Origin: a virus
Direction: 5' to 3' (one strand)
Length of the DNA stretch: 38,376 bases
Virus record (IMG/VR): IMGVR_UViG_3300047462_000696
Coordinates: 1-38,376 of that record
How positions within the stretch are numbered: position 1 is the stretch's first letter; every line of letters begins with the position of its first letter. Below, piece by piece: positions 1-38,376 of the stretch. The notes beneath the pieces were generated by a model, which worked only from the letters and a program-made list of their open reading frames with translations, was not told where the DNA came from and did not search any database. A program made the position numbers and the translations under genes.

Positions 1-339
1 TCATGTCGCACACCCGGCGGTGCCGAGGTTCGCGCCTTTGGGTAGGCGCAGGAGGTAATCGTAGCGGGCTACCTCGGGGAGCATGAGGGCGCGGCGCTTC
101 AGGAAGTCGCCTTTGACCCGCGGTCGTCTGGGCATTCTGCCCGCCGCCTGGTCCTCCGCGATCTGGATCGAAGCGGCGTCGAACCGGTTGGTGGCGTGCC
201 GCAGGAAGATGACACCCAGAACGGGCATGCAGTATTCCGACGAGGTCAGTTTCGAGTTGGCGCGAAGATTATCCGCGGCTTCCCAGAGGCTGTCTTCGAG
301 CTTTTCGATGTCCTTCAATGCGGTTTCGCTCATGTGCAT
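1..339 (-). pseudogene. hsdM: HsdM N-terminal fragment (type I restriction-modification methyltransferase)
   Basis: The 112-residue product begins with the helical N-terminal domain of the HsdM subunit of type I restriction systems: the LEDSLWEAADNLR helix, then SSEYCMPVLGVIFLRH, both characteristic of the family. HsdM is normally about 500 residues and carries an N6-adenine methyltransferase domain with an NPPF/Y motif, which is absent here. The frame leaves the family pattern after LPKGANLG and stops at positions 1-3, so the visible gene is broken by a frameshift, deletion or junction. The start is at 339, or at 333 where a second ATG lies. There is no good ribosome binding site. It is divergent from the toxin-antitoxin pair. 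What lies left of position 1 is unseen, so a full gene in another frame cannot be excluded. Confidence 0.75.
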
Positions 340-452
340 AGCCCGACTGCGGCTAACCCGGAAAATATTGAATCTAAAAGCTTAAGATAAGATCATAGCA
401 ATCAGGACGAGGCCGGAACCCAAAGGTGTGCCTTGTCGAATATACTGAGGAT

Positions 453-644
453 ATGCCTCCTGTCGAGACGCCGACGTTGCGGGTACCCCGGATCGATCCG
501 CACTTATCCGGGGCTGGCGAGCGCGTCCGAGAGGCGGCTGCGGAGTTGGAGAGGCTCGGTATCGCCAATCCCGATGGGACCAGAATCCGCAAAGATCTGC
601 CCAAAGATATGCAACCCGACGCGGATCGCGACTTCGGCGGATAA
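453..644 (+). CDS. Small protein, candidate antitoxin of the adjacent zeta-like toxin
   Basis: A 63-residue charged protein lies directly upstream of the zeta-like kinase on the same strand. I do not recognise its family. It has a proline-rich start (MPPVETPTLRVPRID), then a helix-forming stretch rich in Arg and Glu around residues 22-40 (GERVREAAAELERLG), then an acidic tail. I chose the ATG at 453 because GAGG at 447-450 is a plausible ribosome binding site; a GTG at 426 gives a longer version. Small genes immediately before zeta-type toxins are usually antitoxins, so the call rests on position and size only. The 64-bp gap to the next gene is long for a tightly coupled toxin-antitoxin pair. 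Confidence 0.5.
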   Translation: MPPVETPTLRVPRIDPHLSGAGERVREAAAELERLGIANPDGTRIRKDLPKDMQPDADRDFGG

Positions 645-708
645 CTTTTAGGCGTGCCACCTCACGCCGACTTCACGGGAACTTCTTCCCCCTTTACGTG
701 TTCTCTCT

Positions 709-1290
709 ATGCCGCCCAAGATGTACATCGTCGCCGGTCCGCCCGGCAGCGGAAAATCGACAGCGTTTCCGGTCGCGGCTTTCGGCGTCGACTATTTCAA
801 TGCCGACGATCACGCCGCAGCGCTGAACAATGCTTCGTATCGCGACATTCCTCTTGACGTCCGCTCCCGCGTGAACGTTCTCTTCGAAGCTTTCGTGCTG
901 GAACACATCGACGCGCGAAGTAGCTTCGCTCTTGAAACGACGCTGAGGAGTGCCGTGACGGTCGAGCAGGCTGCCTTGGCCCGGCGCGCCGGTTTCGTCG
1001 TCGAAATGCGCTACCTCTGCCTCCCGAACTTCGAGATGCACCTGGAAAGAGTGAAGATGCGGGCGGACCGGGGCGGCCACAGCGCGCCGGAGCCGGTCCT
1101 GCGCGGAATCTATGAATCCAGCATCGCCAATCTACTCCGCGCCATCCGCGAGATGGATCTGATCTACGTGTACGAGAACGGCGAATGGGGCAAGACTCCA
1201 GTGATTCTGTTGCAGGCCGAACATGGGGAGGTTGTGTACCGGGCAGAACGCATCCCGCACTGGCTTGCCGGAAGTCTGGCGCGGCTGTGA
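709..1290 (+). CDS. Zeta-toxin-like P-loop kinase
   Basis: A 193-residue P-loop protein of the zeta toxin / UDP-N-acetylglucosamine kinase family. Visible motifs are Walker A GPPGSGKST at residues 10-18, an acidic pair after the second strand (FNADD), the ETTL motif (FALETTL) and a late R-x3-GGH motif (RADRGGHSAPEPV), which in zeta toxins contacts the ATP phosphates. Zeta toxins phosphorylate UDP-N-acetylglucosamine, poisoning cell wall synthesis; other members are simple nucleotide or small-molecule kinases, so the substrate here is inferred. Start is at 709, with an alternative ATG at 721 closer to the P-loop; neither has a clear ribosome binding site. The preceding small ORF is the likely antitoxin. 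The length is shorter than classic zeta (about 280 residues) and fits the compact cytosolic type. Confidence 0.8.
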   Translation: MPPKMYIVAGPPGSGKSTAFPVAAFGVDYFNADDHAAALNNASYRDIPLDVRSRVNVLFEAFVLEHIDARSSFALETTLRSAVTVEQAALARRAGFVVEMRYLCLPNFEMHLERVKMRADRGGHSAPEPVLRGIYESSIANLLRAIREMDLIYVYENGEWGKTPVILLQAEHGEVVYRAERIPHWLAGSLARL

Positions 1291-1445
1291 CGCTCGTCGA
1301 GCCGGGCCGGAACAATTCTTCCGCATCGCGTTTCTTTGATAAGATCAAGTAAAGAGAGGCCTTTCCGCCCTTCATTGGGAGGCCGGGGGTCAAATCGGGC
1401 ACCAGAATCCGTGGTGGCTCCTCTCTTGTGGGGGGCTGGATTCCG

Positions 1446-1658
1446 ATGCCTTATCACTGCAACCCGAGGATTATGGCGCAGCAGGTGCGTACCGAACTGC
1501 TGAGGGAGTCTCTCGCCTCGCCGCCCGAATCCAGCAATCCAACAGTTCATCAGCCCAAACTGCTGGCGCTTGAGCCGCGCCCACGTATCTGCCCGCTGCG
1601 CGCGAAGTCGTTCGCTGATTTCAGCAACGAGGGAATCATCGACCAGGAGGCGTTATGA
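1446..1658 (+). CDS. Small hypothetical protein coupled to the SAP gene
   Basis: A 70-residue ORF whose stop codon overlaps the ATG of the SAP-domain gene (ATGA at 1655-1658), which suggests translational coupling and is the main reason to accept it. I do not recognise the family. The sequence is basic and proline-rich in the middle (LEPRPRICPLRAKSF) with an acidic C-terminal end (NEGIIDQEAL). The start is uncertain: ATG at 1446 is preceded by a G-rich stretch, while a GTG at 1428 would add six residues. It could be a chance ORF that merely carries the AGGAGG ribosome binding site (1645-1650) of the next gene. Confidence 0.35.
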   Translation: MPYHCNPRIMAQQVRTELLRESLASPPESSNPTVHQPKLLALEPRPRICPLRAKSFADFSNEGIIDQEAL

Positions 1659-2710
1659 CGTCAATCAAATTGCTCGGTCCGCCTGACTATAGTGCCGAAG
1701 AACAACAGGCGCTGATCGACTTCGTGTTGGCTCTCAGGAAGTCGCACATCCAGGAGTTCCTGAAGCAAGTCGAGCTGCCCAAGTCCGGCACGAAGCAGGA
1801 GTTGCGGGATCGGCTTCAGGAGGCTCTCGATGAAGGCAACCTCACATATGGGCTGCTGGTGGATTCCCTGGACTCCGTGGCCCCCTGGGGTAAACAGCAC
1901 GTTTTCCTCTATCACGGTCCACGTGGCGATATGCAGGCATGGAGGGACCCCAACCACACGCAACGTCTTTTGAAGCAGCACCGTCTCGGGAAGCTCTTCA
2001 ACGCCAGGCTTCCGCTGATCCTTCCGGAGAAGCTCACGATCTCCTCGGTCATGCATGAGGACGGAAGGTTACGCATCACAGCCGTCGAGAAGCGGGAATA
2101 CAGCGAGCGAACGCCCGAGCACGACGAAGAGAAGGTGTCCGAGAACGGCGAGACGATTACCCTCAAGGCCTACATGCACCACCTGACGCGCACGCTCGCG
2201 GCCTTCGAGTGGGACCTCAACGCTAATGTCGCGATGCTCCAGATAACCCAACTACAGATGGATGGGGACTATGAGGAGGTCGCAGAGCACTTCTTTCAAC
2301 TCGTCGGCCCGTGGCTCGATATCAAGCAGTTCGGTAAGGTCGACCTACGTCCGGTAATCCGCGCGCTTCACGAAATCGAGGGGAAAGGCCAGGCCGAGGC
2401 ACGTTCTCACGGAATTCACTATCGATCCCTGCGCGGCAGGCGGATATCGGCACATAGCCCGACCCCGCGGGACTCTGTGCTCGGCGAGACATTTATCGAC
2501 GATGCGATGGATAGCGTGCGGAAGAACGGAGTTGGCCATCTTGGCAACTTCTACTGGCTGGCAGGCATCAAGCCTGGGCCTGTTGCCAATACCTTGAAGG
2601 GGGACGCCCACGTGATCATCGTGGGCGCGAAGTCGCGCGTCAACTTTCCGACGCCGAACAACGAGGACGTGGTTAGGTATGTTCTTCACAGAGTGCGCGC
2701 GCTTAGCTGA
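1655..2710 (+). CDS. SAP-domain DNA-binding protein of unknown function
   Basis: A 351-residue protein. Residues about 31-62 (FLKQVELPKSGTKQELRDRL and flanks) match the SAP helix-extension-helix motif, which binds AT-rich or structured DNA; the Gly in PKSGTK and the following KxELxxRL are diagnostic. The remainder (residues 70-351) is a soluble alpha/beta protein that I cannot assign, with a conserved-looking end (VIIVGAKSRVNFPTP). No nuclease, ATPase or membrane motif is visible. The start is set by AGGAGG at 1645-1650. The gene overlaps the small ORF upstream by 4 bp and the winged-helix/zinc-ribbon gene downstream by 32 bp, so the three appear to be one operon. A role in DNA recognition within a small accessory or defence cassette is inference. 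Confidence 0.7.
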   Translation: MTSIKLLGPPDYSAEEQQALIDFVLALRKSHIQEFLKQVELPKSGTKQELRDRLQEALDEGNLTYGLLVDSLDSVAPWGKQHVFLYHGPRGDMQAWRDPNHTQRLLKQHRLGKLFNARLPLILPEKLTISSVMHEDGRLRITAVEKREYSERTPEHDEEKVSENGETITLKAYMHHLTRTLAAFEWDLNANVAMLQITQLQMDGDYEEVAEHFFQLVGPWLDIKQFGKVDLRPVIRALHEIEGKGQAEARSHGIHYRSLRGRRISAHSPTPRDSVLGETFIDDAMDSVRKNGVGHLGNFYWLAGIKPGPVANTLKGDAHVIIVGAKSRVNFPTPNNEDVVRYVLHRVRALS

Positions 2711-3350
2711 ACAACACCCGGACCTGGCGTTTGTCTTCGAGCGGCTCGATTCTCAATTGAAGGCAATGGGAACGGCGGAGCTTATTCGATCTGACGACTT
2801 AGCCAGCTTCCTGAACATCGATCCGAATCAGATGCGTTCGGCCCTCAATATGTTCGCGCGGGAGGGCGTGCTCCTCCGCGTCGAAATGATCGAGTGCAGG
2901 TACTGTCAAATGGCAGCCCTTCGGTCGGAATACCAGGAAGCACTGAATGAAGACGACGAATACCGATGCACGAGTTGTGATCGTCCGCTCACTGATAGGA
3001 CGATCCGAATCATCACAGCCTATCGACGCGGGGAGAAGTGGCAGGAGGTCTCAAGTCTAATTGATGGTTCTGTGGACCCCGCCTCCCCCGAGGCACCTTC
3101 GTCGAACATTCCTTCGAACGCCATGCTCGATGAGCAAGCTTGGTACCCCCACGCCCGGTTTGCTGAAGCCTTCAACGTAGACAGGGAGGCGCTGCGCAAG
3201 AGACTGGACAGGTACCGGAAGCACAACTTCGACGGCTGGAAGGCAAACGAGGATCGCCGTCCCAGGGAGCCGGGGTACCTATACCAACTCCGGGCAGTTA
3301 AGACCGTGGTCGAGGAACTTCGCGCGTCCAGCCAACGTCCAGCGAAATAA
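2679..3350 (+). CDS. Winged-helix / zinc-ribbon protein with C-terminal helical tail
   Basis: A 223-residue protein overlapping the SAP gene by 32 bp. Residues about 34-70 read like a winged helix-turn-helix (LIRSDDLASFLNIDPNQMR, then FAREGVLLRVEMI as the wing). Cysteines 73, 76, 97 and 100 form two CxxC knuckles of a zinc ribbon. A linker rich in Pro and Ser follows (about 130-148), then a basic helical segment with a possible second HTH (FAEAFNVDREALRKRLDRY, about 162-180). This architecture suggests a sensor, regulator or substrate-binding partner that contacts nucleic acid; the actual role is unknown. Its last codons contain two of the CGTCCAGC repeats that continue downstream, hinting at autoregulation. 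The product could equally be the adaptor subunit of the SAP protein. Confidence 0.6.
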   Translation: MFFTECARLAEQHPDLAFVFERLDSQLKAMGTAELIRSDDLASFLNIDPNQMRSALNMFAREGVLLRVEMIECRYCQMAALRSEYQEALNEDDEYRCTSCDRPLTDRTIRIITAYRRGEKWQEVSSLIDGSVDPASPEAPSSNIPSNAMLDEQAWYPHARFAEAFNVDREALRKRLDRYRKHNFDGWKANEDRRPREPGYLYQLRAVKTVVEELRASSQRPAK

Positions 3351-3419
3351 TTTTTCGCCAGCGTTGTTCCGCTGTAGCCGCGCCAACATAGTCCGTCCAG
3401 CGTCCAGCGACCGTCCGCT
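3325..3419 (+). repeat. CGTCCAGC direct-repeat array
   Basis: Four exact copies of CGTCCAGC start at 3325, 3336, 3394 and 3401, and a variant CGTCCGCT starts at 3412. Steps of 11 bp (3325 to 3336, 3401 to 3412) place copies on the same face of the helix. The first two lie in the last codons of the winged-helix gene, the others in the 108-bp gap before the next operon. This looks like a protein-binding array (operator or iterons) rather than coding constraint. The cognate protein is unknown; the winged-helix product or the SAP protein next door is the obvious candidate. Confidence 0.5.
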
Positions 3420-3458
3420 GACAACACGTCATTCGCATAACCGCCTAATCTGGCAATC

Positions 3459-3857
3459 GTGAACAAGGTTCAAGGTGCGGCCAAACAAGGTGGTGTGAGC
3501 GCACCTGCGTCGACACGCGACCTCCTGCCGTCCGAGTACCGTTTCGTAACCGCAATGCAGCAGGTAGGATTTGGCAGCTTCGAATCCGTGCGGATCGAAA
3601 ACGGCGAATTGGTACTCGATCCCTGGCCCAAGACCATTCGGGGTGTGAAGTTCGGATCGGAGGACCGCTCCGCGTGCCCACCGCCCCTTGCTGATTTTCA
3701 ACTCAAGCGCCAGGTAGTCGAACTGTTCGAGTACGTGCGCGAGGTTGATGAGGGAAAAATCCGTTGCCTGGAAATCCGGCATGGCCTTCCATTCTCGATG
3801 GACGTCGAAGTGACCGGCCCATCGATAACAGTTGCGGAAGGAGGCAGCCGTGGCTGA
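3459..3857 (+). CDS. Hypothetical early phage protein
   Basis: A 132-residue soluble acidic protein with a run typical of a compact alpha/beta fold (GFGSFESVRIENGELVLDPW, then LKRQVVELFEYVREVDEGKI, then LEIRHGLPFSMDVE). I do not recognise a named family or catalytic motif. Its end overlaps the sigma-factor gene by 8 bp, and the following genes overlap in turn, so it is the first gene of an early replication operon. The GTG at 3459 is assumed; a second in-frame GTG at 3495 has AAGG four bases upstream and would remove 12 residues. The CGTCCAGC array just upstream may control the operon. Confidence 0.65.
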   Translation: MNKVQGAAKQGGVSAPASTRDLLPSEYRFVTAMQQVGFGSFESVRIENGELVLDPWPKTIRGVKFGSEDRSACPPPLADFQLKRQVVELFEYVREVDEGKIRCLEIRHGLPFSMDVEVTGPSITVAEGGSRG

Positions 3858-4371
3858 TGTCACTCTCGATCAGGCGCTTCCGGTTATCCAGAATCTCGCG
3901 GAGCGCAAAGCGGGCGCGTTTGTGCGCCGTCGCCGATTACCCATCGACGAATGCGAGGACGTCCAAAGCCATCTCGTTCTCACCTTCATCGCCCGTTGGC
4001 CGAAGTTCAATGGAGAGAGAGCTTCAGTGCAGACTTTCGCGTCCCGGCTGATGGACAAAGAACTGACGTCCGTCCTGAGATATCGTTTCGCTCAGGGTCG
4101 GCAACCGCGCGAACTTCCGGTGCCGCATTCAGGCCCCGCTGCGGCATTGATCCATCAGTTCCGCATTGATCTCGAACGCGCACTGGCTCCACTTCCCAAC
4201 CCCGTTCGCGAAACAGCGTCCGCTCTGGCGTCGTACTCCGCGGTTGATGCGGCGGGCGTCGTCGGGTGTTCGCGGCAAATGATCAGCAGACGGAAACACC
4301 AGATCCGCGAAGCCTTACTCGCTGCGGGCATCGGGCCGGACTACTTCGCCCGGGGAACCACGGTGCAATGA
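3850..4371 (+). CDS. Phage sigma-70 family (ECF-like) sigma factor
   Basis: A 173-residue protein with the layout of a small sigma factor. An N-terminal helical part resembles region 2 (CEDVQSHLVLTFIARWPKF, then TFASRLMDKELTSVLRYR, the -10 recognition helix region). A linker leads to a C-terminal helix-turn-helix resembling region 4 (SAVDAAGVVGCSRQMISRRK). Such proteins direct RNA polymerase to special promoters. I chose GTG 3850 because GGAGG lies just upstream at 3840-3844; a TTG at 3832 extends the frame by six residues. It overlaps the previous gene by 8 bp and the primase by 4 bp (ATGA). A phage sigma factor in the replication operon suggests control of a later gene class. A non-sigma HTH regulator is the alternative. 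Confidence 0.6.
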   Translation: MADVTLDQALPVIQNLAERKAGAFVRRRRLPIDECEDVQSHLVLTFIARWPKFNGERASVQTFASRLMDKELTSVLRYRFAQGRQPRELPVPHSGPAAALIHQFRIDLERALAPLPNPVRETASALASYSAVDAAGVVGCSRQMISRRKHQIREALLAAGIGPDYFARGTTVQ

Positions 4372-5093
4372 GCGCTGATTCCATCGCTCGGGCCCTCAAG
4401 GCGCGCCGTTCCGGCGCTGGCTGGATGGCGAAATGCCCCGCACACGACGACCACAATCCGAGCCTGAGCATTCGGGATGCCGACGGCAAGGTGCTGTTGC
4501 ACTGCCACGCCGGTTGCTTGCAGCGCGAGGTGATTGAAGCGTTGAAGGGAAACGGCCTTTGGGCGGAGCGTCCCGCGAAACCGCGCCGGAAAATAGTTGC
4601 GACCTACGATTACACCGACGAAGCCGGGCATCTGCTTTACCAGGTTCTTCGCACCGAACCGAAAGGCTTCTTTCAGCGGCGTCCTGACGGCGAGGGCGGC
4701 TGGATCAACAAGAAGAGCAAACGGCAGGTGCTTTTTCACCTGCGAGAAGTTGTTGAAGCGCCCATCGTCTTCGTTGTGGAGGGAGAGAAAGACGCCGAGA
4801 CCCTGCGAAGCCAGGGGTTCGTCGCGACGACTAACGCCGGAGGCGCGGAAGCGCCGTGGCTGCCCGAATTCAGCGACGCGCTCGCCGGACGCGAAGTCAT
4901 TGTAATCCCCGATAACGATAAGCCGGGCCGAGATCGGGCAGCGCGTATCGCCCGTGCACTGATCGGCCGCGTGACGCGGTTGGTCATTCTCGAACTCGAA
5001 GGGGCGAAGGATGTGACTGAGTGGTTCGACAAAGGGCACGGGGAGCTTGAGCTGATCGAGTTGGTTGAAAAGGGGCTCGCGGCGACGGCATGA
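4368..5093 (+). CDS. CHC2 zinc-finger / TOPRIM DNA primase
   Basis: A 241-residue primase-type protein. Residues 23-50 form a CHC2-like zinc finger (CPAHDDHNPSL with C23 and H26, LHCHAGC with C46 and C50), which recognises template DNA. The TOPRIM domain follows, with the glutamate motif VVEGEKDAETL (E138) and the metal-binding PDNDKPGRDRA (D182, D184). It makes RNA primers for phage replication, probably acting with the helicase encoded next. I chose ATG 4368 because it overlaps the sigma-factor stop (ATGA) and begins just ahead of the zinc finger; an upstream frame extension to 4266 lies inside the sigma gene. It overlaps the helicase gene by 4 bp. The zinc finger plus TOPRIM without an internal helicase is typical of phage and plasmid split primases. 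Confidence 0.9.
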   Translation: MSADSIARALKARRSGAGWMAKCPAHDDHNPSLSIRDADGKVLLHCHAGCLQREVIEALKGNGLWAERPAKPRRKIVATYDYTDEAGHLLYQVLRTEPKGFFQRRPDGEGGWINKKSKRQVLFHLREVVEAPIVFVVEGEKDAETLRSQGFVATTNAGGAEAPWLPEFSDALAGREVIVIPDNDKPGRDRAARIARALIGRVTRLVILELEGAKDVTEWFDKGHGELELIELVEKGLAATA

Positions 5094-6571
5094 CGAACGA
5101 AATCCGCGACGAGACCGACATCGACGACTTCGTCCAGCGATTCGAAGCAGGCGCTGCGGCCGGCCCCGATCTTCTTTCACGCCTCTACAACGATCACGGC
5201 AACGCTGAGCGCCTCATTGCGATGTACGGCGAGGATCTGCGGTTTTGCCATGCTTTCAAGAAATGGCTGGTCTGGGACGGCATGCGGTGGGCGGTCGACG
5301 ACACGGACCAGGCACGCCGTCTGGCAAAGCAGACTATGCTCGAATTCCTGAAGCTTGCCATCGAACGCGGTGGCGACGAGAAGGCCGAGAAGTTCGCGCG
5401 TGCGTCGCTCGACGCCCGGCGCATCGGCAGCATGCTGTCGATGGCTGAGTGCGAAATATATATTCGTCCCGCCGATCTCGACACGGACCCGTTCGCCCTG
5501 AATTTCCTGAACGGCACGGTCGATCTGCGCACCGGCACGCTGCGAGACCACCGACGTTCGGACTTCATCACAAAGCTTGTTCGGTACAGACATACTCCGG
5601 CAGCGGACTGTCCACGATGGCTTGCGTTTCTCGATCAGGTGATGGGCGGTGGCCCGGACGCAGCGGAAACTGACCTTGACCGATCGCGGCGTCTGGTCGC
5701 TTACCTGCGGCGGGCGCTGGGTTACTCGCTCACCGGTACCACCATCGAGAAAGCTGTCTTCATCCCGTTCGGCACCGGCGACAACGGCAAGAGTACGATG
5801 CTCAGCACCTTCCGAAATCTTGTCGAGGAATACAGCCATCTGCTTCAAGTGGACACGCTGATGGTGCGTCAGGAATCGAACAACACCCAGGCCGATCTTG
5901 CGGACCTTCGCGGTGCGCGCTTCGTCCAGACTTCCGAAACTGAAGAAGGCCAGCGCCTCGCTCAGGGCAAGCTGAAACGCATCACGCAGGGCATGGGCAA
6001 GATCAAAGCCACGCGAAAGTACGAAAACCCAATCGAATTCGCCGAGACGCACAAACTGTGGATGGACACGAACCGCAAGCCCACGATCCGCGACGTTGAC
6101 GACAAGGCGACGTTCAACCGGCTGCACCCGATTCCGTTCACGGTGACGATTCCCAAAGCGAAGATCGACAAGCAACTTCCCGACAAACTGCTGGCCGAAG
6201 CCGAAGGAATTCTCGCGTGGGCGGTCGAGGGCGCGCGGCTCTGGTATGCGGAGGGGCTCTCGAAACCTGCGGAGGTCGAGGCGGCGAAGGAACAATGGCG
6301 GGAAGATATGGATCAACTCGGGCGTTTCATCGACGAGCGCTGCGTCGTCGGCGACGCAGTCCGAGCGGGGGCGACAGCCCTGTATGGCGATTACAAACAA
6401 TGGGCAATCAACGGTGGCGACCGGTCGATGTTGTCTTCTACCGCTTTCGGCACGAAGCTTACGGATCGGGGATTTGCGAAACGCCATTCTGAGCGTGGCG
6501 CGGTTTACATCGGAATCGGGCTTCGCGCCGACGACCAACAGCATGCGGCTGACGGGTTTGACAAAAACTGA
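5090..6571 (+). CDS. D5/P4-type superfamily 3 replicative helicase
   Basis: A 493-residue protein of the phage/plasmid primase P4 C-terminal family. The N-terminal D5_N-like region ends with ALNFLNGTVDLRTG (residues about 136-149), a family hallmark. Walker A is GTGDNGKST (228-236), followed by a Walker B-like strand (LRGARFVQTSETEEG) and the sensor segment HKLWMDTNRKPTI. It unwinds DNA at the replication origin as a ring ATPase, and pairs with the primase just upstream (ATGA overlap). The end is odd: the frame stops at 6571 after AADGFDKN, while the +1 frame continues for about 35 codons in a tail rich in Gly, Asp, Pro and Ser. The first CTGACGGGT repeat of the downstream array lies inside the last codons. 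Confidence 0.9.
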   Translation: MTNEIRDETDIDDFVQRFEAGAAAGPDLLSRLYNDHGNAERLIAMYGEDLRFCHAFKKWLVWDGMRWAVDDTDQARRLAKQTMLEFLKLAIERGGDEKAEKFARASLDARRIGSMLSMAECEIYIRPADLDTDPFALNFLNGTVDLRTGTLRDHRRSDFITKLVRYRHTPAADCPRWLAFLDQVMGGGPDAAETDLDRSRRLVAYLRRALGYSLTGTTIEKAVFIPFGTGDNGKSTMLSTFRNLVEEYSHLLQVDTLMVRQESNNTQADLADLRGARFVQTSETEEGQRLAQGKLKRITQGMGKIKATRKYENPIEFAETHKLWMDTNRKPTIRDVDDKATFNRLHPIPFTVTIPKAKIDKQLPDKLLAEAEGILAWAVEGARLWYAEGLSKPAEVEAAKEQWREDMDQLGRFIDERCVVGDAVRAGATALYGDYKQWAINGGDRSMLSSTAFGTKLTDRGFAKRHSERGAVYIGIGLRADDQQHAADGFDKN

Positions 6572-6662
6572 CGGGTCTGACGGCACTTCTTCAAAAACTA
6601 CTTCATCACGCGCATATAAGGGAGTTTTTGAAGAAAACCCGTCAGAACCCGTCAGCCGTCAG
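6549..6662 (+). repeat. Symmetric CTGACGGGT repeat array with central hairpin, candidate origin or control site
   Basis: On the left, CTGACGGGT occurs at 6549-6557 and 6568-6576, followed by CTGACGG at 6577-6583. On the right, the inverted form ACCCGTCAG occurs at 6637-6645 and 6647-6655, followed by CCGTCAG at 6656-6662. Between them, TTCTTCAAAAACT (6587-6599) and AGTTTTTGAAGAA (6623-6635) are a perfect 13-bp inverted repeat around a 23-base spacer containing CATATAAG. The arrangement is three plus three copies mirrored about a hairpin, directly after the primase and helicase genes. This fits a replication origin with initiator sites, or an operator and terminator. No experimental counterpart is known to me. 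Confidence 0.65.
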
Positions 6663-6700
6663 GTTTTCTCTGCGTAAGCGGTCAAACTAATCGAAAGCCG

Positions 6701-6730
6701 TTTACATTTTTCCGGCGCTCTGCGTATATT
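6701..6730 (+). promoter_or_regulatory. Sigma70-type promoter candidate
   Basis: TTTACA (6701-6706) and TATATT (6725-6730) are separated by 18 bp, each one mismatch from the -35 and -10 consensus. The site lies 39 bp after the repeat array and about 130 bp before the next gene at 6860. It would drive the 6860 gene and perhaps the methyltransferases. Consensus promoters of this quality are rare in this GC-rich sequence, which supports it. Confidence 0.5.
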
Positions 6731-6799
6731 TGTGTTGAAGGCGCAGTTCGACAGGCCAGCGCACAGCGCACCCTCCGAAGGTCCACCCCCAATCAGTAT

Positions 6800-6817
6800 C
6801 GAGAGACGGGACTCTCG
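6800..6817 (+). other. Small leader hairpin
   Basis: CGAGAG and CTCTCG form a perfect 6-bp stem with a 6-base loop (ACGGGA) in the leader between the promoter candidate at 6701-6730 and the gene at 6860. No T-run follows, so it is not a standard terminator. It may stabilise the leader or be incidental. Confidence 0.25.
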
Positions 6818-6859
6818 TTAAACTCCTTCCCTTTCCTGCTGTACCCGAGGTGTGCCCGG

Positions 6860-7195
6860 ATGAAATCCCCCGATCAAATTCCGTACTACGCGCCCGACGG
6901 CGGTTCGCTCGGCTTTCGAACTATCGAGGCTGCCAGACGGCTCCTCGCCGGAGGTTACGTGAAGCCAGCCTACGGCCGCAAGGGTCACCTGAAGGCGATC
7001 TGGCTGCTCCAGCAGGGCGGCAGCAATCCCGTTGAGACACACCCTCGATCCGGTACGCGATATGTCTTCATCGAGACCTTGGAGCGCGGTCGATGCTATA
7101 CGCTTCGGCGTCTGGATCAGAGAGACGACGACGGAGTGCCCGTCAGCATGCGCGCCGCCTTCCTCCAGGTCATTTCGGACTGCACAAGATCATGA
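6860..7195 (+). CDS. Hypothetical phage protein (regulatory or DNA-associated, unassigned)
   Basis: A 111-residue basic protein that I cannot name. It has a regular N-terminal segment (YYAPDGGSLGFRTIEAARRL, then AGGYVKPAYGRKGHLKAIWL) that reads like a small alpha/beta domain with a basic loop, then a beta-rich C-terminal half (TRYVFIETLERGRCYTLRRL). No catalytic motif or membrane segment is seen. The ATG at 6860 has GAGGTG upstream at 6848-6853. It is the first gene after the promoter candidate and repeat array, and its stop overlaps the ATG of a possible small ORF (7192). Location between replication genes and methyltransferases suggests an early or middle phage function. Confidence 0.65.
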   Translation: MKSPDQIPYYAPDGGSLGFRTIEAARRLLAGGYVKPAYGRKGHLKAIWLLQQGGSNPVETHPRSGTRYVFIETLERGRCYTLRRLDQRDDDGVPVSMRAAFLQVISDCTRS

Positions 7196-7401
7196 AGAGC
7201 GAACGACGGCAGGTCGGTGGACGGTACCTCGCAAGGGCACGGGGCGCGTTCCGTCGCCGCACGGTGCGACCGGACGAACCGGGTGGGACAACGGGCCAAC
7301 CCGAGGTCAAACGGTGCGACACAGGCCACACGGGCGCGACAGGGCCGGAACGGAACTCCCTCGCTGCCACGCTTGCCAGGATTTCAGGGACCTGTTTTTG
7401 A
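7192..7401 (+). CDS. Possible small ORF of low confidence
   Basis: A 69-residue ORF beginning MKSERRQVGGRYLARARGAF, whose ATG overlaps the previous stop (ATGA), so it may be translated by coupling. The composition is basic at the start, then Gly/Thr-rich (EPGGTTGQ, TGHTGATG). Other frames through the same 300 bp are also open, as expected for GC-rich DNA, so coding is doubtful. The stretch contains ACGGTGCGAC twice, exactly 50 bp apart (7261-7270 and 7311-7320). If this ORF is not real, 7196-7494 is a 299-base stretch in which I see no other gene. Confidence 0.25.
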   Translation: MKSERRQVGGRYLARARGAFRRRTVRPDEPGGTTGQPEVKRCDTGHTGATGPERNSLAATLARISGTCF

Positions 7402-7459
7402 AGGTGCGGGCCGCGGGTAGAAATATAGCGCAGCTTGCGTAGTTAGTAAGGCTTAGGCA

Positions 7460-7481
7460 GGTTGTCACTTCGGGTTGTCAC
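7460..7481 (+). repeat. GGTTGTCAC direct repeat before the methyltransferase start
   Basis: GGTTGTCAC occurs at 7460-7468 and 7473-7481, a 13-bp step, immediately upstream of the ATG at 7495. Tandem sites at a start region can be an operator for the downstream gene; ParB-like or methyltransferase autoregulation would be plausible. It is too short to be sure. Confidence 0.3.
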
Positions 7482-7494
7482 CCCTCAAAATCGA

Positions 7495-8889
7495 ATGCAT
7501 CTCCCCACCCAGATCGAGCTCCGGTCGGTCCGCGCGCTCCTGCCGCACGCCCGCAACTCGCGGACGCATTCGGACGAGCAGGTCGCTCAGGTCGCAGCCA
7601 GTATCCGCGAGTTCGGCTGGACGAATCCCATTCTGGTGGACGGCGACGGTGTCGTCATCGCCGGGCACGCCCGACTTCTCGCTGCCCGGAAGCTGGGGAT
7701 GGAGGAGGTCCCGGTCATCGTGCTGGCCCACCTGACGCCAGCGCAGAAGCGGGCGCTGGTCATTGCCGACAACAAGCTGGCGTTGAACGCGGGCTGGGAC
7801 GAAGAGATGCTGCGCTCGGAAGTCGCCGCGCTCCAGGAGGACGGCTTCGACCTGGACCTTGTTGGGTTCTCCGACGAGGAGCTTCGCACTCTGCTGGCGG
7901 ACCATGCTCTCGGCGGGGAGGACGACGCGGGCGAGGACGAGATTCCTGAAACGCCCGTCAACCCGGTGTCCCGTCCCGGCGACGTGTGGGTGATCGGACG
8001 GCACCGGCTGATCTGCGGAGACTGCCGGGATGCCGCTACGGTGGCGCGACTGTTCGACGGCGCGCGGGTGAACGTGGCGATCACTTCGCCGCCGTATGCC
8101 TCGCAGCGAACCTACGATCCCTCAAGCGGCTTCCAGCCAATCCCTCCCGACGATTACGTGGCGTGGTTCGGCGATGTCGCACGCAACATCGAGTCGGTGC
8201 TGGCTCCCGATGGCTCGTACTTCCTGAATATCAAAGAGCATTCGGAGGACGGCGAACGCAGCCTCTACGTGAAGGATCTGGTGCTGGCACACAAGCGCGA
8301 ATGGGGCTGGCGTTTTGTCGATGAGTTCTGCTGGAGGAATACCGCAAACGGCGTGCCGGGCAAGTGGCCCAACCGGCTGAAGAACGCCTGGGAGCCGGTG
8401 TTTCATTTCTGCCGGAACAAGGAGATCAAGTTCCGGCCGAAGGGCGCTGGCCACAAGTCCGAAGACGTGGTGGTGTACGCACCGGGCAATCCCTCAGCGC
8501 CGAGCGGCTCCGGCCTCCTCGGTTGCGGTGCCGAGAAGACCACGGGCATCGCATGGCCGAGCAATGTGATCGAGACCAAAGCTGAGGGTAGCCAGGGATC
8601 GCACTCCGCTCCCTTCCCCCGCGCGCTGGTCGAGTTCTTCGTGAAGGCGTTCTCCGACGAGGGCGATTCCATTTTCGACGTGTTCATGGGAAGCGGTACG
8701 ACGATGGCAGCGGCGCATGTGCTCGGGCGGATCGGCTACGGAGTCGAACTCTCCCCTGCCTACTGCGACGTGATCCTGCGCCGGATGCAGGAACTCACCG
8801 GCTACGAGCCAGTGCTGGCCGCGACGGGACAGACGCTCCGCGAGGTCGCGGAAGATCGCGGCGTGATCGAGGAGCGGAAGGCAGCCTGA
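7495..8889 (+). CDS. ParB-like domain fused to SPPY-type DNA methyltransferase
   Basis: A 464-residue fusion. Residues about 7-130 are a ParB/Srx-like N-terminal domain (QVAASIREFGWTNPILV, then VIAGHARLLAARKLGM with the GHxR box). A DNA methyltransferase follows, with catalytic motif SPPY (198-201) and AdoMet-binding motif I FMGSGTT near 397-403, the circularly permuted beta order. SPPY is common in N4-cytosine and some N6-adenine enzymes, so the target base is uncertain. No restriction endonuclease is adjacent, which points to an orphan phage methyltransferase that protects DNA or controls genes. I chose ATG 7495 because the conserved domain begins there; a TTG at 7462 extends the frame without a better binding site. 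Its stop overlaps the next gene by one base. Confidence 0.88.
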   Translation: MHLPTQIELRSVRALLPHARNSRTHSDEQVAQVAASIREFGWTNPILVDGDGVVIAGHARLLAARKLGMEEVPVIVLAHLTPAQKRALVIADNKLALNAGWDEEMLRSEVAALQEDGFDLDLVGFSDEELRTLLADHALGGEDDAGEDEIPETPVNPVSRPGDVWVIGRHRLICGDCRDAATVARLFDGARVNVAITSPPYASQRTYDPSSGFQPIPPDDYVAWFGDVARNIESVLAPDGSYFLNIKEHSEDGERSLYVKDLVLAHKREWGWRFVDEFCWRNTANGVPGKWPNRLKNAWEPVFHFCRNKEIKFRPKGAGHKSEDVVVYAPGNPSAPSGSGLLGCGAEKTTGIAWPSNVIETKAEGSQGSHSAPFPRALVEFFVKAFSDEGDSIFDVFMGSGTTMAAAHVLGRIGYGVELSPAYCDVILRRMQELTGYEPVLAATGQTLREVAEDRGVIEERKAA

Positions 8890-10139
8890 TGATGATCGAT
8901 CTCTCCCGGTTGCAGGTTCAGGTCTGGTCCATCGACAGGCTGCTGCCCTACATCCGAAACGCGCGCACCCATACCGAGCAGCAGGTGGCGCAGGTCGCGG
9001 CGTCGATTCGGGAGTTCGGGTGGACGAACCCGATCCTTGTTGCTGCGGACGGTACAATCATCGCCGGCCACGCGCGGCTTGCGGCAGCCCGGAAGCTGAA
9101 AATGACCGAGGTGCCGGTCATCGTTCTCGATCACCTGGCCGAGGCACAGCGGCGCGCGCTGGTGCTCGCGGACAACAGGCTCGCGCTCGATGCCGGTTGG
9201 GACGAGGAGATGCTGCGGGTGGAACTGGCGTCGCTTCAGGAAGACGGTTTTGATCTCGACATCGTCGGGTTCACGGATGAGGAACTCGAAGACCTGCTTC
9301 GCGACCCGGAAGAGACACGCGATGGATTGACGGACGAGGACGCCGTTCCCGACGAGCAGGAAACGGCCATCACCGTTCCGGGCGATGTATGGGTGCTGGG
9401 CGACCATCGTCTGCTGTGCGGCGATGCGACCAGCATGGATGCGATCCAGACGGTTCTGGCGGGCGGCCTCGCGGACATGGTCTTCACGGACCCGCCGTAT
9501 AACGTGGACTACGTCGGCAAGACGGCGAAGAAGCTCAAGATTGGCAACGACGCGCTGGGCGGGAAGTTCTATGACTTCCTTCGCGAGGCATGCACGAACG
9601 TCTTGGCGGTTACCAAGGGAGCGATCTACATCTGCATGTCCTCGTCGGAACTGCATACGCTCTTCCGGGCGTTCACGGACGCCGGAGGCCACTGGTCGAC
9701 GTTCGTGATCTGGGCGAAGCACCATTTCACGCTGGGGCGGTCGGACTACCAGCGGATGTACGAGCCGATCCTCTACGGTTGGCGCGACGGAACGGATCAC
9801 TTCTGGTGCGGCGCGCGGGACCAGGGCGACGTGTGGTTCATCAAGCGGCCCATGGCGAACCTCGAACACCCTACGATGAAGCCGGTCGAACTGGTCGAGC
9901 GGGCGCTGCGCAACAGCAGCAAGACGCGCGACACGATTCTCGATGTCTTCGGCGGGTCCGGTACGACGCTGATCGCGTGCGAGAAGTCGCGGCGGCAGGC
10001 GCGGCTGATTGAGTTGGAGCCGAGGTACTGCGATGTGATCGTCCGGCGCTGGCAGGAGTACACGGGTGAAGCGGCGCGGCATGCAGTATCCGGTCAGTCT
10101 TTCGGCGAGTTGGCTTCCGCCTGCGCGCCCGCAGCCTAG
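8889..10139 (+). CDS. ParB-like domain fused to DPPY N6-adenine DNA methyltransferase
   Basis: A 416-residue paralogue of the gene just upstream. The N-terminal ParB-like domain (residues about 10-137) is very close to its neighbour: QVAQVAASIREFGWTNPILV is identical in both, and the GHAR box and GWDEEMLR are shared. The methyltransferase half is different: catalytic DPPY at 201-204, typical of N6-adenine enzymes, and motif I FGGSGTT near 354-360. The substrate is adenine in an unknown site, with AdoMet as donor. The start may be the ATG at 8889 or the next codon at 8892; it overlaps the previous stop by one base. The pair looks like a duplication of the ParB part with a swapped or diverged catalytic domain. 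Confidence 0.9.
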   Translation: MMIDLSRLQVQVWSIDRLLPYIRNARTHTEQQVAQVAASIREFGWTNPILVAADGTIIAGHARLAAARKLKMTEVPVIVLDHLAEAQRRALVLADNRLALDAGWDEEMLRVELASLQEDGFDLDIVGFTDEELEDLLRDPEETRDGLTDEDAVPDEQETAITVPGDVWVLGDHRLLCGDATSMDAIQTVLAGGLADMVFTDPPYNVDYVGKTAKKLKIGNDALGGKFYDFLREACTNVLAVTKGAIYICMSSSELHTLFRAFTDAGGHWSTFVIWAKHHFTLGRSDYQRMYEPILYGWRDGTDHFWCGARDQGDVWFIKRPMANLEHPTMKPVELVERALRNSSKTRDTILDVFGGSGTTLIACEKSRRQARLIELEPRYCDVIVRRWQEYTGEAARHAVSGQSFGELASACAPAA

Positions 10140-10163
10140 TTCCGATCAAAGGAGTTCTTCAAA

Positions 10164-10409
10164 ATGAATCTCAAACCGTTCTTCCATCTGCTGCCCTACG
10201 TGGCCGCCAGCTTCGTGTTCTTCCTCGCCTTCTGGGGCCTGATCGACATGCTGTCGGCCATCACGTCCCACTTCCAGGACTGGCTGCGCGCGAAGCGCAA
10301 CATCAACACCGAAGTTCCCGCGCTCACCGCTTCGGTTAAGGAATTGAGTGACCGGCAGACCCGGCTCGAAAGGGAGATGGAAAAGGTGAAGGCAGAAAGG
10401 CCGCGATGA
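10164..10409 (+). CDS. Small membrane protein with coiled-coil tail
   Basis: An 81-residue protein with one strong membrane helix (residues about 9-30, LLPYVAASFVFFLAFWGLID), then a basic stretch (RAKRN) and a C-terminal heptad-like helix (LTASVKELSDRQTRLEREME). The ATG has AAAGGAG about 10 bases upstream. It overlaps the next small membrane gene (ATGA). I cannot assign a family. Paired small phage proteins with one membrane helix and a coiled coil are often holin or spanin components, or inhibitors of superinfection. No endolysin is nearby, so a lysis role is only a possibility. Confidence 0.6.
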   Translation: MNLKPFFHLLPYVAASFVFFLAFWGLIDMLSAITSHFQDWLRAKRNINTEVPALTASVKELSDRQTRLEREMEKVKAERPR

Positions 10410-10681
10410 ACGATCCCGCCGTGCAAGTGCTTGTTCAGGTCGTGGTGCCCGCGGTCGCGCTGGCTTCAGGACTGATCGCCACGTACGTGAGCTTGCAGAA
10501 CCGGGCTTTACTGGCTGAGGTGCGGAAGGAAATCGCGGAGTTGGAGAATCGGATAATCACGAGGATCAACGGCACGTACGTCCGCGCGGGAGAGTGTCAT
10601 CTGCGCGAAGAACTGGTGCATGAAAGGATCAGCGCGCTGGTGACTGGCATTCACAAAGCAGAACCGCCGCCGGATCGTTGA
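10406..10681 (+). CDS. Small membrane protein, partner of the 10164 gene
   Basis: A 91-residue protein with an N-terminal membrane helix (residues about 7-27, VLVQVVVPAVALASGLIATY) and a following amphipathic helix (RALLAEVRKEIAELENRI) that looks like a coiled coil. It overlaps the previous gene by 4 bp and ends at a GC-rich hairpin. The twin layout, two single-pass proteins each with a cytoplasmic or periplasmic coiled coil, suggests they form a complex. A holin/spanin-like or exclusion role is inference; no lipobox or SAR signal is visible. Confidence 0.6.
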   Translation: MNDPAVQVLVQVVVPAVALASGLIATYVSLQNRALLAEVRKEIAELENRIITRINGTYVRAGECHLREELVHERISALVTGIHKAEPPPDR

Positions 10682-10693
10682 ACCCGGCGGCGG
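10664..10693. terminator. GC-rich hairpin between convergent genes
   Basis: CCGCCGCCGG (10664-10673) and CCGGCGGCGG (10684-10693) form a perfect 10-bp stem around a 10-base loop, spanning the stop codon of the 10406 gene. It lies between that gene and the convergent DUF3489 gene ending at 10721, so it can terminate both strands. The T-run is weak on the plus strand; the minus strand has TTCTGCTTT beyond it. Confidence 0.55.
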
Positions 10694-10720
10694 CTTGGTT
10701 GAAGGCAAGGTGGGCGGTGT

Positions 10721-11191
10721 CTACTTGACGATCTTGTAGAGCCGGTCGCCAGCCTCATTCTTCGAGGAGTCGATCTTGATGCCCTGCTTCTTACCGGCGA
10801 TGGAAATGAACCCGCGCACGCTATGCTTCTGCCAGCCCGTTGCGGTCATGATCTCGGCGAGGGTTGCGCCCTTGGCTCGTCCGATCAGGGCCATAATCAT
10901 CGCGCCCTTGCTCTCGGCGCGCGGTGCGCTGGCTTCCTTCGCGCGGGCGGGCTTGGTCACCTTCTTCGTGGCTTTGGCTTCCTTCTTCGGCGCAGCGGCT
11001 TTCTTCGCGGCTGCTGCCTTCTTCGGGGCTGCTGCCTTGGCTTTGGCACCCTTGGCGGTCTTCTGGCCCTTGGGCGCGCCCTTCTTCTGGCTGGCACCCT
11101 TCTTCGAGGGGGCCTTCTCCGGCGCGACGTGCGCGCCCTGTTCCGCAACTGCGGCGGTTTCTGTGGTTTCGATGGCTTCGTTGGTTTTCAT
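10721..11191 (-). CDS. DUF3489-domain protein with histone H1-like Lys/Ala-rich region
   Basis: A 156-residue protein. Residues 1-25 are acidic, residues about 26-95 are a low-complexity Ala/Lys/Pro region like histone H1 tails (repeats of KKAAAPKK type), and residues about 96-156 match the DUF3489 domain (AMIMALIGRAKGATLAEIM, TGWQKHSVRGFISI), a small winged-helix-like fold. The product is probably a DNA-binding, nucleoid-associated or regulatory protein. It runs opposite to the phage genes on both sides, with AAGGA upstream of its ATG. It may be expressed during lysogeny and control or compact DNA. The low-complexity tail is under weak constraint and could vary in length between relatives. 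The domain call is from pattern memory and is fairly secure. Confidence 0.8.
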   Translation of the reverse strand: MKTNEAIETTETAAVAEQGAHVAPEKAPSKKGASQKKGAPKGQKTAKGAKAKAAAPKKAAAAKKAAAPKKEAKATKKVTKPARAKEASAPRAESKGAMIMALIGRAKGATLAEIMTATGWQKHSVRGFISIAGKKQGIKIDSSKNEAGDRLYKIVK

Positions 11192-11291
11192 TTGGCTTTA
11201 GTCCTTTTCGCTCAGTAGCTTGCGCGGTGTCTCCGCACCACGATTCATCACTCCGGTGCGCTTGGAAGGCAAGTCAATTCTTCAGGAAAAA

Positions 11292-11816
11292 ATGGGCGTC
11301 TCTCTCAGGGCTTACGCACGGATGCGCGGATGCAGCCTGACCGCCGTCCAGAAGGCCATCTCCAGCAAACGGATCACGACGCTCGCTGACGGGACCATCG
11401 ACCCGGAACGAGCCAACCAGGACTGGGCGAAGAACACGTTCGCCGGGCAGACGGTCCATAAGCCGAGCGCCGCATCGTCTGATCGCCTCCCGCCGGTTCA
11501 CGAATCCGCGGTGGGATCGGGAGATCCGGTTACGGCGTACCTGCGGGCGCGGGCTGTCAAAGAGAGCTTCGCGGCACGAACCGCCCAACTGGAATACGAG
11601 GAGCGTGCAGGCAAGCTGATCCCGGCAGTGCGCGCCTCCGAGTACGCCGCGACCTTTTCGTCCATCGTCAAGGACGGTCTGATGGCGATGCCGGATCGTG
11701 TGTCGCCGATGCTCGCTGCCGTCGATGACGAGAAGGCGATTCACCGAATGCTGGCCGCCGAGGTTGCAGCGGTACTGCGGAAGGTGAGTAAGTCAGTCGC
11801 GGACGCGGGTCTTTAA
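11292..11816 (+). CDS. Putative terminase small subunit (Nu1-like)
   Basis: A 174-residue protein immediately upstream of the large terminase. The N-terminal part reads as a helix-turn-helix (SLRAYARMRGCSLTAVQKAI), as in lambda Nu1, which recognises the packaging site. The middle and C-terminal parts are helical (AVKESFAARTAQLEYEERAG, VRASEYAATFSSIVKDGLM) and resemble Nu1-type oligomerisation and terminase-large-contacting segments. I prefer ATG 11292, preceded by AGGA at 11284-11287, to the TTG at 11220, which adds 24 residues with no domain content. Position and architecture give the call; no single diagnostic motif is present. Confidence 0.75.
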   Translation: MGVSLRAYARMRGCSLTAVQKAISSKRITTLADGTIDPERANQDWAKNTFAGQTVHKPSAASSDRLPPVHESAVGSGDPVTAYLRARAVKESFAARTAQLEYEERAGKLIPAVRASEYAATFSSIVKDGLMAMPDRVSPMLAAVDDEKAIHRMLAAEVAAVLRKVSKSVADAGL

Positions 11817-11818
11817 AG

Positions 11819-13723
11819 ATGACGCCACTCTCCATTCACGAAGTCGGAGCAGCGGCGATGCTGCCGCCGCGAGACATTCTGGTCTCGCAGTGGGCCGACG
11901 AGAACCGCGTCCTCACCGGCGGCGCGTCCGCCGAACGAGGCCAGTGGCGCACGCGCTCCTATCAGCGTGAGCCGATGGATGTGCTCAGCCCCGGCCACCC
12001 CTGCCGCCAGGTGGTGTTGCTGTCGGCGGCTCAGATGATGAAGACCGAGGTTCTGCTGAACTTCCTCGGCTTCATCGCCGATGTCGATCCGGGTCCGGTG
12101 CTGGTGGTCGAGCCGCGCACGGAGGATGCCAAGGCGCTCTCGAAGGATCGCGTCGCTCCTATGTTTCGGAGCACGCCTGCTCTGCGCGGGAAGATCGCGC
12201 CCGTCAAATCGCGCGACTCGAACAACACGACGCTGCACAAGGTGTTCGTTAACGGAGCGGGACACATCACGTTCACCGGAGCGATCTCGCCGTCGGGTCT
12301 GGCGATGCGGCCGATCCGCTATGCGCTGCTCGATGAGGTGGATCGGTACCCGGCGAGCGCAGGCACGGAAGGCGACCCGGTTTCCCTGGCGATCCAGCGG
12401 ACGGCGGAGTTCCAGCACAACACGAAGATCGTCATGGCTTCGACGCCGACGGTCAAAGGCATCAGCCGGATCGAGATGGCATGGAAAGAAAGCGACCAGC
12501 GCGATTTCTTCGTGCCGTGCCCGAAGTGCGGCCACTACCAGGTGCTCGTGCTGGGCGATGGAACCGGGCCGGGTCTGGTGTGGCCCGAGGACCTGCCCGA
12601 CGACGCGATGTACCGTTGCGCCGGTTGCCGGGAGTTAATCCCCGCCCACCAGAAGGCGTGGATGGTCGAGCGTGGCGAGTATCGCGCGCAGAACCCTTCC
12701 TCGCAGATTCCTGGCTTCCGCATCTCGCAGTTGATCTCGCTGAAACGCCCGTGGGGTTCGATTGCCACCGAGTTCGTCGCGGCCAAGAAGTCGCCAGAGA
12801 CGCTCAAGGCGTTCATGAACACGGTCCTGGCGGAACTGTGGGAAGAGAACCACGAAGTGCCGACCGACGCACGGGCGTTGTGGAATCGCTGCGAGCCATT
12901 TGAAGCGGAGGCGCCTGACGGCGTCGCGTTGATCACGGCGGGCGTCGATGTGCAGGCCGACCGCCTCGAAGTCGAGATCGTGGGCTGGGGTCGCGACGAG
13001 GAGTCCTGGTCGATTGCGCACCATGTGATCCCCGGCGACGTGATGCGCAACGAAGTGTGGGATCACCTCGAAGGCTTGCTGCTCGCCGAGCATCTGCACG
13101 ACACCGGTCAGACGCTGCGGATCGTGGCCGCGTGCATCGATTGCGGGTTCAAGGATGCGACGGTGCTGCGTTTCACGCGCGACCGTTATGCGCGCCGCGT
13201 GTATGCGGTGAAGGGACGCGCGGGCGAGTCTCCGATCTGGCCCCGCAAGCCTAGCCGGAAGAACCAGACGCCATTCTTCATGGTCGGTGTGGATGCAGCG
13301 AAGACGGCGCTCTATGATCGGCTGAAGATCGGGGAGGTCGGGCCGGGATACTGCCATTTCCCGATTGGCCGCGATCAGGAGTACTTCGATCAACTTACCG
13401 CCGAGCGGAAGTTCACGCGCTATCACAACGGCTATCCGAAGCAGGAATGGCGGAAGCCTTCTTCCGCGCGGAACGAAGCGCTCGATTGCCGCGTGTATGC
13501 CTACGCCGCGTTGCAGGCGCTCTACGCCAGCGGTTTGAAGCTGGGCGTCCACTGCGACCGCTTCGCGAAGATGGCAACGCCGAAACGCATCGATTCGAAG
13601 CTGGTGCCGCCACCGAAGCCGCGATCTCAGGCGCAGGAAGAAGTGGCGGCTGGCAGCGATTTGTCGAGGCCGTTCGAACGTGTGAATCAAGAACCGTGGA
13701 TACCACGGAGGAACTGGTTCTGA
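11819..13723 (+). CDS. Terminase large subunit (lambda GpA family)
   Basis: A 634-residue packaging motor and nuclease of the GpA family. The ATPase half carries the divergent Walker A SAAQMMKTE (69-77), as is typical of GpA, and Walker B YALLDEVDRYP (LDEVD at 171-175). A zinc-ribbon-like insert follows (CPKCGHY, CAGC). The C-terminal nuclease half starts around AGVDVQADRLEVEIVGWG and includes a metal-binding acidic set. It cuts concatemeric phage DNA and pumps it into the prohead with the small subunit encoded 2 bp upstream. The length is close to lambda GpA (641). The start is ATG 11819. Packaging is probably of the cos type, as expected for this family, but no cos site was identified. Confidence 0.95.
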   Translation: MTPLSIHEVGAAAMLPPRDILVSQWADENRVLTGGASAERGQWRTRSYQREPMDVLSPGHPCRQVVLLSAAQMMKTEVLLNFLGFIADVDPGPVLVVEPRTEDAKALSKDRVAPMFRSTPALRGKIAPVKSRDSNNTTLHKVFVNGAGHITFTGAISPSGLAMRPIRYALLDEVDRYPASAGTEGDPVSLAIQRTAEFQHNTKIVMASTPTVKGISRIEMAWKESDQRDFFVPCPKCGHYQVLVLGDGTGPGLVWPEDLPDDAMYRCAGCRELIPAHQKAWMVERGEYRAQNPSSQIPGFRISQLISLKRPWGSIATEFVAAKKSPETLKAFMNTVLAELWEENHEVPTDARALWNRCEPFEAEAPDGVALITAGVDVQADRLEVEIVGWGRDEESWSIAHHVIPGDVMRNEVWDHLEGLLLAEHLHDTGQTLRIVAACIDCGFKDATVLRFTRDRYARRVYAVKGRAGESPIWPRKPSRKNQTPFFMVGVDAAKTALYDRLKIGEVGPGYCHFPIGRDQEYFDQLTAERKFTRYHNGYPKQEWRKPSSARNEALDCRVYAYAALQALYASGLKLGVHCDRFAKMATPKRIDSKLVPPPKPRSQAQEEVAAGSDLSRPFERVNQEPWIPRRNWF

Positions 13724-13755
13724 TCGAGCGTGCGACAGCGTCGGGCGGCATGCCT

Positions 13756-14553
13756 TCAGTCGGTGTCCAACTCAGGCGCGCCCCGCCGCCGCAACACTGG
13801 CTGGCCCTTACTTCGACGCAACTCCTCCTCGGAATCGAGATATTGAGTCGCCATGGCGATAATTGCTTTCCTGACAATCTCGATCCCTCGAAAACGGAAC
13901 TCGACGTCGGTAAACGGACGGTCGTTCTTGTTGCCGCGCGTAATGTCGAGCGACCACATCGGGGCGTTGACCCGTATCTCGCGGTAGACTTTCTGCCCTT
14001 TCGGAGTGCGAACGGAAAAGTGCATGGGAACGAGTCCCGCCAATACCATCAGTTCGGGAGTGAAAGCAGGGTCGATCACCAGCCCCTCACGCTCAAGGAA
14101 GGCCAACGAATCCCGAGTTTGCGCGTCGGCAACTTCGAGATCGCCCGGACCAATTTCGAGTTGCTGGAAGAACGCGGAAGTATCCGCGTCGGGCGACTGC
14201 TCTGGCGGATAATGCCCAAGCTCAACGCGCGGCTGATATTCCGAACGCCGATAAACTGCACGCCTGGAGAAACGGCGGGCTCGCTCCACTAGCGACTCTG
14301 CGAAATCGCCACCGCGCTCCATAACGAGGTGGTGCAGCAGAATGGCGGCGAAGATAGTGTCCTTTGTGGCAAGCAATCGAGGAGCGCGACGCGAGTCCTC
14401 GCAAGGGCGATGAACCGTGGCGCGGACCTCGCTGTCCATGAAGTCAATCGTGACGGAGGGAAACGCCTTGGTTTGTTCGTCAGGCGCGCTGAACATGAGC
14501 GCCAAGAGGTACTCCGGCCTGTTGATGAATGATTCGTCCACGGTCGCTGCCAT
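13756..14553 (-). CDS. Reverse-strand cargo gene, unknown family
   Basis: A 265-residue soluble protein on the minus strand, inserted between terminase and the gpW-like gene. I recognise no family. It is rich in charged residues, with a helical N-terminal half (TIFAAILLHHLVMERGGDF, SLVERARRFSRRAVYRR) and a beta-rich region later (VLAGLVPMHFSVRTPKG, REIRVNAPMWSLDI); no membrane helix or signal peptide is visible. Its own start region has AAAGGGG before the ATG and a TATAAT box 46 bp upstream, so it is probably expressed independently of the late genes. Such genes (morons) often encode lysogenic conversion, exclusion or anti-defence functions; the real role is unknown. Confidence 0.6.
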   Translation of the reverse strand: MAATVDESFINRPEYLLALMFSAPDEQTKAFPSVTIDFMDSEVRATVHRPCEDSRRAPRLLATKDTIFAAILLHHLVMERGGDFAESLVERARRFSRRAVYRRSEYQPRVELGHYPPEQSPDADTSAFFQQLEIGPGDLEVADAQTRDSLAFLEREGLVIDPAFTPELMVLAGLVPMHFSVRTPKGQKVYREIRVNAPMWSLDITRGNKNDRPFTDVEFRFRGIEIVRKAIIAMATQYLDSEEELRRSKGQPVLRRRGAPELDTD

Positions 14554-14598
14554 TTTTGGTAGGCCCCTTTATTTCGACAGAAGCAAGACAACCTTCTG

Positions 14599-14628
14599 AT
14601 TATAAAGGCGCTTTGATCGTAGTCTTCA
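14599..14628 (-). promoter_or_regulatory. Promoter candidate for the reverse-strand gene at 13756-14553
   Basis: Read on the minus strand, a perfect TATAAT (14599-14604) lies about 46 bp upstream of the ATG at 14553. The -35 region (TGAAGA at 14623-14628, 18-bp spacing) is weak. An exact -10 box is rare in this GC-rich sequence. Confidence 0.45.
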
Positions 14629-14696
14629 CGCCGGGCGCTGCTCGCCGCACGGTAACCGCTGAACTTGCCGACAGAAGTGATCTGAATGAGGATGAC

Positions 14697-14951
14697 ATGG
14701 CTCTGACGATTCCACAGTTGCAGTCGAATCTCGACGCGATCAACCAGGCGCTCGGGAATCCCACGTTGCGGGTCCGGTTCCCGGACGGGCGCGAGGTGAC
14801 GTACCGATCCGTTGACGAACTCCGCAAGGCGAAAGCCGAGATCGAAGAGGACATCCGCCAGGCCAGCGGCAAGAGCGGGAGCCGCACTACGCTCGCGCAG
14901 CACAAACGCGGAGACGGTCCGGGTGGTCCATCGCTTTACGACCGCTGGTAA
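14697..14951 (+). CDS. gpW-like head-tail joining protein
   Basis: An 84-residue protein between terminase and portal, the usual place of lambda gpW. It has the short N-terminal helix (IPQLQSNLDAINQAL), a beta-hairpin (LRVRFPDGREVTYRS) and a second helix (DELRKAKAEIEEDIRQA), the two-helix-plus-hairpin fold of gpW. It helps close the portal after packaging so that tails can attach. The start is ATG 14697 with GAGG at 14688-14691; the longer frame from 14529 overlaps the reverse-strand gene start and shows no domain content. The C-terminal tail is Gly/Pro-rich and probably flexible. Confidence 0.85.
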   Translation: MALTIPQLQSNLDAINQALGNPTLRVRFPDGREVTYRSVDELRKAKAEIEEDIRQASGKSGSRTTLAQHKRGDGPGGPSLYDRW

Positions 14952-14963
14952 ACGGCAGCCTGA

Positions 14964-16637
14964 ATGAATTTTCTCGACAAAGCCATCGGCGTTGTTGCGC
15001 CGCAGCGCGCGTTGCAACGGGTGCGGAGCCGCGTGGCGCTGGAACTGACCCAGGACTATCTGGATCGGCACGCGCAACGGTTCAGCTACGACGGAGCGAC
15101 CGCAGGGCGACGCGCGCATGGCTGGTACGCCGCCTCGACAGACGCCAACGTCGAGTTGATGGGATCGCTCATCTGGCTTCGCAACCGGAGCCGCGATCTG
15201 ATCCGCAACAATCCGTATGCGGCGCGCGCGATTGAAGAGTTGGCAGGAAATGTAGTCGGGACCGGGATCGTTCCGAAGGCTAAGACAGGCAATGCTGCAA
15301 TCGACAAGATCATCGACGCCGAGTGGCCTTTCTTCGCGGATGCCTGCGACACGCCGCAGCGCCTGGACTTCTTCGGGATGCAAACGCTGGCCGTTCGCAC
15401 GATGGCGGAAAGCGGCGAAGCGCTCGTTCGGTTTCGCCCGCGTCTGGCCGCCTCTAATCTGCGCGTTCCTCTACAGCTTCAAATGCTGGAGGCAGATTTC
15501 TTAGACCAGTCCCGAACGATGGGGCTGATTAACGGCCATGTGATGGAGGGCGTTCAGTTCGACGAGATGGGCCGCCGCGCCGCCTATTGGCTGTTCAGTT
15601 ATCACCCGGGTGGCGTGCTGATCCTGAATCCGCGCGGCGGAATCATCAGCCAGCCCGTGCCGGCCGATCAGATCATGCACGTCTATCGCGTGCTCCGGCC
15701 CGGCCAGGTGCGAGGCGTGCCGTGGCTCTCGCCAGTGATGATGGCGCTCCGAGACCTCGACGATTACTGCGACGCGGAACGGGTGCGCAAGAAGGTGGAG
15801 GCCTGCGTCACCGCGTTCGTGCAGCAACCGGAAGGTATCGAGGGCGATCCGCTCGGCATCTCCGGCACCGACCCGGTCACGAGAGCGCCGGTCGAAACCT
15901 TTCAGCCGGGGATGGTCGAGTACCTGAAACCGGGACAGGAGATCAAGTTCAACAATCCTCCGGCGGCGGGCGGCTACCGCGAGTACAAGATGACCGAGTT
16001 GCAGGGAATCATGGCTGGCATCGGTCTGCCGTACGAGCTCGGCACCGGCGATATGTCGCAGGTAAATTACTCCTCGTGGCGCGGCGGCATGCTGGGGTTC
16101 CGCAATACGGTGGAGGCTTACCGCTGGCTCACGCTGATCCCGCTGTTCTGCATGCCCGTGTGGCGTCGCTTCGTGGACACGTTGATCCTTCAGGGAAAGA
16201 TTCCGCAGAAGGCGCTCGACGATCCGAAGATCGCTGTCCATGCAGTGCAGTGGACCGCGCCGAAGTTCGAGAGCGTCGATCCGGTGAAGGACGCGGCCGC
16301 GGAACTGAAGATGATCCGTACCGGGACGCTCGATCTGTTCGAGGCGATCTCGCGCAACGGATATGACCCGGAAGAGCGGTTGCAGAAGATCGCGCGCGTC
16401 AACAAGATTCTCGACAAGCTCGAAATCATTCTGGACTGCGACCCGCGCAACGTGACGGATCGCGGTCAGGAACAGCCTGCCGCAAGCGACGAGCGTACAC
16501 CGAGTTCGAAGCCCACCGTCGCTGGCACGAAGGTCCCAGCCGCTTCGAATGCGGATGCAGAAGACATTGCTGAGTTGTTCTCAGGGACGCCCGCTTCGCG
16601 GTCCTGGGATTCGCCCTCACGAATATTTCGCTCGTAG
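14964..16637 (+). CDS. Portal protein (lambda gpB family)
   Basis: A 557-residue portal, close to lambda gpB (533). It shows the family run RNRSRDLIRNNPYAARAIEE, the VGTGI motif after it, the region of wing strands (GEALVRFRPR, LQLQMLEADFLD), and the stem-crown region with YSSWRGGMLGFRN and PVWRRFVD. Twelve copies form the ring through which DNA enters the capsid and where the tail attaches. It follows the gpW-like gene by 12 bp and precedes the protease-capsid gene by 17 bp. The C-terminal end after about residue 505 is Pro/Ser-rich and probably flexible. Confidence 0.95.
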   Translation: MNFLDKAIGVVAPQRALQRVRSRVALELTQDYLDRHAQRFSYDGATAGRRAHGWYAASTDANVELMGSLIWLRNRSRDLIRNNPYAARAIEELAGNVVGTGIVPKAKTGNAAIDKIIDAEWPFFADACDTPQRLDFFGMQTLAVRTMAESGEALVRFRPRLAASNLRVPLQLQMLEADFLDQSRTMGLINGHVMEGVQFDEMGRRAAYWLFSYHPGGVLILNPRGGIISQPVPADQIMHVYRVLRPGQVRGVPWLSPVMMALRDLDDYCDAERVRKKVEACVTAFVQQPEGIEGDPLGISGTDPVTRAPVETFQPGMVEYLKPGQEIKFNNPPAAGGYREYKMTELQGIMAGIGLPYELGTGDMSQVNYSSWRGGMLGFRNTVEAYRWLTLIPLFCMPVWRRFVDTLILQGKIPQKALDDPKIAVHAVQWTAPKFESVDPVKDAAAELKMIRTGTLDLFEAISRNGYDPEERLQKIARVNKILDKLEIILDCDPRNVTDRGQEQPAASDERTPSSKPTVAGTKVPAASNADAEDIAELFSGTPASRSWDSPSRIFRS

Positions 16638-16654
16638 AAAAAGAGGTTCAAACC

Positions 16655-18808
16655 ATGAAAGCAAATCAGGCGCTTGAGTTTTTCGCCGCCTCCGACGCAA
16701 AGCCTGTCGCCAGCACGGCCAACGAGAAGGACGGCACGATTGACGTCGTCTGGTACACGGGCGCGCAGGTTCCGAGGAAAGATCCCGACACCGGCGATCC
16801 GTACATGCTCACGCTCGACATGGGCGGGGCGCGCCTCGACCGTCTGAACGCGGGCGCACCCGTCTTCGATACCCACTTCACCGGCGACGATTACAAGTCC
16901 GTGGTTGCCGGGAAGGCAGGCACCAAGGCGCAGGTCGGCGTCGTGAACAAAGCGTGGGCGGACGGCGCGAACGGGATGGCAACCCTGAAGTTCGATCTCG
17001 GCGACGAAGACGGCGCTGAGTTGTTCCGCAAGGTGTCGAGCGGGATCGTGCAGAACCTGAGCTTCGGAGCGTGGATTTACAACCGCGAGAAAACAACGGT
17101 ACAGACTCAGACGGAAGGCAAGCCGCCGTACGGCAACCCGAACGAGATCGGCATGTTCACGGCGACCGATTGGGAACCGTTCGAGATATCGGTCGTTCCG
17201 GTCCCCGCCGATTTCAACACAACGTTTTTGTCCGCCGAACCTTTGTCCACAAAGACCGACGGGCAAGCAGCACGGGCCTCAAGCCCACAAAAGGAGAAAC
17301 CTGCCATGGCAGAAAGCACTACACAGACGGCGGGCGCAGAGGCCCGTGTGAACGAACAGGCACTCGTCGCAGCGCGCGGCGAGGCAGTGAAGCTGGAGCG
17401 CGAGCGCATCGTTGAAATCGAACACCGCGCCACTCGCTTCAAATCGATTCTCGGAGACGACTTTGTCCGCAAAGCAATCTCCGACGGCAAGACGGCAGAC
17501 CAGTTCAGCGTCGAGGCCTTCGCGGCGCTGAGCGCAAAGGGTCAGCAAACCACGGGCGGCGAAGACCGGCCCATTCGCAGCGAACTGAGCATCACCCGCG
17601 ATGGCGGGGAAACCCGGCTGGCTGCAATGCAGAACGCCATGTTGCTGCGCCACGATCCGAAGTTCTTCCTGGCAAAGCATCCGAAGACCGGAGAACTGCT
17701 GAACGGATGCGGCGCGGAAAATCAGCGGCGCGCCGAAGAGATGGGGCGCGAGTACGTCGGCCTCTCGCTCATGGAGATGGCCCGCGAGTCGCTCGAAATT
17801 CGGGGCATCAACCATCGGGGCATGAACAAGAACCGCATCGCCGAACTGGCGTTGCAGGCTCCGAGCCGAGGAGCGGAATACTTTGGCGGCGGCGCTGAAT
17901 CGACCTCGGACTTTCCGGCGATCCTCGCCAACGTCGCCAACAAGACGCTGCGCCAGGCTTACGAGTCCTATCCACGCACCTTCCAGCCCTTCTGCCGCCA
18001 GGTGACTGCGCCCGACTTCAAGCCGATCAACCGCGTACAGTTGAGCGACGCTCCGGCCCTTCAGCAGTTGAACGAAAAGGGCGAGTACCACCGGGCGAAC
18101 CTCACCGACATGAACACGAACTACTCGCTCCAGACGTTCGGCGAGGTCGTGGCCATCACGCGCAAGGTCATCATCAACGACGATCTCCAGGCCATGACGC
18201 GCATCCCCGCGATTCTGGGCGTGGCGGCCGCGCAGCTCGAATCAAACACGGTCTGGGGCTTGATCACCAGCAACCCGGTGATGACGCTCGACGGCAAGGC
18301 GATCTTCCACACCGCGCACAGCAACCTGCTCAGCGGTGTGGCCAGCAGCATCGATCCCACCGTGGGTAGTTCTGCTCCGCTGACGGCGCTGGCCAAGGCC
18401 CGCGTGCAGATGCGGCTCCAGAAGGCTCCGCAGGGAACACCGCTCGACCTGGTGCCGCGCTTCATGGCGGTGCCTCCGTCGCTTGAGACCTACACCCTGC
18501 AGTTGATCTACCCCATCAATATCGCTTCGTCGGACCAGACGAAGGTCGTGCCCGAGTGGGTCCGTTCGCTGGTTCCGGTTGTGGAGCCGCGCCTCGATAA
18601 CTCGACCGGCACCGCGACCAACTGGTTCCTGTTCACCGATCCCGCGCTGATCGACACGCTGGAATACTGCTACCTCGAAGGCCAGCAGGGCGTGTACATC
18701 GAGACCCGCCAGGGCTTCGAAGTGGACGGAGTCGAGATCAAGGCGCGCATGGACTTCGGCGCGGCGGCAATCGATTATCGCGGCCTGCAAAAAAGCGCGG
18801 GCGCATAG
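16655..18808 (+). CDS. Prohead protease fused to major capsid protein
   Basis: A 717-residue fusion. Residues 1-205 are an HK97-type prohead protease: H74 in VFDTHF and S136 in IVQNLSFGAWIY fit the catalytic pair, and PFEISVVPVPADF is the conserved closing motif. Residues about 218-300 are charged and helical, like a scaffold or delta domain. Residues about 320-717 read as the major capsid protein (Mu gpT-like region, with EVVAITRKVIINDDL and FHTAHSNLL). An internal ribosome binding site and ATG at 17306 (residue 218) probably make a separate protein containing scaffold plus capsid, with the full-length form acting as protease. Cleavage would release mature capsid subunits. The start is ATG 16655 with AGAGG upstream. 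Confidence 0.9.
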   Translation: MKANQALEFFAASDAKPVASTANEKDGTIDVVWYTGAQVPRKDPDTGDPYMLTLDMGGARLDRLNAGAPVFDTHFTGDDYKSVVAGKAGTKAQVGVVNKAWADGANGMATLKFDLGDEDGAELFRKVSSGIVQNLSFGAWIYNREKTTVQTQTEGKPPYGNPNEIGMFTATDWEPFEISVVPVPADFNTTFLSAEPLSTKTDGQAARASSPQKEKPAMAESTTQTAGAEARVNEQALVAARGEAVKLERERIVEIEHRATRFKSILGDDFVRKAISDGKTADQFSVEAFAALSAKGQQTTGGEDRPIRSELSITRDGGETRLAAMQNAMLLRHDPKFFLAKHPKTGELLNGCGAENQRRAEEMGREYVGLSLMEMARESLEIRGINHRGMNKNRIAELALQAPSRGAEYFGGGAESTSDFPAILANVANKTLRQAYESYPRTFQPFCRQVTAPDFKPINRVQLSDAPALQQLNEKGEYHRANLTDMNTNYSLQTFGEVVAITRKVIINDDLQAMTRIPAILGVAAAQLESNTVWGLITSNPVMTLDGKAIFHTAHSNLLSGVASSIDPTVGSSAPLTALAKARVQMRLQKAPQGTPLDLVPRFMAVPPSLETYTLQLIYPINIASSDQTKVVPEWVRSLVPVVEPRLDNSTGTATNWFLFTDPALIDTLEYCYLEGQQGVYIETRQGFEVDGVEIKARMDFGAAAIDYRGLQKSAGA
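17291..17308 (+). promoter_or_regulatory. Internal ribosome binding site and start codon inside the protease-capsid gene
   Basis: AAGGAG at 17291-17296 is followed, after nine bases, by the in-frame ATG at 17306-17308 (residue 218 of the fusion). It sits in the linker between protease and scaffold/capsid parts, preceded by a Pro/Lys-rich linker. A strong site at a domain boundary argues that a shorter capsid precursor is made in excess over the protease, comparable to the nested genes C and Nu3 of lambda. Confidence 0.65.
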
Positions 18809-18838
18809 AAAGCTCAACAGGAAAAAGGAGAACAGATC

Positions 18839-19639
18839 ATGCAGAACTATGTACATCGGGGGGAAACCCTCACCGTCACCGCGCCCTACACCGTCGTTAC
18901 CGGGCAGGGCGTTCTCGCTGGAAATCTTTTCGGCGTCGCGGTATTCAGCGCGGCTTCGGGCGCGTCACTGGAGATTGTCACGTGGGGTGTTTACGACCTC
19001 GCGAAGGATGGCAGCACTTTCAATCCCGGCGACAAGGTCTACTGGGACAACGTCAACCTCGTGGCCACGTCGGCTCCACCCGCATCGCCTTCCACGACTC
19101 CAGGGAACCGCGAGATCGGCGTTGCCGACCTTTGCCAGGCGAGTGGCGTCAACGCACCGGGCGGACTGACCGGCGACGCGACCGTTCGCGTGCGATTGAA
19201 TCTCTGCTCCATCGGTCTGGTGACTTCAGCGGACATGGACCCCGGCCTGTTGCAGAAGATCACGGTTGTATTGACCGCCGCGCAGATCGAGGCCATGAAC
19301 GGCACGCCGGTGAATATCATTCCCGCGCCGCTTGCGGGCCAGGTCGTGGTACCCGACCAGTTCGTGATTCAGACGAAACCGGGCGGAACGAACTTCACAG
19401 GCGGCGGCGCGGTGACGTTCCAGTATCACGGGACGAGCATCAATCCGCATGCGGGCAACCTCACGGCCGCAACCGTAAACAGCGGAACCGGGTCCACAAA
19501 CGTGCTGGCTCCTCCTTCGGCGGCTTACCAGCCCCCGGCAGCGACAGGAATCGATATCACCAACGGCACGGCTGCGTTCGCCACCGGTAATGGCACGCTG
19601 GTCGTGACGGCGTACTACAGCATCATCACCCTTGGGTAA
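18839..19639 (+). CDS. DUF2190-like capsid decoration protein with C-terminal extension
   Basis: A 266-residue protein just after the capsid gene, with a very good AAAAAGGAG upstream. Residues 1-115 resemble the DUF2190 small beta-barrel cement proteins (MQNYVHRGETLTVTAPYTVV, then the GVYDLAKDG and KVYWDN strands). Residues about 135-266 form an additional beta-rich domain (VVVPDQFVIQTKPGG, VTFQYHGTSINPHAG) not present in the usual ~110-residue proteins. It probably trimerises on the capsid surface to stabilise it. The extension may be a second decoration domain exposed to the outside. Confidence 0.75.
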   Translation: MQNYVHRGETLTVTAPYTVVTGQGVLAGNLFGVAVFSAASGASLEIVTWGVYDLAKDGSTFNPGDKVYWDNVNLVATSAPPASPSTTPGNREIGVADLCQASGVNAPGGLTGDATVRVRLNLCSIGLVTSADMDPGLLQKITVVLTAAQIEAMNGTPVNIIPAPLAGQVVVPDQFVIQTKPGGTNFTGGGAVTFQYHGTSINPHAGNLTAATVNSGTGSTNVLAPPSAAYQPPAATGIDITNGTAAFATGNGTLVVTAYYSIITLG

Positions 19640-19645
19640 ACCCCG

Positions 19646-19972
19646 ATGTCCAGTTGGTCCGCAATCGACGCGGCGGCGAACGTCGTCATGCAGCAAACGT
19701 TCGGTGAGCCAGTCGTGTATCAGCCGGTGCAGGCCGGAACTGCGGTGGGCGATCCATTGACCATCACCGCAGTCCGGCACGCCCGCGTGCGTGAGGAATC
19801 GGGCGCGCTGGCGAACTTCGAAGAGATTTCGGTGAACCCGGCGGATCTCACGAACCCACCGGCCAAGGGCGATTGGGTAACCGCATGGGGCGCGCAGTAC
19901 ACAGTGACGACTGTGCGCCAGCCCGACGCCTACGGGATGATCGCCATCGTGCTGTTGCAGCGAGCTGGCTGA
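19646..19972 (+). CDS. Head-tail joining protein (lambda FII-like)
   Basis: A 108-residue protein, close to lambda gpFII (117). The pattern FEEISVNPADL, KGDWVTAWGAQYTVTTVRQP and GMIAIVLLQRAG is that of the Phage_attach family, a beta-rich protein that caps the head after packaging and provides the tail attachment surface. It follows the decoration gene by 6 bp and is the last gene before the reverse-strand insertion at 19997. The start is ATG 19646; no strong ribosome binding site is visible, so translation may depend on the upstream gene. Confidence 0.85.
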   Translation: MSSWSAIDAAANVVMQQTFGEPVVYQPVQAGTAVGDPLTITAVRHARVREESGALANFEEISVNPADLTNPPAKGDWVTAWGAQYTVTTVRQPDAYGMIAIVLLQRAG

Positions 19973-19996
19973 GGATTGGGGCTGCCGTCTGCCAAG

Positions 19997-20875
19997 TTAG
20001 GCAACCGGCGTGATTTCCAATCGCGCGCATTCGTCGCAGACGGTTTCCGGCCAGTCGTTCCCCCACGTGTAGCGATGCCGCCCGTGTGAACATGTAGACC
20101 AGCCGTTAATCACGTCCGCCGTGCTGGCGCACTGTTTAAGGAGCGCAGTGAGTTGCGACATAAAAGACTGCAACTCATCCCCCGTGTTGAACAGCACATC
20201 GAATATGACGGCGGAACCGTTTGACTTGTTGACAAACTGGTATCGACGCACGATGTTCGAAATCCCCTCGCCGAATTGGCTGTACCTTCGCTCATCGGGA
20301 AACGCATCGCGCATGAAGCTGATTTTCCCCATTTTTGGAAAAACCCCTGCTACGTAGCCAGCGTTCGCGGGGCCACCGGCCCGCTCTGACGGCGGTCGCG
20401 AAGCTATCCGTGAGCGAAAGAGCCAAGCCAGCCAAGATTTTCCAGATTTCCCGTCAGACTTCGGTTGAGGTCGTGGCTCAAGTGTCGAAAAGTAACCGCT
20501 ACTGATGCGCCACACGGAAATCCTTCGAATTCGTCGTGTGGACCCATCGAATGCCCCTCCGCGCAGGGGCTCTCGTCGTTTTGCGTACGTATCGAAGTCG
20601 AGGCGGCCAGTGGGAATCGGGTATTGTGCCGTGTCCGAGATTTGATACTGCTGGATCGGTAGTTCGTTATGCCAGATTGTCACCTCACGACGCATATCGT
20701 GCTCCAAGTCGGCGGCGGAGGTCGTAAAGTAGGGGTTTTCCCACGGGAGGCCTTCTGAGCAGTCCTCGGACCACATTTTCTTGGCCTCTTCGTCAGTCAG
20801 AACCTTGTGAGCAGGCAGAGCTTTCTCGAAAAAGGCCGCGACTGCTTCGCGTAGGTTTGCGGTCTCGAAGGTCAT
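19997..20875 (-). CDS. Reverse-strand cargo gene, unknown family, possible zinc site
   Basis: A 292-residue soluble protein on the minus strand, lying between the head-tail joiner and the tail terminator. The family is unknown. Features: an N-terminal helical segment (LREAVAAFFEKALPAHKVL), a Gly/Pro-rich middle (residues about 135-175) with basic residues, a conserved-looking beta segment (GNIVRRYQFV-like; VIFDVLFNTGDELQSF), and a C-terminal CSH-x18-CDEC arrangement that could bind zinc. Base composition is less GC-rich than the phage genes, and it runs against the late operon, which fits acquired cargo. The start at 20875 is only 38 bp from the next plus-strand gene, so promoter elements overlap. 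Confidence 0.55.
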   Translation of the reverse strand: MTFETANLREAVAAFFEKALPAHKVLTDEEAKKMWSEDCSEGLPWENPYFTTSAADLEHDMRREVTIWHNELPIQQYQISDTAQYPIPTGRLDFDTYAKRREPLRGGAFDGSTRRIRRISVWRISSGYFSTLEPRPQPKSDGKSGKSWLAWLFRSRIASRPPSERAGGPANAGYVAGVFPKMGKISFMRDAFPDERRYSQFGEGISNIVRRYQFVNKSNGSAVIFDVLFNTGDELQSFMSQLTALLKQCASTADVINGWSTCSHGRHRYTWGNDWPETVCDECARLEITPVA

Positions 20876-20913
20876 GACAATTCACCCATGCATCACATGA
20901 TATTCCGACTTCA

Positions 20914-21408
20914 GTGATCAATCCGAAAACAATTCTCGGCGAGTGGGTGACCACGCTGCGAACTCTGCCGAATCTCGTCGCGGCCATTGGTGACGGCAGC
21001 CGCATCCAGTACTACTCAGAGAACGCTACCGTCTTCGGGCAGCAGACGGAGAACAACATCCGCTTGGCAATCCTGTCGATGCCGCCGGGTTCGATTCTGA
21101 TCGCGTGGCAGGGTACCCGGCCCGGCAGGCTCGGTAGCGCGCTCGTCTTCGTTCACGAGTTCTCGCTCTACCTGCGCGCGCCGGAGAGTGCCAGCGTCGG
21201 CTACGAGGATATCTTCAACTGGCTCGTGAACGATATCCCGGAGGGTCGCAGTCTCAGTATGCTGCACACGAATGTGGACCCCAACTGCGAGCCGATGGAT
21301 TTCTACCTGCCCTCGGCGCAGCGCAACACGGTCGTCATCAGCGCCGACGGAGCCACCTTCGAATACTTCGAGGTTCGTGCGAACCTCATCGAATCCCAAA
21401 ACCAGTAA
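20914..21408 (+). CDS. Putative tail terminator protein (gpU-like)
   Basis: A 164-residue protein at the position of lambda gpU, just before the tail tube. The product has an alpha/beta pattern (ILGEWVTTLRTLPNLVAAIG, then SILIAWQGTRPG and LVFVHEFSLYLRAP) like phage tail terminators, which cap the tail tube and connect it to the head. The GTG start at 20914 is used because no ATG lies in range; the upstream spacer is only 38 bp from the divergent reverse-strand gene. I rely mainly on gene order; sequence motifs alone are weak. Confidence 0.6.
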   Translation: MINPKTILGEWVTTLRTLPNLVAAIGDGSRIQYYSENATVFGQQTENNIRLAILSMPPGSILIAWQGTRPGRLGSALVFVHEFSLYLRAPESASVGYEDIFNWLVNDIPEGRSLSMLHTNVDPNCEPMDFYLPSAQRNTVVISADGATFEYFEVRANLIESQNQ

Positions 21409-21418
21409 GAGGTCCGCA

Positions 21419-21607
21419 ATGCCGAGCACAGTTTTCATGGAGTCGCCCGCGGGCGATGTGAAAGAGGTGGCGGTGACCGATCCGGCCAAGGATCTGGTCC
21501 CGCTCATGGTCGCCGGTTGGCATCAGGTCCAGATGCAGGAACCGGTCGCGCATCAGCCAGCCCCAGCGCAGCTAACGCCGCCACAGCAAGCGGAAGAGGA
21601 GAAGTGA
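21419..21607 (+). CDS. Small phage protein before the tail tube gene
   Basis: A 62-residue protein between the tail terminator and tail tube genes, with AAGAGG upstream of the ATG. An N-terminal half (FMESPAGDVKEVAVTDPAKD, then LVPLMVAGWHQVQM) resembles the short phage proteins of this position, and the C-terminal half is Gln/Pro/Ala-rich and disordered. Function unknown; a structural or assembly factor by position. It ends one base before the ATG of the next gene. Confidence 0.6.
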   Translation: MPSTVFMESPAGDVKEVAVTDPAKDLVPLMVAGWHQVQMQEPVAHQPAPAQLTPPQQAEEEK

Positions 21608-21608
21608 A

Positions 21609-22628
21609 ATGGCAAATCTGAACGAGCTACTGATCGGCCTCGGCTACGCGGTCCAGGCAAGCATCTCGACCGCCCCCACGACGCCTGGATACTGGCGGCT
21701 GCCGAATCTCAACAAGAAAGTGTGGTCGCAGAAAGTCGTCAATGACGATGACCGAGCGGAGATCGGCAAGGGCCACGAGTTTCCGACCCAGCAGTGGAAA
21801 TCGCATTACGACAACGGCAACTATACTGTCGAGCGCCCTGCGTCGAGCGAGATCCTCGCGCATGCGTTGGGCTTCGGCCTCGGGAACGTCGTCGTGACTG
21901 GCTCCGCCGCGCCGTATACTTACACGATCACGCCTATAAATCCGGCGACGAATTCCTCCGGTCTGGAGCTTCCGTATTTCCAGTTCGTGCAGCAGATCCG
22001 TCCCGGCGGCTCCTCGGTTCTCGATCAACTGTTTACCGGCTGCGCGGTGAAGGGATGGAAGCTGGCTGTCAAGCAGGGTCCGGGCCGGATGAGTGCGGTC
22101 GTGACCGAGGACATCGTGCACAGCGGCCTCTACACTTCGCCGAGCGCTGTCACCATGCCCGCGCCTATGACCTGGCACGAAATGCAGTCGCCGAGCCTGA
22201 CGCTGACCATCAACGGCGTCGATTATGTGGCGAGCAAAAGCTTCGTCTCACTCGACATGGGCTGGGATAACAATTTCCGTGCGGGCTTCTTCCCCGGCGT
22301 CGCGCTTCAGGACGGCTACTCCACGCAGGGACGCTTTGAGATCGGCGACCGCATGGCGACGTTCAACTATGTGGCCCGATACCAGCATGGCTCGACCGAA
22401 CTTGCCACGCTGCTCGCGCTGACCACGGGTACCGCCGTTGTGGGCCTGACGTACGGCTCCAACGACACCTTCACGGGCACGTGGCAGCAGATGGCCTTCA
22501 AGGTAGTGGAAATCGGGGATGTGGACGGCATCGTGACGGTCTCGGTGACCGGCGAGCCGATGTACAACAGCACGAACGGCATCTTCAGTGCCGTGATTCT
22601 GAGCACCACTGGCCATATCTGCCAGTAA
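21609..22628 (+). CDS. Major tail tube protein
   Basis: A 339-residue protein in the place of lambda gpV, with beta-rich segments (YTYTITPINPATNSSG, WKLAVKQGPGRMSAVVT, DGIVTVSVTGEP) typical of tail tube subunits, and the Gly-rich region GLTYGSNDTFTGTW. It polymerises around the tape measure protein into the tail tube. It is longer than lambda gpV (246), so an extra domain may project from the tail surface. The start is ATG 21609 with GGAGAAG upstream. It is followed by the chaperone gene with an 11-bp gap. Confidence 0.75.
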   Translation: MANLNELLIGLGYAVQASISTAPTTPGYWRLPNLNKKVWSQKVVNDDDRAEIGKGHEFPTQQWKSHYDNGNYTVERPASSEILAHALGFGLGNVVVTGSAAPYTYTITPINPATNSSGLELPYFQFVQQIRPGGSSVLDQLFTGCAVKGWKLAVKQGPGRMSAVVTEDIVHSGLYTSPSAVTMPAPMTWHEMQSPSLTLTINGVDYVASKSFVSLDMGWDNNFRAGFFPGVALQDGYSTQGRFEIGDRMATFNYVARYQHGSTELATLLALTTGTAVVGLTYGSNDTFTGTWQQMAFKVVEIGDVDGIVTVSVTGEPMYNSTNGIFSAVILSTTGHICQ

Positions 22629-22639
22629 GAGAGGACGCG

Positions 22640-23248
22640 ATGGAAGAGACGACGAAGCCTGTTTTTGATGCAGCGAAGCTGCTGGTGGTGCCGATACTCT
22701 CGGGCGGCGAGAAACGCTGCGAGGTCAGGTTTCCATCTGACCAGGAATGGTGTGACTGGGCGCGCGCGCAGCGCACCGTGCGGCATTTTCTCGGGCGCGG
22801 AAAGTCGCAGAGCGAGGACCTTGGCCTGCCGAAGATCAACGCTGAACTGTTCGCGAAGATTCGCACCGACAAAGACGGCCCGGAGTTCGATGATGCCGAG
22901 GCGGGAATGGTCATCGGCCGCGTTGAGCGGTGCGCCGTGGCGAACGTCGAGCGCGAAGGGATCAATTACCGGATCGAGATGAAGGTTCCCGGCGCTCGCG
23001 TGGTTCACGTGCTGCGCATGCCGACCGCGAAAGAGATGCAGGACCACGAGCGCGCTTCGACCAGCGTCGTGGCGGCGCGGCGGTCGATTGAGACGCGGGC
23101 GTTTCTGGAGCCGAGCGGCGCGCTCTACGATAAGCTGCACATCTCTCACGACGGCTACACAGGTGCGGTGCCCATTGTCCACAAGTCGGCTGCGGTGTCC
23201 GAGGTGATCGCGCAACTGGCCATCGAGGCCGATGAAGACTCGGAATAG
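22640..23248 (+). CDS. Tail assembly chaperone (lambda gpG-like)
   Basis: A 202-residue, charged, largely helical protein at the position of lambda gpG, between tail tube and tape measure. The segments RFPSDQEWCDWARAQRTVRH and DHERASTSVVAARRSIETRA fit this role; the family is divergent, so gene order is the main evidence. The chaperone coats the tape measure during tail assembly. The start is ATG 22640 with GAGAGGA upstream. Its stop at 23246-23248 falls inside a coherent reading frame (-1) that continues into the next ORF, which suggests a G/GT arrangement with frameshifting as in lambda. Confidence 0.65.
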   Translation: MEETTKPVFDAAKLLVVPILSGGEKRCEVRFPSDQEWCDWARAQRTVRHFLGRGKSQSEDLGLPKINAELFAKIRTDKDGPEFDDAEAGMVIGRVERCAVANVEREGINYRIEMKVPGARVVHVLRMPTAKEMQDHERASTSVVAARRSIETRAFLEPSGALYDKLHISHDGYTGAVPIVHKSAAVSEVIAQLAIEADEDSE

Positions 23249-23301
23249 GCGCGCCCGGCGACTGGCCGGAAGACCCGGGCGTTCGCTTCCTGATCCGGTC
23301 A

Positions 23302-23658
23302 GTGTTGCACCAGGGAACGCTATGCGGGCCTGATGAAGAGTGTCCCGACCGCGTCTTCCGCTGCCGCAAGTGCAGCTACTCGGCGCAGACGGAGTTGGAC
23401 GGCTGCCCCGCCTGCGGAGCGGACTGGAAGTCCATCGATGTGGGCCACGGGCCGGGGTGCCCGAAGAACCTGCTCGAAGAGGCGATGGACACACCGAACG
23501 GTGGCCTCGTGCGGCGGTGCTTCCGCATCCTGAGCGCGAAGAACATCGGTCTGACGATCACGCTTTCGGATATCACGGAGGAGGAATTCCGGGTGCTGGA
23601 ACTGATCGAGGCCGAGCGGCAAGAGCAGATCAATAGGGTGGGCGCCGGAGTGCGATAA
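23302..23658 (+). CDS. Zinc-ribbon ORF, candidate T part of a G/T frameshift product
   Basis: A 118-residue ORF read from the GTG at 23302. Cysteines 21, 24, 35 and 38 form a zinc ribbon (CRKC, CPAC), followed by a helical C-terminal half (ITEEEFRVLELIEAERQEQI). The same frame is open upstream to 23236 and encodes protein-like sequence (APGDWPEDPGVRFLIRSVLH) with no ATG, so the true N-terminus probably lies further upstream and is reached by a -1 shift from the chaperone gene or by reinitiation. Position matches lambda T. An independent zinc-binding tail protein starting at GTG is the alternative. Confidence 0.6.
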   Translation: MLHQGTLCGPDEECPDRVFRCRKCSYSAQTELDGCPACGADWKSIDVGHGPGCPKNLLEEAMDTPNGGLVRRCFRILSAKNIGLTITLSDITEEEFRVLELIEAERQEQINRVGAGVR

Positions 23659-23699
23659 AACCACAGCGAGGAGCCTCCTCGAAGCCCCCGAATAGGGGA

Positions 23700-23873
23700 A
23701 CGAACGAGGCAAAACCCCCTCCACGCTGCCGCGCACTACGGCACGTCGAGACCGTTAAAGTGCTCCTGGAGAACGGCGCGAATCCGCGTCAGGAAGATGT
23801 AAACGCATTAACGCCGATTGATCTCGCTCGCCGGAAGAAACACGCGGCGATCCTGGCATTGGTTGGAAACTAA
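23700..23873 (+). pseudogene. Ankyrin-repeat gene remnant
   Basis: The frame ending at 23871-23873 encodes a C-terminal ankyrin repeat (HVETVKVLLENGANPRQEDV, then LTPIDLARRKKHAAI). Just upstream, the first half of the same repeat (LHAAAHYG) is present but in the neighbouring frame, and the GKTP segment before it is in a third relation, so about two single-base losses have broken the gene. There is no usable start codon. It is probably a decayed accessory gene in the gap between the T-like ORF and the reverse-strand membrane gene. Confidence 0.6.
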
Positions 23874-23917
23874 GGAACAGTCGGCACGTTGAAATCTGGC
23901 CTTTCCGGCGAGCGCGA

Positions 23918-24622
23918 CTACCGATTGCCGCTGGCGATCAGAAGAGCCAGCCCAACGATGGGCACAGGGAGCAGCAGCAGTACCAGACTCGCCACCATTG
24001 CTGCCACCGCACGGTTCTTTGGGCCGTCCTTTTGGATTACGGCAATGAGCGCAAGTACAAACGCAGAGAGGCCTCCGAACACCTCCCCCAATGCCTCTAT
24101 GGGCGACATGTTCCCAAAATCCAAGCCATGCACAAATCCCAGACTGAACGTGCGTTCAAGAAACCCGATCAGGAAAAGGACAGCTCCGACGAGCGAAATT
24201 CTCAGCGATAGTGTGGCAAGAAGGGTTCGCCGTCGTAGGCTTTGCGATGGGTAGCCACCGGGGAGGAGTGCCTCGATCTTATCGCCTTGTTTGCCAGCGT
24301 TGCGGGATACAACCATGCTTGTGATCACCCAAGCGATCCGGAGAGCCCAATCCGTGACCTCCTGCCCAAAGCGGCCTATGCCCAGCCTGTCCAGGCCGCT
24401 CAACGCAATTACGAGCGGAATCTTTAGTATGAACGTGCCCCAGCCAGCGGCAATCAACCATAAATACTGTCGTTGCCGATAGAACCGCCATAGTTCGATT
24501 CCATCCGGGTTGTTGCCCTCAAGCTTCAGCGCCGCAGCATTCAGGCGGACCAGTTTGAGCCCGCCAAGAACTATGAAGACGAAGGAGAGCACAGTCCAGG
24601 CTGCGCTGAGCACAGACATCAT
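23918..24622 (-). CDS. Reverse-strand six-helix membrane protein, cargo gene
   Basis: A 234-residue integral membrane protein with about six predicted helices: residues 5-23, 53-73, 91-107, 135-155, 178-196 and 205-230. No signal peptide, enzymatic motif or transporter signature is visible, so the family is unknown. It lies on the minus strand between the T-like ORF and the next tail gene, with AAGGGG just before the ATG and TATACT further upstream (24631-24636). A moron encoding superinfection exclusion or another membrane change in the lysogen is the natural hypothesis. Base composition is lower in GC than the phage genes around it. A second ATG follows directly at 24619. Confidence 0.6.
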   Translation of the reverse strand: MMSVLSAAWTVLSFVFIVLGGLKLVRLNAAALKLEGNNPDGIELWRFYRQRQYLWLIAAGWGTFILKIPLVIALSGLDRLGIGRFGQEVTDWALRIAWVITSMVVSRNAGKQGDKIEALLPGGYPSQSLRRRTLLATLSLRISLVGAVLFLIGFLERTFSLGFVHGLDFGNMSPIEALGEVFGGLSAFVLALIAVIQKDGPKNRAVAAMVASLVLLLLPVPIVGLALLIASGNR

Positions 24623-24682
24623 AGCCCCTTAGTATATGGCACGCGCGGGCCGCCTGGGTTCCGAGAGCCCGGCAAGGGCGGC

Positions 24683-25168
24683 ATGTCCTTCAAGTCTGGA
24701 TTTCTTATCATGACCAGATTCCAAACCGTCATCAAGAGCGCCCGCTTCGTTTACTCCCCGTACACCGCGACCGAGATGCAGGGCTTCGGGCAGGTGCTGG
24801 CGGACTCGATCCGGGCGCGCATCCAGAGCGGGCAGAACATCTACGATCAGGCGGCCGCACCACTGAAGCCCGGACTGGCTGGCCGTCGCGGCTACCCGGA
24901 TTACAAGGCGGCGCGCGGTCTCCGGCCAGTCCGCGACTGGACGTGGAGCGGGCACACCCTGCGGTGCCTGAAAGTCCTGACCGCAAACGAAAACCGCGCG
25001 GCCATCGGGTTCCTTGACGAGGCCCTTCCGGGCCGGAGCCAGACGGCTTCGCAGATTGCCTTCTACAACAACCGCCGCGAGCGCCAGTGGGGCGTATCGC
25101 CGCATGACCGCGAGGCCGTCCTCGCGGCGTTCCAGGCTCGTCCCATCTTGATGCTCAACGCAGCGTGA
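24683..25168 (+). CDS. Tail or neck protein upstream of the tape measure
   Basis: A 161-residue protein directly before the tape measure gene (1-bp gap). It has a helical start (TATEMQGFGQVLADSIRARI), a basic region rich in Gly and Arg (PLKPGLAGRRGYPDYKAARG) and a beta-turn-rich end (FYNNRRERQWGVSPHDREAV), a pattern seen in Mu gpG-like virion morphogenesis and tail-completion proteins. I could not assign it firmly. Either ATG 24683 or 24710 may be used; the first has GGCAAGGG upstream. It is the first gene after the reverse-strand insertion, so it may depend on readthrough from upstream late genes. Confidence 0.55.
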   Translation: MSFKSGFLIMTRFQTVIKSARFVYSPYTATEMQGFGQVLADSIRARIQSGQNIYDQAAAPLKPGLAGRRGYPDYKAARGLRPVRDWTWSGHTLRCLKVLTANENRAAIGFLDEALPGRSQTASQIAFYNNRRERQWGVSPHDREAVLAAFQARPILMLNAA

Positions 25169-25169
25169 A

Positions 25170-28100
25170 ATGGCAGATCAGGCAGAGCGCGTAATCCTCG
25201 AAGCCGAGGAGACCCCGGTACTCGAATCGGTCGGACGCGCCAACACCGCGCTCGACAGTTTCGAGAAGAAGTCCGAGTCTTCCCACGGCAAGGTGATCCG
25301 CATTTCGGATCAGACGCGAACCAGCGTCCAGCGCCTCGTCGCCTCTCTCGAAAAGCAGGCCGAGACCTACGGCAAGAGCGGTGTGGACAAGCTGATCAGT
25401 CAACGTGACCAGCTTCTCCAGCGATACAGCCGCGAACCACAGGCCATCGACGCGATCACCAAATCTTACGAAAAGATGGTCGCCGAGCAGAAGAAGATCG
25501 ACTCGGAGGCGAAGTTCGAAGGGTTCGGCGAGAAGATCAAGCAGTTCATCGAAAGCCCGCTCGCGGGCGCGAAAAGTGCAGTCACCAGCCTCTTGACCGC
25601 CATGGGACCCTTCGGTGGCGCGATTGCGGCCGGCGTCACCGTCCTCACCGGCATCGCTCTTGCCGGGTTTGAGGCAGCCAAGAGTCTCGGCGAATACGGG
25701 GTGCGAATCCGGGATGTGGAACTGCGGACGGGCCTGACCGCGAAGGAGGTCGGGCAGTTTGGCTTTGCGGCGCGCGCGGCGGGCCAGGACACCACTATCT
25801 TCGAGCGGATGATGCGCGGGCTGTCAGAGGCCGCCGACGATACGTCGAAGGAAGGTGAGAAAGCCCGCACTACCTTGCAGCGGATCGGCGTCACCATGGT
25901 GGACGCCCACACGGGCGCGCTGAAGCCGACGGCGCAGGTACTGGAGGAGATCGCCGAGGGTCTGAATCGGCTGCCCGCTGGTTTTGAGCGCGACGCGGCC
26001 GCACTTGCGCTTTTCAAACGCGCGGGCGTGGAGGCAGTCCCGGTCATCGCGGAACTTACCGAGAACCTCGATATCGCCCGCCAAAAGGGATACGGCCCGA
26101 GCGAGGGCGATGTGAGGCGCTTCACGGAATACCAGCGCGAGGTTACCGAAGTCGAAATGGCGTGGGAGCGGTTCACGCGCAGCATCAAGGAGCCACTCGC
26201 TGCTACGGTCTCGGTCACGTTCAAATGGCTGGGCATTGCCTCGGACATGATGACGCTTCCTGGGAAGATCCTCGGGCAGAAGCTGTTCGGAGGAAAACCG
26301 ACGGCTGACGACATCGAGATGGGGGAAACGGAAGGCTATGGATATGGCGCGTCGATGTCCCGCAAGGCGCACTCCGACGAACAGTCAGCCATTGCGCGCA
26401 ACGATCAAATGGTCGCGGCGGCGAAGGCGGCGACCGAGAACGGTAAGCAGTTGGAGACAGCGGAGAAGAAGCTGGCCGACCTTGAGTCCCAACTAAAGAC
26501 CGGCGTCATGCCATCGGTGAACGCGCCGGTTATGAAACAGATTGGCGAGGAACGCCAGACCATCGCGAATATTAAGGCCCGCACGGAAGCCGCGAAGGAG
26601 CTCAACGAGTGGCAGCGGCAGGCGACCGAATTCGAGAAGAAGGGCGATGAAGCCGAGCTAACCGCCATCGAGAAAATCTTCTATCAGCGCGACCAGCTTT
26701 TGAAGCAGGCCGAGAAGGTGAAGGCATCGGAGTCTCAAGTGGCCGCGATTCGGAAGTCGGCGGACCAGCAGGCGGATGTCCTGTATAAGAAGAACGATGA
26801 GGAGTTTGAGAAGTACGCCGCGAAGCACGATGCCGAACAGCGGCAAAAGATGATCGCGCTCATGATGCCCTCGAAAGAGCAGATGAAGGAGTGGGAAGAG
26901 GGCTTCGCGGCGCAGGAACGGATCGAAGACATCGGCGTCGATGCGCAACGCGAAGAACTGAAGCGGCGCGCTGCCGGAGCGACGCGCATGGCCGAACTGA
27001 CTTCCGGCACGGATACCCCGGCAGCGATGTCTCAGGCACAACGACAACAGGAATTGGCTCGAAAGGAAGAGGCGGCAGCACGGCAGGCGTATGCGACCAG
27101 AATCGATCTGGCCGTCCAGTTAGCCGAGATCGAGGCCGCCCGGATTTCTAAAGAAGAGAACGCCGCGAAGCGAACGGTAATGGCGGCGCAGGCGCAGAAG
27201 GATCTGTTCACTGCGCTCGCTCAGGCACAGGACCAGTTCGACGAAAAGCAGGCGCAGATGCAGCAGAAGCGCGAGCAGGAGTTGCAGTCGCAGTTCGACA
27301 GCTTGCAGAAACAGGCTGAAAAGCTGATCGACGTTCTGTTCACGAAGCCTGCGAAATTCGGCAAGGACCTGCTGGACACGATCCACTCCGCGGTGCTGAA
27401 GCCCATAACCGAAACGCTGAGCGGCGCAGCGGCGAATGTACTGCATCCGATCATCTACGGGGCGGACGGAAAGAGTGGCATCAACGGCTTGCTGCGCGGG
27501 GCATCGAAGGACTCGAAAGACCCGGTGCGCGTTTCCACGGACATGAACACGGCGGCGACCATGCAGAACAGCGCGGTGATGGCCAGTTTGACAGCGATCC
27601 TCGCCGCAGGTATGGGGATCGCGGCTCCTTCCGTAGCCGGGGGAACCGCCGGACTGCCCGGCGTCTCCGTTCCGTCGATCTCGGCACCCGCGTCCGTATC
27701 CGGGACCAGCGGAGTGAGCGTCCCGGTCCTGTCCGGTCACAGCGAAGTATCGCTTCCTTCAATCGTCACAGGCGGGTCGGCTCCGGCTTCAACCCCGAGC
27801 GTTGGCGACATGATGAGCCTGCCGATGGGCACGCATGCCAGTGGCGGCATGAACCCGCTCGGAACGATTCTGGGTTCGAACTCCAAGGGCGGCACGTCGG
27901 GTCTTTACAGCCTCTTCGGCAAGGGCGGCGTCACGAAGGCGCTCTCTAACCTGAAGGGCACGGTCTGGAATCAGGACGCCTGGAATGCTTCGGACAGCAA
28001 CTTCTGGGGCGGCGTACAGGGCGTCGCGAAGTCTCCCGCAGCCGGTGCCGCAGGGATGATGCTCGCGACCAGCGGTCTTTTCGGATCGCAGCGTGGCACG

Positions 28101-28778
28101 TGGACCGGCTCGCTTGAAGATACAGCGGGAGGCGCCTTGATCGGCGAGCAGATCGGCGGACCCTGGGGTGCCGCGATTGGAGCGGCTGCGGGGTTCACTG
28201 CCGGGATGACTGAAAAGCTTCTGGGCATAGAATCGCCCCCGAGGAAGGCCCACGACGACATCAAGAGCATCTACGGCATAGACATCCCGCAGAACAGCGG
28301 CACGATCAAGCAGGTGGTTCAGATTGCACAGTCGCAATTCGGGGGCGATATCGCAGTCGCTGTGCGGTCGCCGAGCGTGCGCCAACTGGTGATGCTGTAT
28401 TCGGAAGCGACGGGGCAGAAGATGCCACTGTCGGCCACGACGCCCTACGCCGGGAGCCTGGTGGAGCAGGGAGGCAACCTCTATCAGCAGGCCAGCTACC
28501 AGGACGGACAGGCTCACACTTACGCCTCGAACATCCCGACGTTCGGCGGGATCGCATCGGGAACCTACCCGACGCCCGGAGGCCCGAACACCTCGGGCGG
28601 CACCGGCGCGACGTATCTTTCGATGAACGTCAGCGGCAGTGACGCCGCGAACTTCATGACCGGCCAGTTCGTGACGCCGCAGTTCGTGACCGACCAGGCG
28701 ATGGCCGCGCAGTATTCGAGCTACGGGCGCACGCAGCAGTCGGCCAACATGCAGGTTCCCGGATTGACGGTGGCGTGA
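25170..28778 (+). CDS. Tape measure protein
   Basis: A 1202-residue tape measure protein, the longest helical protein of the tail block and in the usual place after the chaperone genes. Evidence: long coiled-coil and Ala/Gln/Lys-rich helices (about 20-120, 410-730), a hydrophobic segment at about 140-170 (FGGAIAAGVTVLTGIALAGF) that may enter the host membrane, and a Gly/Ser-rich C-terminal half. It sets tail length by about 0.15 nm per residue, giving roughly 180 nm, and is injected ahead of DNA. The start is at 25170, directly after the previous gene. Confidence 0.9.
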   Translation: MADQAERVILEAEETPVLESVGRANTALDSFEKKSESSHGKVIRISDQTRTSVQRLVASLEKQAETYGKSGVDKLISQRDQLLQRYSREPQAIDAITKSYEKMVAEQKKIDSEAKFEGFGEKIKQFIESPLAGAKSAVTSLLTAMGPFGGAIAAGVTVLTGIALAGFEAAKSLGEYGVRIRDVELRTGLTAKEVGQFGFAARAAGQDTTIFERMMRGLSEAADDTSKEGEKARTTLQRIGVTMVDAHTGALKPTAQVLEEIAEGLNRLPAGFERDAAALALFKRAGVEAVPVIAELTENLDIARQKGYGPSEGDVRRFTEYQREVTEVEMAWERFTRSIKEPLAATVSVTFKWLGIASDMMTLPGKILGQKLFGGKPTADDIEMGETEGYGYGASMSRKAHSDEQSAIARNDQMVAAAKAATENGKQLETAEKKLADLESQLKTGVMPSVNAPVMKQIGEERQTIANIKARTEAAKELNEWQRQATEFEKKGDEAELTAIEKIFYQRDQLLKQAEKVKASESQVAAIRKSADQQADVLYKKNDEEFEKYAAKHDAEQRQKMIALMMPSKEQMKEWEEGFAAQERIEDIGVDAQREELKRRAAGATRMAELTSGTDTPAAMSQAQRQQELARKEEAAARQAYATRIDLAVQLAEIEAARISKEENAAKRTVMAAQAQKDLFTALAQAQDQFDEKQAQMQQKREQELQSQFDSLQKQAEKLIDVLFTKPAKFGKDLLDTIHSAVLKPITETLSGAAANVLHPIIYGADGKSGINGLLRGASKDSKDPVRVSTDMNTAATMQNSAVMASLTAILAAGMGIAAPSVAGGTAGLPGVSVPSISAPASVSGTSGVSVPVLSGHSEVSLPSIVTGGSAPASTPSVGDMMSLPMGTHASGGMNPLGTILGSNSKGGTSGLYSLFGKGGVTKALSNLKGTVWNQDAWNASDSNFWGGVQGVAKSPAAGAAGMMLATSGLFGSQRGTWTGSLEDTAGGALIGEQIGGPWGAAIGAAAGFTAGMTEKLLGIESPPRKAHDDIKSIYGIDIPQNSGTIKQVVQIAQSQFGGDIAVAVRSPSVRQLVMLYSEATGQKMPLSATTPYAGSLVEQGGNLYQQASYQDGQAHTYASNIPTFGGIASGTYPTPGGPNTSGGTGATYLSMNVSGSDAANFMTGQFVTPQFVTDQAMAAQYSSYGRTQQSANMQVPGLTVA

Positions 28779-28780
28779 CT

Positions 28781-29197
28781 ATGCCGGGCAATCTCATCGG
28801 GTCCACGCCAAACGGCGTGATGCCAGCCTCTCTGTGCACCGCGTTCACGGAACTGCGGGAGTACGCTCAACTCCAGAACCAGTTTCACGATGGCACGATT
28901 CAGCGGTCGCAGCTTGCGCAGACCTCGCGGCGGACGTTCCATCTCAGCAAACGACTGAGTTCATCGCTGCTCTCGGCGCTGTATAGCTTCTGGGTCTCTC
29001 AGAACGGCGGGCTGACGCCGTTCGTCTTTTACAACCCGTTCGATGTCACGTCGGGCCAGCAGATCGGCAGCAACTACGATCCCACGGGCAGCAATACGCA
29101 GGGGCGCGTCACGGTGGCGTTCCGTGGCAACTGGGCGCAGGCCACGGATCTCGCGCGGACGAACGTGCAGGGACTGGAGTTGGTGGAGGTGGATTAG
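28781..29197 (+). CDS. Minor tail protein (lambda M-like)
   Basis: A 138-residue tail protein right after the tape measure gene. The helix-loop pattern RRTFHLSKRLSSSLLSALYS, then FWVSQNGGLTPFVFYNPFDV, is like minor tail proteins of the M/DUF2460 type, and resembles the N-terminal domain of the large tail gene at 30175. It is probably part of the tail tip. I used ATG 28781; a GTG at 28775 overlaps the previous stop and adds two residues. The gene ends just before the reverse-strand lipoprotein insertion. Confidence 0.65.
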   Translation: MPGNLIGSTPNGVMPASLCTAFTELREYAQLQNQFHDGTIQRSQLAQTSRRTFHLSKRLSSSLLSALYSFWVSQNGGLTPFVFYNPFDVTSGQQIGSNYDPTGSNTQGRVTVAFRGNWAQATDLARTNVQGLELVEVD

Positions 29198-29223
29198 CAG
29201 CGTTGATCCGCGTCGAGCATTAC

Positions 29224-30057
29224 TTAGTACTCGACTTTGCCAAGTCGCGCCTTGGCTGTCTCTGTATAAAAGCTCCCCGGCTGTCCTTCGCCTGCCTGAA
29301 TGATTTTATTCAGCCAATCTCGGGTGCTCTGCCAGTCCTTATGGCTCCAGTATGCCTGAGCGATCTGGTAACGGAACCCTTGTAGGTACGGGCTCTTTGG
29401 AAACGCGGCTTCGAAGCTACCGAAGGTCTGTGTCAACAGCGGAATATACTTCTTGAAGTCGGCCTGAAGTCCGTACACAGATCCGTACTGGCCGAGTTCT
29501 TTCCAACCGAGGATCGTGAACAACTTTCTTTGATATGCAATTTCGGCTGCCTCCGAACCCGGAAACTCAGCGATTGTTTTGTCGTACCAAGCGTTTGCGA
29601 GTTCGACTGAAGGCAGCCACGATGCATCAATCGTGAATATCTTGTCGGCCTTGGACCAGAAGTCACCGTTCCTCACATAGGACCCAGCAACTGTTGATGA
29701 GATTGAGGCGCTCGAGACCTTTCCCATCACTTCTTGCATCTGGGTTAATCGATCTTTGATCTCCCCGGCTTGCTTCGAGCTCGGGTAGTCCTTTATCAAC
29801 TTAGTCCAGTCGGTAAATGCAGCCGAGTAGTTGTTGTCTTCGAATGCGATTTGTCCCATGTAAGACAATGCTTCAGCCTTCACCTCGGGGGCCTTCGAGT
29901 TGTGAAACACGTCAATGAACGATTCGAGGGCTCTCCCTTTCACGTTATGGACATAGTAATCTTTCGCGATCTCAATGCTCTGCCCGCGCATCGGACTTGA
30001 GCAGCCTAGTTGCAGGACCGCAACGGGCAAAAGCCAAACGGACATTCGTCTCTTCAT
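29224..30057 (-). CDS. Reverse-strand lipoprotein with TPR-like repeats, cargo gene
   Basis: A 277-residue protein with a signal peptide (MKRRM, hydrophobic residues 6-18) and a lipobox-like LQLGCS with C19 as the lipid-attachment residue; the -3 position is Gln, which is atypical. The mature part has TPR-like repeats (ALSYMGQIAFEDNNYSAAF, then DWTKLIKDYP; ANAWYDKTIAEFPGSEAAEI) as in outer membrane lipoproteins of the BamD/YbgF kind. It lies on the minus strand between tail genes, and its base composition (about 52% GC in a sampled stretch) is lower than in the phage genes. It would be anchored in an envelope membrane and could modify the lysogen, for example by blocking phage entry. It may also be a misplaced host gene. 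Confidence 0.7.
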   Translation of the reverse strand: MKRRMSVWLLPVAVLQLGCSSPMRGQSIEIAKDYYVHNVKGRALESFIDVFHNSKAPEVKAEALSYMGQIAFEDNNYSAAFTDWTKLIKDYPSSKQAGEIKDRLTQMQEVMGKVSSASISSTVAGSYVRNGDFWSKADKIFTIDASWLPSVELANAWYDKTIAEFPGSEAAEIAYQRKLFTILGWKELGQYGSVYGLQADFKKYIPLLTQTFGSFEAAFPKSPYLQGFRYQIAQAYWSHKDWQSTRDWLNKIIQAGEGQPGSFYTETAKARLGKVEY

Positions 30058-30131
30058 CTGGGGCGTTCCTCGCTATCGACGGTAAACCAACAGGCCACGA
30101 CCGGGAGGTGAAGCCCCCAGTTTCATACCTG

Positions 30132-30159
30132 ATTCTAGCTCGGTACTGAAACGCACCAA
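30132..30159 (-). promoter_or_regulatory. Promoter candidate for the lipoprotein gene
   Basis: Read on the minus strand, TAGAAT (30132-30137) is one mismatch from the -10 consensus and lies about 75 bp upstream of the ATG at 30057. A TTGGTG (30154-30159) with 16-bp spacing could serve as -35, but only the TTG half matches. The plus-strand tail gene starts 15 bp further along at 30175. Confidence 0.4.
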
Positions 30160-30174
30160 ATCGGACCACGAATT

Positions 30175-33100
30175 ATGCCAGACACTATCGGTCGCATCGC
30201 CGTCCCCACGGTGATCAACTCCGGCCAGACATTCCCGCTCACGACACAGTACCCGTTCGGTTTCTCCGTCGAACGCCCGGTGATCGTCCACCGCTTCGGC
30301 AGCCTCGACGCGAAGCAGGAGCAGCGGTATTACGTCGGCATCGGCCCGCGCAAATTTCAGTTCAAACGCCCGAACCTCGACTGGACGGAGGCGAACCAGC
30401 TGAAGGCGTTTTGGGAGTCGATGCAGGGACCGTGGAAGGCGTTCACCTACACCGTCCCCAACCCCGATGGAACGACCAGCAGCGTGCTCGTGACGTTCGA
30501 GCAGGTGCCGATCTCTTTCGAGTACCTGCGCAACGCCGTGCAGGTCGGATTGAACTTGATCGAGGTCGTCGATCCGACCGCAGCACCCAGCTATACGATC
30601 AGTTCCACCTGCACGCGGTTCCCGTCGAGCACGCTTTCGACGGCGCTGCTTTCCGAGGTCCAGCAGATCGTTCCGCTGCTCCACATCCGCGTGCGCGAAT
30701 CCGCGGTGCCGGACATCTATCTCTCCGACCGGCGCGTCACGGTCGGCGGGCAACTCCACCTGCCGCGCCTGATCTCAATCGGAGAACCCGGTTCGGATGT
30801 CCTGATCTCGCAGGACATAAAAGGCACCTCGGACAACGTTCGTTTCACCTTTGCCAATGGCGACCGCGTGATGACGCAACTCGCCAACGACACGGACCTA
30901 AAGTACGCCGAAATCGACCTCTGCCTCTTCCACGTCAACTCCGGGATTCTGCTTCAACTCTGGAAGGGTGTCATCCAGAACTTCACCAGCGACGGCACGC
31001 CGGTCTTTCCGGTCACCTGTTCCGACGGCTTCTTCCAGATCATGAACCAGTACCCCGAGCGGCAGGTGAGCCGCCAGTGCTGGAAGACTTACAACGACGG
31101 CATCAACTGCCCGTGGGCCACCCGAGGCCACACCAGCGCGGCGGTGACGGCGGCGGGCGGCGATCCCACCAGTTGCGACTACTACCTCGAATCGGCGAAC
31201 GGCTGCCAGGTGCACGGGATGTCTCCGTATTTCGGCGGGCACCAGGCCGACCCGCAGGGCGTCGTTATCAAGGACGATTCCACGGGCTTCCTCGGCTTCG
31301 GCCGCAACACCGTCACGGCCACGTCGATCATCTCCGACACGGTCTGGGGGCTGGCGCTCCCGGAGATCTGGTGCAACAGCGGCGGCAATCCGCTCTTCGC
31401 TTTCCTCGCTACCGCGATGATGGTGGACTACCGCGATGAATCGGGCTATGCAGACTCGCTTGGCATTCTCGGAGCCGGGCCTCTTGGCGGATTCACGGCC
31501 TCGATGGTCGTCACGAATGCCGACGGCTACCGGTACGTGGTGGCTCCGATGGTCGATGGCTATCTCTGGCAGGGCCTCCAGGTCAACGGCAATCTGAACA
31601 TCACGAAGTACCAGCCGGGATACGGTCTGCGGTACGTCTACGGCAGCGACCCAGCGGTTTCCACCAACGATTACTTTTCGCTCGGGCAAGGATCGCCGCA
31701 GGTCTGGGAGCCAAACGTCTATGCAGCGGGCACGGCGGCGTGCGAGATCCGCATCGTCAAGTCCACCACAATTCAGCCGAGCACGCCCGACCAGCACCAG
31801 ATGACCGTTCCGATTGACTACGGAATGTGGGGATGGACATGGGACCAGAGCGGCAACCGGACGGCGGTCAGGGGACTCATCAATCCGTTCTGGATTGCAG
31901 TCAACATGCTGCTGCGCGCGATGGGTTTGTATGGCGACCCGTCTACCGGCTCAAACCCTGCTGGCGGATCAGGCCCGGCCTCGTCAGCCCAACTTGCGAC
32001 ATTCGTTCTGCCGTCGCTGATTGTGGGCGACGGTAGCGGCGCGGCCGAGATCGCCGCAGATACTGTGGCGGCAATCCTCGGAGGCGGGACCGAAACGCAG
32101 TTCCAGTTTCAGGGAATCCTCAGTAGCCAGAAACCGTTCCGCGACTGGCTCACCGAAGTGCTCAACTGCTGTCTGGGCTTCTACACCTGGGAGTTCGGGA
32201 AGCTGAAGCTGGGCTGCCGCATCAACGCCAGTGCGGCGGATGCCTACACGCTCGCCAACTCTCTCTTTCAAAGCCTGCGCCTCACGCCGATTCAGTCTGG
32301 CTTCGAGCACCTCGTGCTCTCGTTCGCCGACGTTGCCTATCAGTATCAGGCGAACACGGCGGAGTATTGCGACAAGAGCCACGCAGCCTATTACGGGCGC
32401 GCGGGATCTCCGCTCACGACCCAGATGCACTCGGCGGGATGCTCGACTCTGAGCCAGGCCCTTCGTATCGCGGCCACGCGAACCCGCGAAGAGGTCGGCG
32501 GCGTGACTCCTTCGGAGTGGCGCGACGCGAGAACGGCTGCATGGCAGACCACCTTGCTGGGCCTTGGCAACGAGGTAGGTCAAGTGGTGTCGATGACGCA
32601 CCCTGAGATCCCTGGCATCCACGGGACCTGCAACGTCTCCGGCAGCACGGCCACATGGGTGAGCGGCGATCCGTGGACTTATGCCGGGACCACTACTGGC
32701 GATTCAGAACTGGTCAACAAGGTAATTATGATCGGCGGTTCCGAGGTGACGATCACCGCCGTCGCCAGCGATGGCTCCACGGTCACCACGTCTCCGGCAC
32801 CGCCAAGCGGGAGCGGGTTGCCTTTTCAGGTCATCACGATGTGCTTCCGCATCCAGCGCTGGAGCCTGAAGAAGGACTGGTCGGTGCAGATCGAGGCGCA
32901 GACGGTCACGGCTTCCATGTACGACCTTGATGTCGGGCCGAAGCCGATGGACGTGGTCCCCGCGCCCATGCCCGCACTGTTCTATCAGATTCCGCTCGGG
33001 CCGGTTTGGGCACCGTACCAGGTGCAGGCATCTTCCAGCGATGCGCTGTTCCCCGGCGAGTGGACTTTCGATTCCGATCAGGAATACACCACGCTGGCCG

Positions 33101-34584
33101 ACGGCAGCTCACTTGCCAGCCTGATCCTGACCGGCAAACTTCCGGTGAACGAATTCAGCGCAACTGGAGCCGGAGCGCCGGGCATTGGATCGATTTCGCA
33201 GAGCACGACGGGCGGATCGCTGCCAGCCAACATCACCCTTTGGGCTGGGGTCTGCGCCATCGATTCGACCGGGGTTCCTTCGGTTCCATCCAACATCGCT
33301 TTCATCGGAACTGGGGCAGCGTCGGGTGGTACGTTTACGCTCGACGACATCACGTGGCCAGCGGTCGCGGGCCTCGTCTCTTACGTGCTGTTCGTCGGAA
33401 CGCAGCCCGACCTGATCTGCGCCCAAGCGACCGGCACGTTGACCGCTGGTACAGGCAATACTTACACGCCCGGGTCGATCACGTTCGGTGGCCCGGTGCT
33501 GCGCTCGACGTGGGCTCTTCCATCTCCCTATGTCGGAAAGGTCCGCATCAAGGCCAAGCTGTTGATACACGCTGGCGTGGCGGGCATCGCGGTCACCAGC
33601 GTCTCGACCAACACGCTCGTCTCTGACGAACTGATCGATACTTCGTCCACTCCGTACAACTTCACCGGAAGAAAGCTATCCCTGATCGGCAGGCCAGACG
33701 GAAGCACGCCATTCGCCAGCTTCAACATCACCGCGCACGTGCCGTCAACCGGAACGCTCACGCTGGACCGCGACCCGACCGGGATCGTGAACGTGGGCGA
33801 CGCCGTGGTCGTTCGCAACAAAGCGTCGGGCCTTTCGAGCACACCGGCCTCGGTCACCCAGATCACCGACCCCGGCTATCAGAACGTCACCTACAGCTAC
33901 AGCGGCATGACGCCCGGCGTGGAGGTGGGGAATCTCATTCGCGTGATCGCCGGTACCGGTCGCGGCCAAACACCCAGCACGATCACAGCGAACACACCGA
34001 CGCAGCTAACCTTCCAGCCGCCACTGCTGATGGACGACACATCGATCTGGATCGTCGAAGCGCCCGCATGGGCCTTCACTGCGGATTCGACCAGCATCGA
34101 CAACGCGAACCCGCTGACCCCGGTAAGCCTCTCGGTGCCGACCGCCAACTTCATCGAGCAGGCCATGCTTATTGCCGGTTTCACAGTGGACGTGAACGGC
34201 AACGAATCCCCGGACGGCGATCAGCCTTTCCGCGAGGATTGGATCTATGGCGTGGTCGGCTCACCGTCGGGCGCGATGAAGATCTCGATTCCGGGCACCC
34301 TCGCCATCGGGAGCAATCTCGGACCGGCGGCGTTCTACACTTCCGCGGTCTCGTTGCAGAACGGCGTTACGTGCATGGTCAAGCAGGCGCCCATCGGCGC
34401 AGATCTCGTCATCCAGATGTATGCGGGAAGCACGCTGCTGTTTACGGTGACGATCACGGCAGGCTCCACGACCGGGTCCGCAACAGGCACGCCAGCTATT
34501 GGTGCCGAGACACCGGTCATCATCAACATCACCGCAGTCGGGACGACCTTCCCCGGGTCGGACCTCACTCTCGCTCTGTCATAG
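30175..34584 (+). CDS. Large composite tail-tip protein
   Basis: A 1469-residue protein. Residues about 1-130 resemble the minor tail domain also seen at 28781 (FGFSVERPVIVHRFGSLDAK, LKAFWESMQGPWKAFTYT). Residues about 130-300 resemble DUF2163 (phiJL001 gp84-like). A cysteine-rich stretch follows near 300-345 (RQCWKTYNDGINCPW, CDYYLESANGC), like the BR0599 family. The central part (about 600-920) is hub-like (FQGILSSQKPFRDWLTEVLN), and the rest is beta-rich with FN3-like repeats. It would form the tail tip and bind the receptor. In other phages these parts are separate genes, so this looks like a fusion. The start is ATG 30175. It precedes the fibre gene by 6 bp. Confidence 0.75.
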   Translation: MPDTIGRIAVPTVINSGQTFPLTTQYPFGFSVERPVIVHRFGSLDAKQEQRYYVGIGPRKFQFKRPNLDWTEANQLKAFWESMQGPWKAFTYTVPNPDGTTSSVLVTFEQVPISFEYLRNAVQVGLNLIEVVDPTAAPSYTISSTCTRFPSSTLSTALLSEVQQIVPLLHIRVRESAVPDIYLSDRRVTVGGQLHLPRLISIGEPGSDVLISQDIKGTSDNVRFTFANGDRVMTQLANDTDLKYAEIDLCLFHVNSGILLQLWKGVIQNFTSDGTPVFPVTCSDGFFQIMNQYPERQVSRQCWKTYNDGINCPWATRGHTSAAVTAAGGDPTSCDYYLESANGCQVHGMSPYFGGHQADPQGVVIKDDSTGFLGFGRNTVTATSIISDTVWGLALPEIWCNSGGNPLFAFLATAMMVDYRDESGYADSLGILGAGPLGGFTASMVVTNADGYRYVVAPMVDGYLWQGLQVNGNLNITKYQPGYGLRYVYGSDPAVSTNDYFSLGQGSPQVWEPNVYAAGTAACEIRIVKSTTIQPSTPDQHQMTVPIDYGMWGWTWDQSGNRTAVRGLINPFWIAVNMLLRAMGLYGDPSTGSNPAGGSGPASSAQLATFVLPSLIVGDGSGAAEIAADTVAAILGGGTETQFQFQGILSSQKPFRDWLTEVLNCCLGFYTWEFGKLKLGCRINASAADAYTLANSLFQSLRLTPIQSGFEHLVLSFADVAYQYQANTAEYCDKSHAAYYGRAGSPLTTQMHSAGCSTLSQALRIAATRTREEVGGVTPSEWRDARTAAWQTTLLGLGNEVGQVVSMTHPEIPGIHGTCNVSGSTATWVSGDPWTYAGTTTGDSELVNKVIMIGGSEVTITAVASDGSTVTTSPAPPSGSGLPFQVITMCFRIQRWSLKKDWSVQIEAQTVTASMYDLDVGPKPMDVVPAPMPALFYQIPLGPVWAPYQVQASSSDALFPGEWTFDSDQEYTTLADGSSLASLILTGKLPVNEFSATGAGAPGIGSISQSTTGGSLPANITLWAGVCAIDSTGVPSVPSNIAFIGTGAASGGTFTLDDITWPAVAGLVSYVLFVGTQPDLICAQATGTLTAGTGNTYTPGSITFGGPVLRSTWALPSPYVGKVRIKAKLLIHAGVAGIAVTSVSTNTLVSDELIDTSSTPYNFTGRKLSLIGRPDGSTPFASFNITAHVPSTGTLTLDRDPTGIVNVGDAVVVRNKASGLSSTPASVTQITDPGYQNVTYSYSGMTPGVEVGNLIRVIAGTGRGQTPSTITANTPTQLTFQPPLLMDDTSIWIVEAPAWAFTADSTSIDNANPLTPVSLSVPTANFIEQAMLIAGFTVDVNGNESPDGDQPFREDWIYGVVGSPSGAMKISIPGTLAIGSNLGPAAFYTSAVSLQNGVTCMVKQAPIGADLVIQMYAGSTLLFTVTITAGSTTGSATGTPAIGAETPVIINITAVGTTFPGSDLTLALS

Positions 34585-34590
34585 GACCTT

Positions 34591-37500
34591 GTGCCGACGG
34601 AAGCAATCCACAAACTGGAGCCTCACCGGACGCTGTACCTGCGGGGCTTCGACCGCCGCGGATGCGCCGCGTCGCTTAACAATGCCTCGGCCTCGGCCTT
34701 CACCGTCAGCGGCGTATTCAGCGATCAGGCCGACTTCGCCGTCCTTGTGCTGTTCGACGCCGATGATCAGTTCGGGCACCTGTTCACCACGAGGTACCTT
34801 CCCGACTTCTCGCTCAGCGGCGTCACGCTCGATTTCGATCTCGCGATCACCAGCGCGCAGAATCCCGTCAGCCGCAAGTACCAGTCGGTTCCGTGGGGCG
34901 CGATCAGCTACATCACGAAATCCGAATCGCCGGGCACCGTCTCGTTGCAGCCGATGGCGACTTCGGCGACCGGTATGGCCGCAGCCTCGGCGACGTTCAC
35001 TGTGAATGGTTCGCCGGTCGGATACGACCGGATCGAGCTCGTCTATCTGAGCAACGTCGTTTACGATTTCATCGTGCCGGGTAACCCGAACCCGGTGACC
35101 TTTTCGTTCTACGGCGGGCATCCGGCGGGAACCCACACGCTCACCATCGGATCGAGCACATACAGCTTCACGGAAGCCACGTCCGGTGGATCGTCCGGGG
35201 CGGCCATCGCTTCCGGACTGGCTGCCGCCGCGTCTGGCGATCCCAACTGCTACGCCTCTGCGTCCAGCAACAGCGTGACGCTAACCGTTAAAGCGAACAC
35301 GGGTGCACTCGTCACGGTGGGAGCATCCGACGGCAACGGCTCCACGCAGATGTGGCTCGCCACCAATCCTCCGCAATACATCGCAGGGGTGATGGCCGCG
35401 TACATCAACGGGACCAACTGGAACTCGATAGGCCCAACGACCGCACTCATGGCGACAGTGAGCGGTGCGAGCTTCACCGTGTACGCCGCGCGTTACGGGA
35501 CGGTCAACACCTCAGGCACGTCCGTGAGTTTCGTCTCCGGCCAGAACTTCCTGGGATCGCAGACCGGCGACCCGATCATCATCAACGGGGCAACATACGC
35601 AATCGCCTCTGTGGTGTCGCCAACGTCGGTCACGCTGACAACTTCGGCTGGCGCACAATCCGGCGCGAGCTATCTCGCGCCCGGTGGCGGCCGCGACGGC
35701 AACTCCATCGAGTTGCTGGAAATGCACAAGACATCAAGCACATACCTGACGCCAGCGGGTGCATCCAAACTTACCGGCGGCGCTGACCCTTCCTCCGTCC
35801 ATTTCCACATCGACTTCACTGCGAGCGGAATCGACTCGCTGCGCCAGGCGTGGCTCACCTTCGCGCCCGCGCTGAACTACGATTCCGGGTCCGTCAATCC
35901 CACGCTGGTCGCTTATCAACCGGGTACGTGGAGCGTGGTGTTCACCAACTGGACCCTCTCCGGTCCCAGCAGTGTCCTGCCCCTGAAGATCGCAGGACCG
36001 GGTAGCGTGACGGTCGGGAGCCGCGACTTCTGGGCGAACTTCACGGGCACGGGCTGGAGCCTGCAGGCAGGCTTCTACCTCGGTGGCTTCGCGCGGATCT
36101 CCGCGAACCCGACCGACCATGTGACGGTCACGTACTCATGCCAGTACACGCACAACCTCTACGTCGGCACATCGCTCACTTCCGCGGGCGGCCAACTGAC
36201 AGTTACGCTGGACGGCGCGGCGCAGCCGACGGTGGATAACTACGCGGACACCGGTTCGCCGATTCAAACCCGCCGACTCATAGCGTCGAGTGTCGCGCCC
36301 GGCAGGCATGTGGTCGTCCTCACGGTATCGAGCACCCACAACTCGCTATCCACCGGCACAACTTGCATCTTCGACTATTTGCAGGCTGCGGTTCTGTCCG
36401 ACGTGCAGGCACCCGCGACGACCTATCCGAACGTCAACTGCGCCTGCGATTTCGATACCGCCCAGACCTACGCCATCGCGCCCGCGCGTGCCTTCTGGAT
36501 TCTGAGCAAGGCCGGATTCGCGGGCGACATCGACTTCTACTCAGGCGTTTTCTTCGCGTTGAAGCGCGTTCGTTCGGGCGGCAATTTTCATCAGGCCACC
36601 GTCACGATCTCGGCGGGGTCGAGCGGATTCAACCTCGGGTCTCTGTTTGGCGATGGCGACGCGATGTTTTTGACGGTCGGCGGCACGTCCTTCGGGGCGG
36701 CCGTATATCCGAACGACACCGTGTCCACTCTCGCGCAACGCTTCATCAACGCGATCAACACGCTGTTTATCGGCGTTTGTGCTGCACCAACTGGTACGGC
36801 GGGCCAGTTCACGGTTACCTGCCTGAGTCCGGTCAGCGGCTTCACGTTCTCTTCGAGCTTCGCGGCGGGCACCGGCGCGGCGGGCGCGAACCCATCCACC
36901 GGCTCGATCACCACCAGCGGCGACATTGAGGCGGGCAATGAGGGCGTCTGGCAGGTGGACGCATCGCAGACGCAGCCGCTCAACCGGGGGTTCACGGATT
37001 ATCTGACGGACTTCTGCGCGCAGGTGCAAGCGGCTGGCCAGACGATGACTGTCGCGTTTTCGCAGGAGTTGCTCGCCCCACCGGATGCCAACACTGCGGC
37101 GGGCGCGTGGGCACAGCGCTTCGCCAATGGTAACCAGGTCCTCACAGATACCGGCTTCGGGAGTTGGGGCGCTGGTCTCGTCGAGGCGGTGAGCGGGTCC
37201 AGCCCCATCACGATCCAGCAAACCGGACACGGCTACATCACGGGGAACACGGCCCACGTTGCTGGCTCAACGCAATCCGGCGTCTGGGCGATCACCGTCA
37301 CCGACGCGAATCACTATCAACTCACGACGCTGATCTCGGGCGGCTACACGCCCAGCGTGGGAGATGCGACGTTCATCGATCTTCAGACCACGCAATGCAC
37401 GTTCAATCCGTCCACTGTGACACCCTACCTGGCGGACTGCTACAAGCAGGCGGCGGGAATCATAAGCGCCGCCGGCCTCACGCCGTGGCTTCAGTTCGGT

Positions 37501-38376
37501 GAGGTGCTGTGGTGGTATTTCAGCGCGGTCCAGAACCTCGCGGTGGGATACGCGAGTTGGACGTCGCCGATTTCGATAGGTACGGTGGCTCCCCACAACT
37601 TGTCCACCGGCCAGAGCGCGATCCTCGCCGGTGTCAAGGGCAACACGGCGGCGAACGGAGACCAGACGATTACCGTCACCGACACCACCCACTTTACGCT
37701 CAATGGCACGAGCGGGAACGGGAATTACGTCGGCGGAACCGGGACGTGCAGCGGCGGAGGGATGGCCTACTACGACGCATACACCGCGCAGGCCGCCGAA
37801 ACCGCGCTGGGCCGATCGCTCGCCGCGTTCTACACGCAGGATGACGATCCGACCATCAACGGATCGGCGGACACGAACTTCCTGGCCAGCCTGATCAAGA
37901 GCCACATCGATGCGATCCGAACAGCGGTCCTCGCTGTCTATTCCGGCGCGAAGTTCGAACTGCTCTGGCCCTACGACGTGAACTTCACGACCTGCTACTA
38001 CACGTCGGACGTCCCCTACCCGCAGGGCGGGCGGCTGAACCGCGCCGTCAATCTGCCTTCGCAGTATCTGGTGCAGACAGGCTCGGGTCTCGACCGCCTG
38101 AAGATGGAGGCGCTGTCGTGGGGAGCGACGTACCGGAACTTCACGAACGCGCAGGCCGCGATTGCCTTTCCGGTCACCACGCCCGGCAGTTGGCCGGTCT
38201 CCGCGACGGCATACCTGGTGCCGTGGTTCAACGGCGGCTGCCCTTGGCCGAGCGAACTCCTTCAGGCATTTAACCAGTCCGTCCCTCTCGTGTGCTTCTG
38301 GGCCTTCGACCACCTCTGCCTGTTCAGTTGGCCGTTGCCGTTCCCGACAAAGGTCGGGCGCTCGACGTTTTTATAG
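34591..38376 (+). CDS. Tail fibre / tip protein with C-terminal TIM-barrel-like glycosidase-type domain
   Basis: A 1261-residue, mostly beta-rich protein ending exactly at the last base of the window. The N-terminal part (about 1-160) binds the tail tip. Then follow repeated beta domains (THTLTIGSSTYSFTEAT, GDPIIINGATYAIASVVSP). The C-terminal 460 residues look like a TIM-barrel glycoside-hydrolase-type domain: FTDYLTDFCAQVQAAGQTMT, TPWLQFGEVLWWYF with a Glu that could be catalytic, AAFYTQDDDP and KFELLWPYDV. Two beta modules are inserted in it. It may cleave host surface polysaccharide. Start is GTG 34591, with AGGACC upstream. Confidence 0.7.
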   Translation: MPTEAIHKLEPHRTLYLRGFDRRGCAASLNNASASAFTVSGVFSDQADFAVLVLFDADDQFGHLFTTRYLPDFSLSGVTLDFDLAITSAQNPVSRKYQSVPWGAISYITKSESPGTVSLQPMATSATGMAAASATFTVNGSPVGYDRIELVYLSNVVYDFIVPGNPNPVTFSFYGGHPAGTHTLTIGSSTYSFTEATSGGSSGAAIASGLAAAASGDPNCYASASSNSVTLTVKANTGALVTVGASDGNGSTQMWLATNPPQYIAGVMAAYINGTNWNSIGPTTALMATVSGASFTVYAARYGTVNTSGTSVSFVSGQNFLGSQTGDPIIINGATYAIASVVSPTSVTLTTSAGAQSGASYLAPGGGRDGNSIELLEMHKTSSTYLTPAGASKLTGGADPSSVHFHIDFTASGIDSLRQAWLTFAPALNYDSGSVNPTLVAYQPGTWSVVFTNWTLSGPSSVLPLKIAGPGSVTVGSRDFWANFTGTGWSLQAGFYLGGFARISANPTDHVTVTYSCQYTHNLYVGTSLTSAGGQLTVTLDGAAQPTVDNYADTGSPIQTRRLIASSVAPGRHVVVLTVSSTHNSLSTGTTCIFDYLQAAVLSDVQAPATTYPNVNCACDFDTAQTYAIAPARAFWILSKAGFAGDIDFYSGVFFALKRVRSGGNFHQATVTISAGSSGFNLGSLFGDGDAMFLTVGGTSFGAAVYPNDTVSTLAQRFINAINTLFIGVCAAPTGTAGQFTVTCLSPVSGFTFSSSFAAGTGAAGANPSTGSITTSGDIEAGNEGVWQVDASQTQPLNRGFTDYLTDFCAQVQAAGQTMTVAFSQELLAPPDANTAAGAWAQRFANGNQVLTDTGFGSWGAGLVEAVSGSSPITIQQTGHGYITGNTAHVAGSTQSGVWAITVTDANHYQLTTLISGGYTPSVGDATFIDLQTTQCTFNPSTVTPYLADCYKQAAGIISAAGLTPWLQFGEVLWWYFSAVQNLAVGYASWTSPISIGTVAPHNLSTGQSAILAGVKGNTAANGDQTITVTDTTHFTLNGTSGNGNYVGGTGTCSGGGMAYYDAYTAQAAETALGRSLAAFYTQDDDPTINGSADTNFLASLIKSHIDAIRTAVLAVYSGAKFELLWPYDVNFTTCYYTSDVPYPQGGRLNRAVNLPSQYLVQTGSGLDRLKMEALSWGATYRNFTNAQAAIAFPVTTPGSWPVSATAYLVPWFNGGCPWPSELLQAFNQSVPLVCFWAFDHLCLFSWPLPFPTKVGRSTFL
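37182..37760 (+). repeat. Two inserted copies of a beta-rich module within the C-terminal enzyme-like domain
   Basis: Copy 1 (about 37182-37380) and copy 2 (about 37555-37760) encode related sequences: SSPITIQQTGHGYITGNTAH matches TSPISIGTVAPHNLSTGQSA, and ITVTDANHYQLTTL matches ITVTDTTHFTLNGT. Copy 2 carries GVKGNTAANG and NGNYVGG. They divide the TIM-barrel-like segments before and after them. They look like a mobile or exchangeable domain seen in other phage fibres. Boundaries are approximate. Confidence 0.55.

Follow-up and report, generated by a model that had tools for sequence, protein, structure and literature searches.

A cluster of mirrored short repeats overlaps the 3' end of a P4-type helicase gene in a tailed-phage genome, which raises the question of what this DNA does for the phage. 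The genome is a single virus record of 38,376 bases, analysed in full and hereafter called the window. Genes for both terminase subunits, small and large, lie at 11220-13723 and set the window apart from satellites (PICI), which by definition lack a large terminase and structural genes of their own. The host is probably an acidobacterium, because the closest cellular relative found was a Bryobacteraceae metagenome-assembled genome (85% identity). In the left part of the window, a P-loop kinase of the zeta-toxin/AAA_33 type is predicted at 709-1290.

The helicase matches three Pfam families, namely D5_N (3e-32), DUF5906 (3e-11) and Pox_D5 (2e-4). Its profile also matches PDB entries 7ola and 7om0 (5e-22), which are named only 'DNA primase' and which are presumably SaPI5 PriRep.

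Structure of the repeat element

The element at 6549-6662 comprises three repeats, three inverted copies facing them and a 13-bp inverted repeat in between (Table 1), an arrangement that the preliminary description had given correctly to the base. The 53 bp between the two arrays have a G+C content of 34% (18/53 by direct count) against approximately 60% in the surroundings, and their central core is proposed as the melting site.

Table 1. Features of the helicase region and the repeat element in the window.
Feature	Position	Strand	Basis or remark
DnaG-type primase gene, helicase partner	4365..5093	+	Pfam Zn_ribbon_DnaG and Toprim_2; PHROG DNA primase
SF3 helicase gene (P4-type), putative replication initiator	5090..6571	+	Pfam; PHROG DNA primase/helicase
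Helicase C-terminal winged-helix (Pox_D5), proposed repeat-binding domain	6302..6505	+	Pfam Pox_D5, aa 405-472
Iteron 1, CTGACGGGT	6549..6557	+	Exact copy
Iteron 2, CTGACGGGT	6568..6576	+	Exact copy; helicase stop TGA 6569-6571 inside
Iteron 3, CTGACGG	6577..6583	+	Exact copy
Inner 13-bp dyad, left arm, TTCTTCAAAAACT	6587..6599	+	Perfect inverted repeat; symmetry kept in relatives
Central core, ACGCGCATATAAGG	6608..6621	.	Conserved in close relatives (alignment of 18 elements)
Inner dyad, right arm, AGTTTTTGAAGAA	6623..6635	-	Perfect match to left arm
Iteron 4, ACCCGTCAG	6637..6645	-	Exact copy
Iteron 5, ACCCGTCAG	6647..6655	-	Exact copy
Iteron 6, CCGTCAG	6656..6662	-	Exact copy
Promoter-like site, TTTACA-18-TATATT	6701..6730	+	Just right of element; consensus match only

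The symmetry was scored as the best 7-mer that occurs at least twice on each strand within 250 bp. This statistic reached 6 at the element, against a maximum of 4 (reached once) in 5000 dinucleotide shuffles, and was 2 or less in every other 250-bp stretch of the window. The symmetry is thus far above chance, as had been claimed, and unique in the window. The motif CTGACGG/CCGTCAG occurs 16 times in the window against 7.8 expected, with 6 of the 16 copies inside the element. A lone convergent pair at 20386-20457, with 58 bp between its members, is probably due to chance. The GC skew of the window showed no clear switch at 6.6 kb and was uninformative as an origin signal.

Recurrence at D5-helicase genes

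A survey was conducted on 188 loci collected through helicase similarity only, whereby the best 8-mer on both strands was scored in 450 bp at the gene 3' end (positive at 3.5 or above) and control windows were drawn from the same loci. Such a scan of D5/P4-type helicase genes had been proposed in the preliminary description, and its outcome was strongly positive: inverted repeat clusters were found at 94/188 gene ends but in only 3/890 control windows, and after dereplication at 70% protein identity at 40/96 loci against 0/450 controls. The strict test counts exact repeats, and some of the 56 dereplicated loci that it scored as negative are degenerate positives by eye; degenerate copies are evident by eye in L033, L034, L039, L040 and L047, where the strict score is negative or low.

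Among the 40 dereplicated positives, the central gap between the facing arrays is mostly 48-80 bp (median 60.5), and the G+C content of the centre is below that of the gene in 38. The letters of the repeats vary among loci (e.g., TGACGGGT, TGGAGGGT, GTGAAGGA, TGTAGGCA, GGGTTACT and GGTGTATA), and the elements of Bacillota, which have both inner and outer repeats, are longer. Positive hosts include Acidobacteriota, Bacillota, Chloroflexota, Planctomycetota, Myxococcota, Pseudomonadota and one archaeal genome bin, with the possibility of binning errors where the assignment is that of a single metagenome contig. Five actinophages in which a DNA polymerase gene follows the helicase (L017, L019, L020, L021 and L032) had no repeat cluster at the helicase 3' end, and their origin may lie elsewhere. 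Repeats near the gene were also absent at some other loci, and actinophages among the apparent negatives encode a DNA polymerase I of their own. An alternating purine-pyrimidine (Z-DNA-like) centre is striking in some G+C-rich members (CGCGCGTATA), and was rejected as a general trait given that p<0.05 was reached by just 27% of elements.

Viral contigs were also searched by motif alone, with the helicase ignored. The pattern TGACGGGT-TGACGG-(42-70)-CCGTCA was found in 75 stretches, a handful of them on contigs previously met through the helicase search, and 50 of the 75 follow a D5 helicase at a distance of 15-437 bp. With the TGGAGGG variant of the motif, 15 of 25 stretches lay just downstream of a D5 helicase, whereas this was the case for none of the 17 stretches returned by a letter-reversed control of equal composition.

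Elements separated from the helicase gene

Thirteen viral loci encode a related helicase, and in ten of these the end of the gene carries the element in a version with changed letters; in one of the ten (L006) the right half of the copy is damaged. At L007 there is a different repeat (GTGACCGA) plus extra copies. Two loci appeared to be counter-examples, as their helicases are 96% (L001) and 94% (L002) identical to that of the window and the element is absent at the gene end. They were dropped as such when a search of the whole contigs located the element, almost unchanged in its letters, 1.7 kb downstream. The intervening gene in L001 (5721-7316, opposite strand) encodes a metallophosphoesterase, a calcineurin-like protein of 531 aa, and that in L002 (6522-8036, + strand) a caspase-like protein of 504 aa whose caspase domain matches the PADLOC caspase model. 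The different cargo in such near-identical phages suggests that the gap between helicase and element is a site at which accessory genes, perhaps for defence, become inserted. Furthermore, because a near-identical element persists 1.7 kb away, the element is a separable DNA module kept with the helicase type, rather than the tail of a gene or an RNA signal at its 3' end.

In five further loci (L259, L287, L291, L295 and L242) the element sits upstream, 0.8-3 kb before the helicase match, a placement that is reminiscent of P4 ori1 and likewise speaks for a site that stands on its own. Two matches came from a single contig (L255/L259).

Proposed function and mechanism

The preliminary description had assigned the element the place of a replication origin or control site, and an origin at the 3' end of the D5/P4-type helicase gene is now the best-supported reading. 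The element is very probably the origin of the phage, with the C-terminal winged helix of the helicase as the proposed binder of the repeats and an A+T-rich dyad between them. This is concluded from sequence comparison, because inverted iteron clusters recur with changed letters at D5-helicase 3' ends, because the motif-only search leads back to D5 helicases, because the iterons persist when cargo separates helicase and element, and because the P4 crr and the Sfi21 origin have a similar layout beside homologous helicases.

In the proposed mechanism, the SF3 helicase would bind the CTGACGG(GT) repeats via its C-terminal winged helix. The inverted arrays, approximately 53 bp apart, would then load a pair of mutually facing helicase rings, with the dyad between them, and the symmetric A+T-rich centre would melt or extrude as a hairpin. 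Finally, the neighbouring Toprim primase would prime the exposed strands before a host or phage polymerase takes over.

A winged-helix fold of the C-terminal domain is supported by modelling. The AF2 model has moderate confidence (pLDDT 74) and the order H-E-H-H-E-E, and its best Foldseek matches among solved structures are the DNA-bound RFX winged helix (1dp7) and ASFV PrimPol (E of approximately 0.004-0.03). The RFX half-site is of the GGTNAC type, which many iterons resemble (GGTGAC, GGTTAC), and the RFX-like model and RFX-like iterons may reflect a shared way of reading DNA. Covariation between iterons and the C-terminal domain was considered as proof of the binding domain and rejected as weak and not domain-specific. 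The partial Mantel correlation was small (partial r 0.14; 3/300 permutations), iteron similarity also tracks the N-terminal D5_N segment (0.20), and linkage of neighbouring DNA would give such covariation anyway.

Alternative explanations

A transcription control site, in which the helicase or a different regulator would use the repeats as operators to govern the promoter-like site or the operon end, is the strongest of the alternatives, although improbable. The promoter-like site is kept with the element in L001 and L002, where identical letters occur downstream of the displaced copies, and iterons often double as autoregulatory sites. However, the element stands after, not before, the helicase gene, its spacing is narrow (48-80 bp) with an A+T-rich dyad centre, and the homologous layout is a known origin in P4, Sfi21 and PICIs.

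The symmetry might instead act in the transcript, with a long stem serving to terminate the helicase mRNA or to make it more stable. The predicted RNA fold is very stable (z-score -6.3, with 0/200 shuffles equally stable), as the fold of symmetric DNA of such kind must be, and in an alignment of relatives both-side changes keep the symmetry in 10 of 16 predicted pairs (iteron and inner pairs counted). Such changes are likewise expected of inverted protein sites, and are consistent with a DNA-level dyad and with hairpin extrusion alike. An Rfam scan of the element returned only sub-threshold plant and animal miRNA models, reflecting the hairpin shape. Against an RNA role, extra or unequal repeats in many elements (L007, L045, L123 and Bacillota) preclude one stem, the displaced elements lie behind other genes (L001, L002), in L001 behind a gene on the opposite strand, and four elements lie upstream of the helicase (L259, L287, L291 and L295). 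A plain terminator, which the preliminary description had named as the alternative that would undo its proposal, is not supported, in that the element is kept when moved from the gene, and a scan of 6000-7500 found no intrinsic-terminator match and no T tract. An RNA hairpin or terminator is therefore very improbable.

Less plausible again is a partition (centromere-like) site. Two adjacent paralogous genes at 7462-10139, after the element, each encode a ParB N-terminal domain fused to an N6/N4 DNA methylase domain, and their products would be the partners of such a site. However, phages in which different genes follow downstream, such as AcaML1, also have the layout beside a D5 helicase, and the motif-only search ties the element to the helicase.

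The coding tail, in which the repeats would be selected as amino-acid repeats at the protein end, can practically be dismissed: the element lies entirely within the helicase reading frame in L043, L048, L074 and L106, but these are the only wholly coding elements among 106 loci surveyed, and a stop codon lies before or inside the element in the other 102 (contained in 41, preceding it in 61). Coding tails such as the preliminary description had mentioned for other helicase genes do exist, but as this minority.

Significance

The balance of evidence tilts slightly towards a broader proposal, namely that the helicase with its 'iterons - dyad - inverted iterons' cassette is the common self-contained replicon of a large fraction of tailed phages and prophages, which spans bacterial phyla and some archaea, with arrays approximately 50-70 bp apart and freely drifting letters. 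This proposal runs contrary to the published view of such origin organisation as peculiar to PICIs. The open-licence papers searched describe neither the element of the window nor the breadth of its kind among ordinary tailed phages, and none of them states a general helicase-origin rule for phages. For most phage genomes the origin is not known, and a rule based on the 3' end of the D5 helicase gene would make origins predictable from sequence. The same rule places P4, SaPI/PICI, SCCmec and Sfi21 under a single scheme together with the replicons of ordinary prophages. In addition, the many natural pairs of initiator and site offer a way to read the DNA choice of the winged helix.

Comparison with known systems

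The preliminary description had regarded the element, if general, as little described and tied to this gene family. The tie stands (50/75 and 15/25, with 0/17 in the control), but the kind is already known from PICI/SaPI, P4, SCCmec and pRN1. It is less undescribed than had been held, because the sites of PICI/SaPI, P4 (crr), SCCmec (Cch2) and Sfi21 are of the same kind.

In PICI origins, two iteron sets flank an A+T-rich region directly 3' of rep, and plasmid replication from them has been shown (PMC6092414). The window resembles PICI/SaPI in having an SF3 helicase of the D5/DUF5906/Pox_D5 type as putative initiator, a site immediately 3' of the helicase gene (here overlapping the stop codon), and iteron sets (three plus three here) around an A+T-rich stretch. 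However, the window is a tailed-phage genome and no satellite island, its iteron letters differ, and its helicase and primase are separate genes.

Through its C-terminal domain, the SCCmec helicase Cch2 binds short repeats that lie downstream of the gene encoding it (PMC7581432). The placement is like that in the window, but the Cch2 site consists of direct AAGTG iterons in 23 bp, with inverted repeats dispensable for binding (PMC7581432), whereas the window iterons form two inverted arrays. In pRN1, a stem-loop of approximately 100 bp 3' of orf904 is needed for replication, and the authors extended their stem-loop origin proposal to phage BIP-1 (PMC4234260). A long dyad 3' of an SF3 replication gene is common to both systems. 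However, pRN1 is an archaeal plasmid with a prim-pol domain and its origin is described as free of iterons, with no specific binding seen (PMC4234260, PMC3869888), whereas the window has iterons and a separate zinc-ribbon/Toprim primase gene.

In P4, the annotated crr follows directly after the stop codon of alpha (domains D5_N, DUF5906, Pox_D5 and Toprim), and its type I iterons form inverted groups. The crr is thus like the window element in placing inverted iterons directly downstream of a homologous helicase gene; unlike the window, P4 has two sites (ori1 and crr) separated by approximately 4.5 kb, its crr is divided from the gene by a terminator, and its iteron is GGTGAACAG/T. The Streptococcus phage Sfi21 has an annotated 302-bp noncoding origin (Foley et al., 1998, as cited in PMC6356513) that starts at the helicase gene 3' end and contains two plus two inverted TTAGTTAC iterons with an A+T-rich centre. 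It differs from the window in host, in iteron letters and in a longer, more spread-out array. The alpha protein of P4 and the Sfi21 protein have DUF5906 and Pox_D5 in common with the window helicase, and both align with its family over most of the helicase region.
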